Shown here piece after piece: positions 1-64,000 of a DNA stretch of 64,000 nucleotides. The stretch spans positions 1 through 64,000 of the forward strand of contig CACJYR010000002.1 of the NCBI GenBank assembly GCA_902597675.1, given 5' to 3'. The stretch is from an uncultured Pelagibacteraceae bacterium (GTDB lineage: Bacteria; Pseudomonadota; Alphaproteobacteria; Pelagibacterales; Pelagibacteraceae). Position numbers and translations under genes: made by a program. Every line of letters begins with the position of its first letter. Position 1 is the stretch's first letter. The notes under the pieces are model-generated. The model ran no database searches. It saw nothing but the letters and a program-made list of their open reading frames with translations, and was not told the origin of the DNA.

Positions 1-150
1 GCTTATGATCAATGCTTAAAAGCAAGTCATGTATTTAATATACTTGATGCAAGAGGAGCTATCAGTGTTGCCCAGAGAGCAGAATATATTGGACGTATAA
101 GAGAAATTACAAAATCTGTTGCTTCAATTTGGATTGATACACAAATATAA
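1..150 (+). CDS. glyQ: Glycyl-tRNA synthetase alpha subunit, C-terminal end (partial, starts before window)
   Basis: Frame 1 reads [49 protein letters not shown], typical GlyQ C-terminus, directly followed by glyS. Confidence 0.85.
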
Positions 151-151
151 A

Positions 152-2224
152 ATGGCGGAATTTTTTTTAGAATTATTTAGTGAAGAAATTCCAGCTAATC
201 TACAAAAAAATTTTCGTGAAAAACTTTTAGAGGAATTTAGAGAATATTTTATTAATAAATCTATAAAATCAAAAAAAAGTTTTTCATTATCAACTCCAAA
301 CAGAGTAATTATTGTATTTGAGGGTTTGCAAAAAAAAATTAAAGTTGGGTCTGAGGAAATAAAAGGACCCAAAACAAGTGCTCCTGTAGAAGCAATTGAG
401 GGTTTTTTGAGATCAAATAAAATTGACAAAAAACAACTTATTAAACGTGATATAGAAAAAGGAGAATTTTACTTTTTTAAAACACCCTCAAAAACATTGA
501 ACACTTCAGATTTGTTAAAAGATTTAATACCAAAACTTTTAGGTAGCTACCAATGGAAAAAATCAATGAAATGGGGTGAATTTAACCTTAATTGGGCAAG
601 ACCATTAAAATCTATTTTATCAGTGTTTGATGAAAAAATAATAGATTTTAAATTCTACCATCTAACTTCGTCTAATAGGACCTTTATTGATAAGGATTAT
701 GAAGAAAAAACAGGAGTATTTAAAAATTTCAAATCTTATGAAAAATTTTTGAAGATACATGGAACGATTGTTGATCAAACTAAAAGAAAACAAATTATTC
801 AAAAGGAATTTACAAAGATATTAAGTAAAAAAAAATTATTTATTTTAGAAAATTTAAAATTATTTGATGAGGTTGTAGATTTAGTTGAATGTCCAAACGT
901 TTTATTATGTGATTTTGATAAAAAATTTTTGTCAATCCCTAGGGAAATACTTATTTTGACTATGCAGTCACATCAAAAATATTTTCCTACGATTGACAAA
1001 AATAATCAAATTACAAATCAATTTTTACTCGTTGCAAATAAAAAAGACAAAAAAGGGTTAATCAAACTTGGAAATCAAAGAGTTGTTGATGCTAGATTGA
1101 GCGATGCAGAATTTTTTTGGAATAAAGATAAAACACAAAATTTAGTGAAAAAGGTATCTGAACTAAAAACAATTAATTTTTTCAAGGGACTTGGAACCTA
1201 TTTTGATAAAGTTCAGCGAATGAGAAAATTAGGTGGAATTATATCTGATGAGTTATTAATTAGTAAAGAAAAAGTAGAGTTATCAGCATCTATTTGCAAA
1301 ACAGATTTAACATCTGATTTAGTCGGTGAGTTTCCTGAATTACAGGGAATTATGGGAGGCTATTTTTCCGCACAACAAGGTTTTGATAAAGATATTTGTT
1401 TATCAATAACTGAACAATATTTACCGATTGGATTAGATTCAAATGTACCAAAAAAACCTTTCAGTATTGCTTTATCAATGACAGACAAAATAGATAATCT
1501 TGTTGGTTTTTTTGGGATTGATGAAAAACCCACAAGTTCAAAAGATCCGTTTGCACTAAGAAGAGTGGCGCTCGGCATAATAAGAATAATAATCGAAAAT
1601 AAAAAAGATTTAAAATTAAACGATTTATTGAATTATTCTATTAGTTTATATCAAGAACAAAATTTTACTCTTGTAAATAATGAATTAAAAAAAGATTTAA
1701 GTAATTTCTTAAAAGATAGATTTAGATATTATCTTAAAGAAAAAGATATTCGATTTGATATCATTGAGGCATCGATTTCAAATTTTTCAACTAATAAATT
1801 GTTTTCATCTTTCGAAAAAGCAAGATGTGTAAATAAAATAATAAATAATCAAATTGGTATAGATATAACATCAAGTTATAAAAGGGCTTCCAATATACTT
1901 CAAAGTGAAATGGAAAATAAAGAAATTGAAATAACTAATTCAACTGATCCTGGTATTTTTAAAAGCGATTATGAAAAAAATTTGTTTAAAAAGATTACTG
2001 ATATAAAGAAGTATTATTCAGATATAGATAATAATGAAAATTTTGAAGAATCTTTATCGGTCTTAGCTGGAGCAAAAAAAGAAGTTTACGAATTTTTTGA
2101 TAATGTCAAAGTAAATGAAGATAATGAAGATTTAAGAAAAAATCGTTTGGAACTTATAAATATGTTATGTAAAACCTTTCAAAATTTTATGAATTTTCAA
2201 TTATTAAAAGCAAATAATGAATAA
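152..2224 (+). CDS. glyS: Glycyl-tRNA synthetase beta subunit (start at MAEFFLELFSEEIPA rather than ORF start 119)
   Basis: N-terminal MAEFFLELFSEEIPA and internal SHQKYFP/LSDAEFFW motifs; adjacent to glyQ. Confidence 0.93.
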   Translation: MAEFFLELFSEEIPANLQKNFREKLLEEFREYFINKSIKSKKSFSLSTPNRVIIVFEGLQKKIKVGSEEIKGPKTSAPVEAIEGFLRSNKIDKKQLIKRDIEKGEFYFFKTPSKTLNTSDLLKDLIPKLLGSYQWKKSMKWGEFNLNWARPLKSILSVFDEKIIDFKFYHLTSSNRTFIDKDYEEKTGVFKNFKSYEKFLKIHGTIVDQTKRKQIIQKEFTKILSKKKLFILENLKLFDEVVDLVECPNVLLCDFDKKFLSIPREILILTMQSHQKYFPTIDKNNQITNQFLLVANKKDKKGLIKLGNQRVVDARLSDAEFFWNKDKTQNLVKKVSELKTINFFKGLGTYFDKVQRMRKLGGIISDELLISKEKVELSASICKTDLTSDLVGEFPELQGIMGGYFSAQQGFDKDICLSITEQYLPIGLDSNVPKKPFSIALSMTDKIDNLVGFFGIDEKPTSSKDPFALRRVALGIIRIIIENKKDLKLNDLLNYSISLYQEQNFTLVNNELKKDLSNFLKDRFRYYLKEKDIRFDIIEASISNFSTNKLFSSFEKARCVNKIINNQIGIDITSSYKRASNILQSEMENKEIEITNSTDPGIFKSDYEKNLFKKITDIKKYYSDIDNNENFEESLSVLAGAKKEVYEFFDNVKVNEDNEDLRKNRLELINMLCKTFQNFMNFQLLKANNE

Positions 2225-4875
2225 GTTAATTTTAAATTTTAAATCTAAAAACACTAAAAAAATTAAAAATCCCAAAAATCTTTTAGGAGGTAAAGGTGCT
2301 AATTTATCAGAAATGGGAAGAATGGGTCTCCCAGTTCCGCCTGGATTTACAATTTCAACAAAAGTCTGTGATCTTTTTTACCAAAATAAAAAGAGATTGA
2401 ATTCTTCATTGATAAATCAAATTAAAAAAGAGTTAAAGATAATTGAGAAAGATGTGAAAAAAAAATTTGGAGATCTAAAAAATCCACTTTTATTATCTGT
2501 GAGATCTGGTGCTAGAGTATCTATGCCAGGTATGATGGATACAATACTTAATCTTGGTTTGAATGATAAAACTGTTAAAGCACTAGCTAACAAAACCTCT
2601 AATGGAAGATTTGCCAAAGATAGTTATAGAAGATTTATTCAAATGTATGGAAATGTTGTTCTAGGAGTAGAAAGTTACCATTTTGAGGAACTAATAGAAA
2701 ATTATAAATTAACTAAAGGAGTTTTGTTGGATACAGATCTTGATGAAGATGATTGGGATGGCTTGATAAAAGATTTTAAAAATATTGTTAAAGAAAAAAC
2801 TAAAAAAGAATTTCCTCAAGATGTTTATAAGCAATTATTTGGAGCAATAAGCGCAGTATTTTTATCATGGGAAAGTAATAGGGCTAAAATTTACAGAAAA
2901 TTAAATCAGATACCATCTGAGTGGGGAACAGCAGTTAATGTACAATCTATGGTTTTTGGAAATATGGGAAATGATTGTGCGACAGGAGTTGTTTTTACAA
3001 GAAATCCCTCAGATGGATCAAATGATATTTATGGGGAGTATTTAATTAATGCTCAAGGAGAAGATGTCGTAGCAGGAACAAGAACACCACAATATATTAC
3101 AAAGAAAGCTAAACGAGAGGCAAAAGTTGAGGCACTTTCTATGGAAGAGTCTATGCCAAAAGTTTATTTAGAGCTTCATAAAATTTTAAAAAAGTTAGAA
3201 GTGCATTACAAAGATATGCAAGATGTAGAATTTACAGTTGAGAATGAGAAATTATGGATCCTACAAACTAGGTCAGGTAAAAGAACTGCAAAATCAGCTG
3301 TTAAGATTGCTGTAGATATGGTTAAAGAAAAATTAATTTCAAAAAAACAAGCTATTTTAAGAATTGATCCTAATTCATTAGACACTTTGTTACACCCGAC
3401 TTTAGATGAAAAAAGTTCTTTGGAAATAATTGCTAATGGTTTGCCTGCTTCACCAGGAGCTGCTAGTGGAAAAGTAGTGTTCACATCTGAAGAAGCTGAA
3501 AGACTTAACAATATGATGCAAGATGTAATATTAGTTAGAGTAGAAACTTCCCCAGAGGATATTCAGGGTATGCATGCCGCCAAAGGGATATTAACTGCAA
3601 GGGGGGGGAATGACAAGTCATGCAGCTGTTGTTGCAAGAGGAATGGGAAGACCATGTGTTTCTGGTTCGAGTGAAATCGATATTGATTATGAGAAAAAAA
3701 TTTTTAAGACTGCTTCAGTAGAAATTAAAGAGGGAGATGTTATTACAATTGATGGCTCTTCTGGAAGAATTATTTTAGGAAGTGTTCCGACAGTCAAACC
3801 TGAAATTTCAGGTGACTTTTCAAAATTAATGAGTTGGGCTGATACTATCAGAAAACTTAAAGTACGAACAAATGCAGAAACTCCATTAGACACAAAAGTT
3901 GCAAGAGATTTTGGGGCAGAGGGAATAGGTTTATGTAGAACGGAGCATATGTTTTTTGATGAAGAAAGAATCATTTCTGTACGAGAGATGATACTTTCTA
4001 AAACTAAAGAAGACAGGTTAAAAGCACTCAAGAAACTCTTACCTCATCAAAAAAAGGATTTTATAGATATATTCAAGATTATGCATGAGTTACCGGTTAC
4101 AGTTCGTTTACTTGATCCCCCATTACATGAGTTTCTACCAAAATCTGAAAAAGAAATTTCAGAGGTTGCAGAAGTTGTTGGTTTAAGTGTGAAAGAAGTA
4201 AAATCTAGGATTGATGAGCTTCATGAGCAAAATCCAATGCTTGGACACAGAGGTTGTAGATTAGCTATTTCATTCCCTGAAATTTACGAAATGCAATGTG
4301 AGGCAATTTTTAAAGCCTTGTCAGAGCTTAAAAAAAATAATCAAAAGTTTGCATTTCCTGAAATAATGATACCACTTGTATCGACACAGGCAGAGATAAA
4401 AATAATGAAAGATCTTGTAATCAACACTGCAAGAAAAGTACAAAAAGAAAATAAAGTAAAAATTAAATTTTTAGTTGGAACGATGATTGAGTTGCCAAGA
4501 GCAGCAATTAAAGCAAAAGATATCTCGAAACATGCTGAGTTTTTTAGCTTTGGGACAAATGATTTAACGCAAACCACTTTTGGTATTAGTAGAGATGATA
4601 GTGGAAAATTTCTACATGACTATATTGAAAACAAGATTTTTTCAATCGATCCATTTATTTCAATAGATGAAGGTGTAGAAGATTTAATTAAGATAGCTGT
4701 TACTGAAGGAAAAAAACAAAATAAAAAAATTAAGTTAGGTATTTGCGGTGAACACGGAGGTGATCCTAAAAGTATATATTTTTGCTCAAAAATAGGTCTT
4801 AATTACGTTTCATGTTCTCCATATAGAGTTCCAATAGCAAGACTGGCTGCAGCCCAGGCTGAAATAAATAAATAG
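2217..4875 (+). CDS. ppdK: Pyruvate, phosphate dikinase, split in two ORFs (2217-3674 and 3610-4875) by an apparent +1 frameshift in a G8 run at 3601-3608
   Basis: ORF1 carries GGKGANLSEM and ends in-frame at GILTARGG; ORF2 continues MTSHAAVVARGMGRPCVSG with the catalytic-His region, ending in the PEP-binding barrel (GICGEHGGDP). Confidence 0.9.
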
Positions 4876-4893
4876 AATTTGGCTAAATTATAA

Positions 4894-5676
4894 ATGTTAC
4901 CAAATTTTTTAAAACCTTATCATACAGCTTTATCTAATTTGATTAGGCTTGGAAGAAAATCAGATGGTGGCTATGTTATAGATAAACGCGTTATCAATAA
5001 AACTAAAGCAATTATTACTTGTGGACTTGAAGCCGAATGGAGTTTTGAAAAACAATTTCAAGAGTATAATAAAAATTGTAAAATTTTAGCTTTTGATCAT
5101 ACTGTTAATAAAAAATTTTGGGCTCAAAGATTTTTTAAAGATTTTATCGCTTTATTGTTACTAAAGAAAATTAAGCCAAGACAAATAATAGATGTTTTTA
5201 AATTTTTACAATACTTAACTTTTTTTAGAGGTAAAAATAAGCATTATTTAAAAAAGATTGTTTCAACGAAAATAAAGAATAATAATCAAGTCACAATCAC
5301 AGAGGCAATAGGAGAAAATAAAGATATTGTCTTAAAAATTGATATTGAGGGTGATGAATATAAAGTTTTAAAAGATGTAAATAAAAATTTTAAAAGGTTA
5401 AATTTGGTTATTATAGAATTTCATAACATTAAAAAAAATTTAAAAAAAATCAGAAATTTCATTAATCAAACACAATTAAGAAATATTCATATAAATGCAA
5501 ATAATTATGGAACGATAGATATTAATGGGATTCCACAAGTTATTGAAATGACATTAATTAATCCAAAAAAATTTAAGATAAAAAATTATAAAACAAAAAG
5601 AAATTTTCCTATTAAAGGTCTAGATTTTAAAAATCATAAAAGAGGACCCAGTATAAGAATTATTTTTAATAAATAA
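4894..5676 (+). CDS. FkbM-family methyltransferase-like protein
   Basis: VLKIDIEGDEYKVLK motif typical of FkbM-type SAM methyltransferases. Confidence 0.65.
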   Translation: MLPNFLKPYHTALSNLIRLGRKSDGGYVIDKRVINKTKAIITCGLEAEWSFEKQFQEYNKNCKILAFDHTVNKKFWAQRFFKDFIALLLLKKIKPRQIIDVFKFLQYLTFFRGKNKHYLKKIVSTKIKNNNQVTITEAIGENKDIVLKIDIEGDEYKVLKDVNKNFKRLNLVIIEFHNIKKNLKKIRNFINQTQLRNIHINANNYGTIDINGIPQVIEMTLINPKKFKIKNYKTKRNFPIKGLDFKNHKRGPSIRIIFNK

Positions 5677-5685
5677 GTTTACTTA

Positions 5686-7053
5686 TTAATTATTTATTTT
5701 ACTTAAAACTGCTATTGAACTCGAAGTTTCTAAAGAAATTATAATTAATTTTCTATCTTTAGATATTATTATATCTCTCACTCTTTCATTTAATTTAATA
5801 TAGTTGTGATCAATTATTTTATTTCTATTATCATTAAGCTTAATGTAATGTAGTCCTAAATCTTGCTCTATTATTTCATTTCCCATAGCTCCAACCAAAA
5901 ATTCTGTGTCTTTTTGATCTAATGAAATTAACTGACTGATGCCAATCGATGGATTAAAATATTTGATTGGTTCTTCAAATCCAAATTTTTTATGAGATTT
6001 ATTTAACGGTGCTTCTTTTAATATTTTTTCTGAATAATTTTTCTTATAATGTTCACCATAAGATGATATTGGCCACCCAAAATTTTTAATTTTTGAAAAG
6101 GGTAAATCATTAATATTTATCTCATCTCCTCCCTTTGGTCCATGTTCTGTTGACAAAATAAAATCGAACTTTTTACTATAATACAAACCTTGTGGATTTC
6201 TATGACCTAAAGATACAACTTCAGTTTCTTTGTTATGAATGTTTATTTTTAAAATTTTTCCAAAATCACTTTTTATATTTTGTGATAATGGTCTATTTCT
6301 AAAGTCTCCAGTTGTAAATAATAAATTTGAATTATCTAAATTTTCAATTCTCCCCCCAGCACCTTGATGTGCCCAAAAGCCATGATTGTTATTTTCATTC
6401 ACACAGCTTAGAGTTTTGTAAAATAAGCTAAATTCTAAAAATTCTTCGTCTAATTTACTTGTTATAATTTTTAAATCATAACAATTATTTTTTCTTTCTC
6501 CTATGTAAGAAACATATATCTTTCCATCATCAATATGAATATCTTTGATACCAAATTGCTCATGTAAGTAAAATTTATCATATTTTATTAATGAATTTAT
6601 ATTTGAATTAATTTTTTTAAAATTTTCTAAATTATTTACATTTGTAAAAGCAAAAATTCCATCGTAAGTAGCTATTATCAAATTTCTATCATTATTATAA
6701 AAATCAACGTAAGCTGTACCAATGGCTTTACGATTTCCAGTAAATAAAATATCATTTGTTTTATATTTTAAAAATGAGTAACTATTTGATCCTATTAAAA
6801 TTTCATCATTAAAAACATTTTTGAAATTAATCTCATTTTGATTTATTATGTCATTCAAGTTTTTATCATCTTCAAATAACTTTTTTTGTATTTCTTCTAA
6901 TTGAATATTTCTAGTGATTAATTGTTTGGTTAAATTTGATATCTCATTTTTCTTAGATGCAGAGTTTTTTTTATTTATTTGGTAGCCATAAATTAATAAA
7001 AATGCTAAAAAAATTATTATAATTACGTAAATAAAATTGAGTTTAATTCTCAT
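5686..7053 (-). CDS. PQQ-dependent glucose/sorbosone dehydrogenase-type sugar dehydrogenase, membrane anchored
   Basis: GHRNPQGLYY, STEHGPKGGDEIN, KNFGWPISSYGEHY motifs; N-terminal TM segment. Confidence 0.75.
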   Translation of the reverse strand: MRIKLNFIYVIIIIFLAFLLIYGYQINKKNSASKKNEISNLTKQLITRNIQLEEIQKKLFEDDKNLNDIINQNEINFKNVFNDEILIGSNSYSFLKYKTNDILFTGNRKAIGTAYVDFYNNDRNLIIATYDGIFAFTNVNNLENFKKINSNINSLIKYDKFYLHEQFGIKDIHIDDGKIYVSYIGERKNNCYDLKIITSKLDEEFLEFSLFYKTLSCVNENNNHGFWAHQGAGGRIENLDNSNLLFTTGDFRNRPLSQNIKSDFGKILKINIHNKETEVVSLGHRNPQGLYYSKKFDFILSTEHGPKGGDEININDLPFSKIKNFGWPISSYGEHYKKNYSEKILKEAPLNKSHKKFGFEEPIKYFNPSIGISQLISLDQKDTEFLVGAMGNEIIEQDLGLHYIKLNDNRNKIIDHNYIKLNERVRDIIISKDRKLIIISLETSSSIAVLSKINN

Positions 7054-7456
7054 TGTTACTTTCCTACACCTTTAATTAAAATTTTACTAAATAAATTTCT
7101 TAAATTTTAAGCGACAAAAAATACTTTAAAGGAGCGGTCTGTTTTACCCTTTAAACCAGTTTATAACAAAAAATAACACTTTTTTAAAAGACCTCATTGA
7201 GAGTTTTAACTTTTGTCTTAAACCTTGTTTTGAAACTTCATTGAAATCGGAGCAATTATTCTCTTATCGTACCTAAATACCTTAAATCTGTTTTTTGCTC
7301 ACTCATCTGAATAGTCAAGATATTTTGATCTTACTTTTTAAGGATTTTTACTCAATGCTTTAGCGACTAAATTAACAATTTTAAATCTTCATTGATCTTC
7401 AAGACATCTATATGTCTGATTGAGTACATCGGTCTTATTTTACCATTGAACTCACA

Positions 7457-7618
7457 ATGACCTTATTCATTATAAATTCTTACAAGGTTTTTTTTAATTC
7501 TTATAAAAAGATTTTTGAAACTGTCACAAAATCTACTCATAAGAAGTTTCCTCAATCTTGGGTGTTTGATATTTTAAAAAGAGAAAACTTAATTCAATCA
7601 AATGGAGAAATCATTTGA
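7457..7618 (+). CDS. Possible small protein (53 aa) in otherwise empty intergenic region
   Basis: ATG...TGA reading MTLFIINSYKVFFNSYKKIFETVTKSTHKKFPQSWVFDILKRENLIQSNGEII; no homology recognised. Confidence 0.25.
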   Translation: MTLFIINSYKVFFNSYKKIFETVTKSTHKKFPQSWVFDILKRENLIQSNGEII

Positions 7619-7702
7619 TATAAAATCTGTAATGTAGAACTACAACTGAATATTTCTGATATGTAGTTTATTTTTTGGATTATTATGATAGATAATTGAA
7701 AA

Positions 7703-8575
7703 ATGAAATTAAAAACTTTGATAAAAAGAAAAATTATTCAAAATATAAGAAAAACTGGTTATGAATTAGTTGGAAAAAAACCAATTGTTAAGCACAACAA
7801 CTTTGCTGCCATTATTAAATTTTTAATTAAAGAATTGTCCAAAATTAAGAATCCAATTATTTTTGACGTTGGCGCAAATGTTGGTCAATCGATTGAAAGG
7901 TTTTCAAGTGTATTTAATAGTGAAGAATTTAAAATTTATAGTTTTGAACCGAATCCAAAATCTTTTCAAATATTAAAAAATAAATATGACTTAAAAAAAA
8001 ATATAAATTTATTTCAATTAGCGCTTGATGATAGAATTATTAAAAGTAAATTTTTTTCATATTATTATGATCAAATAAGTTCCTTAATTCAAACAGATGA
8101 AAATTCTAAATTTCATAAATCAAGACAAATTGCTAAAAAAAGAGATTTTTCAAACTTTAAAACTGAAATTGAAGTACAAACAAGTACAATCGATAATATA
8201 ACAGATGAGCAAAATATCGATAAAATTGATGTTCTTAAACTTGATACTCAAGGTAATGAAGATAGAATTCTTAAAGGTTCAAAAAAATTATTAAGTTCAA
8301 AAAAAATAAATATAATAGAGTTAGAACTAATTTTAGGATTTGGTTATCAAAGGCAGATGTCTTTTTTTGATATAGAAAAAGTTTTAAGTCCGTATGGTTA
8401 TCGATTAATAGGAATAGATTATGCTTCTAATATTATAAGTGTTTCTGATTACACAGTTAATTTGATTTATGTAAATTCAGAATTATATGATAAAATTAAG
8501 CATTTACATTATGAAAATAAAGAATTAAAGGATATTACAAATAGAACTGACGAAAGTAATCCTTTTTCTTATTAA
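7703..8575 (+). CDS. FkbM-family methyltransferase
   Basis: IFDVGANVGQSIERF...IYSFEPNP...IDVLKLDTQGNEDRILKG. Confidence 0.85.
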   Translation: MKLKTLIKRKIIQNIRKTGYELVGKKPIVKHNNFAAIIKFLIKELSKIKNPIIFDVGANVGQSIERFSSVFNSEEFKIYSFEPNPKSFQILKNKYDLKKNINLFQLALDDRIIKSKFFSYYYDQISSLIQTDENSKFHKSRQIAKKRDFSNFKTEIEVQTSTIDNITDEQNIDKIDVLKLDTQGNEDRILKGSKKLLSSKKINIIELELILGFGYQRQMSFFDIEKVLSPYGYRLIGIDYASNIISVSDYTVNLIYVNSELYDKIKHLHYENKELKDITNRTDESNPFSY

Positions 8576-8654
8576 AAAAATAAATCTTACTCTCTAAATA
8601 TCGTCTAATTAAGTTTTTAATAATAATTGTTAGGAAATATGATGTTTTAATTTA

Positions 8655-8920
8655 TAAGGGGCGTTCTGTTGCCAGGTGCCCCAAACCCCGTTTACTCAAT
8701 TAATAAAAATTAATTAAGCAGCAATTGCGTAACTTTCGTTAGCATTTATAAATTAGCCCTTTACGGAGGAACAATTCCGAACGAAAGAATAGCCTTTAGT
8801 CACCCGTCGAATCTAGTTCACCCCCATAAGTTGTAATTGGTGGAGGTGGTGGGTACTGCCCCCACGTCCGCGATGGTTATTACGAAATTCGTTTATCGTC
8901 ATAGTTGGAAAACCAACTTT
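8655..8920 (-). ncRNA. ssrA: tmRNA, circularly permuted two-piece form; acceptor piece ~8838-8920, intervening segment 8826-8837, coding piece ~8655-8825; outer ends approximate
   Basis: Minus strand: GGACGTGGGGGCAGTACCCACCACCTCCACCA (T-arm, acceptor 3' strand and CCA) then 12 nt then GGGGGTGAACTAGATTCGACGGG (tmRNA 5' end/D-loop). GGGGGTG pairs with CACCTCC over 7 bp. Tag frame GCTAACGAAAGTTACGCAATTGCTGCTTAA = ANESYAIAA*. Confidence 0.93.
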
Positions 8921-8959
8921 ATTAATATAAAAGGAATCGCAAGAGATTCAATAACATTC

Positions 8960-9907
8960 ATGAAATTAACTAAAGAACAATCTGCAGAAATTAAGAACCA
9001 GCAGTCTCAAAGTAATAAAACAAAAAGGGTTGTAGTATCAGAGTTGGAAAATATTCTTTATGAGGCAATTCCTGCTTTAGATCATGGTTTTGTAAGGGTA
9101 GTTGATTATATGGGTGATGATACATCTATTGTTCAAGCTGCAAGAGTTTCTTATGGAAAAGGAACTAAACAGGTATCAACTGATGCTGGATTGATAAAAT
9201 ATTTGATGCGTCATTGGCACAGCACACCATTTGAAATGTGTGAAATTAAATATCACATCAAATTACCGATTTTTATAGCACGCCAATGGATAAGACACAG
9301 AACTGCAAATGTTAATGAATATTCTGCAAGATATTCTATTTTAGATAAAGAATTTTACTTACCATCCTCTGAAAATTTAGCAGCTCAATCAACAAGTAAT
9401 AGACAAGGAAGGGGAGATGTCCTTGAAGGAGCCCAAGCAAATGAGGTTTTAGAGCTTTTGAAAAATGATGCTGAAAGAACTTACTCCAATTATGAAACCA
9501 TGCTTAATGAAAGATATGATGGATCCACTATAGATGATAATAAAAAAGGTTTGGCCAGAGAACTTGCTAGAATGAATTTAACGCTAAATACTTACACACA
9601 ATGGTATTGGAAAACAGATCTTTTAAATTTAATGAATTTTTTAAGACTGAGAGCAGATCATCATGCTCAATATGAAATTAGAGTTTATGCTGACATCATG
9701 TTGGATACATTAAAAAGATGGGTACCAATAACTCATGAAGCTTTTATGGATTATAGAGTAGGTGGTACAGAAGTTTCTGCCAAAGGAAATGTTGTTATTC
9801 AAAAATTAATTAAAGGTGAAGACGTCTCTCTAGAAAGTTCTGGTTTATCCAAAAGGGAATGGAATGAGTTAATGGAGGCTTTTAATTTAAAAAATAAGTT
9901 GATTTAA
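8960..9907 (+). CDS. thyX: Flavin-dependent thymidylate synthase ThyX (ORF-track start 8837 lies inside tmRNA)
   Basis: ThyX motif [13 protein letters not shown]; in-frame ATG at 8960. Confidence 0.92.
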
Positions 9908-10712
9908 TTTTATTAGCAAAATTTATATAAATTTTTGAAATTTCACAATTTGGATCTTCCTCAACTATTGGTTTTCCATTATCACTTGTATTTCCTATTT
10001 CTGAGTTAATTGGTATTTCACCCAAAAACTCTTTCTTGAATTCTTCTGAAGTTTTACGAACTCCACCTTCACCGAATATTTTATATTTTTTATTATCATC
10101 TCCAATGAAGTAACTCATGTTGTCTACAAGTCCTAAAATTTTTACCCCTAGTTTATCAAACATTTTAATTCCTCTTTTTACATCTAATAAAGCCACTTCT
10201 TGAGGTGTTGAGACTATTATTGCACCATCCATTTTAATTTCTTGTGAGAAAGTTAATTGTGTATCTCCTGTTCCAGGAGGCATATCTACAATTATAAAGT
10301 CTAAATCTTTCCAATTTACTTTTTGGGTAAATGTTCTTATTGCACTTGTTACCATTGGACCTCTCCAAATCATTGGAGTTTGTTGATCAGTAAGAAAACC
10401 GATAGACATACATTGAATATCATACTTAATTATAGGATCTAATTTTTGGCCATCACTTTTTGGTTTTTCATTTATACCAAACATTTTTGGAATTGAAGGT
10501 CCATAAATATCTGCATCTAATAAACCAACTTTACATCCAATATGTTTTAATGCTATCGCAAGATTAGTTGCAAAAGTTGATTTTCCAACCCCTCCCTTTG
10601 CACTCGAAATTGCAATAGTAAATTTTGTTCCAATAATTGGTTTTTTTATGAATACCTTTCGCCCATTATCTTTACTCGTTGCGGCACTTAGTTCTGGCTT
10701 TTTATCTGGCAT
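9882..10712 (-). CDS. mrp: Mrp/NBP35-family Fe-S cluster carrier ATPase
   Basis: [17 protein letters not shown] deviant Walker [21 protein letters not shown]. Confidence 0.92.
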
Positions 10713-10762
10713 TTTTTGATCTTACCTTGTTTTTGTGAAATTAGACACTATATAGATAGTCT

Positions 10763-11872
10763 ATGTCAGATGATTTTCAACAAAGAGGCGGTAGTCCTTG
10801 GGGATCACCTCCAGGTGGAGGTGGTAGTGGTAATGGCTCTGGAAGAGGTCCAAGGCCACCTGATGTAGATAAAATCATAAAGGAGTTTCAAGAAAAAATT
10901 AAAAAATTTTTACCAGGTGGAAGTTCCTCTGGAGGAAAGCAAGCAGTTTTAGTATTAATTATTTTAGGTTTTGTTTGGTTAGCAAGTGGTCTTTATAGAG
11001 TACTTCCTGATGAACAAGGAGTTGTTTTAAGATTTGGAAAATTTGTCAAAACAACTCAACCAGGTTTAAATTATCATATTCCTTTTCCAGTAGAATCTGT
11101 TTTAACTCCGAAAGTAACCAAAGTTAATAGAATTGATATTGGTTTTAGATCAGAAAGAGATAGTGGTTTTTCTTCTGCAGCTGGAGGGGTAGCAGATGTA
11201 CCACAAGAAAGTTTAATGCTTACTGGTGATGAAAATATCGTAAACATAGATTTTTCAGTTTTTTGGGTAATTAAGGATGCGGGTAATTTTTTATTTAAGA
11301 TACAAGATCCTGAAGGAACTGTTAAAGCTGCAGCCGAAACAGCGATGAGAGAAGTAATCGCAAGATCTGATATTCAACCAATTTTAACCGAGGGAAGATC
11401 TTTAATAGAAACAGATACACAAGAAATAATTCAAAAGATTTTAGATGAATACACATCAGGAATTCAAATCACACAAGTTCAAACGCAAAAAGCTGATCCA
11501 CCTGATCAAGTAATTGATGCTTTTCGTGATGTGCAAGCTGCGAGGGCTGACATGGAAAGATCAAAAAACGAGGCTGAGGCATATGCTAATGATGTAATCC
11601 CAAGAGCGCGGGGGGAAGCAGCAAAGATCTTACAAGCTGCAGAAGCTTATAAAAAAGAAGTGGTAGCTAAAGCAGAGGGTGAAGCAAGTAGGTTCTTAGC
11701 TATTTATAATGAGTATAAAAAAGCAAAATCTGTTACTCAAGAAAGAATGTATTTAGAAACGATGGAAAAAGTTTTAGCTGATATAGATAAAGTAATCATT
11801 GAGAAAAATGCTGGTTCAGGTGTTGTTCCATATTTACCATTACCAGAATTAAAAAAGAAAGTGACTAATTAA
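10763..11872 (+). CDS. hflK: FtsH protease modulator HflK
   Basis: Gly-rich N-terminus, single TM, SPFH/band 7 domain; followed by hflC. Confidence 0.92.
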   Translation: MSDDFQQRGGSPWGSPPGGGGSGNGSGRGPRPPDVDKIIKEFQEKIKKFLPGGSSSGGKQAVLVLIILGFVWLASGLYRVLPDEQGVVLRFGKFVKTTQPGLNYHIPFPVESVLTPKVTKVNRIDIGFRSERDSGFSSAAGGVADVPQESLMLTGDENIVNIDFSVFWVIKDAGNFLFKIQDPEGTVKAAAETAMREVIARSDIQPILTEGRSLIETDTQEIIQKILDEYTSGIQITQVQTQKADPPDQVIDAFRDVQAARADMERSKNEAEAYANDVIPRARGEAAKILQAAEAYKKEVVAKAEGEASRFLAIYNEYKKAKSVTQERMYLETMEKVLADIDKVIIEKNAGSGVVPYLPLPELKKKVTN

Positions 11873-11873
11873 A

Positions 11874-12743
11874 ATGAAAGCAGGAAAAATTATAGCTGGA
11901 TTAGCTGTTTTTATTGCAGCAACATTATTCTTTTCGATATTTATTGTTAAAGAAATCAATCAAGCAATTGTACTTCAATTTGGTGATCCAAAAAGAATAA
12001 TTTTAAAACCTGGTTTGAACTTTAAATTACCATTTATTCAAAACGTCGTATTTCTTGACAAACGAATTTTAAATTTGGATACTCCACCTGAAGAGGTAAT
12101 TGCTTCGGATCAAAAACGATTAATTGTTGATGCTTTTGCAAGATTTCAAATTGTAGATCCTCTTAAGTTTTATATCTCAGTTGGAAATGAAAGAGTTGCA
12201 AGATCTAGGTTGGCAACAATTATCAATTCAAGAATAAGGAACGTGTTAGGTCAGCAAGAACTACAAACACTTTTATCAGAGGATAGAACAAAACAAATGG
12301 CTTTAATCCAAGAAGGTGTAAACAATGAAGCACAAAACTTTGGTATAGAAATTGTAGATGTAAGAATTAAACGTGCTGATCTTCCTCAAGCAAATAGTGA
12401 TGCGATCTTTAGAAGAATGCAAACTGAAAGGGAGAGAGAGGCAAAAGAATTTAGAGCAAAAGGTGCTGAAATGGCTGTTACGATAACATCGACTGCCGAT
12501 AAAGAAGTGACGGTTATTTTAGCAGATGCACAAAAAAAATCTGAGATCATGAAAGGAGAAGGCGATGGAAAAAGAAATAATATTTTCGCTAACGCTTTTG
12601 GCCAAGATCCAGAATTCTTTGCTTTTTACAGAGCTATGCAGGCTTACGAAAAAGCTTTAATTGGTGGAGAGACTTCATTAATATTATCACCTGATAGTGA
12701 GTTCTTTAAATTTTTTGGAAATATAAAACCAAATTCACAATAA
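11874..12743 (+). CDS. hflC: FtsH protease modulator HflC
   Basis: SPFH domain, INQAIVLQFGDPKR, FRRMQTEREREAKEFRAKG. Confidence 0.92.
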   Translation: MKAGKIIAGLAVFIAATLFFSIFIVKEINQAIVLQFGDPKRIILKPGLNFKLPFIQNVVFLDKRILNLDTPPEEVIASDQKRLIVDAFARFQIVDPLKFYISVGNERVARSRLATIINSRIRNVLGQQELQTLLSEDRTKQMALIQEGVNNEAQNFGIEIVDVRIKRADLPQANSDAIFRRMQTEREREAKEFRAKGAEMAVTITSTADKEVTVILADAQKKSEIMKGEGDGKRNNIFANAFGQDPEFFAFYRAMQAYEKALIGGETSLILSPDSEFFKFFGNIKPNSQ

Positions 12744-12750
12744 ATTATTC

Positions 12751-12936
12751 ATGAAAGAATTGATCATTGCTTTTGGTCTATTCTTGTTTATTGAAGGAAT
12801 TTTATATGCCATATTTCCATCAAAAATGAAAAGTATGTTAAAAAGATTAGAGCTTGTTAAGGATAGCCAGCTAAGATCAGGTGGATTAATCTTTGCAGTC
12901 ATAGGTTTTATAATTGTTTATTATATGAAAAACTAA
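12751..12936 (+). CDS. DUF2065 (YjeT-like) small membrane protein
   Basis: 61 aa with two TM helices, FIEGILYAIFP; position after hflKC. Confidence 0.75.
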   Translation: MKELIIAFGLFLFIEGILYAIFPSKMKSMLKRLELVKDSQLRSGGLIFAVIGFIIVYYMKN

Positions 12937-12937
12937 A

Positions 12938-14341
12938 ATGAGTAGAATAAATACATTATTTTTAGCGATTATTTTGATTGTAGGTCCTCAATTCAAATCG
13001 TTTTCTCAAAATCACCCTAGTTCTTTTGCTGATTTAGCAGAAAAGTTGATGCCATCTGTGGTTAATATCTCAACAACTACAATGGTCAAAACACAAACCA
13101 ATCCTTTCCCTTTTCAATTTCCTCCAGGTTCGCCATTTGAGGATATGTTTAAAGAATTTGGAACACCACAAGAAAGACCGTCAGCAGCTTTAGGATCAGG
13201 ATTTATTATAGATGAAAAAGGTATTGTTGTTACAAATAATCACGTCATTCAAGATGCTGATGATATTATCATCAGAGTTGGTGACAAAGAAATTAAAGCG
13301 AAAGTTTTAGGCGCTGATCCATTGTCTGATATTGCAGTTCTTCAACTTGAGACAAATGAAAAGTTCAAACCTGTTAAATTTGGAGACTCTGATAAAGCAA
13401 GAATTGGTGATTGGGTCATAGCAATTGGAAATCCTTTTGGTTTAGGGGGAACTGTAACTTCAGGAATTATCTCTGCAAGAAATAGATCGATAGGTTTAAC
13501 TAGGTATGAAGATTATATTCAAACTGATGCATCAATCAATCAAGGAAACTCTGGTGGACCTTTGTTTGATATGAACGGAAATGTGATAGGAATTAATACT
13601 GCCATACTTGGAAGAAACGGATCAATTGGAATTGGTTTTTCAATACCTTCGAATAGTGCAAAAATAGTTATTGACCAGTTAATAGAGTTTGGGGAAACAA
13701 AAAGAGGTTGGTTGGGTGTAAGAATTCAAGATGTTACAAAAGAAATTGCTGAAGTTGAAAAATTAGATAAACCTCGTGGAGCGCTAGTTGCAAGTGTTGC
13801 AGAGAACAGTCCATCTGCTAAAGCAGGAGTAAAAGCCGGTGATATCATTTTAGAATTTAATGGAGAAAAAATAAATCAGATGAAGGAACTTCCCATGATT
13901 GTTGCAAGAACTGCGGTTGGGAAAAAAGTAGAAGTAAAAATTTGGAGAGATAAAAAAGAAATTGTTAAAATTGTTAAACTTGGAAGATTAGAAACTTCAG
14001 AAGATTTTAAAGTTTCAGAAAAAGTAGAAAGTCCAAAAGAAACTGAGATAAAAAATTTAAAAGTAACTGTGAGACAAATTACCAAAGATGATATAAAATC
14101 AAGAAATTTACCCAATCAAACTTCTGGATTAGTTGTCACTAAAATTGCAAATGATAGTCCTTTATTAAGTTCTGTTGAAGTAAATAGTATCATTTTAGAA
14201 GCTCAAAAGAAAAAAATAAGAAATGTAAATGATTTAAATAAAATAGTAGAACAAGTTTTAAGTAGTAGCCAAAAAACTATTTTATTAGTTATTTATAATA
14301 GCCAAAATCAAAGACGATATATCGGCGTTAAATTAGATTAA
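12938..14341 (+). CDS. degP: Do-like periplasmic serine protease (DegP/DegQ family) with PDZ domains
   Basis: Catalytic motif NQGNSGGPLFD, NNHVI, PDZ GWLGVRIQ. Confidence 0.9.
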   Translation: MSRINTLFLAIILIVGPQFKSFSQNHPSSFADLAEKLMPSVVNISTTTMVKTQTNPFPFQFPPGSPFEDMFKEFGTPQERPSAALGSGFIIDEKGIVVTNNHVIQDADDIIIRVGDKEIKAKVLGADPLSDIAVLQLETNEKFKPVKFGDSDKARIGDWVIAIGNPFGLGGTVTSGIISARNRSIGLTRYEDYIQTDASINQGNSGGPLFDMNGNVIGINTAILGRNGSIGIGFSIPSNSAKIVIDQLIEFGETKRGWLGVRIQDVTKEIAEVEKLDKPRGALVASVAENSPSAKAGVKAGDIILEFNGEKINQMKELPMIVARTAVGKKVEVKIWRDKKEIVKIVKLGRLETSEDFKVSEKVESPKETEIKNLKVTVRQITKDDIKSRNLPNQTSGLVVTKIANDSPLLSSVEVNSIILEAQKKKIRNVNDLNKIVEQVLSSSQKTILLVIYNSQNQRRYIGVKLD

Positions 14342-14344
14342 TTA

Positions 14345-15253
14345 ATGGATTTGAAATCCAAAATTATTTTAATTTATGGTCCAACTGCATCAGGAAAATC
14401 TAATTTTGCAATTAAACTTGCTAAAAAAATTAGGGGTGAGATCATTAATGCTGATAGTATGCAAGTATATAGAGAATTGAAAATTTTGTCTGCGAGACCT
14501 CTTCTAAAAGATTACAAGAATATAAAGCATCATTTATATGGATTTCAAAGTGTAAAAAAAAATTTTTCCTCAGGAGATTGGTTAAAATTAGTTAATAAAA
14601 AAATTCTTGATATTAAAAAAAAAGATAAGACGCCTATTCTTGTGGGTGGTACCGGATTGTACTTTAAAGCAATAACAGAGGGTTTAGTAAATATTCCAAA
14701 TATTCCAATTCGATTAAGATCAAAAATAAGGTTATTACATAAAAAAATTGGAGCAAAAAAGTTCTTTTCAGAATTAGTAAAATTAGACCCGCTATCAAAA
14801 AATTTTATCAAATCTACAGACACTCAAAGAGTAATTCGAGCGTATGAAGTTAAATCATTTACAAAAAGGTCAATTTACGATTGGTTCAAAAGTACACGAT
14901 CAGATTATGAAAAGGACGATTTTTTTAAAATTTGTATTGATTATCCAAGAGTTGAGTTAATTGAGAGAATTAATGATCGTACAGGAGATATGATTAAAAA
15001 TGGAGCAATTTCAGAGGTGAAAAAATTTATAAGATTAAAAGTTCCAAGAGTTAAAACTGCCTCAAAGGCGATCGGAATTGCAGAAATTAGAGAATATCTT
15101 GAGAAAAAAATTGAGTTATCTGAGGTAATTGAGAAAATATCAATAAAGACTAGGCAATATGCAAAGAGACAATCTACTTGGGGCAGAGGTAATATGATGG
15201 ATTGGAACAAAATAAAGTCAGAGGACCTAAATAAATTTTTAAAAAAAATTTAG
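14345..15253 (+). CDS. miaA: tRNA dimethylallyltransferase
   Basis: IYGPTASGKSNFA, NADSMQVYREL, VGGTGLYFKA. Confidence 0.93.
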   Translation: MDLKSKIILIYGPTASGKSNFAIKLAKKIRGEIINADSMQVYRELKILSARPLLKDYKNIKHHLYGFQSVKKNFSSGDWLKLVNKKILDIKKKDKTPILVGGTGLYFKAITEGLVNIPNIPIRLRSKIRLLHKKIGAKKFFSELVKLDPLSKNFIKSTDTQRVIRAYEVKSFTKRSIYDWFKSTRSDYEKDDFFKICIDYPRVELIERINDRTGDMIKNGAISEVKKFIRLKVPRVKTASKAIGIAEIREYLEKKIELSEVIEKISIKTRQYAKRQSTWGRGNMMDWNKIKSEDLNKFLKKI

Positions 15254-15306
15254 ATATCACGTACTAATTCTTGACCAATAAGCACAACTTCAGCTAGATT
15301 GACTAA

Positions 15307-17073
15307 ATGTCTAAATTATATACAGGTGCTGAAATTGTATTCAAATGTCTAGAAGACCAAGATGTTGAATTTATTTTTGGTTATCCAGGTGGTGCAGTAT
15401 TACCGATTTATGATGAGTTAAAAAATCATAATACCATCAAACATATTTTAGTTAGACATGAACAAGGCGCAGGTCATGCTGCAGAAGGTTATGCGAGATC
15501 ATCTGGCAAACCAGGTGTTGTGCTTGTTACTTCTGGACCTGGAGCAACCAATGTTGTTACCGCATTAACAGATGCATATATGGACTCTGTTCCACTAGTT
15601 TGTATATCAGGACAAGTGCCAACACATTTAATTGGAACAGATGCATTTCAGGAATGTGATACAACTGGAATTACGAGACCCTGCACTAAACATAATTGGT
15701 TAGTCAAAGATGTTAAAGATTTATCAAAAACTCTCCATGAGGCTTTTAGAGTCGCAACAACAGGAAGACCGGGGCCAGTTTTAGTTGATATACCTAAAGA
15801 TATTCAGTTTGCTAAAATGAGTTATTCAAAACCTAAAGTTGAAAAAAAACTTAATGGAAAATCATTAAATTATTTTTCACAAAAAGACATTGATACTTTG
15901 ATTGGTCTAATGAATAAATCAAAAAAACCCATCATTTATTCTGGTGGTGGGGTTATAAACTCTGGACCAGAGGCGAGCAATGTTTTAAGAGAACTTGTAG
16001 AGCTCACAGGTTTTCCAATTACTTCAACATTGCAAGGTTTAGGTGCGTATCCAGGTGATGACAATCAATTTTTAGGCATGCTTGGTATGCATGGAACTTA
16101 TGAAGCTAATAACGCAATGCATGATTGTGATTTATTAATCAATATTGGTGCAAGATTTGATGATAGAATAACTGGTAAAATTGATGAGTTCTCTCCAAAA
16201 TCAAAAAAAGTTCACATCGATATTGATCCTTCATCAATAAATAAAATCATTAAAGTTGATCTAGCATTAGTTGGTGATGTTAAAGAGGTTTTAAAGGGAA
16301 TTATCAAAACTCTAAAGAAAAAAAACTTAGATTTAAAAAAATCTAATAAGCAACAAATTGCTAAATGGTGGGAACAAATACAAAAATGGCGAACAAAAAA
16401 TTCTCTTCATTTTAAAAATAGTGATGAAACCATAAAACCTCAACATGCAGTCCAAAGATTATATGAACTTACAAAACATAAAGATACTTATGTTACGACT
16501 GAAGTAGGTCAACATCAAATGTGGGCAGCTCAACATTATAAATTTAATAAACCAAATCGTTGGATGACCTCTGGTGGTCTTGGAACTATGGGATATGGAT
16601 TACCTGCCGCTGTAGGTGTCCAAATAGCTCATCCAAAAAAATTAGTAGTTGATATTGCTGGTGAGGCCTCAGTTTTAATGACAATGCAAGAGATGTCTAC
16701 AGCTGTTCAATACAATTTGCCTATTAAAATTTTTATTTTGAATAATCAATACATGGGAATGGTAAGACAATGGCAAGAGCTGTTGCATGAAAAAAATTAC
16801 TCTGAAAGTTACTCAGAGGCTTTACCAGATTTTATAAAGATGGCAGAAGCCTATGGCTGCAAAGGAATAAAAGCTGAGAAACCAGAAGAATTAGATGAAA
16901 AAATTAAAGAGATGGTTGAGTTTGATGGACCTGTAATTTTTGATTGTCGAGTAGATCCAGATGAAAATTGTTTTCCAATGATACCCTCAGGAAAACCTCA
17001 TAACCAGATGATATTAGGACCAAGTGAAAAAGAGGAAAATAAAATCACTGGCAAAGGAAAAGCTTTGGTTTAA
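15307..17073 (+). CDS. ilvB: Acetolactate synthase large subunit
   Basis: [26 protein letters not shown]-binding [16 protein letters not shown]. Confidence 0.95.
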
Positions 17074-17075
17074 TT

Positions 17076-18664
<1,589 letters not shown>

Positions 18665-18752
18665 ATTTTAGTCCCAAATTGGGATAAATTCTGTATTTTA
18701 CTTTTGCAATCTAAACGAGAGGTTGTATATTTCAAAAACAAAAATTTTTGAT

Positions 18753-21364
<2,612 letters not shown>

Positions 21365-21369
21365 GAGTA

Positions 21370-22599
21370 ATGGCCTCTAGCAGAGATGATTTTATAATAG
21401 CAATTCGTTCTGCTTTTTTAAAAAAAAGTACTCAACAAAAATTTTCACTACTTACTTTAGTATTAATTTCCATATTTATTATCATTTTATCTAACCTTGA
21501 CTTCAAAGCGGTAAGATACCTGAAAGCCGGATTGAGTGAGGTGGTTTATCGATCATCTTTTATTGTTTCTGTGCCAGAAAACTTTATTAAGAATTCAGCC
21601 ATAAATATTATTGAATACACAACTTTTTTTAATAAATATCAAAAAAACAAAGATGAACTGGACAATCTTAAATCTGATTTTGTATCTAACGAAATTATTC
21701 AGTATGAAAATCAAGAATTGAAGGTACTAATTGATGATTATATTTCAAGTTCAAATAAAATTTTAGCAAAAATTATTGTTGATCATGATAGCCCCTTTTT
21801 AAAAAGTGTTATTATAAATAAAGGCAGTAAAGACGATATCAAAATAGGTACCAATATTTATGATCAATCGTATTTAGTTGGTCGAGTTATTGAGGTAAAT
21901 TATAAGACATCAAGGGTATTATTATTATCAGATTTAAACTCTAACGTTCCAGTAACAATTGCACCTCAGAATATTCAAGCAATCGTCACTGGGTCTGGAG
22001 AAAATTATGGAGAAATTAAATATATTAAAGCGGGTTTGTCAGAGGAGTTAGTTGATGAAAGTATAGTTTATACTTCAGGTACCGGTGCAATTTTTAAAAG
22101 TGGAGTACCAATAGGTAAATTAAGATCTGATAAAATTGGTTCTTCAAATAGATATAATGTTGAATTCTATAGCGATTTTACACAGTTAAAATATGTTTTT
22201 GCAGAAACAATTACTCAAATTGAAATTCCTCAAGTTGAGCCAGATACAGTTACAGTTGAAAATAAAAGTGAAGAGCTCGAAGAGACAAAATTAAAAATTT
22301 TAGAGGATGAACTTAAAATTATTGAAGAAACTAATTTAAAATTTATCGAAGAAAATGAAAATTTGATTAATGAAATAAATGATTTGAAAAATCAAATATC
22401 TGTCTTAAACAATGAAGTTTTCTCACAAAAGCAAAAAATTAATCAATTCAACATTGATACTCAAGAATTAGAATTTTTAAAATTGAATTTAGATCATGGT
22501 CATAAATGTAGAAAATCTTTTTTAAATACTGGTGGCTTCAATGTTGGAACTGAAGAATATAGGAGTTGCGTTTTGAATAGAGGTAGAACTGGTGGCTAA
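21370..22599 (+). CDS. mreC: Rod shape-determining protein MreC
   Basis: N-terminal TM, MreC beta domain (GSKDDIKIGTNIYDQSYLVGRV); position after mreB. Confidence 0.9.
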   Translation: MASSRDDFIIAIRSAFLKKSTQQKFSLLTLVLISIFIIILSNLDFKAVRYLKAGLSEVVYRSSFIVSVPENFIKNSAINIIEYTTFFNKYQKNKDELDNLKSDFVSNEIIQYENQELKVLIDDYISSSNKILAKIIVDHDSPFLKSVIINKGSKDDIKIGTNIYDQSYLVGRVIEVNYKTSRVLLLSDLNSNVPVTIAPQNIQAIVTGSGENYGEIKYIKAGLSEELVDESIVYTSGTGAIFKSGVPIGKLRSDKIGSSNRYNVEFYSDFTQLKYVFAETITQIEIPQVEPDTVTVENKSEELEETKLKILEDELKIIEETNLKFIEENENLINEINDLKNQISVLNNEVFSQKQKINQFNIDTQELEFLKLNLDHGHKCRKSFLNTGGFNVGTEEYRSCVLNRGRTGG

Positions 22600-23098
22600 T
22601 TTAAAGACAAAAGGAACATTTTCTAAGTTGTATACCTGGTTACCAATAATTTTATTATTTGTTTCAGTGCTTAATGAATTTGATTTTAATTATCTAAAAC
22701 TTGAATACTTTTCCTTTAATTTTCCATTCATTCTAATCTTTTTCTTTACCTTAAAGGATTTTAAACATTTTGATTATCTTTTTGTATTTATTGCAGGTCT
22801 GCTAAATGACACTGTTGTGGGCTTACCTCTAGGAATAAGTAGTTTGTCCTATACTTTAATATGTATTGCTACAGCATATATAAGAAATATCACAATCAGA
22901 CCAAGCCCTATGAAAGATTGGTTCTATTTTTTATTCATCATTAGCTTGATTAACTCGTTAAATTACTCAGTTTTAACATTATTTTTCTCTTATGATTTAA
23001 TTTTAATGAGTTATTTGGTCAACACGACTTGTACATTTTTATTATATATAATTTTTTTATCATTCTTTAAATATTATATGAAAGGTATAAATGATTAA
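22592..23098 (+). CDS. mreD: Rod shape-determining protein MreD
   Basis: Multi-TM protein of typical size between mreC and PBP2. Confidence 0.8.
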   Translation: MANLKTKGTFSKLYTWLPIILLFVSVLNEFDFNYLKLEYFSFNFPFILIFFFTLKDFKHFDYLFVFIAGLLNDTVVGLPLGISSLSYTLICIATAYIRNITIRPSPMKDWFYFLFIISLINSLNYSVLTLFFSYDLILMSYLVNTTCTFLLYIIFLSFFKYYMKGIND

Positions 23099-24965
23099 CT
23101 CTTCAAGTGATAATGTAAAAAAACTTAATTCTATTAATAGAAGAATGTTCATTACAGGTTCTTTGAAATTTTTTATAATGATTGGAATAGTAAGTAGATT
23201 ATTTTTCTTACAAGTTAAGGAAAACAAAAAATATTTAACTCTTTCGGATAAAAATAGAATTAGAGAATGGAAGTTAGCTCCTGTTAGGGGAGAATTTCAT
23301 GATTATTTTGGTAACATCATTGCAGGCAATTTTGAAGCTTATCAACTTCATGTAATACCAGAACAAGTTGAGGATTTTAGGTATGTTATTTATAGATTAA
23401 AAGACTTACTGGAATTATCAGATAAAGAATTTAAAAAAGTTTTAAAAAAGAAAAGTGAAATTAAACCATGGGAGACTTTAATTGTTTCAGAGAATTTAAG
23501 TTGGCAAAAATTTTCAAAGATTAATAACCACTTATATGATTTAAATGGTGTTAAACCCGTCATCTCGATTTCAAGAAACTATCCTTTTAAAGAAAACTTT
23601 ACCCATTTAATAGGCTATGTAAGTCAAGCAAACCAAGATGATATTGAAAATACTCAAGCTATAAAACAGAATTTTGTTCCAGGCTTAAAAGTTGGAAAAG
23701 TAGGTTTAGAAAAAACATTTGAGGAAAAATTAATAGGGACTAATGATATAGAAAGATATGAAGTCAATGCTTACGGTAGAAGAATTAGTCAGTTAGAATT
23801 TCAAAAAGGTCAAAAAGGTAAAACTTTAAGACTGACAATAGATACCGAAGTTCAAAAATTATCAAATGAGCTGCTAAAAGATAAAGCAGGCTCTATCTGT
23901 GTAATGGATATTTATACAGGTGCAGTAATTGCAATGCATTCTTCACCATCGTTTGATCCAAATTTATTTGTATTTGGTATTAGTCAAGATGATTGGCAAT
24001 TAATTCGAAATGATCCAATGAAACCATTAGTTAATAAAACTTTACAAGGTAATTACTCTCCAGGTTCAACGATTAAACCAATCGTTGCTTTATCTGCGTT
24101 AGAAAATGGAATTGTTAATACCAATTTTACAGTTCAATGCACTGGTAAAACAGAAATGTATGGTCAAACCTATCATTGTTGGAAAAAAAAAGGTCATGGC
24201 TATATGAGTTTGAGAAATGCGATGAAACAATCTTGTGACACTTATTTTTATGAGGTTGCCCGTAAACTTGGAGTTGATAAATTAAGTGAGACTGCAAAAA
24301 AATTTGGTCTTGGAGAAAAAGTTTTTGGCGATCTATTTGATATTGAAAAAAAAGGTTTAATTCCTAATACATTATGGAAAAAAAATGCTCTTGGTAAAGG
24401 ATGGTTGCTAGGTGAAACAATAATTACAGGAATTGGACAAGGCTACATTCAAACTACCCCAATTCAATTATGTTTGATGACGGCCCAAATTGCAAATGGA
24501 GGTTACAAAATTTATCCTCATCTTGTAGTCGATGATAAAGTTAAAGCTCAGCCAATTGATAAATTTACACCGCTTTATAAAAATTCAAAAAATATTAAGA
24601 TTGTTCAAGATGCTATTTTTGGTTCAACCAATGAAGTGATGGGTACATCTTATCGTTCAAGAATTGATAACCCAAAATATCAGTTTGCTGGTAAAACTGG
24701 AACAGCGCAGGTTAAAAAAATTACTGAGGAAGAAAGAGAATTGGATCTTAAAACATTTGAGATACCATATGAGCAAAGAGATCATGCTTTATATGTAGCT
24801 TTTGGACCATATAAAAATCCTAGATACGCTTTAAGTGTTATTGTAGAACATGGCGGAAATGGAAGTACAACAGCTGCTCCTATGGCAACCAAATTATTTA
24901 AATTAATCATTGATCGACACAAAATAAGAGAGTCATTAGGAAATAAAAAATATTTGGAGATATAG
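23091..24965 (+). CDS. mrdA: Penicillin-binding protein 2
   Basis: GNYSPGSTIKPIVAL (SxxK), AGKTGTAQV (KTG); between mreD and rodA. Confidence 0.93.
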   Translation: MINSSSDNVKKLNSINRRMFITGSLKFFIMIGIVSRLFFLQVKENKKYLTLSDKNRIREWKLAPVRGEFHDYFGNIIAGNFEAYQLHVIPEQVEDFRYVIYRLKDLLELSDKEFKKVLKKKSEIKPWETLIVSENLSWQKFSKINNHLYDLNGVKPVISISRNYPFKENFTHLIGYVSQANQDDIENTQAIKQNFVPGLKVGKVGLEKTFEEKLIGTNDIERYEVNAYGRRISQLEFQKGQKGKTLRLTIDTEVQKLSNELLKDKAGSICVMDIYTGAVIAMHSSPSFDPNLFVFGISQDDWQLIRNDPMKPLVNKTLQGNYSPGSTIKPIVALSALENGIVNTNFTVQCTGKTEMYGQTYHCWKKKGHGYMSLRNAMKQSCDTYFYEVARKLGVDKLSETAKKFGLGEKVFGDLFDIEKKGLIPNTLWKKNALGKGWLLGETIITGIGQGYIQTTPIQLCLMTAQIANGGYKIYPHLVVDDKVKAQPIDKFTPLYKNSKNIKIVQDAIFGSTNEVMGTSYRSRIDNPKYQFAGKTGTAQVKKITEEERELDLKTFEIPYEQRDHALYVAFGPYKNPRYALSVIVEHGGNGSTTAAPMATKLFKLIIDRHKIRESLGNKKYLEI

Positions 24966-26093
24966 ATGTATCAGCATACAAGATTAACAACTAACAGACT
25001 TGGTTTTTTTCAAAAATTTAGAAACTTTGATTATATATTATTAGTCTGCATATTGTTGCTTGGCTTTATTAGTTTAGCAACAATGTATTCTACTGATGGT
25101 GGTGAGATTAAATTTCATACCAAAAGTCATTTTACAAAATTAGCAGTATTTACTTTAATGATGCTGGTAATGTCATTTATCAATATCAAGTATTGGTTCT
25201 CAATAGGCTACTTAGCTTATGTAGCGGTAGTAGGTTTGTTAGTTGGGACCTATTTATTCGGAATTACCTCATCAGGATCTCAAAGATGGATAAATCTATA
25301 TTTTATAAATTTACAGCCCTCAGAACTAATGAAAATATTTATCATTGTTTGTTTGGCTAAATTTTTTCATCGAATGAAGTTAGAAAATGTCAATTCAATT
25401 TATACAATTTTAACTTCTTTAACAATAATACTTTTACCAATGGGGTTAGTCATTGTACAACCAGACCTTGGAACTGCAGTTCTTATTGCTATAAGTGGAA
25501 TAGCAGTATTATGGTTTGCAGGTATTAATTATAAATATTTTATTTATACTATTCTTGGATTTATAATCTCTTTACCTTTCGTGATAGCTTTCTTGAAGCC
25601 TTATCAGAAATTGAGAGTGTTGACATTTCTAAATCCTGACAAGGATCCTCTGGGTGCTGGTTATCAAATTATTCAATCAAAAATAGCTGTGGGATCCGGA
25701 GGTATATTTGGTAAAGGTTTTTTAAAAGGTACTCAAAGTTATCTTGAATTTTTACCAGAGAAACATACTGACTTTATTTTCACTCTTTTTTCAGAAGAGT
25801 TTGGATTTGTGGGTTCCGCAATTCTTTTAGTGATTTACGCAATTATTATTTATAGAATTGTTGCAATCGGGGCTAGTTCAAGAAGTTATTTTGCAAAGGT
25901 TTTCTGTTATAGTTTTGGTGCAGCAATTTTTGTATTCATCACTATTAATATGAGTATGGTCTTGGGTTTACTACCTATAGTAGGTTCTCCTTTGCCAATC
26001 ATGTCTTATGGTGGTTCCTCAATGTTAGCAACCATGATTGGTTTTGGAATAGTCATGAGTGCCAGGGTTCACAATCAACAATTGATTGCCTAA
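24966..26093 (+). CDS. rodA: Rod shape-determining protein RodA (SEDS family)
   Basis: Multi-TM SEDS protein, QPDLGTAVLI, GLLPIVGSPLPIMSYGGSS. Confidence 0.93.
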   Translation: MYQHTRLTTNRLGFFQKFRNFDYILLVCILLLGFISLATMYSTDGGEIKFHTKSHFTKLAVFTLMMLVMSFINIKYWFSIGYLAYVAVVGLLVGTYLFGITSSGSQRWINLYFINLQPSELMKIFIIVCLAKFFHRMKLENVNSIYTILTSLTIILLPMGLVIVQPDLGTAVLIAISGIAVLWFAGINYKYFIYTILGFIISLPFVIAFLKPYQKLRVLTFLNPDKDPLGAGYQIIQSKIAVGSGGIFGKGFLKGTQSYLEFLPEKHTDFIFTLFSEEFGFVGSAILLVIYAIIIYRIVAIGASSRSYFAKVFCYSFGAAIFVFITINMSMVLGLLPIVGSPLPIMSYGGSSMLATMIGFGIVMSARVHNQQLIA

Positions 26094-26142
26094 GTATAAT
26101 TTGTCGCTTAACTTATTTGATAGATAGATTGTATATTTTTCT

Positions 26143-27384
26143 ATGAGTAAAAATTTACATGTTGGGATTGTTGGCTCGGGTATTCAAGGAGTATCAAACG
26201 CTTTATTTCTTCAAAAAAAGGGTTTTGAGGTAACTATATTTGATAGAGATAATCCAGGCAGCCCAGCGGCTTCATATGGGAATGCTGGCCACTTTTCTCC
26301 TTATGCTTCGCTATCACTGAATAGAACTGATGTTCTTGCTGACGTGCCAGCGATGTTATTGAGTTCAACAGGCCCGCTAGCTCTGAAATGGAATTATGTA
26401 CCAAAAATGTTGCCTTGGTTTTTCAAATTCATATTAAATACTACTAAAAATAAGATGATGCACACTGCAAGAAACATGCATCAAATTTTAGACTTAGCAT
26501 TACCAGCATATGATGAACTTTTTGATGAAATAAATTTAGATGGTCTCGTCGAAAACAAAGGCATTCTATATATTTGGAATGATAAAGACTTAAAGAGTAG
26601 AGAGTTGGAAATTAAAGTCAGAGATGAACTTGGTGTAAAACAACAACTTGTTACTAAGTCTGAAATTCATGATTTAGAACCTAATATAAAACCTTTTTAT
26701 CATGCAGGAGTTTATTACCCATACGCAAGGCACGCTCGGAACCCAAAAAAAATATTACTTAAATTATTTGATTTATTTTTAAAAAAAGGTGGAAAGTTTG
26801 AAAAGAAAAATATTAATGATATTCAGTTTGATACAGAAAAACCTGTTTTTATTTCTGATGGTGAAAGATATACTTTTGATAAAATTATAATTGCTTGTGG
26901 AGCTTTCTCAAAAAAATTAACAGATAATTTAGGTGAGCGAATTCCACTCGATACGGAAAGAGGTTATCATGTTCATTTCAAAGATTGTGATCATCTTTTA
27001 AGTAGACCGGTAATTTTTTCTAATAGAGGATTTGGTATCACCCCTATGGAACAGGGTTTAAGAGTGGTTGGTACTGTTGAATTTGGTGGATTAAATAATC
27101 CACTCTCTAAATCAAGAATTAAAAATTTAATTAGTAATGCTAAGTATATGTTAGGAGATCTTCCAGAACATGAGGATGAATGGTTAGGTTTTAGACCTAC
27201 GCTGCCAGATTTTTTACCTGTTATGGGACCCTCAAAAAATTATAAAAATGTATTTTATTGTTTTGGTCATCATCATTTGGGATGGACATTAGGTCCAATT
27301 TCTGGAAAGATTGTCTCCGGAATGATAGCTAAAGAAAACACAAATCTAAATTTAGATCCTTATAGCTCAGTAAGATTTAGTTAA
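26143..27384 (+). CDS. FAD-dependent oxidoreductase, DadA-like (D-amino-acid dehydrogenase family)
   Basis: VGIVGSGIQGVSNALFLQKKGFEVTIFDRD; HHHLGWTLGPISGKIV. Confidence 0.8.
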   Translation: MSKNLHVGIVGSGIQGVSNALFLQKKGFEVTIFDRDNPGSPAASYGNAGHFSPYASLSLNRTDVLADVPAMLLSSTGPLALKWNYVPKMLPWFFKFILNTTKNKMMHTARNMHQILDLALPAYDELFDEINLDGLVENKGILYIWNDKDLKSRELEIKVRDELGVKQQLVTKSEIHDLEPNIKPFYHAGVYYPYARHARNPKKILLKLFDLFLKKGGKFEKKNINDIQFDTEKPVFISDGERYTFDKIIIACGAFSKKLTDNLGERIPLDTERGYHVHFKDCDHLLSRPVIFSNRGFGITPMEQGLRVVGTVEFGGLNNPLSKSRIKNLISNAKYMLGDLPEHEDEWLGFRPTLPDFLPVMGPSKNYKNVFYCFGHHHLGWTLGPISGKIVSGMIAKENTNLNLDPYSSVRFS

Positions 27385-27388
27385 TCAA

Positions 27389-28282
27389 ATGCAAAATACT
27401 AAGGCATACATAATGCTAGTATGTGCAACATTATTTTGGGCAGGAAACTTTACATTAGCAAAGCTTGCTTATTTAGAAAATATACCTCCCAACTCACTCG
27501 CATTTTTAAGGTGGTGCCTAGTATGGATAATATTACTTCCCTTCACCTATAAAGAGATATTAAAATTAAAAAATCAAATTAAAGGAAATTTATCATTATT
27601 TCTTATTTTAGGTTCTACTAGTGTATGTATATTTACTTCTTTTACTTATAACGCTTTAAATTACACTCAAGTAATTAATGCATCACTTTTTAATACCGCT
27701 ATACCTGTAACAATAATTTTAGTTTGTTTTTTATTAAAAATTGAAAAAACAAATATTTTTCAAATATCTGGATTAGTCATTTCAGTTTTAGGAATTTTAG
27801 CTATTATTACTAAACTTGATCTAAATATTTTACTTACCTTAAATTTTAACAAAGGCGATTTATTTATGGTCGGAGCAATTATTGCTTGGGGAATATATTC
27901 TGCATATTTGAGAAAAAGAACCTTTGAAGTATCTTTACTTGCTCTTGTCCATATAATTTGCACATTTGGATTAATTTTTCTTTTGCCTCTATTTATTTTA
28001 GATATGACACAAGGCAAAATTATTGAGATGAGTAGTAATTTTTTTTATATTTTAGCTTATGTTGCAATATTTCCAAGTATTGGCTCTTACTATTGTTGGG
28101 CTGGCGCTGTTTCAATCATTGGGGCAAATCGAGCTGGAATATTTTTATCTTTAATTCCATTATTTAGCACTTTGATGGCGATATTCTTTTATAATGAGCA
28201 GTTTCAATTTTTTCACTTGATTGGGGCAATTTTAATTATATTAGGTTTATTTTTATCAAATAAAGAAATTAAAAATGCTTAA
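27389..28282 (+). CDS. EamA/DMT-family transporter
   Basis: About ten TM segments, FWAGNFTLAKLA and C-terminal EamA repeat. Confidence 0.85.
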   Translation: MQNTKAYIMLVCATLFWAGNFTLAKLAYLENIPPNSLAFLRWCLVWIILLPFTYKEILKLKNQIKGNLSLFLILGSTSVCIFTSFTYNALNYTQVINASLFNTAIPVTIILVCFLLKIEKTNIFQISGLVISVLGILAIITKLDLNILLTLNFNKGDLFMVGAIIAWGIYSAYLRKRTFEVSLLALVHIICTFGLIFLLPLFILDMTQGKIIEMSSNFFYILAYVAIFPSIGSYYCWAGAVSIIGANRAGIFLSLIPLFSTLMAIFFYNEQFQFFHLIGAILIILGLFLSNKEIKNA

Positions 28283-29225
28283 AGTTGCAATATTAGACGA
28301 CTATCAAAATGTTTCTCAACAATTTGTTGATCTCGAAAAACTTGCAGGAAAATATGAAATCAAAATTTTTAGTGAGCCATTTGAGGATGAGGCTGATGTC
28401 ATAGATAAATTGGCTGATTTTGAGGCATTATTAGTCATGAGAGAACGAACCCCCATTACAAAAAATATTATAGAGAATTTATCTAAGCTAAAATTTATAA
28501 TTACCAGTGGCTTGAGAAATAAATCAATTGACTTGGATGCCGCAAAAAAAAGAAAGATTATAGTTAGTGGAACAGAAAGTAATTTAAACCCAACGCCAGA
28601 ATTAACTTGGGCTTTAATTCTTGGGTTAGCCAGAAATATTAAAGAGGAAATAGATAATATGTATCAGGGTTATTGGCAAACATCAGTTGGTGTTGAACTC
28701 AAAGGAAAAATCCTAGGATTAATTGGACTTGGAAAAGTAGGTTCTCAAGTTGCAAAAATAGGGAAAGCTTTTGGTATGGAGGTAATGGCTTGGAGCGAAA
28801 ATCTTAGTCTTGATAAATGTAAAGAGCTAGATGTTTTACCTTGTTCCAAAGAGGATTTGATTAAGAATTCTGATTTCTTGTCAATTCATGTTCAAGGTGG
28901 TGAAAGATATAAAGATTGTATTACTTTGAAAGAACTAGATAAAATGAAAAAAACTTCTTTTTTAATTAATACCTCAAGGGGTCCAATTGTTAATGAAAAT
29001 GATTTGATCATTGCTCTATCTACAAATGTAATTGCAGGTGCTGGATTAGATGTTTATGAGAAAGAACCTTTGCCAGAGAATAACAAACTAAGATTTTTGC
29101 CTAATGCTTTGTTAACTCCTCATTTAGGATATGTCACTGCAGAAAATTATAATGTCTATTATAGTCAAATGATCGAGTCACTCGAAGCCTGTACAAGTGG
29201 CAAGCCAATCCGAGTAATCGAATAG
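28275..29225 (+). CDS. D-2-hydroxyacid dehydrogenase family protein
   Basis: GLIGLGKVGSQVAKIGKAFGMEV, INTSRGPIVNENDL, LTPHLGY. Confidence 0.88.
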   Translation: MLKVAILDDYQNVSQQFVDLEKLAGKYEIKIFSEPFEDEADVIDKLADFEALLVMRERTPITKNIIENLSKLKFIITSGLRNKSIDLDAAKKRKIIVSGTESNLNPTPELTWALILGLARNIKEEIDNMYQGYWQTSVGVELKGKILGLIGLGKVGSQVAKIGKAFGMEVMAWSENLSLDKCKELDVLPCSKEDLIKNSDFLSIHVQGGERYKDCITLKELDKMKKTSFLINTSRGPIVNENDLIIALSTNVIAGAGLDVYEKEPLPENNKLRFLPNALLTPHLGYVTAENYNVYYSQMIESLEACTSGKPIRVIE

Positions 29226-29227
29226 AT

Positions 29228-30121
29228 ATGGATTTATCAGTTGTAAATCACGAAGATTATTTTGCCAAAATTGGTGATGATCATAAGTTTCCAATTAATA
29301 AATTTGGAGAACTTGCAAAATATTTAATTGATAAAAAGATAGTTAAAAAATTTCATCAACCATATGCATGCTCTGACGAAACTTTAAAAAGAGCTCATTC
29401 TGAAAAATATATAAAAGATGTTAAAAATAAAACATTAGATCAAAATACAATTAAGAAAATTGGTTTTCCATTAGTGGATAGTGTCATTCAAAGATCATTA
29501 GTTGCTACAGGAGGCACAGTGCTAGCAACAAAACTTGCAATTAAAAATGGTGTTGCATGTAATACTGCTGGTGGTAGTCACCACGCAAATTATGATGGGG
29601 GTGCAGGTTATTGTGTGTTCAATGACGTAGCAGTTGCTGCTCAATATTTGCTTGATAGAGGTTTAGCTGGCAGAATTTTAATTGTTGATTTAGATGTTCA
29701 CCAGGGAAATGGTAATGCAGATATTTTTACTAATAACAAAAATGTATTTACATTTAGTATGCACTCTAAGTCAAACTATCCCGCAAAAAAATCAATCAGT
29801 GACCTAGATGTTGAACTTGATGATAATATGGAGGATGCTCAATATATAAAGATTCTTGATTTCTATTTAAATCAATTAAACGAAGAAAATTTTGATTTTG
29901 TCTTTTATATTGCGGGCGTAGATATTCACTATAACGATCGTTTAGGAAAACTTAAAATTTCCGATGAGGGAATTAGAAAAAGAGATGAAATGGTAACAAA
30001 AAATTTCTTTTCACAAGGAGTACCTTTGTGTGGTGTGCTAGGTGGTGGTTATAATAAAGATTTTAATAAGCTTGTTGAATTACATTCTATTTTACATCAA
30101 TCCTGTGCTAAATTAATTTAA
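29228..30121 (+). CDS. Histone deacetylase/acetylpolyamine amidohydrolase family protein
   Basis: TAGGSHHANYDGGAGYCVFNDVAVAAQ, IVDLDVHQGNGNADIF. Confidence 0.88.
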   Translation: MDLSVVNHEDYFAKIGDDHKFPINKFGELAKYLIDKKIVKKFHQPYACSDETLKRAHSEKYIKDVKNKTLDQNTIKKIGFPLVDSVIQRSLVATGGTVLATKLAIKNGVACNTAGGSHHANYDGGAGYCVFNDVAVAAQYLLDRGLAGRILIVDLDVHQGNGNADIFTNNKNVFTFSMHSKSNYPAKKSISDLDVELDDNMEDAQYIKILDFYLNQLNEENFDFVFYIAGVDIHYNDRLGKLKISDEGIRKRDEMVTKNFFSQGVPLCGVLGGGYNKDFNKLVELHSILHQSCAKLI

Positions 30122-30492
30122 TGACTAAAAAGAATCCCAACTTAACTGCTGAGCAAAAATTAGTAATGTTTGAAGAGGGCACTGAGCGCGCTGGAAGTAG
30201 CGAACTCAATAATGAAAAACGAGAAGGTAGCTATCATTGTGCAAATTGTGGAATAAAATTATTCGACTCTGATGCAAAATATGAAAGCGGATCGGGGTGG
30301 CCATCATTTTATCAATCTTTACCCGATGTCTTTGAAACTAAAACTGACTATTTGATTGGTTATGCACGAACAGAATATCATTGTAAAAATTGTTATGCCC
30401 ATCATGGACATATTTTTGATGATGGTCCTCAACCTACAGGCAAAAGATATTGTAACAATGGTGTTTGCCTAGTATTTCATGAAAAAAAATAA
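30121..30492 (+). CDS. msrB: Peptide-methionine (R)-S-oxide reductase
   Basis: YHCANCGIKLF, GSGWPSFYQ, GKRYCNNGVCLVF. Confidence 0.93.
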   Translation: MTKKNPNLTAEQKLVMFEEGTERAGSSELNNEKREGSYHCANCGIKLFDSDAKYESGSGWPSFYQSLPDVFETKTDYLIGYARTEYHCKNCYAHHGHIFDDGPQPTGKRYCNNGVCLVFHEKK

Positions 30493-30495
30493 GAC

Positions 30496-30837
30496 ATGAT
30501 TTTAAAGTATATAAGTTTTTTAATTGGTCTAACCTGGTCTTACTCTTTAATAAAGACACAATCTATTTTTAGTAAAAAAGCAGGTCTAATATTTAAGATT
30601 TTTATTTCCAAAGTTTCTTGGTTAACTTTTATCGCTGCAATTTATTTTGGATATAAGAATTTTACAATTGAATATATTTTAATTGGGATTGTAATTTCAG
30701 TTGCGTTAGTTCATGTGGGATTTATATTCTTAGGTAAATTTTTAAAAATAAAATTTACTGAAAAACAATTACTTCTTGCAAAAAACTTTTTTGAATACTC
30801 ACTGATTGTGTGGGTTCTATATTATCTTTTCTATTAA
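30496..30837 (+). CDS. Hypothetical small membrane protein
   Basis: 113 aa, four hydrophobic segments. Confidence 0.6.
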   Translation: MILKYISFLIGLTWSYSLIKTQSIFSKKAGLIFKIFISKVSWLTFIAAIYFGYKNFTIEYILIGIVISVALVHVGFIFLGKFLKIKFTEKQLLLAKNFFEYSLIVWVLYYLFY

Positions 30838-30909
30838 ATAATTACCTATTTTGGTCGCTCTTGGGTAACTAAATATTGTTTTTTCTAAAAATTATATATA
30901 AAATTTAGT

Positions 30910-31923
30910 ATGTTTGAAAAATTAGAAGAACTAGCAAAAAATAATAAAAAAATTTCTGACTTTCATATTAGGACAGGCTGGCCACTAGCTTATCGACAAA
31001 CAGGTGAAATTCATAAAATACCTGATGTGTTGGTAAAAGCTCAAGACCTTCAAGATTTATTATCTACCAATTGTAATGAAATTGAATTGAAAAGATTTCA
31101 GGACACCCATGAACTAGACTCATCAGTAACATTAAGTGGACTAAGATTTAGAGCAAACTTTTATAAAACAATTCAAGGTCCAGCTGCAGTATTAAGAAGA
31201 GTGGAAAGTGTAATTCCAACAATGGATCAATTTGATTTACCTCCAGTGCTTTATGATATTATAGATATGCATAAAGGACTTGTATTAGTAACAGGTCCTA
31301 CAGGATCTGGTAAGTCAACCACACTTGCTGCAATTGTAAATGAGATTAACAAAACGAGAACTTCAAACATTATAACTGTAGAGGATCCTGTTGAGTTTAT
31401 TCATAAAGACCTAAAGAGTATCGTTTCTCATAGAGAAGTTGGTAAACAAACGCAGACTTTTGCAACAGCTTTAAAAGCTGCTCTTCGAGAAGATCCAGAT
31501 GTAATTTTAGTTGGAGAGATGAGAGATTTAGAGACAGTTTCTCTTGCACTAACTGCTGCTGAAACTGGACACTTAGTTTTTGGTACATTGCACACCAGTG
31601 GTGCACCTAGTACCATCAATAGGATTATTGATGTATTTCCACCAGAACAACAAGCTCAAATACGAGCACAGATTTCTACATCTTTAAAAATGGTAGTAAC
31701 TCAAAGACTTCTTAAAACAAAAGATGGTCAAGGCCGTTGTGGTGCTTTCGAAGTGATGAAGTGTACACCTCCAATTCAAAACTTGATAAGAGAATCTAAA
31801 ATTCATCAAATCCCAAGCATTATGCAAACTGCTGTAAAAGATGGTATGATTACAATGACCAAATCTTTAGAAGATTTAGTAAAAGCAGGAAAGATAGATG
31901 CGAACGCAGGACGAGAAAATTAA
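30910..31923 (+). CDS. pilT: Type IV pilus retraction ATPase-like (PilT family)
   Basis: VTGPTGSGKSTTLA Walker A, EDPVEFIH, GEMRDLETV, TGHLVFGTLHTS. Confidence 0.85.
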   Translation: MFEKLEELAKNNKKISDFHIRTGWPLAYRQTGEIHKIPDVLVKAQDLQDLLSTNCNEIELKRFQDTHELDSSVTLSGLRFRANFYKTIQGPAAVLRRVESVIPTMDQFDLPPVLYDIIDMHKGLVLVTGPTGSGKSTTLAAIVNEINKTRTSNIITVEDPVEFIHKDLKSIVSHREVGKQTQTFATALKAALREDPDVILVGEMRDLETVSLALTAAETGHLVFGTLHTSGAPSTINRIIDVFPPEQQAQIRAQISTSLKMVVTQRLLKTKDGQGRCGAFEVMKCTPPIQNLIRESKIHQIPSIMQTAVKDGMITMTKSLEDLVKAGKIDANAGREN

Positions 31924-32710
31924 AGGTTTTAACCTTCTTGAATTAATTGTTGTTGTTGTAATCATAGGAGTGATATCAGCAGTTGGTTATCCAAACTTTA
32001 GTAAGTGGCGAAAAGATAGAGAAGCACGAGACGCAGTAATAAAAATTAAAACTTTAATACAAGGTATATATTCACAAACCCAAAGAGGGCAATACGCTTT
32101 TGTTCAGGTTCATATATCAGAAGAAGCTGATGGAGCAGATCGAAATTTAATTGTTACATCTAAAGGAATGAAACCACAAACATTAGCAAACTTATTAAAC
32201 GATGAAGATAGTGACTGGTGGATAGCTAGAGATGATCCAGAATCGGATACGACTTTTATAGAGCCTGATTATGCAAATATATGTCAAATAGAGGATGATC
32301 CATCCCTCCTTCGTTGGGATGATGACCCAGATCAAGGTTCTGACAATATTGAAGTACGACAAATAGTTTTTGAAAATGTAACCACAAATTGGACAGATAA
32401 CACTGGGGCAATTTGTTTTGGTAAAAATGACCGATGGTTCAGTGGCAATGGTCAACTTGCTTCTCAGAATAACAATGATGTAGTTGTTGATAATTATTTA
32501 TTTATTTGTGATAGATCTAATAAGTATAACACAAGCATAAGCTGCAATGTGGATGGAGCGGGCAATCCAGATACAGAGCACGGTTATTTATATGCTATTG
32601 AATGGTCAAGATTTGGTAATATCACATATGAAAAATTTAAAAACACCTATCAAATTAATCCTCAGAATGGCGAAAAAGAATGGACCGGTGGGAATTGGGT
32701 CGCTCAATAA
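31898..32710 (+). CDS. Prepilin-like protein (type IV minor pilin/pseudopilin)
   Basis: Class III signal KGFNLLELIVVVVIIGVISAVGYP. Confidence 0.82.
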   Translation: MRTQDEKIKGFNLLELIVVVVIIGVISAVGYPNFSKWRKDREARDAVIKIKTLIQGIYSQTQRGQYAFVQVHISEEADGADRNLIVTSKGMKPQTLANLLNDEDSDWWIARDDPESDTTFIEPDYANICQIEDDPSLLRWDDDPDQGSDNIEVRQIVFENVTTNWTDNTGAICFGKNDRWFSGNGQLASQNNNDVVVDNYLFICDRSNKYNTSISCNVDGAGNPDTEHGYLYAIEWSRFGNITYEKFKNTYQINPQNGEKEWTGGNWVAQ

Positions 32711-32712
32711 AT

Positions 32713-33450
32713 ATGAAGAAAAAAAGATCTAATAATTCTGGTTTGTCAATTTTAGAGGCTTTAGTATCTACTGCTATTGTTGGAATTGGTTTCATAGCCA
32801 TATTACAAATGACAAACTTTTCAGCTCAATCAATTACGAACTCAGGTGAACGAACTAAAGCGAATTATTTAACTGGGATGATTGCTGAAGATGTTATAGG
32901 TAGTAAAAATACCTTATTTGGTATTAATTCAGATAGTGAGGATATTCAATATGGTCAAGATGGCTCTGTATCATTATCTAGTGGAGCTGATGCAAGTGAT
33001 GTTGTAAAATTTTCAGAGCACTTAAATACTGATGGTTGGAACGCACAATTAAATTGTGGAGGTAGCACAAATACGTCAAATACTGCTGACGCAGCTAATA
33101 ATACAGGTCAAGAAAATATTTATGATACCCAAAATATTGATGCCCCTAGGAATAAAAAACAAAAATGGGATTTGATATTTAATGAAAATAGATTTTTAAA
33201 ATGTAGATCTAACAATGAGACAAAAAAAGTAGAAGTTTTCTCAGTATGTAGATGGCCTGGCTGCACAAATCAATCAGATCTTGTATTTGATGAACCAATT
33301 TTTATTGGTAGGGTAGAAATGAAACTCAACGATGGGAAAAAACGAAAATTTTTATACTTTCAGTCAGATTACAAAATAAAAACAGATAACGGACAAGCAC
33401 CTGGAGGACAAGATGGAGGCGGCGGCATGATAGGACAACCATCAGGTTAA
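32713..33450 (+). CDS. PilV-like minor pilin (start at MKKKRSNN)
   Basis: N-terminus NNSGLSILEALVSTAIVGIGFIAILQM. Confidence 0.75.
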   Translation: MKKKRSNNSGLSILEALVSTAIVGIGFIAILQMTNFSAQSITNSGERTKANYLTGMIAEDVIGSKNTLFGINSDSEDIQYGQDGSVSLSSGADASDVVKFSEHLNTDGWNAQLNCGGSTNTSNTADAANNTGQENIYDTQNIDAPRNKKQKWDLIFNENRFLKCRSNNETKKVEVFSVCRWPGCTNQSDLVFDEPIFIGRVEMKLNDGKKRKFLYFQSDYKIKTDNGQAPGGQDGGGGMIGQPSG

Positions 33451-34386
33451 ATGAAAAAAAAATATCTAAAACATATATCTGGCTTAACTTTAATCGAAAT
33501 TATGATTGGTATTGTTGTTTCATCCTTAATGATGGCAGCAATGTATACAACTTATTCAATTGTTAATACTACTTATAGTCAAGTGACCAATAAAGCTCAG
33601 ATCAGTAGATCATCAAGAGATTTAATAGAACTACTTATTCGAGATGTAAGGATGTCAGGATTTAAATATTATCTTGGTCAAAATACAAGGGGATACCCCG
33701 AACAAAGCTATTTACAATTTAAGGGTGGTACAACAACAATTCAAGATAGTCATGATCCTATTGTAATTGTTCCTAACTCATTAGGTCATAGTATTAGTGA
33801 TACAGTACCAACTCCTACACCTAAACATGATGTTACAGATTTATGTTGTGATAAAATACACATTGTTTTTGATGACTTTGACCATGTTGATGGACTCCAG
33901 CCTTACAAGAGATATAAAGTAACTTATTACGCAAAGCCAGTTGGTGTGGTTGGGGAGGATCCTAGATATGCAATCTATAAATCAAAGATTAGCTGGCAGC
34001 AAGCACGAGAAAGAGTCACAGATGATTTTCCACCTACTGGAGATTGGGTTGCAGATTGTTCTGAGTGTTATCATGATCAACTAGTAAGAGATTATGTTGA
34101 AGATATGGAATTTATTGCCCTTGATAGAGAGGGGAGAAGACTTACACCATCTCCAAGCCCCACGAGTCCTCAAGGTAGAAACAATTTATACAAGATAAGA
34201 TCTGTTGATATAAAAATAGCTTTTAGATCTGAGAATGAATTTTATAGATTTGATGCAAGACCAGGCAAGGAGAGACCATTAAGTGGATTTGCAAGAACGA
34301 TTAAAAGTTATTCTGACAGATATTTAAGAGACACTGTTGTTATCTCAGTCTATACAAGAAATATATTAGATGATGGACTTTTTTAA
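33451..34386 (+). CDS. PilW-like minor pilin
   Basis: HISGLTLIEIMIGIVVSSLMMAAMYTTY; between PilV- and PilX-like. Confidence 0.8.
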   Translation: MKKKYLKHISGLTLIEIMIGIVVSSLMMAAMYTTYSIVNTTYSQVTNKAQISRSSRDLIELLIRDVRMSGFKYYLGQNTRGYPEQSYLQFKGGTTTIQDSHDPIVIVPNSLGHSISDTVPTPTPKHDVTDLCCDKIHIVFDDFDHVDGLQPYKRYKVTYYAKPVGVVGEDPRYAIYKSKISWQQARERVTDDFPPTGDWVADCSECYHDQLVRDYVEDMEFIALDREGRRLTPSPSPTSPQGRNNLYKIRSVDIKIAFRSENEFYRFDARPGKERPLSGFARTIKSYSDRYLRDTVVISVYTRNILDDGLF

Positions 34387-35174
34387 TGAATAAAAAAAAT
34401 CAAAAAGGTTTTACTTTAATTTTATCACTTGTACTTTTGTTAGTGATGTCATTGATGGGTGGTAGTTTAATAGTTATTTCTTCTGGAGATCATCAAAGTA
34501 ATAATACAAGTGACGAATACCAACAAACTTTCTATGTTGCCGAGCATGCTTTGGTTGAGGCTGAGAAGTATGTTATTAATGAAATGATTGGCCCATGGGT
34601 CGATCCACAATCAACAATTAGAGTAGTACCACCGGGTGCTGGCGCTTCGACTGAAGAATTAGAAGCACATGCTAATTATCTAAATTCACTACAACAACAA
34701 GCAACTTTAAATGGTGGATTTGCAAGACACACTGATGCCAGCGTTCCTTGGCCCCTCGGAAGGGGTACACCAGTAAATATAAACACTGGGGCTGAAACAC
34801 CTTGTTTAAATAGTTTCAGAAATCTTGATCGAAATGATGCCGGTGATGTAACGCTTGCATTTCATAGTTGGGCTCAAAATTGGAATTTTGGTGAATTGAT
34901 ACGGCCTATCTTAGAGTCTGAAAATGCAAGTGATACAGAGATAGAACATATGCAAAGATATAGATGGGAATTTTTTGTAATTAATTCTGGCAGTTCAAAT
35001 TTTAAAGGAGCTGGGACCAGTTTAAAAAAAACCTCAACAAATGTTCAAAGACAGGGTACAGTTTTTAAAATATATGGTTGTGGATATTTTATGCCAAGAG
35101 GAACTGATTTGGATGATATTGATGACCCTGAAATATTAATACCTTTAGAGTCTGTAATAATTTTATCTAGCTGA
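34386..35174 (+). CDS. PilX-like minor pilin
   Basis: NQKGFTLILSLVLLLVMSLMGGSLIVISSGDHQS. Confidence 0.75.
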   Translation: MNKKNQKGFTLILSLVLLLVMSLMGGSLIVISSGDHQSNNTSDEYQQTFYVAEHALVEAEKYVINEMIGPWVDPQSTIRVVPPGAGASTEELEAHANYLNSLQQQATLNGGFARHTDASVPWPLGRGTPVNINTGAETPCLNSFRNLDRNDAGDVTLAFHSWAQNWNFGELIRPILESENASDTEIEHMQRYRWEFFVINSGSSNFKGAGTSLKKTSTNVQRQGTVFKIYGCGYFMPRGTDLDDIDDPEILIPLESVIILSS

Positions 35175-35241
35175 GCCCAAAATGGTTATATTTGACAAAA
35201 TTTACCATTTATTATTTTTATTGAATCAATAATATTAAATA

Positions 35242-35763
35242 ATGAAAATTTTCTCTAAAATAAAATTATTCATGCTTATTTTTTTTAGCTTAAATATTTC
35301 TGCTTATGCTTGTGATTTTATCAAAGTTCCAATGGGGACATTAATTTCTGCAATTGAAGATCAATATGATGATCTACCTGATACTAGTAGTGATGAGTGG
35401 GGTAGTGAAACTTTAAAATATAATTATGATACTTCCAACTTCTGTGATGATGAGTTATTGAAAAATTCATATATGAATATTTTTGTTAAAGAAAAAAAAT
35501 TAATTGGCATTGAAATTGAAGGAATTGATGTAGATAAAAATATCAATCAATTATTAAAATTTTCTGAAATCAATTTTGGTTTAAAGGATGAGCAAGCAAA
35601 AAAAGAAAATTGGGTAGGGGTTGTTGATTTAAGCACAGGTGGGAAATCTATCTTATATGGTAAAGTCATGGGATTGGATGGAATATACGAAAGTATAGAA
35701 ATTACGACACCTGCTTACGGAGATTTTTTAATTATGGGTGATGTTGTGGAGATGAACCAATGA
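35242..35763 (+). CDS. Hypothetical exported protein in minor pilin/PilY1 operon
   Basis: Signal peptide MKIFSKIKLFMLIFFSLNISAYA; overlaps start of PilY1-like gene. Confidence 0.6.
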   Translation: MKIFSKIKLFMLIFFSLNISAYACDFIKVPMGTLISAIEDQYDDLPDTSSDEWGSETLKYNYDTSNFCDDELLKNSYMNIFVKEKKLIGIEIEGIDVDKNINQLLKFSEINFGLKDEQAKKENWVGVVDLSTGGKSILYGKVMGLDGIYESIEITTPAYGDFLIMGDVVEMNQ

Positions 35764-38700
35764 TCAAAACTATTAAAACTTTTTTAATTTTATTTGTTTT
35801 TTTTAGTTATAATCAAGTAGGTTTTTCTAAACCACTGCCACCAGGATCTGGATCAGGGGATGTTCCTGCAAATATATTATTTTTATTAGACAGCTCAGCT
35901 AGTATGAATCGTCAAATTGGTGCTGGAATTCCACATATATCATCTATAACAATTGATGGTGATGGAAATAAAATTTTAACTTCGGTCGATAGAAGAACGG
36001 GTGGAATTTATAAGTTTAATTCTGATGGTGAACAAATAGCTATTAATTATCGTAATCAAAACGGAGTATCCCTGGCAACTCGGAGATGGGTAATGGGTCC
36101 AGGCACTGATAATGTGTGTGATTTTAGAATTGGGACTGGAACAGGAACAACAACAAACTTTAATATTGGACGGGACTTTCAATTTCATGAAGTAGAATAT
36201 CAAGCTGGAGTAACTGTGGGTGGAACAACAATTAGTAATGAAGATTTATTATTTGTTGGAATATATAATGATAATAGACAACCTTATATTTTTGCACTTA
36301 ATAGTAATATGGAATGTCGATTAGCCATAACAGGGGGAGGGGGAGATGCGATCAGAGGCTTCGATATCGCCATGAGAGATGGAGTGCCAGCAATTTATTG
36401 GTTTGGTGGAACTAGTAGAGAAAGAAGAGGAGCTTACTTATCTACATGTAATCTTGGAGCAGGAACTTGTGACGATATGGTTGGTCGAGGTAGAAATCGA
36501 ACAGATACATATGGTCGATTATTTTCCGCCACCCGAATAAGAATAGCTGATGGTGCTAATATAATGTATTTAGCAAGTAATAGTGATATGTTTGGTTATA
36601 CATTACCTGATCAAGTAAATGGTCTTCCAGTAAATACCCAAACCCCGTTGAGACACTGTAATCCGATGTCTAGAATTATGGTTATTGGACTTTCTAATAC
36701 AGATGATGATATTTTTTACGCTGGTGATTGGAATGAGGCTAGAATTTATAAATATGAATGGGCAGATAATAGAAATTGTACTGAGTTAGCAGCTGCTGGA
36801 ACGAATAGTGCTTTAAAAAATAGTGGAAATGCAGGTACTATCGCAGCGGATAGTATTAGAATAGATAGGGGCGTTGGGGGATTAAGAGTTATTGGGGATA
36901 GAATTTTATTTCCATCTAGATCTTATGTTACTGAATTATCGGAAGCATCTTTTAATACGGCTAATAGAGATAATATGTGGCAAAACTCGATTGGCGGAGG
37001 AAAAGTTACTAGATGGACTGGAGCAAAATCTGCTCTAGCGGCTGTTTTCAGTGATGGTACTTTAACCTCTGGAGCCAATTTTGGTTTCGGTCACTGGAAT
37101 GCAGGTCAGGGTGAAAGAGGTAGAAGAGTTAGACCCCTTGGTGGTGCATGGTGTCATGGTAATGGTACAAGATGTAACTACTATGGTGGTTGGACGGGTA
37201 ATGCACCAGACGTGGGGCGTAGTGTGGAATGTACTAGAAACTCATGTTTGAATGTTGGAATAGGTCCTAATGGAGCTGCAAATGCTATGGCAGTACTTGA
37301 TACTCTAGGAGTTGAATGGGGAACAGACTCAGAGGCTTTTTCTCAAATAGCTTTAGAATATTTTACAGGACCCGTGTCCTCTCCGATTGATCCAAACTCA
37401 GATTGTCAATTAAACTACGTTATAGTTATTGGAGATGGTGAGCAGTCAGGTACAGGTGTTAATGGTCAGGCAGGTCGAACCGCAGACCGATTGACAAGAT
37501 TAAGACAGGAATTTGGAGTAAAAACTTTAATGGTTGCTTATGGTGGTGGTATTAGTAACAGAGGTATGAATTCATTTAATGCTTTAGCAAGAATAGGTTC
37601 ATGTGATAATGCTGGAGATCAAGAGTGCATGGATACAATTGTTGCAGATACTCCTCAAGATTTAAGAACCCAATTGCAATCCATTATCAGACAAATAATA
37701 GCTGAAAGACTGGCTTTTACTGCACCATCGATAACCGCAACAATTCAAGAGGGAGGTTCATTGTATCAAGCACAATTTGCTTATGAACAATTTGGTGAAT
37801 GGCAGGGAACAATCTTGAGAAAACAATTAAATGCAGACGGCACTGTAGAACATGAAGAAAATCATCCAGGAAATTGGAGTTCAGCTGAACGGGTTAGACT
37901 CCAAGCTGCTCGGGATGACAGAAATATTTGGACTGCAATGCCAGCGGTGTCATACATTGGCAATTGGAATAATTTCAGAGACTCGGATGAAACTCGAAAT
38001 GAGATTTCCGCATTATTCAATCAACTAGACTTTAATCTAGTTGACTATTACGACGGCACAGCTGGTCAGCGCTGTCCAAATCTTGGAGAAGCAGGTACCG
38101 CTGATGAGCTAAGGGGTTTAATTAGTTTTATGAGAGGTGCTGATTATTTTGATTATAATGGTGATTGTGATATTACTGAGACACGTGAACATGTCCAAGG
38201 AGATATTTATCATTCACAATTGATTGAAATCGGGTCTCCAGACGGAAGCACTCAGTTCACAGACAATAATCAAGAAGCTTATTATAGAACTATTAACAAT
38301 TATCAAAACTTCAGAGCTATATATTCTCAAAGAAGAAATGTTCTTTATGCTGGATCTAATAGTGGAATGTTACATGCAATCAATGCAGAAACTGGAGACG
38401 AAGAATGGGCATTTATTCCACCGTTTATAGCAGGAAGATTACCTATAATAATTAATCAACAGCTTGATGATGTTGGCAATAATAATACTGGAGGATCAAA
38501 TGCAATATTTGGTGTTGATGGTTCCCCTATTGTGCATGATGTTTTTATGAGAGGATTGCAGCCCAATGGTGAGCTAGAGGATGATCCTTCTTGGCATACG
38601 ATACTGATGGTTCCTTATGGTAGAGGAGGAGCGGGTTTCTCAGTTTTAGATGTGACAAACCCAATTATCTCGCCTGGTGTGGGTCCATTACATATGTTCT

Positions 38701-40472
38701 CAGTATATAATGATTTTATTAATCAAGTTGTTTACATTGCTGATGAAAACGGAAATATAACAGAAAGACAATATACCGCTAATACTGTTAACATAGAAGA
38801 TTCGAGAGAAGCACTACGAGCAAATACAAATTTAGATAATGTTTTAACTCTGGATGGCTGGCCAGGTAGTGATTCCACAATTTTCCAAGATCCAGTTGCA
38901 GTTTGTCAAAGCAACGATGACGTCACTGGTGGTTTTGCTGCTAATGGGACCAATACATGTTATCGAGGAACAACTTATACATTTGATAGTATTCAATTTG
39001 ATGTACCAGATAATTCTGTAGTTCCACCTGAGATGATTAATGTCTCAGCAGCGGTAAGTGGTGGAGAATTTGAACCAGTGACATTTACTGAAGCTAGAAT
39101 GGTCAATGGTTCATTAGTGATTACTTTTGAAGAACCCTTAACATATAATCCAGGTGGAAGCGTCAGGGAAACAAGACAAACAGATAACTTTTTTATACAA
39201 TCTACTTGCTCAGCAGCAACAGGAATTCCACCTGAATTTGACTATAGCAAAATGGGAGAAACTTGGTCAACGCCAAGAATAGTTAGATTACCATCAGACA
39301 ATCCAAACCAAATAGATGATAGAAATTTTGATAAGTATGTTGCAATTATGGGAGGTGGCCTTGCTGCGAACAACTTATGTACGGGTTCTGCTGTATACTT
39401 AGTTGAGTTAAATAATATGGAAGATCCAGGAAGAATTTATGGAGCTGCTCAAAATAATGGACCAATTACAATAATAGACACTTCACCAAATGGTATTGCT
39501 ATTGGTAATGATATCATTGATACACCCACTGGAAGTGACATAGACAATTCAGTTCCAACAACGCCGATCGTTATCACACCAGATACAGCTTTTGGTATAC
39601 CATGGCGAGGAGCGTTGGTATATGTCAACGATCGAGAAGGTAAAATTACAAAAATAAATTTAACAGACTCTACAAAAAATGGAGCACAATTATTTGACCA
39701 GACTACACTTTTTAAACTTAATGCTACTGGATTAAATGGAAGAGTATCGTTCTTTGGCATGGATGCTGGAGTGGGAGTATCTACCAGAGACTTCTGGCTT
39801 TTTGGGGGAACAGGAAACTTTAATCAATTGGGAGCAAGAGGACAATTTATGGATAATATTTTATATGGCATAAGAGATAGAGACTATCCATTCTTTAGAC
39901 ATTTAAATGGTGTACAAATTCCAAGAGAGACGGATCCCGTATTTGTTGAAACAGCTCACTTAGGAGCAGATGCGGCAAGAACTATTGATGATGCAGCAGT
40001 ATGTTCTGATGTAACTGGTGATATCGCCGGTGACCTTTGTCCTAGAACAGAAGATGCTTGGGTTATTCATTTGGATACCGTCGATGGTTTGCCAACTAAT
40101 GATCTTAATACTTTAAATTCATTTAGAAAAACCTCAGCACCACCAACATTGTTTCAAGGACAAGTATATTTCCCTGTTTATGAACCACCGGCAGGTGCTA
40201 ATAGATGTAATATAGGAAATGCATATATTTGTGCATCTGACGATGAATGTGGAACTAATAATTCACATGAATTAATTAAAGGAGGTCGGGGAAATGGAAG
40301 CGCATGTGTATTTGTCAGAGAAGGAGTTTTGTCTGAGCTAGTTATCTTTGATAATAAACTTTTCGCAAACGTTGCAGGACCATCTGAAACAGAACAAACT
40401 TTATATTCCATCTTAGCTATTGCCGGCGAAGTATTATCCAATAGAGGTGGTTGGCGAGATGTTGGTTTTTAA
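35760..40472 (+). CDS. PilY1-like pilus-associated adhesin/tip protein with VWA MIDAS and C-terminal PilY1 beta-propeller
   Basis: LFLLDSSASMN (DxSxS), VLYAGSNSGMLHAINAETGDEEWAFIPPFI; downstream of minor pilins. Confidence 0.88.
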   Translation: MIKTIKTFLILFVFFSYNQVGFSKPLPPGSGSGDVPANILFLLDSSASMNRQIGAGIPHISSITIDGDGNKILTSVDRRTGGIYKFNSDGEQIAINYRNQNGVSLATRRWVMGPGTDNVCDFRIGTGTGTTTNFNIGRDFQFHEVEYQAGVTVGGTTISNEDLLFVGIYNDNRQPYIFALNSNMECRLAITGGGGDAIRGFDIAMRDGVPAIYWFGGTSRERRGAYLSTCNLGAGTCDDMVGRGRNRTDTYGRLFSATRIRIADGANIMYLASNSDMFGYTLPDQVNGLPVNTQTPLRHCNPMSRIMVIGLSNTDDDIFYAGDWNEARIYKYEWADNRNCTELAAAGTNSALKNSGNAGTIAADSIRIDRGVGGLRVIGDRILFPSRSYVTELSEASFNTANRDNMWQNSIGGGKVTRWTGAKSALAAVFSDGTLTSGANFGFGHWNAGQGERGRRVRPLGGAWCHGNGTRCNYYGGWTGNAPDVGRSVECTRNSCLNVGIGPNGAANAMAVLDTLGVEWGTDSEAFSQIALEYFTGPVSSPIDPNSDCQLNYVIVIGDGEQSGTGVNGQAGRTADRLTRLRQEFGVKTLMVAYGGGISNRGMNSFNALARIGSCDNAGDQECMDTIVADTPQDLRTQLQSIIRQIIAERLAFTAPSITATIQEGGSLYQAQFAYEQFGEWQGTILRKQLNADGTVEHEENHPGNWSSAERVRLQAARDDRNIWTAMPAVSYIGNWNNFRDSDETRNEISALFNQLDFNLVDYYDGTAGQRCPNLGEAGTADELRGLISFMRGADYFDYNGDCDITETREHVQGDIYHSQLIEIGSPDGSTQFTDNNQEAYYRTINNYQNFRAIYSQRRNVLYAGSNSGMLHAINAETGDEEWAFIPPFIAGRLPIIINQQLDDVGNNNTGGSNAIFGVDGSPIVHDVFMRGLQPNGELEDDPSWHTILMVPYGRGGAGFSVLDVTNPIISPGVGPLHMFSVYNDFINQVVYIADENGNITERQYTANTVNIEDSREALRANTNLDNVLTLDGWPGSDSTIFQDPVAVCQSNDDVTGGFAANGTNTCYRGTTYTFDSIQFDVPDNSVVPPEMINVSAAVSGGEFEPVTFTEARMVNGSLVITFEEPLTYNPGGSVRETRQTDNFFIQSTCSAATGIPPEFDYSKMGETWSTPRIVRLPSDNPNQIDDRNFDKYVAIMGGGLAANNLCTGSAVYLVELNNMEDPGRIYGAAQNNGPITIIDTSPNGIAIGNDIIDTPTGSDIDNSVPTTPIVITPDTAFGIPWRGALVYVNDREGKITKINLTDSTKNGAQLFDQTTLFKLNATGLNGRVSFFGMDAGVGVSTRDFWLFGGTGNFNQLGARGQFMDNILYGIRDRDYPFFRHLNGVQIPRETDPVFVETAHLGADAARTIDDAAVCSDVTGDIAGDLCPRTEDAWVIHLDTVDGLPTNDLNTLNSFRKTSAPPTLFQGQVYFPVYEPPAGANRCNIGNAYICASDDECGTNNSHELIKGGRGNGSACVFVREGVLSELVIFDNKLFANVAGPSETEQTLYSILAIAGEVLSNRGGWRDVGF

Positions 40473-40540
40473 ATAAAAGTTTTTTTAAATCTTCAATTGG
40501 ATCAAAAGTTTCACAATAATACTTATAAAAAAAATTTTTA

Positions 40541-41275
40541 TTAATTAATTAGACTTTTTAGTTTATTCTTAAGTTTATCTTTATTCTTATTCAGTTTCTC
40601 TTTTACCTTATCTTCTATGACACCAGTATCAAAATTTTCAAACTTATCTAACAATTCATTGCTTAATACTTTATCTTTGATGGTCTCCAGAGTACTATTA
40701 AAAACTTTTTTCAATTCATCTTTATAATCTTTACTCTTATTAGTATTACCAATGTTCTTAAAGTTTAAATCCTTCAATGAAAAATTTTTATCAATATTTA
40801 ATTCTGGTGATAATACTGATACTGAAATATTTTTGGCATCAAGATTTCTAATATTAAAATATTTATTTGATTGTGAACTTGTAGTTTTGTTTGAAAGATC
40901 TTTCTGTAGTGATCTGACATTATCTGTAAGCCGTTGATTAGAAAAATTAAAATAATAATTAACACTTATATCTTTCAATTGAACATCATTAATTAATATA
41001 TTGTTTGAAAAAATTGACAACGCATCCAAATTTACCTTAACAGAATTTATTCTAACCAAGTATCCTTGAAATTCTTTGTTTACTAAATTAATGCCTTTAG
41101 CATCTGCAGCGCCACTCAAATAATCAATATTTAATTTTTCGATTGTTACTTTTCTACCTAAAGAACTTGAAACATTATCTTCTAAAATGTTTTTTATTAA
41201 TCTATCGCCCATAAATTCAATTAATAAAAAAAATGATATTGATAAAACTATGATTAAGGTAAAAAATTTTTTCAT
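40541..41275 (-). CDS. AsmA-like membrane protein
   Basis: N-terminal TM then GDRLIKNILEDNVSSSLGRKVTIEKLNIDYLSG, AsmA-like pattern. Confidence 0.5.
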   Translation of the reverse strand: MKKFFTLIIVLSISFFLLIEFMGDRLIKNILEDNVSSSLGRKVTIEKLNIDYLSGAADAKGINLVNKEFQGYLVRINSVKVNLDALSIFSNNILINDVQLKDISVNYYFNFSNQRLTDNVRSLQKDLSNKTTSSQSNKYFNIRNLDAKNISVSVLSPELNIDKNFSLKDLNFKNIGNTNKSKDYKDELKKVFNSTLETIKDKVLSNELLDKFENFDTGVIEDKVKEKLNKNKDKLKNKLKSLIN

Positions 41276-41339
41276 AACAAGTTATTATATCATTTGATAT
41301 TTTTTTCTAATAATTAGCTGATCAAACTGGGCACACTTA

Positions 41340-42104
41340 TTAGTTTAAGAATAATTTAATCTGCTCATTTAAAAAAAGAAAAATTAAACATCCTATGATG
41401 AGGTAGGGGCCAAAAGGGATTTGAGACGAAAGTTTTTTTTTATTCTTAATTAAATCTGGTATCACACTGATCAAAGCAACAGCAGATGAAAAAAAAATAA
41501 CAAAAGGTATAGAAATCCATCCAAACCAGAAACCGATTACAGAAAGAAGCTTAGCATCTCCCAATCCCATTCCTTCTTTATTTCTTAATTTTTTATAAAT
41601 AAAAATTATTAACCAAATGATAATGTATCCGAACAATCCACCTATTAAGGAATTAATAAAATTTGGAAATAAAAAGATATTAAGATTAGGATCAAAGGAT
41701 TTAAAAAAACCAATTAGGATTAATGGGTAAGTTATTTCATTTGGAATTATAAAATGTTTTAAATCGATAAAAAAAATTATCACAAAGCCAATACATAAAA
41801 TAAAAAACAATAGACTTGTTGAAGTGAGACCAAACGAATAAAATATAAATACAAAACTAAAAGCAGTGATTAACTCTACCATAAAATATTTGGAATTTAT
41901 TTGTGCTGAGCAATCCCTACATTGAGCTTTCAGAATGATAAAAGACAATAAAGGTATGTTGTCATACCATTTAATTTGTTTTTTACATGCTGGACAATGA
42001 GACCGGCCATAGATAACACTTAAATTATCAGGAATTCTATGAATACACACATTACTAAAACTCCCCCATATACTTCCGAAGATAAATACTATAATATAGG
42101 ACAC
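41340..42104 (-). CDS. pilD: Prepilin leader peptidase/N-methyltransferase
   Basis: GSFSNVCIHRIP, CPACKKQIKWYDNIPLLSF and CRDC zinc Cys pairs, GMGLGDAKLL. Confidence 0.92.
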   Translation of the reverse strand: MSYIIVFIFGSIWGSFSNVCIHRIPDNLSVIYGRSHCPACKKQIKWYDNIPLLSFIILKAQCRDCSAQINSKYFMVELITAFSFVFIFYSFGLTSTSLLFFILCIGFVIIFFIDLKHFIIPNEITYPLILIGFFKSFDPNLNIFLFPNFINSLIGGLFGYIIIWLIIFIYKKLRNKEGMGLGDAKLLSVIGFWFGWISIPFVIFFSSAVALISVIPDLIKNKKKLSSQIPFGPYLIIGCLIFLFLNEQIKLFLN

Positions 42105-42135
42105 AATTTATAGTTTTATTAGAGAGGAAAATTCT

Positions 42136-42192
42136 ATGAGCCCATCAATGCAGTATTGTATAAGCATCATTGCATCTGTTAAGTGCAAATAG
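42136..42192 (+). CDS. Possible leader peptide/uORF (18 aa, MSPSMQYCISIIASVKCK)
   Basis: ATG preceded by purine-rich RBS-like agagaggaaaattct; stops just before the phosphatase gene. Confidence 0.3.
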   Translation: MSPSMQYCISIIASVKCK

Positions 42193-43553
42193 AAATTAGG
42201 CGCATGAATAATGAATTCCATCAACTTCAAAAATATCAAAAAATTAACGAATATCAATTTATAAATAGTATGTTTTTTGGCGCGAAAAAAAAGGAAACCA
42301 CTAAAGTAGATGACACTAGTAGTAAAGATTTAGAGTTAGTGACTAAAATGAATCAAGAGTTTGCTAAGTCTCTTGATTTAAAAGAAACATTAAATAATTC
42401 ATTAGAATTAATTATAAAAAGAATAAATGCACAAGCTGCTAATATCTTTTTAATAGATGAAAAAAATCAATCATTCCAATGTATCGCATCAAAACACCAA
42501 GCATACCTCGAAGATTTTGAAATATCTATCACCCAAGGAGTAATGGGTAAGGCAGCGGTGATGAAGAAATGTATTAGAGTTGGCGATGTGCGTAAAGATG
42601 TAAGAGAAATTGCTGAATTTTATTTTGATTTAGATAATAAAACAAATTTTACAACATATTCAGTTTTATGTTCACCATTAATTGTTTCAGACGAATGTAT
42701 TGGAGTTATTCATTGCCTGAATAAAAAAACAAACAACAAATTATTTGAGGAGAATGATAGAAAACTTTTAGAAACTTTGTCTGGACCTGCAGCATTAGCA
42801 ATTAATAATGCCAAGATGGCTAAAGATTTAATAGATAAGAATAGAATGCAAAAAGAAATTGAAATTGTTGGTGAGATACAAAAAACTTTACTATCTCAAA
42901 ATCAAAAAGAAAATTTTCCAATAGCAGGTATAAACATCCCAGCTAAAGTTGTTTCAGGAGACTTTTATAACTTTGCAGAACTATCTGAAGGAGTTTATGG
43001 TTTTGGTGTTGCTGATGTGTCGGGAAAAGGAATTAAATCTTCTTTGTTAATGTCGAAGGCATCAAGTTTATATAGATGTTTAAGTAAAACAAATTTTTCT
43101 GCAGCAGAGTTGTTAAATATTTTAAATTCAGAAATTTGTGAGACAACATCAAGAGGGATGTTTGTAACAATGTTGATTGGAATTTATGATAGCAACAAAA
43201 AAGAATTAACTTTGGCTAATGCAGGACATGAACCACCATTAATTTATTCTAACGATGGAAGCTTTTCTAATTTTGAAGAAGCAGGACCACCTTTAGGTAT
43301 CGCTCCTAAATTTAAATTTAAAGAAACCAAAATTAATTTTTCTAACAGCTCAATGTATATATTCACTGATGGTATTACAGAAATAAAAGATACCAAGGGC
43401 AACATGTTAGAGTCTGATGGATTTAAAAATTATATTAAAAAGTATCAACAAAACCCAAATCACGAACGATTAAATAAAATTGTTGATGATATAATTAAAT
43501 CGGGACGAATTCAAAAAGATGATCTGACTATTGTTGTTGTTGATTCACTATAA
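42183..43553 (+). CDS. GAF-domain SpoIIE/PP2C-type serine phosphatase (RsbU-like); real start may be ATG 42204
   Basis: GAF region (AANIFLIDEKNQSFQC...GVMGKAAVMKK) then PP2C VVSGDFYNFAE, GVADVSGKGIKSSLLMSKASS, YIFTDGITE, DDLTIVVV. Confidence 0.87.
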   Translation: MQIEIRRMNNEFHQLQKYQKINEYQFINSMFFGAKKKETTKVDDTSSKDLELVTKMNQEFAKSLDLKETLNNSLELIIKRINAQAANIFLIDEKNQSFQCIASKHQAYLEDFEISITQGVMGKAAVMKKCIRVGDVRKDVREIAEFYFDLDNKTNFTTYSVLCSPLIVSDECIGVIHCLNKKTNNKLFEENDRKLLETLSGPAALAINNAKMAKDLIDKNRMQKEIEIVGEIQKTLLSQNQKENFPIAGINIPAKVVSGDFYNFAELSEGVYGFGVADVSGKGIKSSLLMSKASSLYRCLSKTNFSAAELLNILNSEICETTSRGMFVTMLIGIYDSNKKELTLANAGHEPPLIYSNDGSFSNFEEAGPPLGIAPKFKFKETKINFSNSSMYIFTDGITEIKDTKGNMLESDGFKNYIKKYQQNPNHERLNKIVDDIIKSGRIQKDDLTIVVVDSL

Positions 43554-43564
43554 TTTATTCTTTT

Positions 43565-43867
43565 ATGTTTAGTATAAGTAAAGTAATGATTATAGTTGCA
43601 ATTGTTATCACAAGTCTTATGTATTGGGCCACAACAAACGTTTGTAGATATAATTTTACCATTGAAAAAAAAACTAACGAATTAAATATTATTGCTGCTG
43701 AACTTGTGCCTGCGTTGCCATTAACAGAAGTTTATTATTTTAGAGAACTTAATTGCAATGATGTTAATCTTACATGGGACTATGAAAGAGTTTTAAGAAA
43801 TTTTAATGCATTATCAGTATTGATTTACCAACAATTAACAACTGACATAAAAGGTAACCCAAACTAA
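43565..43867 (+). CDS. Hypothetical membrane-anchored protein
   Basis: 100 aa, N-terminal TM segment. Confidence 0.45.
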   Translation: MFSISKVMIIVAIVITSLMYWATTNVCRYNFTIEKKTNELNIIAAELVPALPLTEVYYFRELNCNDVNLTWDYERVLRNFNALSVLIYQQLTTDIKGNPN

Positions 43868-44076
43868 AACAAAAAAAAGTTTTTATGTTATAAAAACTTG
43901 GTAAAAGATTATTTTTTATATTTTTTTTTATAAAATTCGCTTTAAAAGTGAAAAATTAGTAAAAATTTTCAAAAAAAAAGATCAATTCTTAATTGAAAAC
44001 AAAATTTCATTGATTTTTTGCAACCTATAACCCTTCAAATTAAAATTTGATTAAATATAATTTTAAAAATTAATCT

Positions 44077-44400
44077 CTCTAACACAAAATAGATAACCTC
44101 TAACACAAAAAGATGAATTTTAGTAAAAATTAGTTTTTTGTTGATTTTATTGACTTTTTTAATTTTTGAAAAATGAAAAAAACTCTAACACAATTAAAAA
44201 AAAACTCTAACACAAGTGAAATTTTTCTTTTGTGTTAGAATAATGCCAGCCTGTAAAATTTAACTTTAAAATAGAATTTAGACAAAAGTGGCTGTTTTAT
44301 TAGCTTTTTTGAAATTATTACCCATTTTGAACACAATATTTACTTTTGTGTTAGACTAAATTTCAATTTTGTGTTAGAGATTCGCTAAATTGTGTTAGAG
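44077..44400. repeat. Array of eight ~11-bp motifs CTCTAACACAA (44077-44087, 44098-44108, 44183-44193, 44205-44215) and reverse complement TTGTGTTAGA(G) (44230-44239, 44346-44355, 44369-44379, 44390-44400)
   Basis: Direct reading of intergenic region 43868-44420; four forward copies followed by four inverted copies. Confidence 0.93.
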
Positions 44401-44420
44401 AAAAAACTTATAATTATTTT

Positions 44421-46865
44421 ATGAGCGATCAAGACGACGATAAAAAAAATATAAATGAAGATACAACTGACAATGAGTCAGTAAATCAACCTTCAGTTGA
44501 TGAAAATAATCAACCTGAAGGTGCAGATTCTACTAATAATGACTCATCTGGTGATGAAAACAAAAATAATGAGCAAAATAATGACCAATCAGATGTTACG
44601 GCAGCTTCTTCTGAAAAAAAAGAGGAAAATAAAAATTTAGAAACTCAAATTAGCGAGTCAAACGCTGAAGAAAGCAATGTGCAACAAAGTTTTGATGCTT
44701 CTGATGAAAAAAAAGATGAAGATAATGGTTCTGGGCACCAAGTTATACATAGAAAAGATGGTCGACTACATATTTATGTTAGACAAGATAAATACAAGGG
44801 TGAATTAAAGTCAAAAAATTGGGTTGGTAGACTTTATATTGATGGAAAACAAAAAATTTCATCGTCAGGTACAACAAATTTAGAAGAAGCAATTCCAATT
44901 TTGGAAAAATGGTTTGATGATATTCAAAAAGAGAGTGAAAGATTAAAAAATCAAACTAGTGAAACACAAGTTAATGAAAATCAAAATGTAACCAATGAGA
45001 ATATTTCACCAACAGAGGATAAACAGAAAGTTGAAACACCAATTGTTGAAACTCAAACTCAAAATCAGGAACCAACTGCTCCCGTTGCATCTAATGAAAG
45101 CACGGAACTAAATAAGCAAGATCAATTAAAAAGTAAAATAACAAATATTTTTGGAAAATTAAAAGATATTAAATTAAAAAAACCATCTTTTGCAAATAAT
45201 TTAAGTAAATCTTCTTTAAATAATTCAAAAATTGGTAATTTAAAATCAAAGTTCGAAAGTTTTTTCAAATCTAAGTTAGGTAAATCAAGTGTTCAGGGCG
45301 AAGAAATATTAGGAGTAGAACTTGCAAATAAAGAAATTAGATTAGTTCAAGTATCAAGCAACAAAGCAAATCAATGGGTATTAGATAAGTTTCATATTCA
45401 TCCTGTGGATGTTAGCGATGATAGTGCTCCTATTGAAAATGCTGATAAATTTTCTGAAGAGCTTAGATTAGCTATACAAAAGTATAAAATATCATCACCA
45501 AACGTTGCGATATCCATTCCTGTAACAAGTGCAATTATTAGAGTTGTAACAGCTCCACTTATGAAAGATGAGGAGTTAAATAAAGCAATTGAAACTAATT
45601 CATTGTGGGAAAATTTAGTCCAACTTACAGATAGTTTAGAGGATTATTCTATTTTTCATCAAGTGATTAATAGAAATCAAAAAGACAATACAATGGATAT
45701 CTTATTTGTGGCATCAAAATTAACAGATATAAATAGTTATACTTCAATTATAAAGAACGCAGGTTTAAACCCAGTAATTATTGATGTTAAATGTTTTGCC
45801 TTAAAGTCAGCGGTAGATCAATCTAATCAACTTACAAATAAAGTTGAGGATGCAAATTTAACTGCAGTTTTAGAGTTTGGATTAGATGAAAATTATCTAA
45901 TGATATTATATGACAATAATCCAATAATTACTGATATTTTTATCAGAGGCCAAGATAGAAAAATTTTACAAGAGTCTGATGATGCCGAGGAAAAAGAAGG
46001 CTTAGTTAGAAGATATGTTACTCAAGTCAAACAAGCTATTCAGGATTTTGAGACAAAATATGAAAAAAGAATTCGAAATATAAAAGTCGTATCAGATATT
46101 GATAATGTAGAGGAATATTTAGGAAATTTTAGAAAAAATTTAATGAATGTTGGTTTTAATACTTTTGATCCAACTGAAGGGTTAAAAATTCCAAGTCAAT
46201 TTCAACAAGCATTAGATAACAGAAATAACAGATCTTATTTATCAACTTCAGTTGGTTTGGCTTTTAGAAAACTTGACGTTTTTGGCTATTATAAATTTGT
46301 TACTGCAGTTAAAAATATTAATTTGTTGCCTGATAGATCAAGTGTCATGAAACAAAAAAAGATGAAGGCAATTTCTGGTTTTGCCTTCAAAGGGATAACA
46401 GCTGCAGTTGCAGGAATTTATTTAATATTATTTGGCTTATCTTTTTGGAATATTTTTTCATATAACGCTAAATTAAAAGATTATGAAAATGTAAAAGCTG
46501 AACATGCAAAATTTGTCAAAGAAAAGAAAGTTGTTTCCAAAGAACTTAAATTAATTAATACAACTCTTAAGTTAAGTAAAACATTAAAATCAAATAAAGA
46601 ATTAACTTATAGAATTTTAGCCCAGGTGGCATCTAGTGTTCCAAAAAGAGTAAAATTTGATCAAGTAGAATTTAATGGATCTAATACACTAACAATTCAA
46701 GGTGTTGCTGCAAGTGACCAGGATATTTTAAAATTTATTGAAAACTTAAGTAAACAAAAATTAGTTCAACAAGCCTCATTGTCATCTATGAAATTGCCTA
46801 GGGGAAATACTGGTGGTGCAACAATGAAAGGTTTTAGAGTATTTGTAAAAATTAAAAGAGGTTAA
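44421..46865 (+). CDS. PilM/PilN-like fusion (MshI-like) with long N-terminal low-complexity region and extra small domain
   Basis: EEILGVELANKEIRLVQVS (PilM-like), INLLPDRSSVMKQKK...TM...coiled coil (PilN-like). Confidence 0.82.
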   Translation: MSDQDDDKKNINEDTTDNESVNQPSVDENNQPEGADSTNNDSSGDENKNNEQNNDQSDVTAASSEKKEENKNLETQISESNAEESNVQQSFDASDEKKDEDNGSGHQVIHRKDGRLHIYVRQDKYKGELKSKNWVGRLYIDGKQKISSSGTTNLEEAIPILEKWFDDIQKESERLKNQTSETQVNENQNVTNENISPTEDKQKVETPIVETQTQNQEPTAPVASNESTELNKQDQLKSKITNIFGKLKDIKLKKPSFANNLSKSSLNNSKIGNLKSKFESFFKSKLGKSSVQGEEILGVELANKEIRLVQVSSNKANQWVLDKFHIHPVDVSDDSAPIENADKFSEELRLAIQKYKISSPNVAISIPVTSAIIRVVTAPLMKDEELNKAIETNSLWENLVQLTDSLEDYSIFHQVINRNQKDNTMDILFVASKLTDINSYTSIIKNAGLNPVIIDVKCFALKSAVDQSNQLTNKVEDANLTAVLEFGLDENYLMILYDNNPIITDIFIRGQDRKILQESDDAEEKEGLVRRYVTQVKQAIQDFETKYEKRIRNIKVVSDIDNVEEYLGNFRKNLMNVGFNTFDPTEGLKIPSQFQQALDNRNNRSYLSTSVGLAFRKLDVFGYYKFVTAVKNINLLPDRSSVMKQKKMKAISGFAFKGITAAVAGIYLILFGLSFWNIFSYNAKLKDYENVKAEHAKFVKEKKVVSKELKLINTTLKLSKTLKSNKELTYRILAQVASSVPKRVKFDQVEFNGSNTLTIQGVAASDQDILKFIENLSKQKLVQQASLSSMKLPRGNTGGATMKGFRVFVKIKRG

Positions 46866-46867
46866 CA

Positions 46868-47551
46868 ATGGACATGAATATAGATTTAAAAAATTTGAAT
46901 ATGTCTGATATTAAAGATCAGATCACTAAGTTAGCTGATAAAAAAACTTTAACAAAAATTGGAATCATTGTTGGTTCTATAGTTTTATTTTTAATCATTT
47001 ATTACGCAATTTTAAATCCGATGGTAAAAACTAGAAAAGTAAAATTAGACGACATGAATTTAAAAAAACAAGAAACGCAACAATTCATTAGTGAAATAAA
47101 TGCAATGAAAGCAAAAATTAAAAAACTCAAACCACAATATCAAAGATATTCAACTTTGTTTCACTCTAAGGCTGAAGTTGAGGGTTTGTATCAAACATTA
47201 AGTGAATATGCTGGTCAAAATGACTTGGTAATTACTTCAATAGAAAAAAAACAAATTAAAGAAGTTTTAAAGGCAACAGCACTTGCCCAAGCAGCTGGAA
47301 AAAAAGCAAAAAAGGTTAAAAAAACTCAGGTCAAAAGTGTAAAAAATATCGCTTATTATCTGATCCCAGTAGATTTTGAAATTGGTGGCAATTTTATTGG
47401 TTATATTAAATTTAAAAGAGCTCTTTCCCTTTCTCAAAAGATGTTAAACTTTGACAAAGAGTCTATACAAGTGGTAAAAGGGGATTCAACTGGGACGATA
47501 AAAGTAAAAGGAACGTTAACTATAGTGGGGTTACCAGATGAATTTTTTTAG
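46868..47551 (+). CDS. pilO: PilO-like pilus assembly protein
   Basis: Single N-terminal TM plus coiled coil plus PilO-like C-terminus; gene order. Confidence 0.75.
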   Translation: MDMNIDLKNLNMSDIKDQITKLADKKTLTKIGIIVGSIVLFLIIYYAILNPMVKTRKVKLDDMNLKKQETQQFISEINAMKAKIKKLKPQYQRYSTLFHSKAEVEGLYQTLSEYAGQNDLVITSIEKKQIKEVLKATALAQAAGKKAKKVKKTQVKSVKNIAYYLIPVDFEIGGNFIGYIKFKRALSLSQKMLNFDKESIQVVKGDSTGTIKVKGTLTIVGLPDEFF

Positions 47552-48044
47552 AATAGTACTTATTTCTTTACTCTTTATATTTACATCAAATTTAGCGATG
47601 GCTGATAATCATACTAAAGAACAAGACATTATAGATAAGGCAAAAGAAATAAATAAGAAAATAAAAGAAAAACAAGCAAACTCTCAATCAAATATTTCGT
47701 CAGAAATTGGTAATGAAGAACCATTGCCGTTGAATGATCCTTTTGTCGGGGATAGCTCTCTTACAGGTGGTAGTACTTTGATGATGAGTGATCCCGAGGA
47801 AGCAAAAAACGAAATGAGTTTATATAAATTCAAGTTAGTTGGCGTAATGTCCTCGGATAAGGATGATGGCTTTGCATCATTAATTAATGCTAGTGGTGAA
47901 GTAATTACATTAAGCTTATTTGAGGAATTAAGTCCAGGTGTAAAATTAATCGGATTAAATAATAGAGAAGCAGTTTTTGAAAAAAATCAAGATTCTCTTT
48001 TAGTAATAAATTTTAAAAATCAGATTATAGAGAGAAAAAGATAA
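47538..48044 (+). CDS. pilP: PilP-like pilus assembly protein
   Basis: Signal peptide; YKFKLVGVMSSDKDDGFASLINASGEVITLSLFEELSPGVKLIGLNNREAVFEKN; gene order. Confidence 0.7.
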   Translation: MNFFRIVLISLLFIFTSNLAMADNHTKEQDIIDKAKEINKKIKEKQANSQSNISSEIGNEEPLPLNDPFVGDSSLTGGSTLMMSDPEEAKNEMSLYKFKLVGVMSSDKDDGFASLINASGEVITLSLFEELSPGVKLIGLNNREAVFEKNQDSLLVINFKNQIIERKR

Positions 48045-48046
48045 TT

Positions 48047-49603
48047 ATGAGTTTTCAAAAAAAAATATCATTTCTTATTCTACCTTTATTTATTTTATTT
48101 TTATCTGGATGTGCTGATAAATTGGCAAAAAAATCTAAGTCATTCAAGCATGACACTCCACTTATAAAAACTGATGTAAAACAGCTTGGGAAAAAGGAAT
48201 TAAATACTAGTGCTTCAATGGGACCAGTGCCTGTTGATGGTGATGTTGTCAAACTAAAAAAAAGAAAACAATTATCTTCTGTTAAAGAAAGAAATTATCT
48301 ATTGATTTCAGAAGAATTCACTTCCTTAAAACAGAATGTTTCGTTTAAATTCCAGGCACTAGATTTTAAAGAGGCGATGAGATTGATGGCAGAGATCGGC
48401 AATATAAATATTTTAGTTGGTGATGAAGTTGCAGGCTCTGTATCAGCTGAATTAGATAATGTTCCTTGGGACAAAGCATTTAACGCTTTATTGGATTTAA
48501 AAAGTTATGCAGCAGATATAGATGTTGCTAGTAATATTATTAGAGTTTCAACACCTGCAAATTTAACTTCACAAGAAAGTTACAAATCTGCTAGAGCGTC
48601 AGCAGTTAAAAAGAAGGTTGAAATTGAAGATTCTGTTGAACCAATTATATCTGAGATTTTTAGACTTTATTATATAACTCCAGCTGAAGCCAAAGCCACT
48701 ATTTCAGAATTATTTACATCAGTGGGAACAGGTGGAAATTTCATTCCAATACAGGTAACAGAGGAAGCTACCACAAGGTCTATAATTGTAAGAGGGAAAG
48801 AAAAAGATTTAGATATAGTGGATAAAGTTATTAGAGAAATTGATAAGAGAACTAAACAAGTTTTAATTGAAGCATTTATTGTTGAGGCCAGTTCAACGTT
48901 TGAGCAAAATTTAGGAAAACGACTTGGTTTTGCATACACGAGAAATCGTGAGAGAGTTGGTGGTACTCAAGGAGGAAGTTCCATTGGTAATGCCGGAGGT
49001 AGTTCAGCAACTATAGGAGACTCTACAGGAGGATTCACTAGCGGTGCTGGAACTGATAACTTACTTAATTTAGGATCAGCCGCTTCAACAGCTGGAATTG
49101 GTATATTGAGAAGAACAGGTTCAGCAGTTTTAAAACTAGAACTTGATGCATTAGAAAATGAAGGTTTGTCCAAAACTGTTTCTAATCCAAAATTGTTTAC
49201 ATTGGATAATCAACAAGCAAGTATTAACCAAGGGGAAACTATTTATATTGATGGTGGAGAAGGAGAAGATAAGGCTGTAGATGCCTCATTGAAGTTAATT
49301 GTTACACCAAATATTATTGGAGATGGAAATGTTATGCTTCAAATTCAAGTAAATAACGACACACCTAATAGATCTAACCCTGGAACACCTGGGGTTAACA
49401 AAATGGAGATTAATACTAAGTTATTGGTAGCTGATGGAGATATTGTTGTAATTGGTGGTATTAAGAAAAATAATGTTGCTAACTCAAAAGGAGGAGTTCC
49501 GGGTGTTTCAAAATTACCTGTCGTTGGAAAAGCTTTGAGCGGAACGTCTAAATCTGACACGATGAATGAGTTATTGGTATTTATTGCACCAAGGATTTTA
49601 TAA
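48047..49603 (+). CDS. pilQ: Type IV pilus secretin (PilQ/MshL-like), predicted lipoprotein
   Basis: Lipobox LSGC; secretin signature VIGGIKKNNVANSKGGVPGVSKLPVVGKALSG...LLVFIAPRI. Confidence 0.9.
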   Translation: MSFQKKISFLILPLFILFLSGCADKLAKKSKSFKHDTPLIKTDVKQLGKKELNTSASMGPVPVDGDVVKLKKRKQLSSVKERNYLLISEEFTSLKQNVSFKFQALDFKEAMRLMAEIGNINILVGDEVAGSVSAELDNVPWDKAFNALLDLKSYAADIDVASNIIRVSTPANLTSQESYKSARASAVKKKVEIEDSVEPIISEIFRLYYITPAEAKATISELFTSVGTGGNFIPIQVTEEATTRSIIVRGKEKDLDIVDKVIREIDKRTKQVLIEAFIVEASSTFEQNLGKRLGFAYTRNRERVGGTQGGSSIGNAGGSSATIGDSTGGFTSGAGTDNLLNLGSAASTAGIGILRRTGSAVLKLELDALENEGLSKTVSNPKLFTLDNQQASINQGETIYIDGGEGEDKAVDASLKLIVTPNIIGDGNVMLQIQVNNDTPNRSNPGTPGVNKMEINTKLLVADGDIVVIGGIKKNNVANSKGGVPGVSKLPVVGKALSGTSKSDTMNELLVFIAPRIL

Positions 49604-51354
49604 TGCTTAAGATTAGTAGAGAAAGTGAAATTAATTTAGTCAATGTATTAATTGATAACGATATTATTTCTGGAAAAGATTTAATCAATATTAAAAAAGT
49701 GAGTTCAGAAAATAATAAATCTCAAATCGAATCTATTTTTGAATTAAAGCTTACGGATGAACAAAAGATAATTAATTTATTAATTAAAGAGCAAAATTTA
49801 GAAACTATTGATTTGAAAAAAGTTGAAATTACTGATGAAGTTAAAACTGTATTACCTTCAAATTACATCAAAGTAAATTTTGTAGCCCCTTTTAAGATTG
49901 ATGGAAAGACTTTACATATCGCTATTCCTGATAGTTCAAAACTTGGATTAATGAGAAACCTAAAAGCCATTACTAAAAAAAATATTGAATTACATGCTGC
50001 AAAAATTACAGATATTTCAGAATATATAGAAAGATTATCAAGTGAAACTGATGAAGTAACTATCGCCTCAATCCGAGATGAAAACAGAAAAAAGATTAAA
50101 ACTTTTGAATCTGATTTAGGAGAAGCGGGTGAAGTTTTAGAAAAGCCACCTGAAGAAGATATTGAAGCTATAGAAAATGAGTCGGAGGTAATAAAATTTA
50201 GTACCGCAGTAGTAGCAGAAGCTATCAAAATGGGAGTGAGTGATATTCACATTGAACCTTATAGATTTAGTTCGAGAGTGAGATATCGATTAGACGGAAT
50301 GTTACAAGAGCAAGAGCAATATAAACAATTTCTTCACGACAACTATGGTGCAGTGGTTACTCGATTTAAAATTATGGGTAAACTAGATATTGCAGAAAGA
50401 AGATTGCCACAAGACGGAGCTATCAATTTTAAGATAGATAATAAAGTAGTGGACTTACGATTATCAATATTACCAACAGCGAATAATGAAAGAATTGTTA
50501 TGCGTATCCTTAATAAGGATGCAGGTGATATCAAATTAGAACAATTAAATTTTGAGGAACAAGATTTAAAAAACCTAAGAAAAGCAATTCATAGTACTCA
50601 AGGATTGATATTAGTAACTGGCCCAACGGGATCTGGTAAATCAACTACTTTATATAGTATTTTAAAAGAGGTCAGCAAACCTCATTTAAATATTTTAACT
50701 GCTGAAGACCCTGTTGAATACGAATTAGATGGTGTAGGGCAGGTTCAAATTAAAGATCATATTGGATTAACTTTTGCCTCAGCATTAAGATCTTTTTTAA
50801 GACAAGACCCTGAAATTATTCTTGTTGGAGAGATGCGAGATAAAGAAACTGTTGATATTGGATTAAAAGCAGCATTAACGGGTCACTTAGTATTTAGTAC
50901 ACTTCATACAAATGATGCACCAAGCACAATTACTAGATTACAGAATATGGGAACACCTGATTATTTAATCAGTGCTGCAACGCAATTAGTTGTTGCGCAA
51001 AGATTGGCAAGAAAAAATTGTAAAGATTGTAGAGTGCCTGACGATGATGTTAATCCAAAAGTTCTACAAGATTTAGGATTTAGTGCCGAACAAGCATCGA
51101 GAGTTAAAGCTACTAAGGGCAAAGGGTGTGCTAAATGTAGTAATACTGGTTACAAAGGTCGACAAGGTATTTATGAAATTTTAGTAGTATCAAAACCACT
51201 TAAAGAAGCAATCTTAAGACAAGCTACTACACCAGAGTTAAGAGAAATTGGAATTAAAGAAGGTTTTCAAACGATGAAAGATATGGGGCGAAGACTAATT
51301 GCATCTGGAGAGCTTAATTTTAGAGAGTACGAAAGAGTTCTTTCAGGCGAGTAA
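49603..51354 (+). CDS. pilB: Type IV pilus assembly ATPase (PilB/MshE/GspE family)
   Basis: VTGPTGSGKSTTLYSIL, EDPVEYELDGVGQVQ, tetra-Cys CKDC...CAKC. Confidence 0.92.
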   Translation: MLKISRESEINLVNVLIDNDIISGKDLINIKKVSSENNKSQIESIFELKLTDEQKIINLLIKEQNLETIDLKKVEITDEVKTVLPSNYIKVNFVAPFKIDGKTLHIAIPDSSKLGLMRNLKAITKKNIELHAAKITDISEYIERLSSETDEVTIASIRDENRKKIKTFESDLGEAGEVLEKPPEEDIEAIENESEVIKFSTAVVAEAIKMGVSDIHIEPYRFSSRVRYRLDGMLQEQEQYKQFLHDNYGAVVTRFKIMGKLDIAERRLPQDGAINFKIDNKVVDLRLSILPTANNERIVMRILNKDAGDIKLEQLNFEEQDLKNLRKAIHSTQGLILVTGPTGSGKSTTLYSILKEVSKPHLNILTAEDPVEYELDGVGQVQIKDHIGLTFASALRSFLRQDPEIILVGEMRDKETVDIGLKAALTGHLVFSTLHTNDAPSTITRLQNMGTPDYLISAATQLVVAQRLARKNCKDCRVPDDDVNPKVLQDLGFSAEQASRVKATKGKGCAKCSNTGYKGRQGIYEILVVSKPLKEAILRQATTPELREIGIKEGFQTMKDMGRRLIASGELNFREYERVLSGE

Positions 51355-51356
51355 AA

Positions 51357-52589
51357 ATGGAAGCTTTCACTTATAAAGGAATTTCTGATGGGAAATACGT
51401 CGAGGGAGATATAGAAGCAATAAATCTTGATGAGGCTTCACATCTCTTAAAAGAAAAGAAAATAATAATCACAAATATTATTAAGTCTAAAAAAAAGGCA
51501 GCTGAAAAGAAGAAATCTAGTGGCTCCTCTCTTTTTGGTAGGAGTAAAAAAGTAAAAATAGAAGATATTCTAATATTTTCGAAGCAATTTGCGACTATGG
51601 TTAAGGCAGGTTTACCAATCCTTCAGGTATTAGCAATGTTGAGAGACCAGATGGAAAGTCAGGGGATCAAAGATATTATTGAAGATATACGAAAGAGCCT
51701 AGAGGGTGGAGTTAACTTATCAAAATGTTTTGAAAAATATCCTCAACATTTTGACAATGTTTATGTTAACTTGATTAAAGCAGGTGAAGCCAGTGGTAAA
51801 TTAGATGTTTTCTTACTTAAAATTGTAGAGTCACTTGAAAAGAAAGAAAAAATTAAGAAAAAAATTAAATCTGCTCTAATGTATCCAGCAATAATGTTTA
51901 CCGTAGCTATCACAGTTAGTGCTTTCATGTTAGTTAAAGTAGTTCCAGTATTTGCTAAAATGTATGATGGTATGGGTTTAGAACTGCCAGCTGCTACAGC
52001 AACAATTATGGCGATGAGTGACTTTTTAAGAGGAACAGGTGGAAAAGTTATTCTCTTTGGAAGTATAATTGGTTTTTTTGGATTCAGGTTTATTACAAAA
52101 AGAAATGCTGCAATTCGATTTAGATGGCACAGACAAGTTTTAAAATTACCATTGTTTGGAGATATGATTTTAAAATCTATGCTAGCTAGAATTTCATTAA
52201 TTATGGGAAATTTAAGTGCAGCAGGTGTTAACTTATTAGAGAGTTTAGAGATTGCAAAGTCTGTCAGCAATAATGATGTTGTAACAGACGCTTTAGAGAA
52301 TGTTAAAAAAGGAGTTTTCTCAGGAGATACATTAACGAAACTGTTTTTAAAAGAGCCATTGTTTCCTCCCACCTTTAGTCAATTGATTTCTGTTGGTGAG
52401 CAGACAGGTCAATTAGATGAAATGTTTAATTCAGTAGCTTCTTATTATGAGGAAGAATTTGATACCACTGTTGACAACATGTCTAGCTTAATTGAACCGA
52501 TTATGATTGTTTTTATGGGTGTAATGATTGGTGGACTAATGATAGCGATGTACTCACCAATATTCAACGTTGGTGCACTTATTAACTAG
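51357..52589 (+). CDS. pilC: Type IV pilus inner-membrane platform protein (PilC/MshG/GspF family)
   Basis: FSKQFATMVKAGLPILQVL, GeqTGQLDEMF, C-terminal TMs. Confidence 0.92.
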   Translation: MEAFTYKGISDGKYVEGDIEAINLDEASHLLKEKKIIITNIIKSKKKAAEKKKSSGSSLFGRSKKVKIEDILIFSKQFATMVKAGLPILQVLAMLRDQMESQGIKDIIEDIRKSLEGGVNLSKCFEKYPQHFDNVYVNLIKAGEASGKLDVFLLKIVESLEKKEKIKKKIKSALMYPAIMFTVAITVSAFMLVKVVPVFAKMYDGMGLELPAATATIMAMSDFLRGTGGKVILFGSIIGFFGFRFITKRNAAIRFRWHRQVLKLPLFGDMILKSMLARISLIMGNLSAAGVNLLESLEIAKSVSNNDVVTDALENVKKGVFSGDTLTKLFLKEPLFPPTFSQLISVGEQTGQLDEMFNSVASYYEEEFDTTVDNMSSLIEPIMIVFMGVMIGGLMIAMYSPIFNVGALIN

Positions 52590-52611
52590 GAAATAAAGAA
52601 TTAACAAAAAT

Positions 52612-53049
52612 TTATAATTTTTTAGTAAGTACTAAATTATTAATCCACGGTTTATCGCCTTCTTTAAATTTAATAGAATCCATTATTTCTTGAATAAAAA
52701 AAGTACCAAGGCCACCTGGTTTGACGTCATCAATCGCTCTATGTTTAACTTTACTTTTTTCAACTGGTTTTCCCTTATCAAAAAATGAAATTTCAAGTTC
52801 TTTATCTGTGCAAGAAATTCTAACTGCCATTCTATCTTGCGTGTCAGGATAATCTTTATAAGCGTGTTTAACAATATTTTGTGCCGCTTCAGCAATTGCT
52901 AAAACTAATTCTTCCCTTAATTCCTCATTAATTTTAAATTTCTCAAAAACTTCTCTTGAGAAACTTCTTACATCCTTCAAACTTGATGAATTTACTAAGA
53001 AATCTTTTTTTTCAGACAAATTTGTTGTATCCGCCACTTCAGTGTTCAT
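52612..53049 (-). CDS. Anti-sigma-factor-type serine kinase (RsbW/SpoIIAB-like HATPase)
   Basis: N box LAIAEAAQNIVKHAY, G box PGGLGTFFIQEIMD. Confidence 0.87.
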   Translation of the reverse strand: MNTEVADTTNLSEKKDFLVNSSSLKDVRSFSREVFEKFKINEELREELVLAIAEAAQNIVKHAYKDYPDTQDRMAVRISCTDKELEISFFDKGKPVEKSKVKHRAIDDVKPGGLGTFFIQEIMDSIKFKEGDKPWINNLVLTKKL

Positions 53050-53058
53050 TATCTCTAA

Positions 53059-53358
53059 TTACTCCAAATTTAAAATTTGCTCTAACTTTGCCATCATAAT
53101 CACTTTTAAAACAGATTTACTTACGTCTTTAACTATGAGTTTAGTTCCTTTCTCTAATGCCTTTTGATGACTTTCAATTAAAACTGATATGCCTGACGAG
53201 TCCATGTACTGAACATTACTTAAGTTTAAGTTTACATTTTTGCCAGCATCAATTAAAGGAAAAATAACTTCTTTCGCTCCCTCTGTTTTATCCATATCTA
53301 TCTCACCATCTAAAAATACAGTGCTAGCGTCGCCTTCTTCTGTTACTTTATATGTCAT
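53059..53358 (-). CDS. STAS-domain anti-anti-sigma factor-like protein
   Basis: VFLDGEIDMDKTE..., YMDSSGISVLIESHQKA (phosphorylatable Ser motif). Confidence 0.9.
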   Translation of the reverse strand: MTYKVTEEGDASTVFLDGEIDMDKTEGAKEVIFPLIDAGKNVNLNLSNVQYMDSSGISVLIESHQKALEKGTKLIVKDVSKSVLKVIMMAKLEQILNLE

Positions 53359-53642
53359 AGAAATTTCCTTGCCATTGCTAAAACTTTTTCAACTGGTTGA
53401 CTGACCTCTTTAAGTTCAACTTTAGTGTTTTTTTCTTTTGCTCTTTGATTACTTTCAACTATCACTGAAATTCCAGACGAGTCCATATATTGAACACCTT
53501 TTAAGTTCAAATGAACTTCCTTTCCAGAGTCAATAAGTGGGAAAACTACCTCTCTAACGTTGTCAGCAACATCCATATCTATCTCTCCATCTAGGAATAC
53601 TGTGCTAATATTTTCACTTTCAGTAACTTTAAATTTTATCAT
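53355..53642 (-). CDS. STAS-domain anti-anti-sigma factor-like protein (tandem paralogue)
   Basis: VFLDGEIDMDVADN..., YMDSSGISVIVESNQRA. Confidence 0.9.
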   Translation of the reverse strand: MIKFKVTESENISTVFLDGEIDMDVADNVREVVFPLIDSGKEVHLNLKGVQYMDSSGISVIVESNQRAKEKNTKVELKEVSQPVEKVLAMARKFL

Positions 53643-53801
53643 TTTAATATTCTATTAGGCTAATAACAAAAAACATATAAAAATTAAACCCAAATTGGCC
53701 AAGGAAATCAAATATTGAGTGAAATTAGGCAATATTTATAGTTTACATCATCGATAATTATTATAAATTTTTAAAATTAATTAATTAATTAAAGAGGAAA
53801 C

Positions 53802-54284
53802 ATGAAAAATAACAAAGGTTTTACATTAATCGAACTATTAGTTGTTGTAGCGATTATTGGTATTTTAGCGGCTGTAGGTGTTGTTGCCTATAATGGTTAT
53901 ACAAATAGTGCAAAAATAAATGCATCAAAATCTAATCAAGCGGCTGTAGTAAAATATATAGCAGCAGAAATTCAAAAATGTAACATGGGTACAGAAGATA
54001 CCGCAATGGATGGAAATTTAACTTGTCTTGGTAGAACTGGATCTACAATTCAAGCTGCAGCAGTAGCAGGACTTGCTGATTTTAAAAACGCTCACGCACC
54101 AGCTTGTAAAGGCGTTACAAATGGTGCTCTTGCAGAAGGTGAAGCTGCTCCTTGTGCCGGTTCAGGAAAAGGTTATACCACAATAGCGGTAGGTACGGAC
54201 GATGATGCAGGTAAGCTTGTTGTTACAACACAATACGATGATGGTACTACTGACACGATGACAAATAAAGTAGAAATAGAATAA
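53802..54284 (+). CDS. pilA: Type IV major pilin-like protein
   Basis: NNKGFTLIELLVVVAIIGILAAVGVVAYNGY; RBS-like agagg upstream; two Cys pairs. Confidence 0.92.
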   Translation: MKNNKGFTLIELLVVVAIIGILAAVGVVAYNGYTNSAKINASKSNQAAVVKYIAAEIQKCNMGTEDTAMDGNLTCLGRTGSTIQAAAVAGLADFKNAHAPACKGVTNGALAEGEAAPCAGSGKGYTTIAVGTDDDAGKLVVTTQYDDGTTDTMTNKVEIE

Positions 54285-54308
54285 TCATCTATATTAAAAG
54301 AAAAAAAT

Positions 54309-54734
54309 ATGAAAATTAAAAGCTCACTAGGATTTTCCCTAGTAGAGCTTTTAGTTGTAGTTGCAATAATTGGAATTTTATCAGCTGTTGGTCTTATGAG
54401 TTACAATGGCTATGTATCTGGAGCTAAAGAAAAGACTATTACAAATGTAATGCAACAAATTTCTTTGGCACAAACAGAGGAATACTCAAATAGTGGTAGC
54501 TATTTTACTCAATCCACGGGAACTTGCACACCAACTGACATAACATCAAATGAAATTGAGGATGAATTATTTGATGGCGGCGATCAAATTGCAACTGAAG
54601 CTGGCTACAATATATGTATTGCAAGCACTGGTGCAGCAAATTATAACATTTTCGCTTCTGAAATTTCAGGAAACACTCCCTGCACACTCACCCTAAGTCG
54701 AAATGGAAATTTCACTAGAGGTAATGATTGTTAA
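54309..54734 (+). CDS. Second type IV pilin-like protein
   Basis: SSLGFSLVELLVVVAIIGILSAVGLMSYNGY; tandem with preceding pilin. Confidence 0.9.
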   Translation: MKIKSSLGFSLVELLVVVAIIGILSAVGLMSYNGYVSGAKEKTITNVMQQISLAQTEEYSNSGSYFTQSTGTCTPTDITSNEIEDELFDGGDQIATEAGYNICIASTGAANYNIFASEISGNTPCTLTLSRNGNFTRGNDC

Positions 54735-54808
54735 GAATTTAACATTAAAATCAATTTGATCACTAAATTAATTGCTAGTTGAAATTTTTTTGTTAGGTAA
54801 TAAAAATT

Positions 54809-56971
54809 ATGGACAAAGATATGGCTCAAGAAGTAATAGATGTGTTAACTAGTAATATAGACACTTTGTGGGTTATTGACTGCGCGATATTAGTTTTCAT
54901 TATGCAGGCGGGTTTTATGTGTATGGAAACTGGTTTATCTAGACATAAAAATAGTATCAACGTTGCTTTAAAAAATGCTGCTGATTTTGGTGTATCGGTT
55001 GTTATCTTTTGGATTTTTGGTTTTGGTTTGATGTTTGGTACTTCTTATAATGGATTTTTTGGTACTGATTTATTTTTCTTTAAAACCGATAAAGCTGAGT
55101 ACATGACTTACTTTGTCTTTCAAGCAATGTTTGTTGCAACAGCGGCAACTATCATTTCAGGTGCTGTTGCAGAGAGAATGAAATTTAATGGTTATTTAAT
55201 TATGACTGTTTTAGCAACGGGAATTATTTATCCAATTGTTGGGCATTGGGCTTGGTCTTCAAGTTATCTTTCAAAGTATGATACTGTTGATCAATTGTTA
55301 GCAATAACAGGTACTGTTAAAACTACTGGTTGGCTCTCAGATTTGGGTTTTGTTGACTTTGCCGGAAGTACTATTGTTCATTCTGTAGGTGGATGGATCG
55401 CATTAGCAGCAGTGATTATTTTAGGACCAAGAATTGGAAAATATTCTGATGCAAACAAAGGTAAGTTTACGGGTTCTAGTTTCCCTTTAGCAGTTTTGGG
55501 TACGCTAATATTATGGTTTGGTTGGTTTGGTTTCAATGGCGGAAGTAATGGTGCAATGGACGAAGCGGTACCTTTAATATTAATCAATACTTTTTTAGCT
55601 GCAGCCTTTGGTTTGTTAACTGGATTGAGCATTTCATACTTAAGATTTAAAAAGCCAGATCCGTTTTACATTATATTAGGCCCACTCGCAGGGTTAGTTG
55701 CAATTACTGCTGGATGTAATTCTATGACGTCAGTGACATCTATTTTTGTAGGGATCATTGGTGCAATTATTGCAATTATTGTTAATGAAGTATTGAATAG
55801 GTTTGAGGTAGATGACGTGGTTGGTGCAGTTCCAGTTCATTTAGCAGCAGGAGTTTGGGGAACGTTAGCAGTTGGTTTATTTAGTGACTTAAGTATTTTG
55901 GATACGGGGCTTGATAGATTTTCACAAATAAAAATTCAATTAATTGGTATAATTTCTATAGGTGCATTTACATTTATATCCTCATATGTAATTTTAAGTT
56001 TTTTTAATAAATTTTATCCACTCAGAGTAAGTCCTGTTCAAGAGGAACTCGGGTTGAACATTGCAGAACATAATGCGGTATCAATTGAGCATGATTTAAT
56101 TACTATTTTGGATAAACAATCAGAGTCGGGTGACCTTAAAATAAGAGGCCCACAGGATCCGTTTACCGCAGGGGGTGTTATTGGTCTTTATTATAATAAG
56201 CTTATGAGCAAACTTGAAACTAGTGAAGATGAAAAAAATAAATGGCGTGAAAGAATTTCAAAAGAAGTGAAACTTGCGGTTAAAGTTCAAGAAAACTTTT
56301 TACCTAAAAGAAATCTAAAAAATTATCCTGTGCACGGAATTAATATTGCAGCAAGAGAGGTTTCAGGAGATTTTTTTAGTTTTTATCCTCATAATGATAG
56401 TATTTATTTTATAATTGCAGATGTGGCTGGTAAAGGAATTCATGCAGGCATGGTTATGGCTAAAGCATCTACTTTGTTTGAAGTTTTAGCACAATCTAAA
56501 GTAGATCCAGATGAAATGGTTTTTCACATGAACAATGATTTAAATAATACTAAAACTGCTGGTATGTTTGTCACCTCCATTGTAGGAGAATATAATTTAA
56601 TTACTGATGAAATTAGATGGGTCAATGCGGGTCATCAACCTGCAATTTTAAGAAACGGACAAGGTAAATATGATCAGTTTGAAAGTTCAGCTCCTCCATT
56701 AGGTGTTATAAAGCAAAAAGATAAAACTATATATAATATTCATAAAACAAAATTAAATGGCTCAAGATTTTATGCTTTTACTGATGGATTGTCAGAAAGC
56801 TTAAATGATAAAGGTGAGGAGATAGGGATTGATGGTTCAATTGGTATCATCGAGCAAAATTATAATAAAGATACAATTAAACAATTAGACAGTATTACTC
56901 AATCTGTAATAGGAACCAGCCAAAATAGAAAATTATCTGATGACTTAACATTAATAAGTATTGGAAAATAA
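54809..56971 (+). CDS. Ammonium transporter (Amt) fused to C-terminal SpoIIE/PP2C phosphatase
   Basis: Amt: IMQAGFMCMETGLSRHKNSINVALKN, DFAGSTIVHSVGGW, VPVHLAAGVWGTLAVG; phosphatase: EVSGDFFSFYPHND, IADVAGKGIHAGMVMAKAS, DDLTLISIGK. Confidence 0.93.
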   Translation: MDKDMAQEVIDVLTSNIDTLWVIDCAILVFIMQAGFMCMETGLSRHKNSINVALKNAADFGVSVVIFWIFGFGLMFGTSYNGFFGTDLFFFKTDKAEYMTYFVFQAMFVATAATIISGAVAERMKFNGYLIMTVLATGIIYPIVGHWAWSSSYLSKYDTVDQLLAITGTVKTTGWLSDLGFVDFAGSTIVHSVGGWIALAAVIILGPRIGKYSDANKGKFTGSSFPLAVLGTLILWFGWFGFNGGSNGAMDEAVPLILINTFLAAAFGLLTGLSISYLRFKKPDPFYIILGPLAGLVAITAGCNSMTSVTSIFVGIIGAIIAIIVNEVLNRFEVDDVVGAVPVHLAAGVWGTLAVGLFSDLSILDTGLDRFSQIKIQLIGIISIGAFTFISSYVILSFFNKFYPLRVSPVQEELGLNIAEHNAVSIEHDLITILDKQSESGDLKIRGPQDPFTAGGVIGLYYNKLMSKLETSEDEKNKWRERISKEVKLAVKVQENFLPKRNLKNYPVHGINIAAREVSGDFFSFYPHNDSIYFIIADVAGKGIHAGMVMAKASTLFEVLAQSKVDPDEMVFHMNNDLNNTKTAGMFVTSIVGEYNLITDEIRWVNAGHQPAILRNGQGKYDQFESSAPPLGVIKQKDKTIYNIHKTKLNGSRFYAFTDGLSESLNDKGEEIGIDGSIGIIEQNYNKDTIKQLDSITQSVIGTSQNRKLSDDLTLISIGK

Positions 56972-57031
56972 GAGTAATTTCTAAAATTAATTAATTGAAA
57001 AAAATAATAGACTTAATATCTTTTCATTTTT

Positions 57032-58336
57032 ATGTTTTTGTATTTCGTAAGATTTAAATTATTTTTGATATCAATAATTCTTTTGATTTCTACATCTGTT
57101 TTTTCTTCAGAAAAAAATATTACTTATATGCAAATCTTGCAGGACCCTAATAACTTAGATTTGAATTTAAAGTATGCACAACAACAAGGAAAGGTTGGGA
57201 ATTTTAAACAAACAATTTCAACACTAGAGAGATTGAATATGCTTTATCCAGACAATGTTGAAATCAAATTATATTTGTTATCTGTTTTGGTTCAAGTCGA
57301 CTCTCCAGAAAAAGCTAACACTATTATTGAAGACATGAAATTAAGAAGAGATCTTTCTGCTGAGGACTTAGAAACTTTACAAGAAATTGAAGAAGAGTTA
57401 AGAGAACGTGAACCAAGCTTGTGGAATATAACAGCAGATGTTGGTTTTGGTGCTACATTTTCTAATAACGTTAATAGTGTTACAAAAAATAGATTGAAAC
57501 TAGAGGAAGACTCTGTGGCTGCTTTTACATCTGCAATTCACGATAGAACTGAAAGTGCATCATTAGGTATAACTGCAACAAGACCTGTTGGTGAAGAGTC
57601 ATCATTATTATTAAATTTTGGTCATACCACATCTAATCAATATCAAGAGGCTGATGATGATTTTCAAAGTTATGGTTTAACGATTGGTTTGGATACTACT
57701 TTAGGAAATCAAAGTTTAAGTCCTTATATAATTATGAGTAAAACTGATGCACAGCATGATTCAGATAGTTTTTCATTTATGGCAGGTATAGGAGGTTTCT
57801 TCACAGTAGGAGAAAGACATTCTTTTAGCTATGGTTATTCTTATTCAGACTCTAAAGCAAATAATAATTCATCCGACACTACTGCAGATGATACTAATTC
57901 AATTGGTCATGGTTATACTTTTGGTTATGATTTAATTATAACTCCAATAATTTCTAGCTCACTCAGTTTAGGTTATAGTGATAGTGATGCGAAAGTTGAT
58001 GCTGGAAATGATTACGAAACTTATGAATTTGGTATTGGTTTAAATTTTGCATTTCCTTGGGCTTATATAGCATGGAGTGCCTCAACTAGTTTCAATGATT
58101 ATAAAGTTGCAGACTCTTCAGTAACCTCAGCTAAGTTAAGATCTGATAATGCAACTACAACTGATTTAATGATTACTAAAGCTATAGGAGATATTTTTCC
58201 AGCAATTGATCCAAACAGATCACTCTTTATAAATTTGTCTTATGAAAAAACGTTTTCCGAAGCAAATATTATGAACTACGACTATTTAGCCGATTCCTTT
58301 GCATTAAGTTTTTCTAAAGCTTTAAGACTGAATTAG
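57032..58336 (+). CDS. Exported TPR protein with C-terminal outer-membrane beta-barrel
   Basis: Signal peptide; TPR-like YAQQQGKVGNFKQTISTLERLNMLYPDNVEIKLYL; alternating barrel strands. Confidence 0.65.
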   Translation: MFLYFVRFKLFLISIILLISTSVFSSEKNITYMQILQDPNNLDLNLKYAQQQGKVGNFKQTISTLERLNMLYPDNVEIKLYLLSVLVQVDSPEKANTIIEDMKLRRDLSAEDLETLQEIEEELREREPSLWNITADVGFGATFSNNVNSVTKNRLKLEEDSVAAFTSAIHDRTESASLGITATRPVGEESSLLLNFGHTTSNQYQEADDDFQSYGLTIGLDTTLGNQSLSPYIIMSKTDAQHDSDSFSFMAGIGGFFTVGERHSFSYGYSYSDSKANNNSSDTTADDTNSIGHGYTFGYDLIITPIISSSLSLGYSDSDAKVDAGNDYETYEFGIGLNFAFPWAYIAWSASTSFNDYKVADSSVTSAKLRSDNATTTDLMITKAIGDIFPAIDPNRSLFINLSYEKTFSEANIMNYDYLADSFALSFSKALRLN

Positions 58337-58435
58337 TTACTTTTTTCCTAAAATACCCTTAAAAATTACTTTTTTAGTCGTTCAATTTGAGCTTTTAAAG
58401 TTTATTTTTTTTATATTTTTGTTAGTTTTACGATA

Positions 58436-59689
58436 ATGAAAAAATTATTGTCAGTTCTGTCAGGTCTAATTTTTATGATCAGCACAAGCGTTTTTGCTGA
58501 GGAAAAATTAACCATCGAAAAACAATTAGTTGGAATTGTTGGTGCAATTTCTGGAACTGTAAAAACTGAGACTAGAGAATTAAAAGCTGGTGACAAAATT
58601 TATTTAAATGAAACAATTGTTGCTGGTGCAGGATCTGGTACACAAATTTTACTCTTAGATCAATCAACATTTACCATAGGTGAAGACTCAGAAGTTGTGA
58701 TGGATACATTTATATTTGATCCTGCAACAAATGACGGAAAAATTGTTGCGAGTGTCAAACAAGGAAGCTTAAAAGTAATCTCTGGTTTGATTAGTAAAAA
58801 AAATCCTGATAGCTTAACTGTAGAAGTGCCAGAGGGAACACTTGGATCAAGGGGAACAGAATTTCAGACAATCGTATCAAAAGGTAAAACTGATACTTTA
58901 TTAATTGGTCCAGGAAAAAATAATACGTTAGGAATGAGACCAGGGGCAGTTCTAGTTGGAAACAACTTAGGTTCAACTTTACTTGATAATCCATACAGCA
59001 TGGCTTCAATGACTAAAGGTAAAGCGCCTGGCCAAGCAAAAAAAATTACCAAAAATCAATTAAAGAAATTTAACAAAAAGATGAAAGCCTTAAGAGTTGC
59101 TAAGCTCTCGCCAGAAGAAAAAAAAGGTAAGAGAAAAGAAATGAAAAAGCAATTAAGAAAAGAGCTTAAGTCTATGGGTTTTGAAAAAGAAGAAATTAAG
59201 TCAATCATAAAAGAAAATATTCAAAAAGATAAAGAGAAGAAGGTAGCAATTAAAAAAGAAAGAGCTGAAAAGAAAAAAGCTAAGAAGAAAAAAGCTAAAG
59301 CAGAAAAGAAAAAGAATAAAAAGAAAAAAGCTAAAAAAGTAGATAAGAAAAAAGGTAAAAAGAAAAAAGCTACTAAAAAAGGTTCTAAAAAGAAAAAAGC
59401 AGTTAAGAAAAAAGAAGGTAAAAAGAAAAAAGCTACTAAAAAGAAAGCTACTAAGAAAAAAGCTGTGAAAAAGAAGGCTACTAAAAAGAAAAAAGCAGTA
59501 AAGAAAAAACCAGCTAAGAAGAAAAAGAAAGCGGTTAAGAAAAAAGTTAAGAAGAAAAAGAAAGTAGTTAAAAAGAAAAAACCTAAAAAGAAAATTAAGA
59601 AAAAAGTAGCAAAGAAAAGAAAGATAGTTAAAAAGAAAAGAGCAGCTAAAAAGAGAAAAGCTAAAAAGAAAAGAAGAAAAAAGAAGTAA
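58436..59689 (+). CDS. Exported FecR-domain protein with long Lys-rich C-terminal tail
   Basis: Signal peptide MKKLLSVLSGLIFMISTSVFAEE; FecR region KAGDKIYLNETIVAGAGSGTQILLLDQSTFTIGEDSEVVM...GTLGSRGTEF; AKKKKAKAEKKKNKKKKAKK... tail. Confidence 0.85.
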   Translation: MKKLLSVLSGLIFMISTSVFAEEKLTIEKQLVGIVGAISGTVKTETRELKAGDKIYLNETIVAGAGSGTQILLLDQSTFTIGEDSEVVMDTFIFDPATNDGKIVASVKQGSLKVISGLISKKNPDSLTVEVPEGTLGSRGTEFQTIVSKGKTDTLLIGPGKNNTLGMRPGAVLVGNNLGSTLLDNPYSMASMTKGKAPGQAKKITKNQLKKFNKKMKALRVAKLSPEEKKGKRKEMKKQLRKELKSMGFEKEEIKSIIKENIQKDKEKKVAIKKERAEKKKAKKKKAKAEKKKNKKKKAKKVDKKKGKKKKATKKGSKKKKAVKKKEGKKKKATKKKATKKKAVKKKATKKKKAVKKKPAKKKKKAVKKKVKKKKKVVKKKKPKKKIKKKVAKKRKIVKKKRAAKKRKAKKKRRKKK

Positions 59690-59748
59690 TTAGCTAGTTC
59701 TTAATAAGTTTCATTTACATTACTTAAATTAGATATAAATTTCACTTT

Positions 59749-61800
59749 GTGAAAGCTTTTGTACAAAAAAATTTAAATTATTTTGTTTTCTTAATTTTAC
59801 TTACATTATTAATCTTTCTTAAAATTTTAAATCCTGCGTTTATAAAGTCTGTTTCATATTTAAGTTTTGATTTGTATCAAAAATTATTTGTAGAAAAAAA
59901 AGATAGCGATGTAGTTATTATTGATATTGATGAACAAAGTTTAGGTAAATTTGGACAATTCCCGTGGAACAGGACAGTATTTGCCAAAATTCTTGATCAA
60001 TTAAATATGCACAATCCAAAAGCCATAGGTTTTGATATTTTTTTTACTGAAAAAGACAAGCAATCGCCTGAGGCAATTATCAAGTCTTATGGTTTAATTC
60101 CTTCTGATGTTGCGGACATTCAAAACTTAAAAAGTCCTGATGATATTTTTTCTAAAAAATTAAAAGAGTCTAAATCAATCATTGCTGTTTTGGGTAGTAA
60201 TGTACCTTCACATTCAAATTATGATAGAAAAGCAAAAGCCAGATTTTTATCTAAAGGTGGTGATCCAAAAGATTTTACTTATTCATATCCTCACTCAATA
60301 GGTTCCTTAGAAAAACTAGAAAAGAATGTTATGGGATTAGGCTCTATATCTTTTTTAGATCAATTAGATGGAATAATACGATCCTTACCATTAATTGTGC
60401 AATTTGATAAAAAGATATATCCAACAATGGGATTGGAGATGGTTAGAGTGGGATCCAAGCAAAAAAACATTTATGTAGAATTAAATGAAGTAGGCATCCA
60501 AAGAATAAGTGCTAGACCCCACAAAGTTGAGTCAGATCCTAATGGGATCATTTGGATCAAGTATAAAAAATCAAATAAAGATCAATTTATATCAGCTGGT
60601 GATGTGTACGATGGGAAATTTCAATCAGATTTTTTTGAAGACAAATATGTTTTAATTGGAGCATCAGCACAAGGACTTTTTGATCTTGTTAAAACTCCAC
60701 TTGGTGTGACTATTCCAGGAGTAGAAGTTCATGCTAATGTTATAGAGAATATCCTCGATCAATCTTATTTGGTGCGAAATCCAAATACATATATTTTTGA
60801 ATTAATATTTTCAATTATTATTGCTTTACTTACATTTGTATTGTCTCAAAAAATTAAACCAAAATATAGTTTATCCATATTCTTTGGGAATATTTTAGCA
60901 ATTATAATTATTGGTTTTTCTATTTATAAGTTTAGATCAGAATTAGTAGATTTTAGTTACCCTATTTTCATTGTAACACTAACATTTTTAACAGGATTGT
61001 ATTTCAGGTTTATTGAAGAAAACAAAATGGCTTTAGCCAATCTTCAAAAAGAGGCCAAACTTTTAAAAGAACGTGAACTAGCAGCTGGAGTTCAAAAAAG
61101 CTTATTTCCTGATATTTCGAAATTTGAGAATTTTATTTTTGCAAAAAATGTGCCTGCAAGAGATGTTTCAGGGGATTATTTTGATGTTGTTAGATCTAGT
61201 CCTGAAGAATATTTTTTTACTTTAGCTGATGTATCTGGCAAAGGAGTCAAAGCAGGAATGTATATGGCAAAAGCATCCTCAATCTTTAGAACTCTTACTA
61301 ATTTAAAATTTCCTTTAGAAAAAGTAGTATTTGGTGTCAATAACGAATTAGTTGAAGCAAAATTTAAAGGAATGTTTGTCACTGCTGTATTTGGAAAATT
61401 AAACATTAAAACGGGTGAACTAGTGTTTATTAATGCGGGTCATGAAAGTATTTTAACTTTTGATGAAAACAAAAAATATGAATATATAAAATCTGAAATG
61501 CCACCCATTGGGATTGTAAAATATTTTACAGAGTCAATGGTGAAATCAAATACTATTAATCTTAAAGATAAAACTTTTGTGGTTTACACTGATGGAGTGA
61601 CCGAAGGGTACATGAAAAATGGTGAAGAGTTAGGTGCTGAGGGAGTGCAAAAAATCATTAACGAAATGTCACAGGTCACACCAAAGTCCATAGTCGAAGC
61701 TATCGAAAAAGAGCTTAACTGGGGTGCAGAAAAGTTAAGGGATGACATCACTTGTATGGCAATAAACATCAATAATACCGAGCTCATTAAGAAGAAATAA
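59749..61800 (+). CDS. CHASE2-sensor SpoIIE/PP2C phosphatase (GTG start)
   Basis: CHASE2: VVIIDIDEQSLGKFGQFPWNRTVFAKIL, IGFDIFFTEKD; TMs; PP2C ARDVSGDYFDVVR, ADVSGKGVKAGMYMAKASS. Confidence 0.9.
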   Translation: MKAFVQKNLNYFVFLILLTLLIFLKILNPAFIKSVSYLSFDLYQKLFVEKKDSDVVIIDIDEQSLGKFGQFPWNRTVFAKILDQLNMHNPKAIGFDIFFTEKDKQSPEAIIKSYGLIPSDVADIQNLKSPDDIFSKKLKESKSIIAVLGSNVPSHSNYDRKAKARFLSKGGDPKDFTYSYPHSIGSLEKLEKNVMGLGSISFLDQLDGIIRSLPLIVQFDKKIYPTMGLEMVRVGSKQKNIYVELNEVGIQRISARPHKVESDPNGIIWIKYKKSNKDQFISAGDVYDGKFQSDFFEDKYVLIGASAQGLFDLVKTPLGVTIPGVEVHANVIENILDQSYLVRNPNTYIFELIFSIIIALLTFVLSQKIKPKYSLSIFFGNILAIIIIGFSIYKFRSELVDFSYPIFIVTLTFLTGLYFRFIEENKMALANLQKEAKLLKERELAAGVQKSLFPDISKFENFIFAKNVPARDVSGDYFDVVRSSPEEYFFTLADVSGKGVKAGMYMAKASSIFRTLTNLKFPLEKVVFGVNNELVEAKFKGMFVTAVFGKLNIKTGELVFINAGHESILTFDENKKYEYIKSEMPPIGIVKYFTESMVKSNTINLKDKTFVVYTDGVTEGYMKNGEELGAEGVQKIINEMSQVTPKSIVEAIEKELNWGAEKLRDDITCMAININNTELIKKK

Positions 61801-61863
61801 TTTGAAACCCAAATTGAATAAATTGATTATTTAAAGTTTTTCAATTTTATGTAAATTGCATTT

Positions 61864-62148
61864 GTGAAACGAATCTTTTTATTACTATTTTTGCTACCCA
61901 TGTTGAGTAATTGTACTCAATATTCCTCCATGTTAAGTCCTGCTTTAACTCTAGCACATACAGGTAATATCGCTCAAGCTACAAGCTCATTAGCGATTAA
62001 CAAAGCTAAAGACGATTACGTTGAAAGTTTAAATTTAAATGCAGAATTAATTTGTCCAACTCATCATTCTTCAGAGTTAAATGAAATTTTCTTTGAAACC
62101 ATAGATCATATGGATTGTTATTATGATCCTCTTAGCATTCTTCGATAA
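61864..62148 (+). CDS. Small predicted lipoprotein (GTG start)
   Basis: N-terminal hydrophobic stretch with lipobox LSNC. Confidence 0.6.
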   Translation: MKRIFLLLFLLPMLSNCTQYSSMLSPALTLAHTGNIAQATSSLAINKAKDDYVESLNLNAELICPTHHSSELNEIFFETIDHMDCYYDPLSILR

Positions 62149-62212
62149 TCTTAGTTTATTTTTTTCTAATTTTATTTTTGACATTGATTTTCGAAGCCAA
62201 TAAAATTTTTAA

Positions 62213-64000
62213 ATGAATTTTTTTTTACCACTAAAGATAATAACTTATTTGATAATTTGTTTATCTTTTATTTCTAATTCATATGCTGAAGTTAAACCTA
62301 GTTTGTTAAGGACAGTTAGTTTAACTAATATTGTCAAATCACCATCAGATGTAAGATTTAATCCTGCAGGAACTAGAATTTTTTTCTCTGATTTTCGTTT
62401 TGGAGAAAATGTTTTGATACAATTTGATGTTGATACCCCTTTTAATATTTCTACGATCGATTTTAATAGTAAAGTTGAGTTAGCTACTAATGGAGGAGGT
62501 ATTGACAATATAACTGATCCACAAGGTTTTGAGTTTAATAGCGATGGAACAAAAGTTTTTGCTATCAATGATGGAGGTGGATTTAACGCCCATTTGCTTT
62601 CAACTCCCTATGATTTTTCAAATGCCACTATGGTTGCTGACGATGGTTTTCATTTTAGCACAGATCCAGATCCAGTTATAAATAATAATAGAGATGTTAA
62701 ATTTAATCTTGATGGAACAAAAATGTTTCTTATAGATGTCAAAAGTACTAGTAGAAGAGTAATTGAATTTAATTTGTCTACCCCGTATGACACCAGTACA
62801 GTTACCCAAGGAAATAGTTTTAATATTAGTGAAAATAACACAACCCTTCAAGATTTATCATTTGATGATGATGGTACAAGAATGTATTTAATCGAGTCTT
62901 CAAAAACTCCGGGTACGACATTTATTTACGTTTATAAATTAAGTTCAGGCTTTGATATAACTACAGCAACGTTTGCTGGAAAAGTTCAGCAAGTATTCGA
63001 GGATGTAGGAAGTGATGGGACTAACGGCACTCCCCTTGGTATGGGCTTTTCTGAAAATGGAATGAAATTTTACCAAGTTACATATCAATCGGGCACAGAA
63101 GGTGAGCGTGATAGAGTACATGAATATGATTTAGTTTGTCCTTATGGGATTGTAATTTGTGAAAATGAAACAACTACCAGTACCAGTTCACAAGTTAATA
63201 TTGCTAAAAATGTAATTTATCAAAATTCAAATACAATTTTCAAAAGATTCGATTGGTTACGTAGAAATGAGGAAAAAAGAAATTTAAATAGTCATAATAT
63301 TAAACTAGATATCAATAATCCAATTTTAGCTTCATTTAAGCATAAGTTAGAGAACTCATTAAAACATAATTTAGAAAACTCACTTAATAATAATCAATAT
63401 ATTCACGCATCCTTAAAAGATAAAAATCCTTTCAAGAATATGAGAAATTGGTCTCATTGGTCTCATGGAGATATTTCATTTGGCAGAGTAGGAGAAAAAG
63501 GTTTCATTAAACCAACAGACATAAGAACAAGAGGTATTATGTTTGGAGCTGATAAATTAATTGATAATAAAATCTTTGGGCTAGCTTTTCGATATGGCAA
63601 TGATGATGTTAAAATTGATACTGGTCTAGGAAGTAAATTAGATGCACATGCATATACTTTAAATATGTATGCAAGTTTACCTTTAGATGGAAAATCAAAT
63701 CTTAATACTCTAATTGGTGCAAGCTTTTTAAGCATTGATCAATTAATCAAAAATACTGTTACAGGAGATAGATACGGCAGACAAATATTTACATCAATGA
63801 TTTATGAAAATGAAAACGAATATACTAGACATAATTTAACTCCATTTGGTAAATTTGAGATAGGTATCACCCAACTTTCAGAGTATACGGATTTTGGTAC
63901 TTCTGCAACAAACAGTGTAGATGTTCACGAAAGACTTACTTTTAAAACTAGTAATGCTTCGGGGGGTTTCAAGTTTGATGATACTTTATATCTTGATAAT
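62213..64000 (+). CDS. Autotransporter-like surface protein with propeller-like passenger (partial, runs off window)
   Basis: Open frame with no stop to 64000, absent from ORF track: MNFFLPLKIITYLIICLSFISNSYAEVKPSLLRTVS signal peptide; repeated FNPDGTKMF-like units; C-terminal SHGDISFGRVGEKGFIKPTDIRTRGIMFGADK barrel-like start. Confidence 0.75.
   Translation, partial: MNFFLPLKIITYLIICLSFISNSYAEVKPSLLRTVSLTNIVKSPSDVRFNPAGTRIFFSDFRFGENVLIQFDVDTPFNISTIDFNSKVELATNGGGIDNITDPQGFEFNSDGTKVFAINDGGGFNAHLLSTPYDFSNATMVADDGFHFSTDPDPVINNNRDVKFNLDGTKMFLIDVKSTSRRVIEFNLSTPYDTSTVTQGNSFNISENNTTLQDLSFDDDGTRMYLIESSKTPGTTFIYVYKLSSGFDITTATFAGKVQQVFEDVGSDGTNGTPLGMGFSENGMKFYQVTYQSGTEGERDRVHEYDLVCPYGIVICENETTTSTSSQVNIAKNVIYQNSNTIFKRFDWLRRNEEKRNLNSHNIKLDINNPILASFKHKLENSLKHNLENSLNNNQYIHASLKDKNPFKNMRNWSHWSHGDISFGRVGEKGFIKPTDIRTRGIMFGADKLIDNKIFGLAFRYGNDDVKIDTGLGSKLDAHAYTLNMYASLPLDGKSNLNTLIGASFLSIDQLIKNTVTGDRYGRQIFTSMIYENENEYTRHNLTPFGKFEIGITQLSEYTDFGTSATNSVDVHERLTFKTSNASGGFKFDDTLYLDN

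Follow-up and report, generated by a model that had tools for sequence, protein, structure and literature searches.

The pil Locus and Its Upstream Array

The window, a stretch of 64,000 nucleotides from the genome of an uncultured Pelagibacteraceae bacterium, contains a type IV pilus (pil) operon whose first gene is directly preceded by an array of eight short sites; two ORFs, a large one resembling PilY1 and one resembling prepilin peptidases, lie upstream of the array. The features of this region are as follows:

44077–44108, + strand: site pair 1, CTCTAACACAA at 44077 and 44098, 21 bp apart
44138–44163, + strand: gap element 1, TTGTTGATTTTATTGACTTTTTTAA, a possible IHF/bending site, within the 85-bp gap
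44183–44215, + strand: site pair 2, at 44183 and 44205, 22 bp apart
44230–44239, − strand: reverse site TTGTGTTAGA, followed by A rather than G
44284–44311, + strand: gap element 2, a diverged copy AAAAGTGGCTGTTTTATTAGCTTTTTTG, within the 116-bp gap, recognized by alignment only
44346–44400, − strand: three reverse sites TTGTGTTAGA at 44346, 44369, and 44390, 23 and 21 bp apart
44421–46865, + strand: 814-aa PilM-PilN fusion
44736–44933, + strand: putative array-binding domain of this fusion, aa 106–171 (~65 aa)
46868–52589, + strand: PilO-like protein, a small ORF in the PilP position, secretin PilQ, ATPase PilB, and PilC

The gene that was called pilM-like in the preliminary description does encode PilM, but in fact as a PilM-PilN fusion with an additional N-terminal domain. 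Both PF11104 (PilM_2, 76.6 bits) and PF05137 (PilN, 38.6 bits) are matched above the Pfam cut-offs, and genes with secretin, T2SSE, and T2SSF matches follow downstream. From its N-terminus the fusion consists of an acidic tail (aa 1–100), the domain (aa ~106–171), a linker, the actin-like PilM part, a predicted transmembrane (TM) helix (aa ~654–679), and PilN, with the PilN domain at aa 732–798. It resembles the PilM and PilN proteins of type IV pili in its PilM_2 and PilN domains and in its pilM-O-P-Q-B-C-like operon but differs from them in that the two are fused and are preceded by the acidic tail and an integrase-type domain. The short PilM forms of SAR11 (see below) look PilN-fused as well.

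Exact TCTAACACAA occurs eight times between 44078 and 44399, with 10-mer starts at 44078, 44099, 44184, and 44206 on the + strand and at 44230, 44346, 44369, and 44390 on the − strand, which gives start-to-start distances along the array of 21, 85, 22, 24, 116, 23, and 21 bp. All eight copies are indeed present where they had been reported upstream of the pilM-like gene, the final one ending ~20 bp short of the start codon at 44421, and the earlier impression that the full motif does not recur in the window can be extended: a scan of the bacterium's own 997,873-bp genome (81% complete) recovered these eight exact copies only, so that the motif is not common genome-wide. The reversed control pattern of TCTAACACAA has six matches in the same genome, and at the genome-wide rate the Poisson probability of at least eight copies of TCTAACACAA in 553 bp is ~4e-24. 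When two mismatches were allowed, the window contained 121 matches vs. 112 expected, i.e., background, and only the exact array is, therefore, meaningful. Since the motif is restricted to one locus, a DNA uptake sequence was rejected. A replication origin at the array was rejected as well, the cumulative GC skew showing no turn there.

Conservation and Co-occurrence of Array and Domain

The region upstream of pilM was compared among the genomes of relatives, i.e., uncultured Pelagibacteraceae (SAR11). A protein search splits the genus into bacteria with a long PilM, carrying the N-terminal extension, and those with a short PilM, in which it is missing. Four to eight exact copies of the motif are present in all of the 90 distinct domain-bearing loci (out of 119 distinct long loci in total) whose sequence extends 1.3 kb or more upstream of the domain, and the seven long loci without copies are all situated on contigs cut within 460 bp upstream. 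The array is absent from all 40 untruncated pilM loci without the domain (L207–L237, L240–L248), and in the domain-less genomes checked the motif copies are single and scattered. With related loci treated as independent, this co-occurrence of domain and array has a Fisher P of 2e-34. Arrays were also found upstream of the long PilM in other genera of the family (L176–L179, L187, L197, L202). The array is thus conserved upstream of pilM in these relatives, and it is found only where the downstream PilM-PilN carries the ~65-aa N-terminal domain. One genome with five motif copies (G055) was rejected as an array-bearing case, as its PilM is short and its copies are single and scattered.

In the commonest plan, the sites are located at about −353, −332, −246, and −225 relative to the ATG on one strand and at −200, −74, −51, and −30 on the other. 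The mirror symmetry noted earlier for the array holds in the window but not as a general feature: all sites have a single orientation in L053, L059, L065, and L202, and other mixtures of orientations occur in L049, L052, and L177. Numerous assemblies break off within the array or directly beside it (L003, L008, L021, L025, L029, L032, L036, L096, L102), and, consequently, the number of copies may be under-counted in public contigs. Two loci have unusual arrangements: L080 (G154) has a second, diverged array further upstream, at −886 to −580 from the ATG, and L081 (G166) an expanded array, mostly in one direction, with 50/90-bp spacing.

Helical Spacing and a Candidate Bending Element

Neighboring sites on the same strand are mostly 20–23 bp apart (mode 21), and opposed sites mostly 24–25 or 34–35 bp. 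Across the loci, which are related so that these counts are not independent, the shorter gap measures 85–87 bp, and the long gaps fall into classes of 115–119, 125–129, 138–139, 149–153, and 161 bp, i.e., steps of ~11 bp, with only 1 out of 91 long gaps lying between classes. Such discrete classes are the expected outcome of selection for one helical face. The phase coherence of all same-strand pairs, again from related and thus not independent loci, peaks at a period of 10.6–10.7 bp (R 0.75). As the orientation of the sites is not kept in the relatives, what is conserved are protein sites, in their identity and in their helical spacing on one face of the DNA, and not a mirror or hairpin structure.

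These data bear on both earlier suggestions about the function of the array. The conservation, the ~11-bp gap steps, and the phase peak agree with a regulator that binds cooperatively to one face of the DNA and loops it; this suggestion missed, however, that the next gene itself encodes the likely binder and that this binder is linked to integrases. The other suggestion was that the array acts as RNA, forming alternative hairpins in the pilM leader. The array in the window does fold far better than shuffled sequences (z −6.9), but it does so because it is mirror-symmetric, and the best sigma70-like match in the window (44034–44061) lies upstream of the array, which also speaks for a role as RNA. 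However, the motif is kept in the relatives with single-orientation arrays, which cannot form these hairpins, helical phasing is a property of DNA, and in the basal forms (see below) sites are found both within the promoter and upstream of it. This weakens the suggestion to such an extent that we regard a function as RNA as highly improbable.

Alignment of the long gaps revealed a second conserved block, TTGATTTTAYTnRCTTTTTT. Exact TTGATTTTANT is present in 72 out of 96 forward (++) gaps, with 0.45 expected from shuffles, and in 31 out of 75 reverse (−−) gaps, with 0.3 expected. In the forward gaps listed it starts 31–33 bp after a site, and in the reverse gaps usually 61–63 or ~50 bp past a site, one turn apart. 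In its reverse complement, the element shows AATCAA together with an A tract, reminiscent of IHF sites when compared with the WATCAANNNNTTR consensus with A tract, although the TTR is usually missing. The presence of IHF in the genome was considered as well: genes for IhfA-, IhfB-, and HU-like proteins were found, with scores under the equivalog cut-offs. The gap element is, therefore, probably a bending site, and the bends between the clusters of sites may be made by IHF bound to it.

The N-Terminal Domain Is Shared With Integrases

The domain forms the one strongly conserved island of the extension, being mostly 78–95% identical among the PilM proteins of the genus search; the long PilM proteins as a whole are 61–76% identical to that of the window. 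Searches with the PilM domain gave no match in Pfam, including no arm-binding family at E ≤ 1, which counts against an arm-binding nature, and nothing significant in PHROGs or in a PDB profile search. An AlphaFold2 model (pLDDT 86, pTM 0.74) predicts a beta sheet and, C-terminal to it, a long helix; a Foldseek search with this model found no significant PDB match (best E 0.87) or viral match, which also counts against it. The arm-binding (AB) domains of Tn916-type integrases consist of three strands and a helix, and AB domains are highly variable and at times missed by Pfam (PMC8138268).

One of the 61 matches within the genus was not a PilM but a 423-aa tyrosine recombinase (L051; Phage_integrase Pfam match, E 1e-7), which carries the domain at its N-terminus, the position taken by arm-binding domains, 60% identical to the PilM domain; this N-terminus, too, matches no Pfam arm-binding family at E ≤ 1. 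Two further integrases (L174 and L175), one from the same genus and one from another genus of the family, also carry the domain and are 67–69% identical to L051 over their full length. By sequence comparison, the domain is, hence, both conserved and shared with integrases. Searches for relatives of the integrase or the domain in an annotated phage collection, and for relatives of the integrase in IMG/VR, were negative. In all three loci, the integrase gene (int) begins directly behind a 5′ tRNA-Leu fragment and has a tRNA-like gene after it, a setting of the kind into which integrases insert. In each of the three elements a serine-recombinase-like ORF adjoins, and the downstream region is closely similar in the three genomes.

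When a site matrix derived from the PilM arrays alone (688 sites) was run over the 4.2–5.7 kb integrase loci, its top three matches (L051, L174) or top two matches (L175) all adjoined int. They are positioned at −56/−57 or −23/−24 from the int ATG, between the tRNA-Leu fragment and the start codon, or 37–79 bp beyond the downstream tRNA, and take the forms TTGTGTAAGAG, TTGTGTAAGAC, TTGTGTTATAC, and TATGTGTTAGAC. In all three loci these predicted sites flank the integrase gene in the manner of arm-type sites. Since the second group lies inside the element, beyond the tRNA, it is not claimed to mark the other end of the element. That the top matches of a PilM-derived matrix fall next to int is the strongest argument for regarding the domain and the motif as a protein and its site. 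Most of the integrase sites are TTGTGTAAGAG, one base off TTGTGTTAGAG, which counts against such a pairing. Nevertheless, the putative binding of the domain to the array sites TTGTGTTAGAG, as a cognate pair, is well supported on these indirect grounds.

Among known systems, the arm-binding domains and arm-type sites of tyrosine integrases come closest. As in lambda Int and Tn916 Int, an N-terminal domain with (here predicted) beta strands and one helix is accompanied by several short, non-palindromic sites in clusters that are split by likely sites for bending proteins, and, as for the tyrosine integrases of phages and ICEs, the homologous domain of the SAR11 integrases has matching sites flanking it. 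Unlike in lambda Int and Tn916 Int, the domain is carried by a pilus assembly protein and not by a recombinase, there is no core site and no recombination, and the 4–8 sites are two helical turns apart. The shared motif might suggest that the array is merely a decayed, attP-like remnant of an integrated element that has no present function. The sites are, however, letter-perfect among the relatives while the spacers hardly align, and the geometry is maintained in whole turns, so we see very little chance that this explanation is correct.

The domain also occurs in five IMG/VR contigs (L089, positions 3983–4327, and L090–L093), which encode a protein of ~115 aa composed of the domain and a C-terminal hydrophobic helix, possibly membrane-anchored DNA-binding proteins of marine phages. 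No exact sites were found within the 5–8 kb around these genes, and pairs of TCTAACACAA are present in only 14 stretches in IMG/VR, none of which encodes the domain. Judged from the predicted proteins, a DNA-binding-type domain on a membrane anchor occurs twice, i.e., in PilM-PilN and in these phage proteins.

Evolutionary Origin of the Composite

In a tree of the PilM core, from which the domain was excluded, the long forms are basal in the family and one change leads to the short clade. One long form (L056, G084), which has both domain and sites, is nested within this short clade, so that parsimony requires two changes; the direction of change is tentative, as the tree results from a quick search and is rooted with a very distant outgroup. 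On this tree, the domain and the array are lost jointly and also come back jointly. The nearest outgroup found (L017, from another family) has neither. The most probable scenario is that an ancestral Pelagibacteraceae pilM would have gained a 5′ integrase arm-binding domain along with arm-type sites.

This joint loss and regain bears on the idea that a separate, trans-acting regulator binds the array while the PilM domain serves another purpose. A LytTR response regulator would be an example, since LytTR sites are direct repeats 21–22 bp apart, a spacing much like that of the paired direct repeats observed here. However, no PF04397 match was found in the bacterium's own genome (81% complete), in which the controls were detected, and a separate regulator would explain neither why the array and the PilM domain come and go together nor why arm-like copies occur beside integrases with the same domain. 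We consider it, therefore, very unlikely.

An Operator Bound by the First Product of Its Own Operon?

In the basal type, a TTGACA-17-TATTAT promoter has a site in its spacer. This is clearest in L177 (TTGACA-AATTTGTGTTAGAATTG-TATTAT-AACACAA), where one site fills the spacer and another touches the −10 box, and an overlap of sites and promoter can be directly read in L177, L197, and L049. For the subgroup to which the window belongs, the search yielded no convincing promoter overlapping the sites, which counts against an operator. It has been reported that integrases with arm sites overlapping their own promoter repress themselves (PMC2951348).

The array is probably the operator of the pil operon, bound by the N-terminal domain of the operon's first product. 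This reading is based on the co-occurrence of domain and array, the PilM tree, the kinship with integrases, the matrix matches, the helical phasing, the predicted fold, the precedent of integrase autoregulation, and the promoter overlap in L177, L197, and L049; the lack of sites elsewhere in the bacterium's own genome fits a self-directed binder. We envisage that the N-terminal domain would recognize TTGTGTTAGAG and that the PilN helix would anchor PilM-PilN in the inner membrane, the molecules filling the 4–8 sites on one face cooperatively. Bends in the two long gaps, perhaps made by IHF at TTGATTTTAYT, would join the clusters. By analogy with integrases, surplus or unassembled PilM-PilN would then repress pil transcription, i.e., a negative feedback, which is likely given the sites lying over the promoter in the basal type; in the window's subgroup, where no such overlap was found, a tether or an activator would also be compatible with the data.

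The KplE1 integrase gene intS offers a parallel, as its product binds arm-type sites overlapping its own promoter (PMC2951348), a binding that is inferred in our case, with the difference that the regulated product here would be a structural membrane protein together with a whole operon. With respect to membrane topology, the fusion is comparable to ToxR and CadC, in which a cytoplasmic DNA-binding domain (putative in PilM-PilN) is part of a protein that spans the inner membrane once and has a periplasmic domain. Unlike in ToxR and CadC, the putative DNA-binding domain is not of the winged-helix type, and it belongs to a component of the pilus machine.

Alternatively, binding of the domain to the array could mainly serve to keep the pil locus in place at the membrane-borne pilus machine, as a centromere-like anchor or an aid to transertion, with little effect on transcription. 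The putative binder is indeed membrane-anchored through its predicted TM helix, 7–8 sites per locus are many for a simple operator, the sites are confined to one locus, and the phage proteins combine the same domain with a hydrophobic helix alone. However, the sites lie directly upstream of pilM and, in the basal forms, inside a consensus promoter, as expected for a transcriptional operator, and no partner for segregation or positioning is known here. A tether with this main function seems to us unlikely. An extension of the operator reading, which we put forward only tentatively and with some doubt, is that the inner-membrane platform of the SAR11 type IV pilus is physically tied to the chromosome: PilM-PilN would wrap the bent, phased array of its own locus via the captured arm-binding domain of a phage integrase, and so make both transcription and the cellular position of the pil locus depend on the state of pilus assembly.

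Operator-array autoregulation and the capture of mobile-element domains are each known already, and the open-licence PMC papers searched describe neither the array nor a PilM-integrase fusion nor pil regulation in SAR11. The composite of a pilus assembly protein, an integrase-type putative DNA-binding domain, and matching sites is undescribed in the open-licence papers searched. If our interpretation is correct, it would represent, within the open-licence literature searched, the first integrase arm-binding domain at work outside a recombinase and the first pilus assembly protein to bind DNA in a sequence-specific manner. SAR11 bacteria belong to the most abundant cells of the ocean and have streamlined genomes with few regulators; that they retain an array of several sites plus a domain dedicated to a single operon implies that selection is strong.

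Other potentially regulatory genes surround the pil operon. Upstream, a GAF-SpoIIE phosphatase is encoded at 42183–43553, and after pilC, on the other strand (52612–53642), two STAS-like ORFs and an anti-sigma-kinase-like ORF were recognized by eye; together these may possibly form a partner-switching set around the operon.
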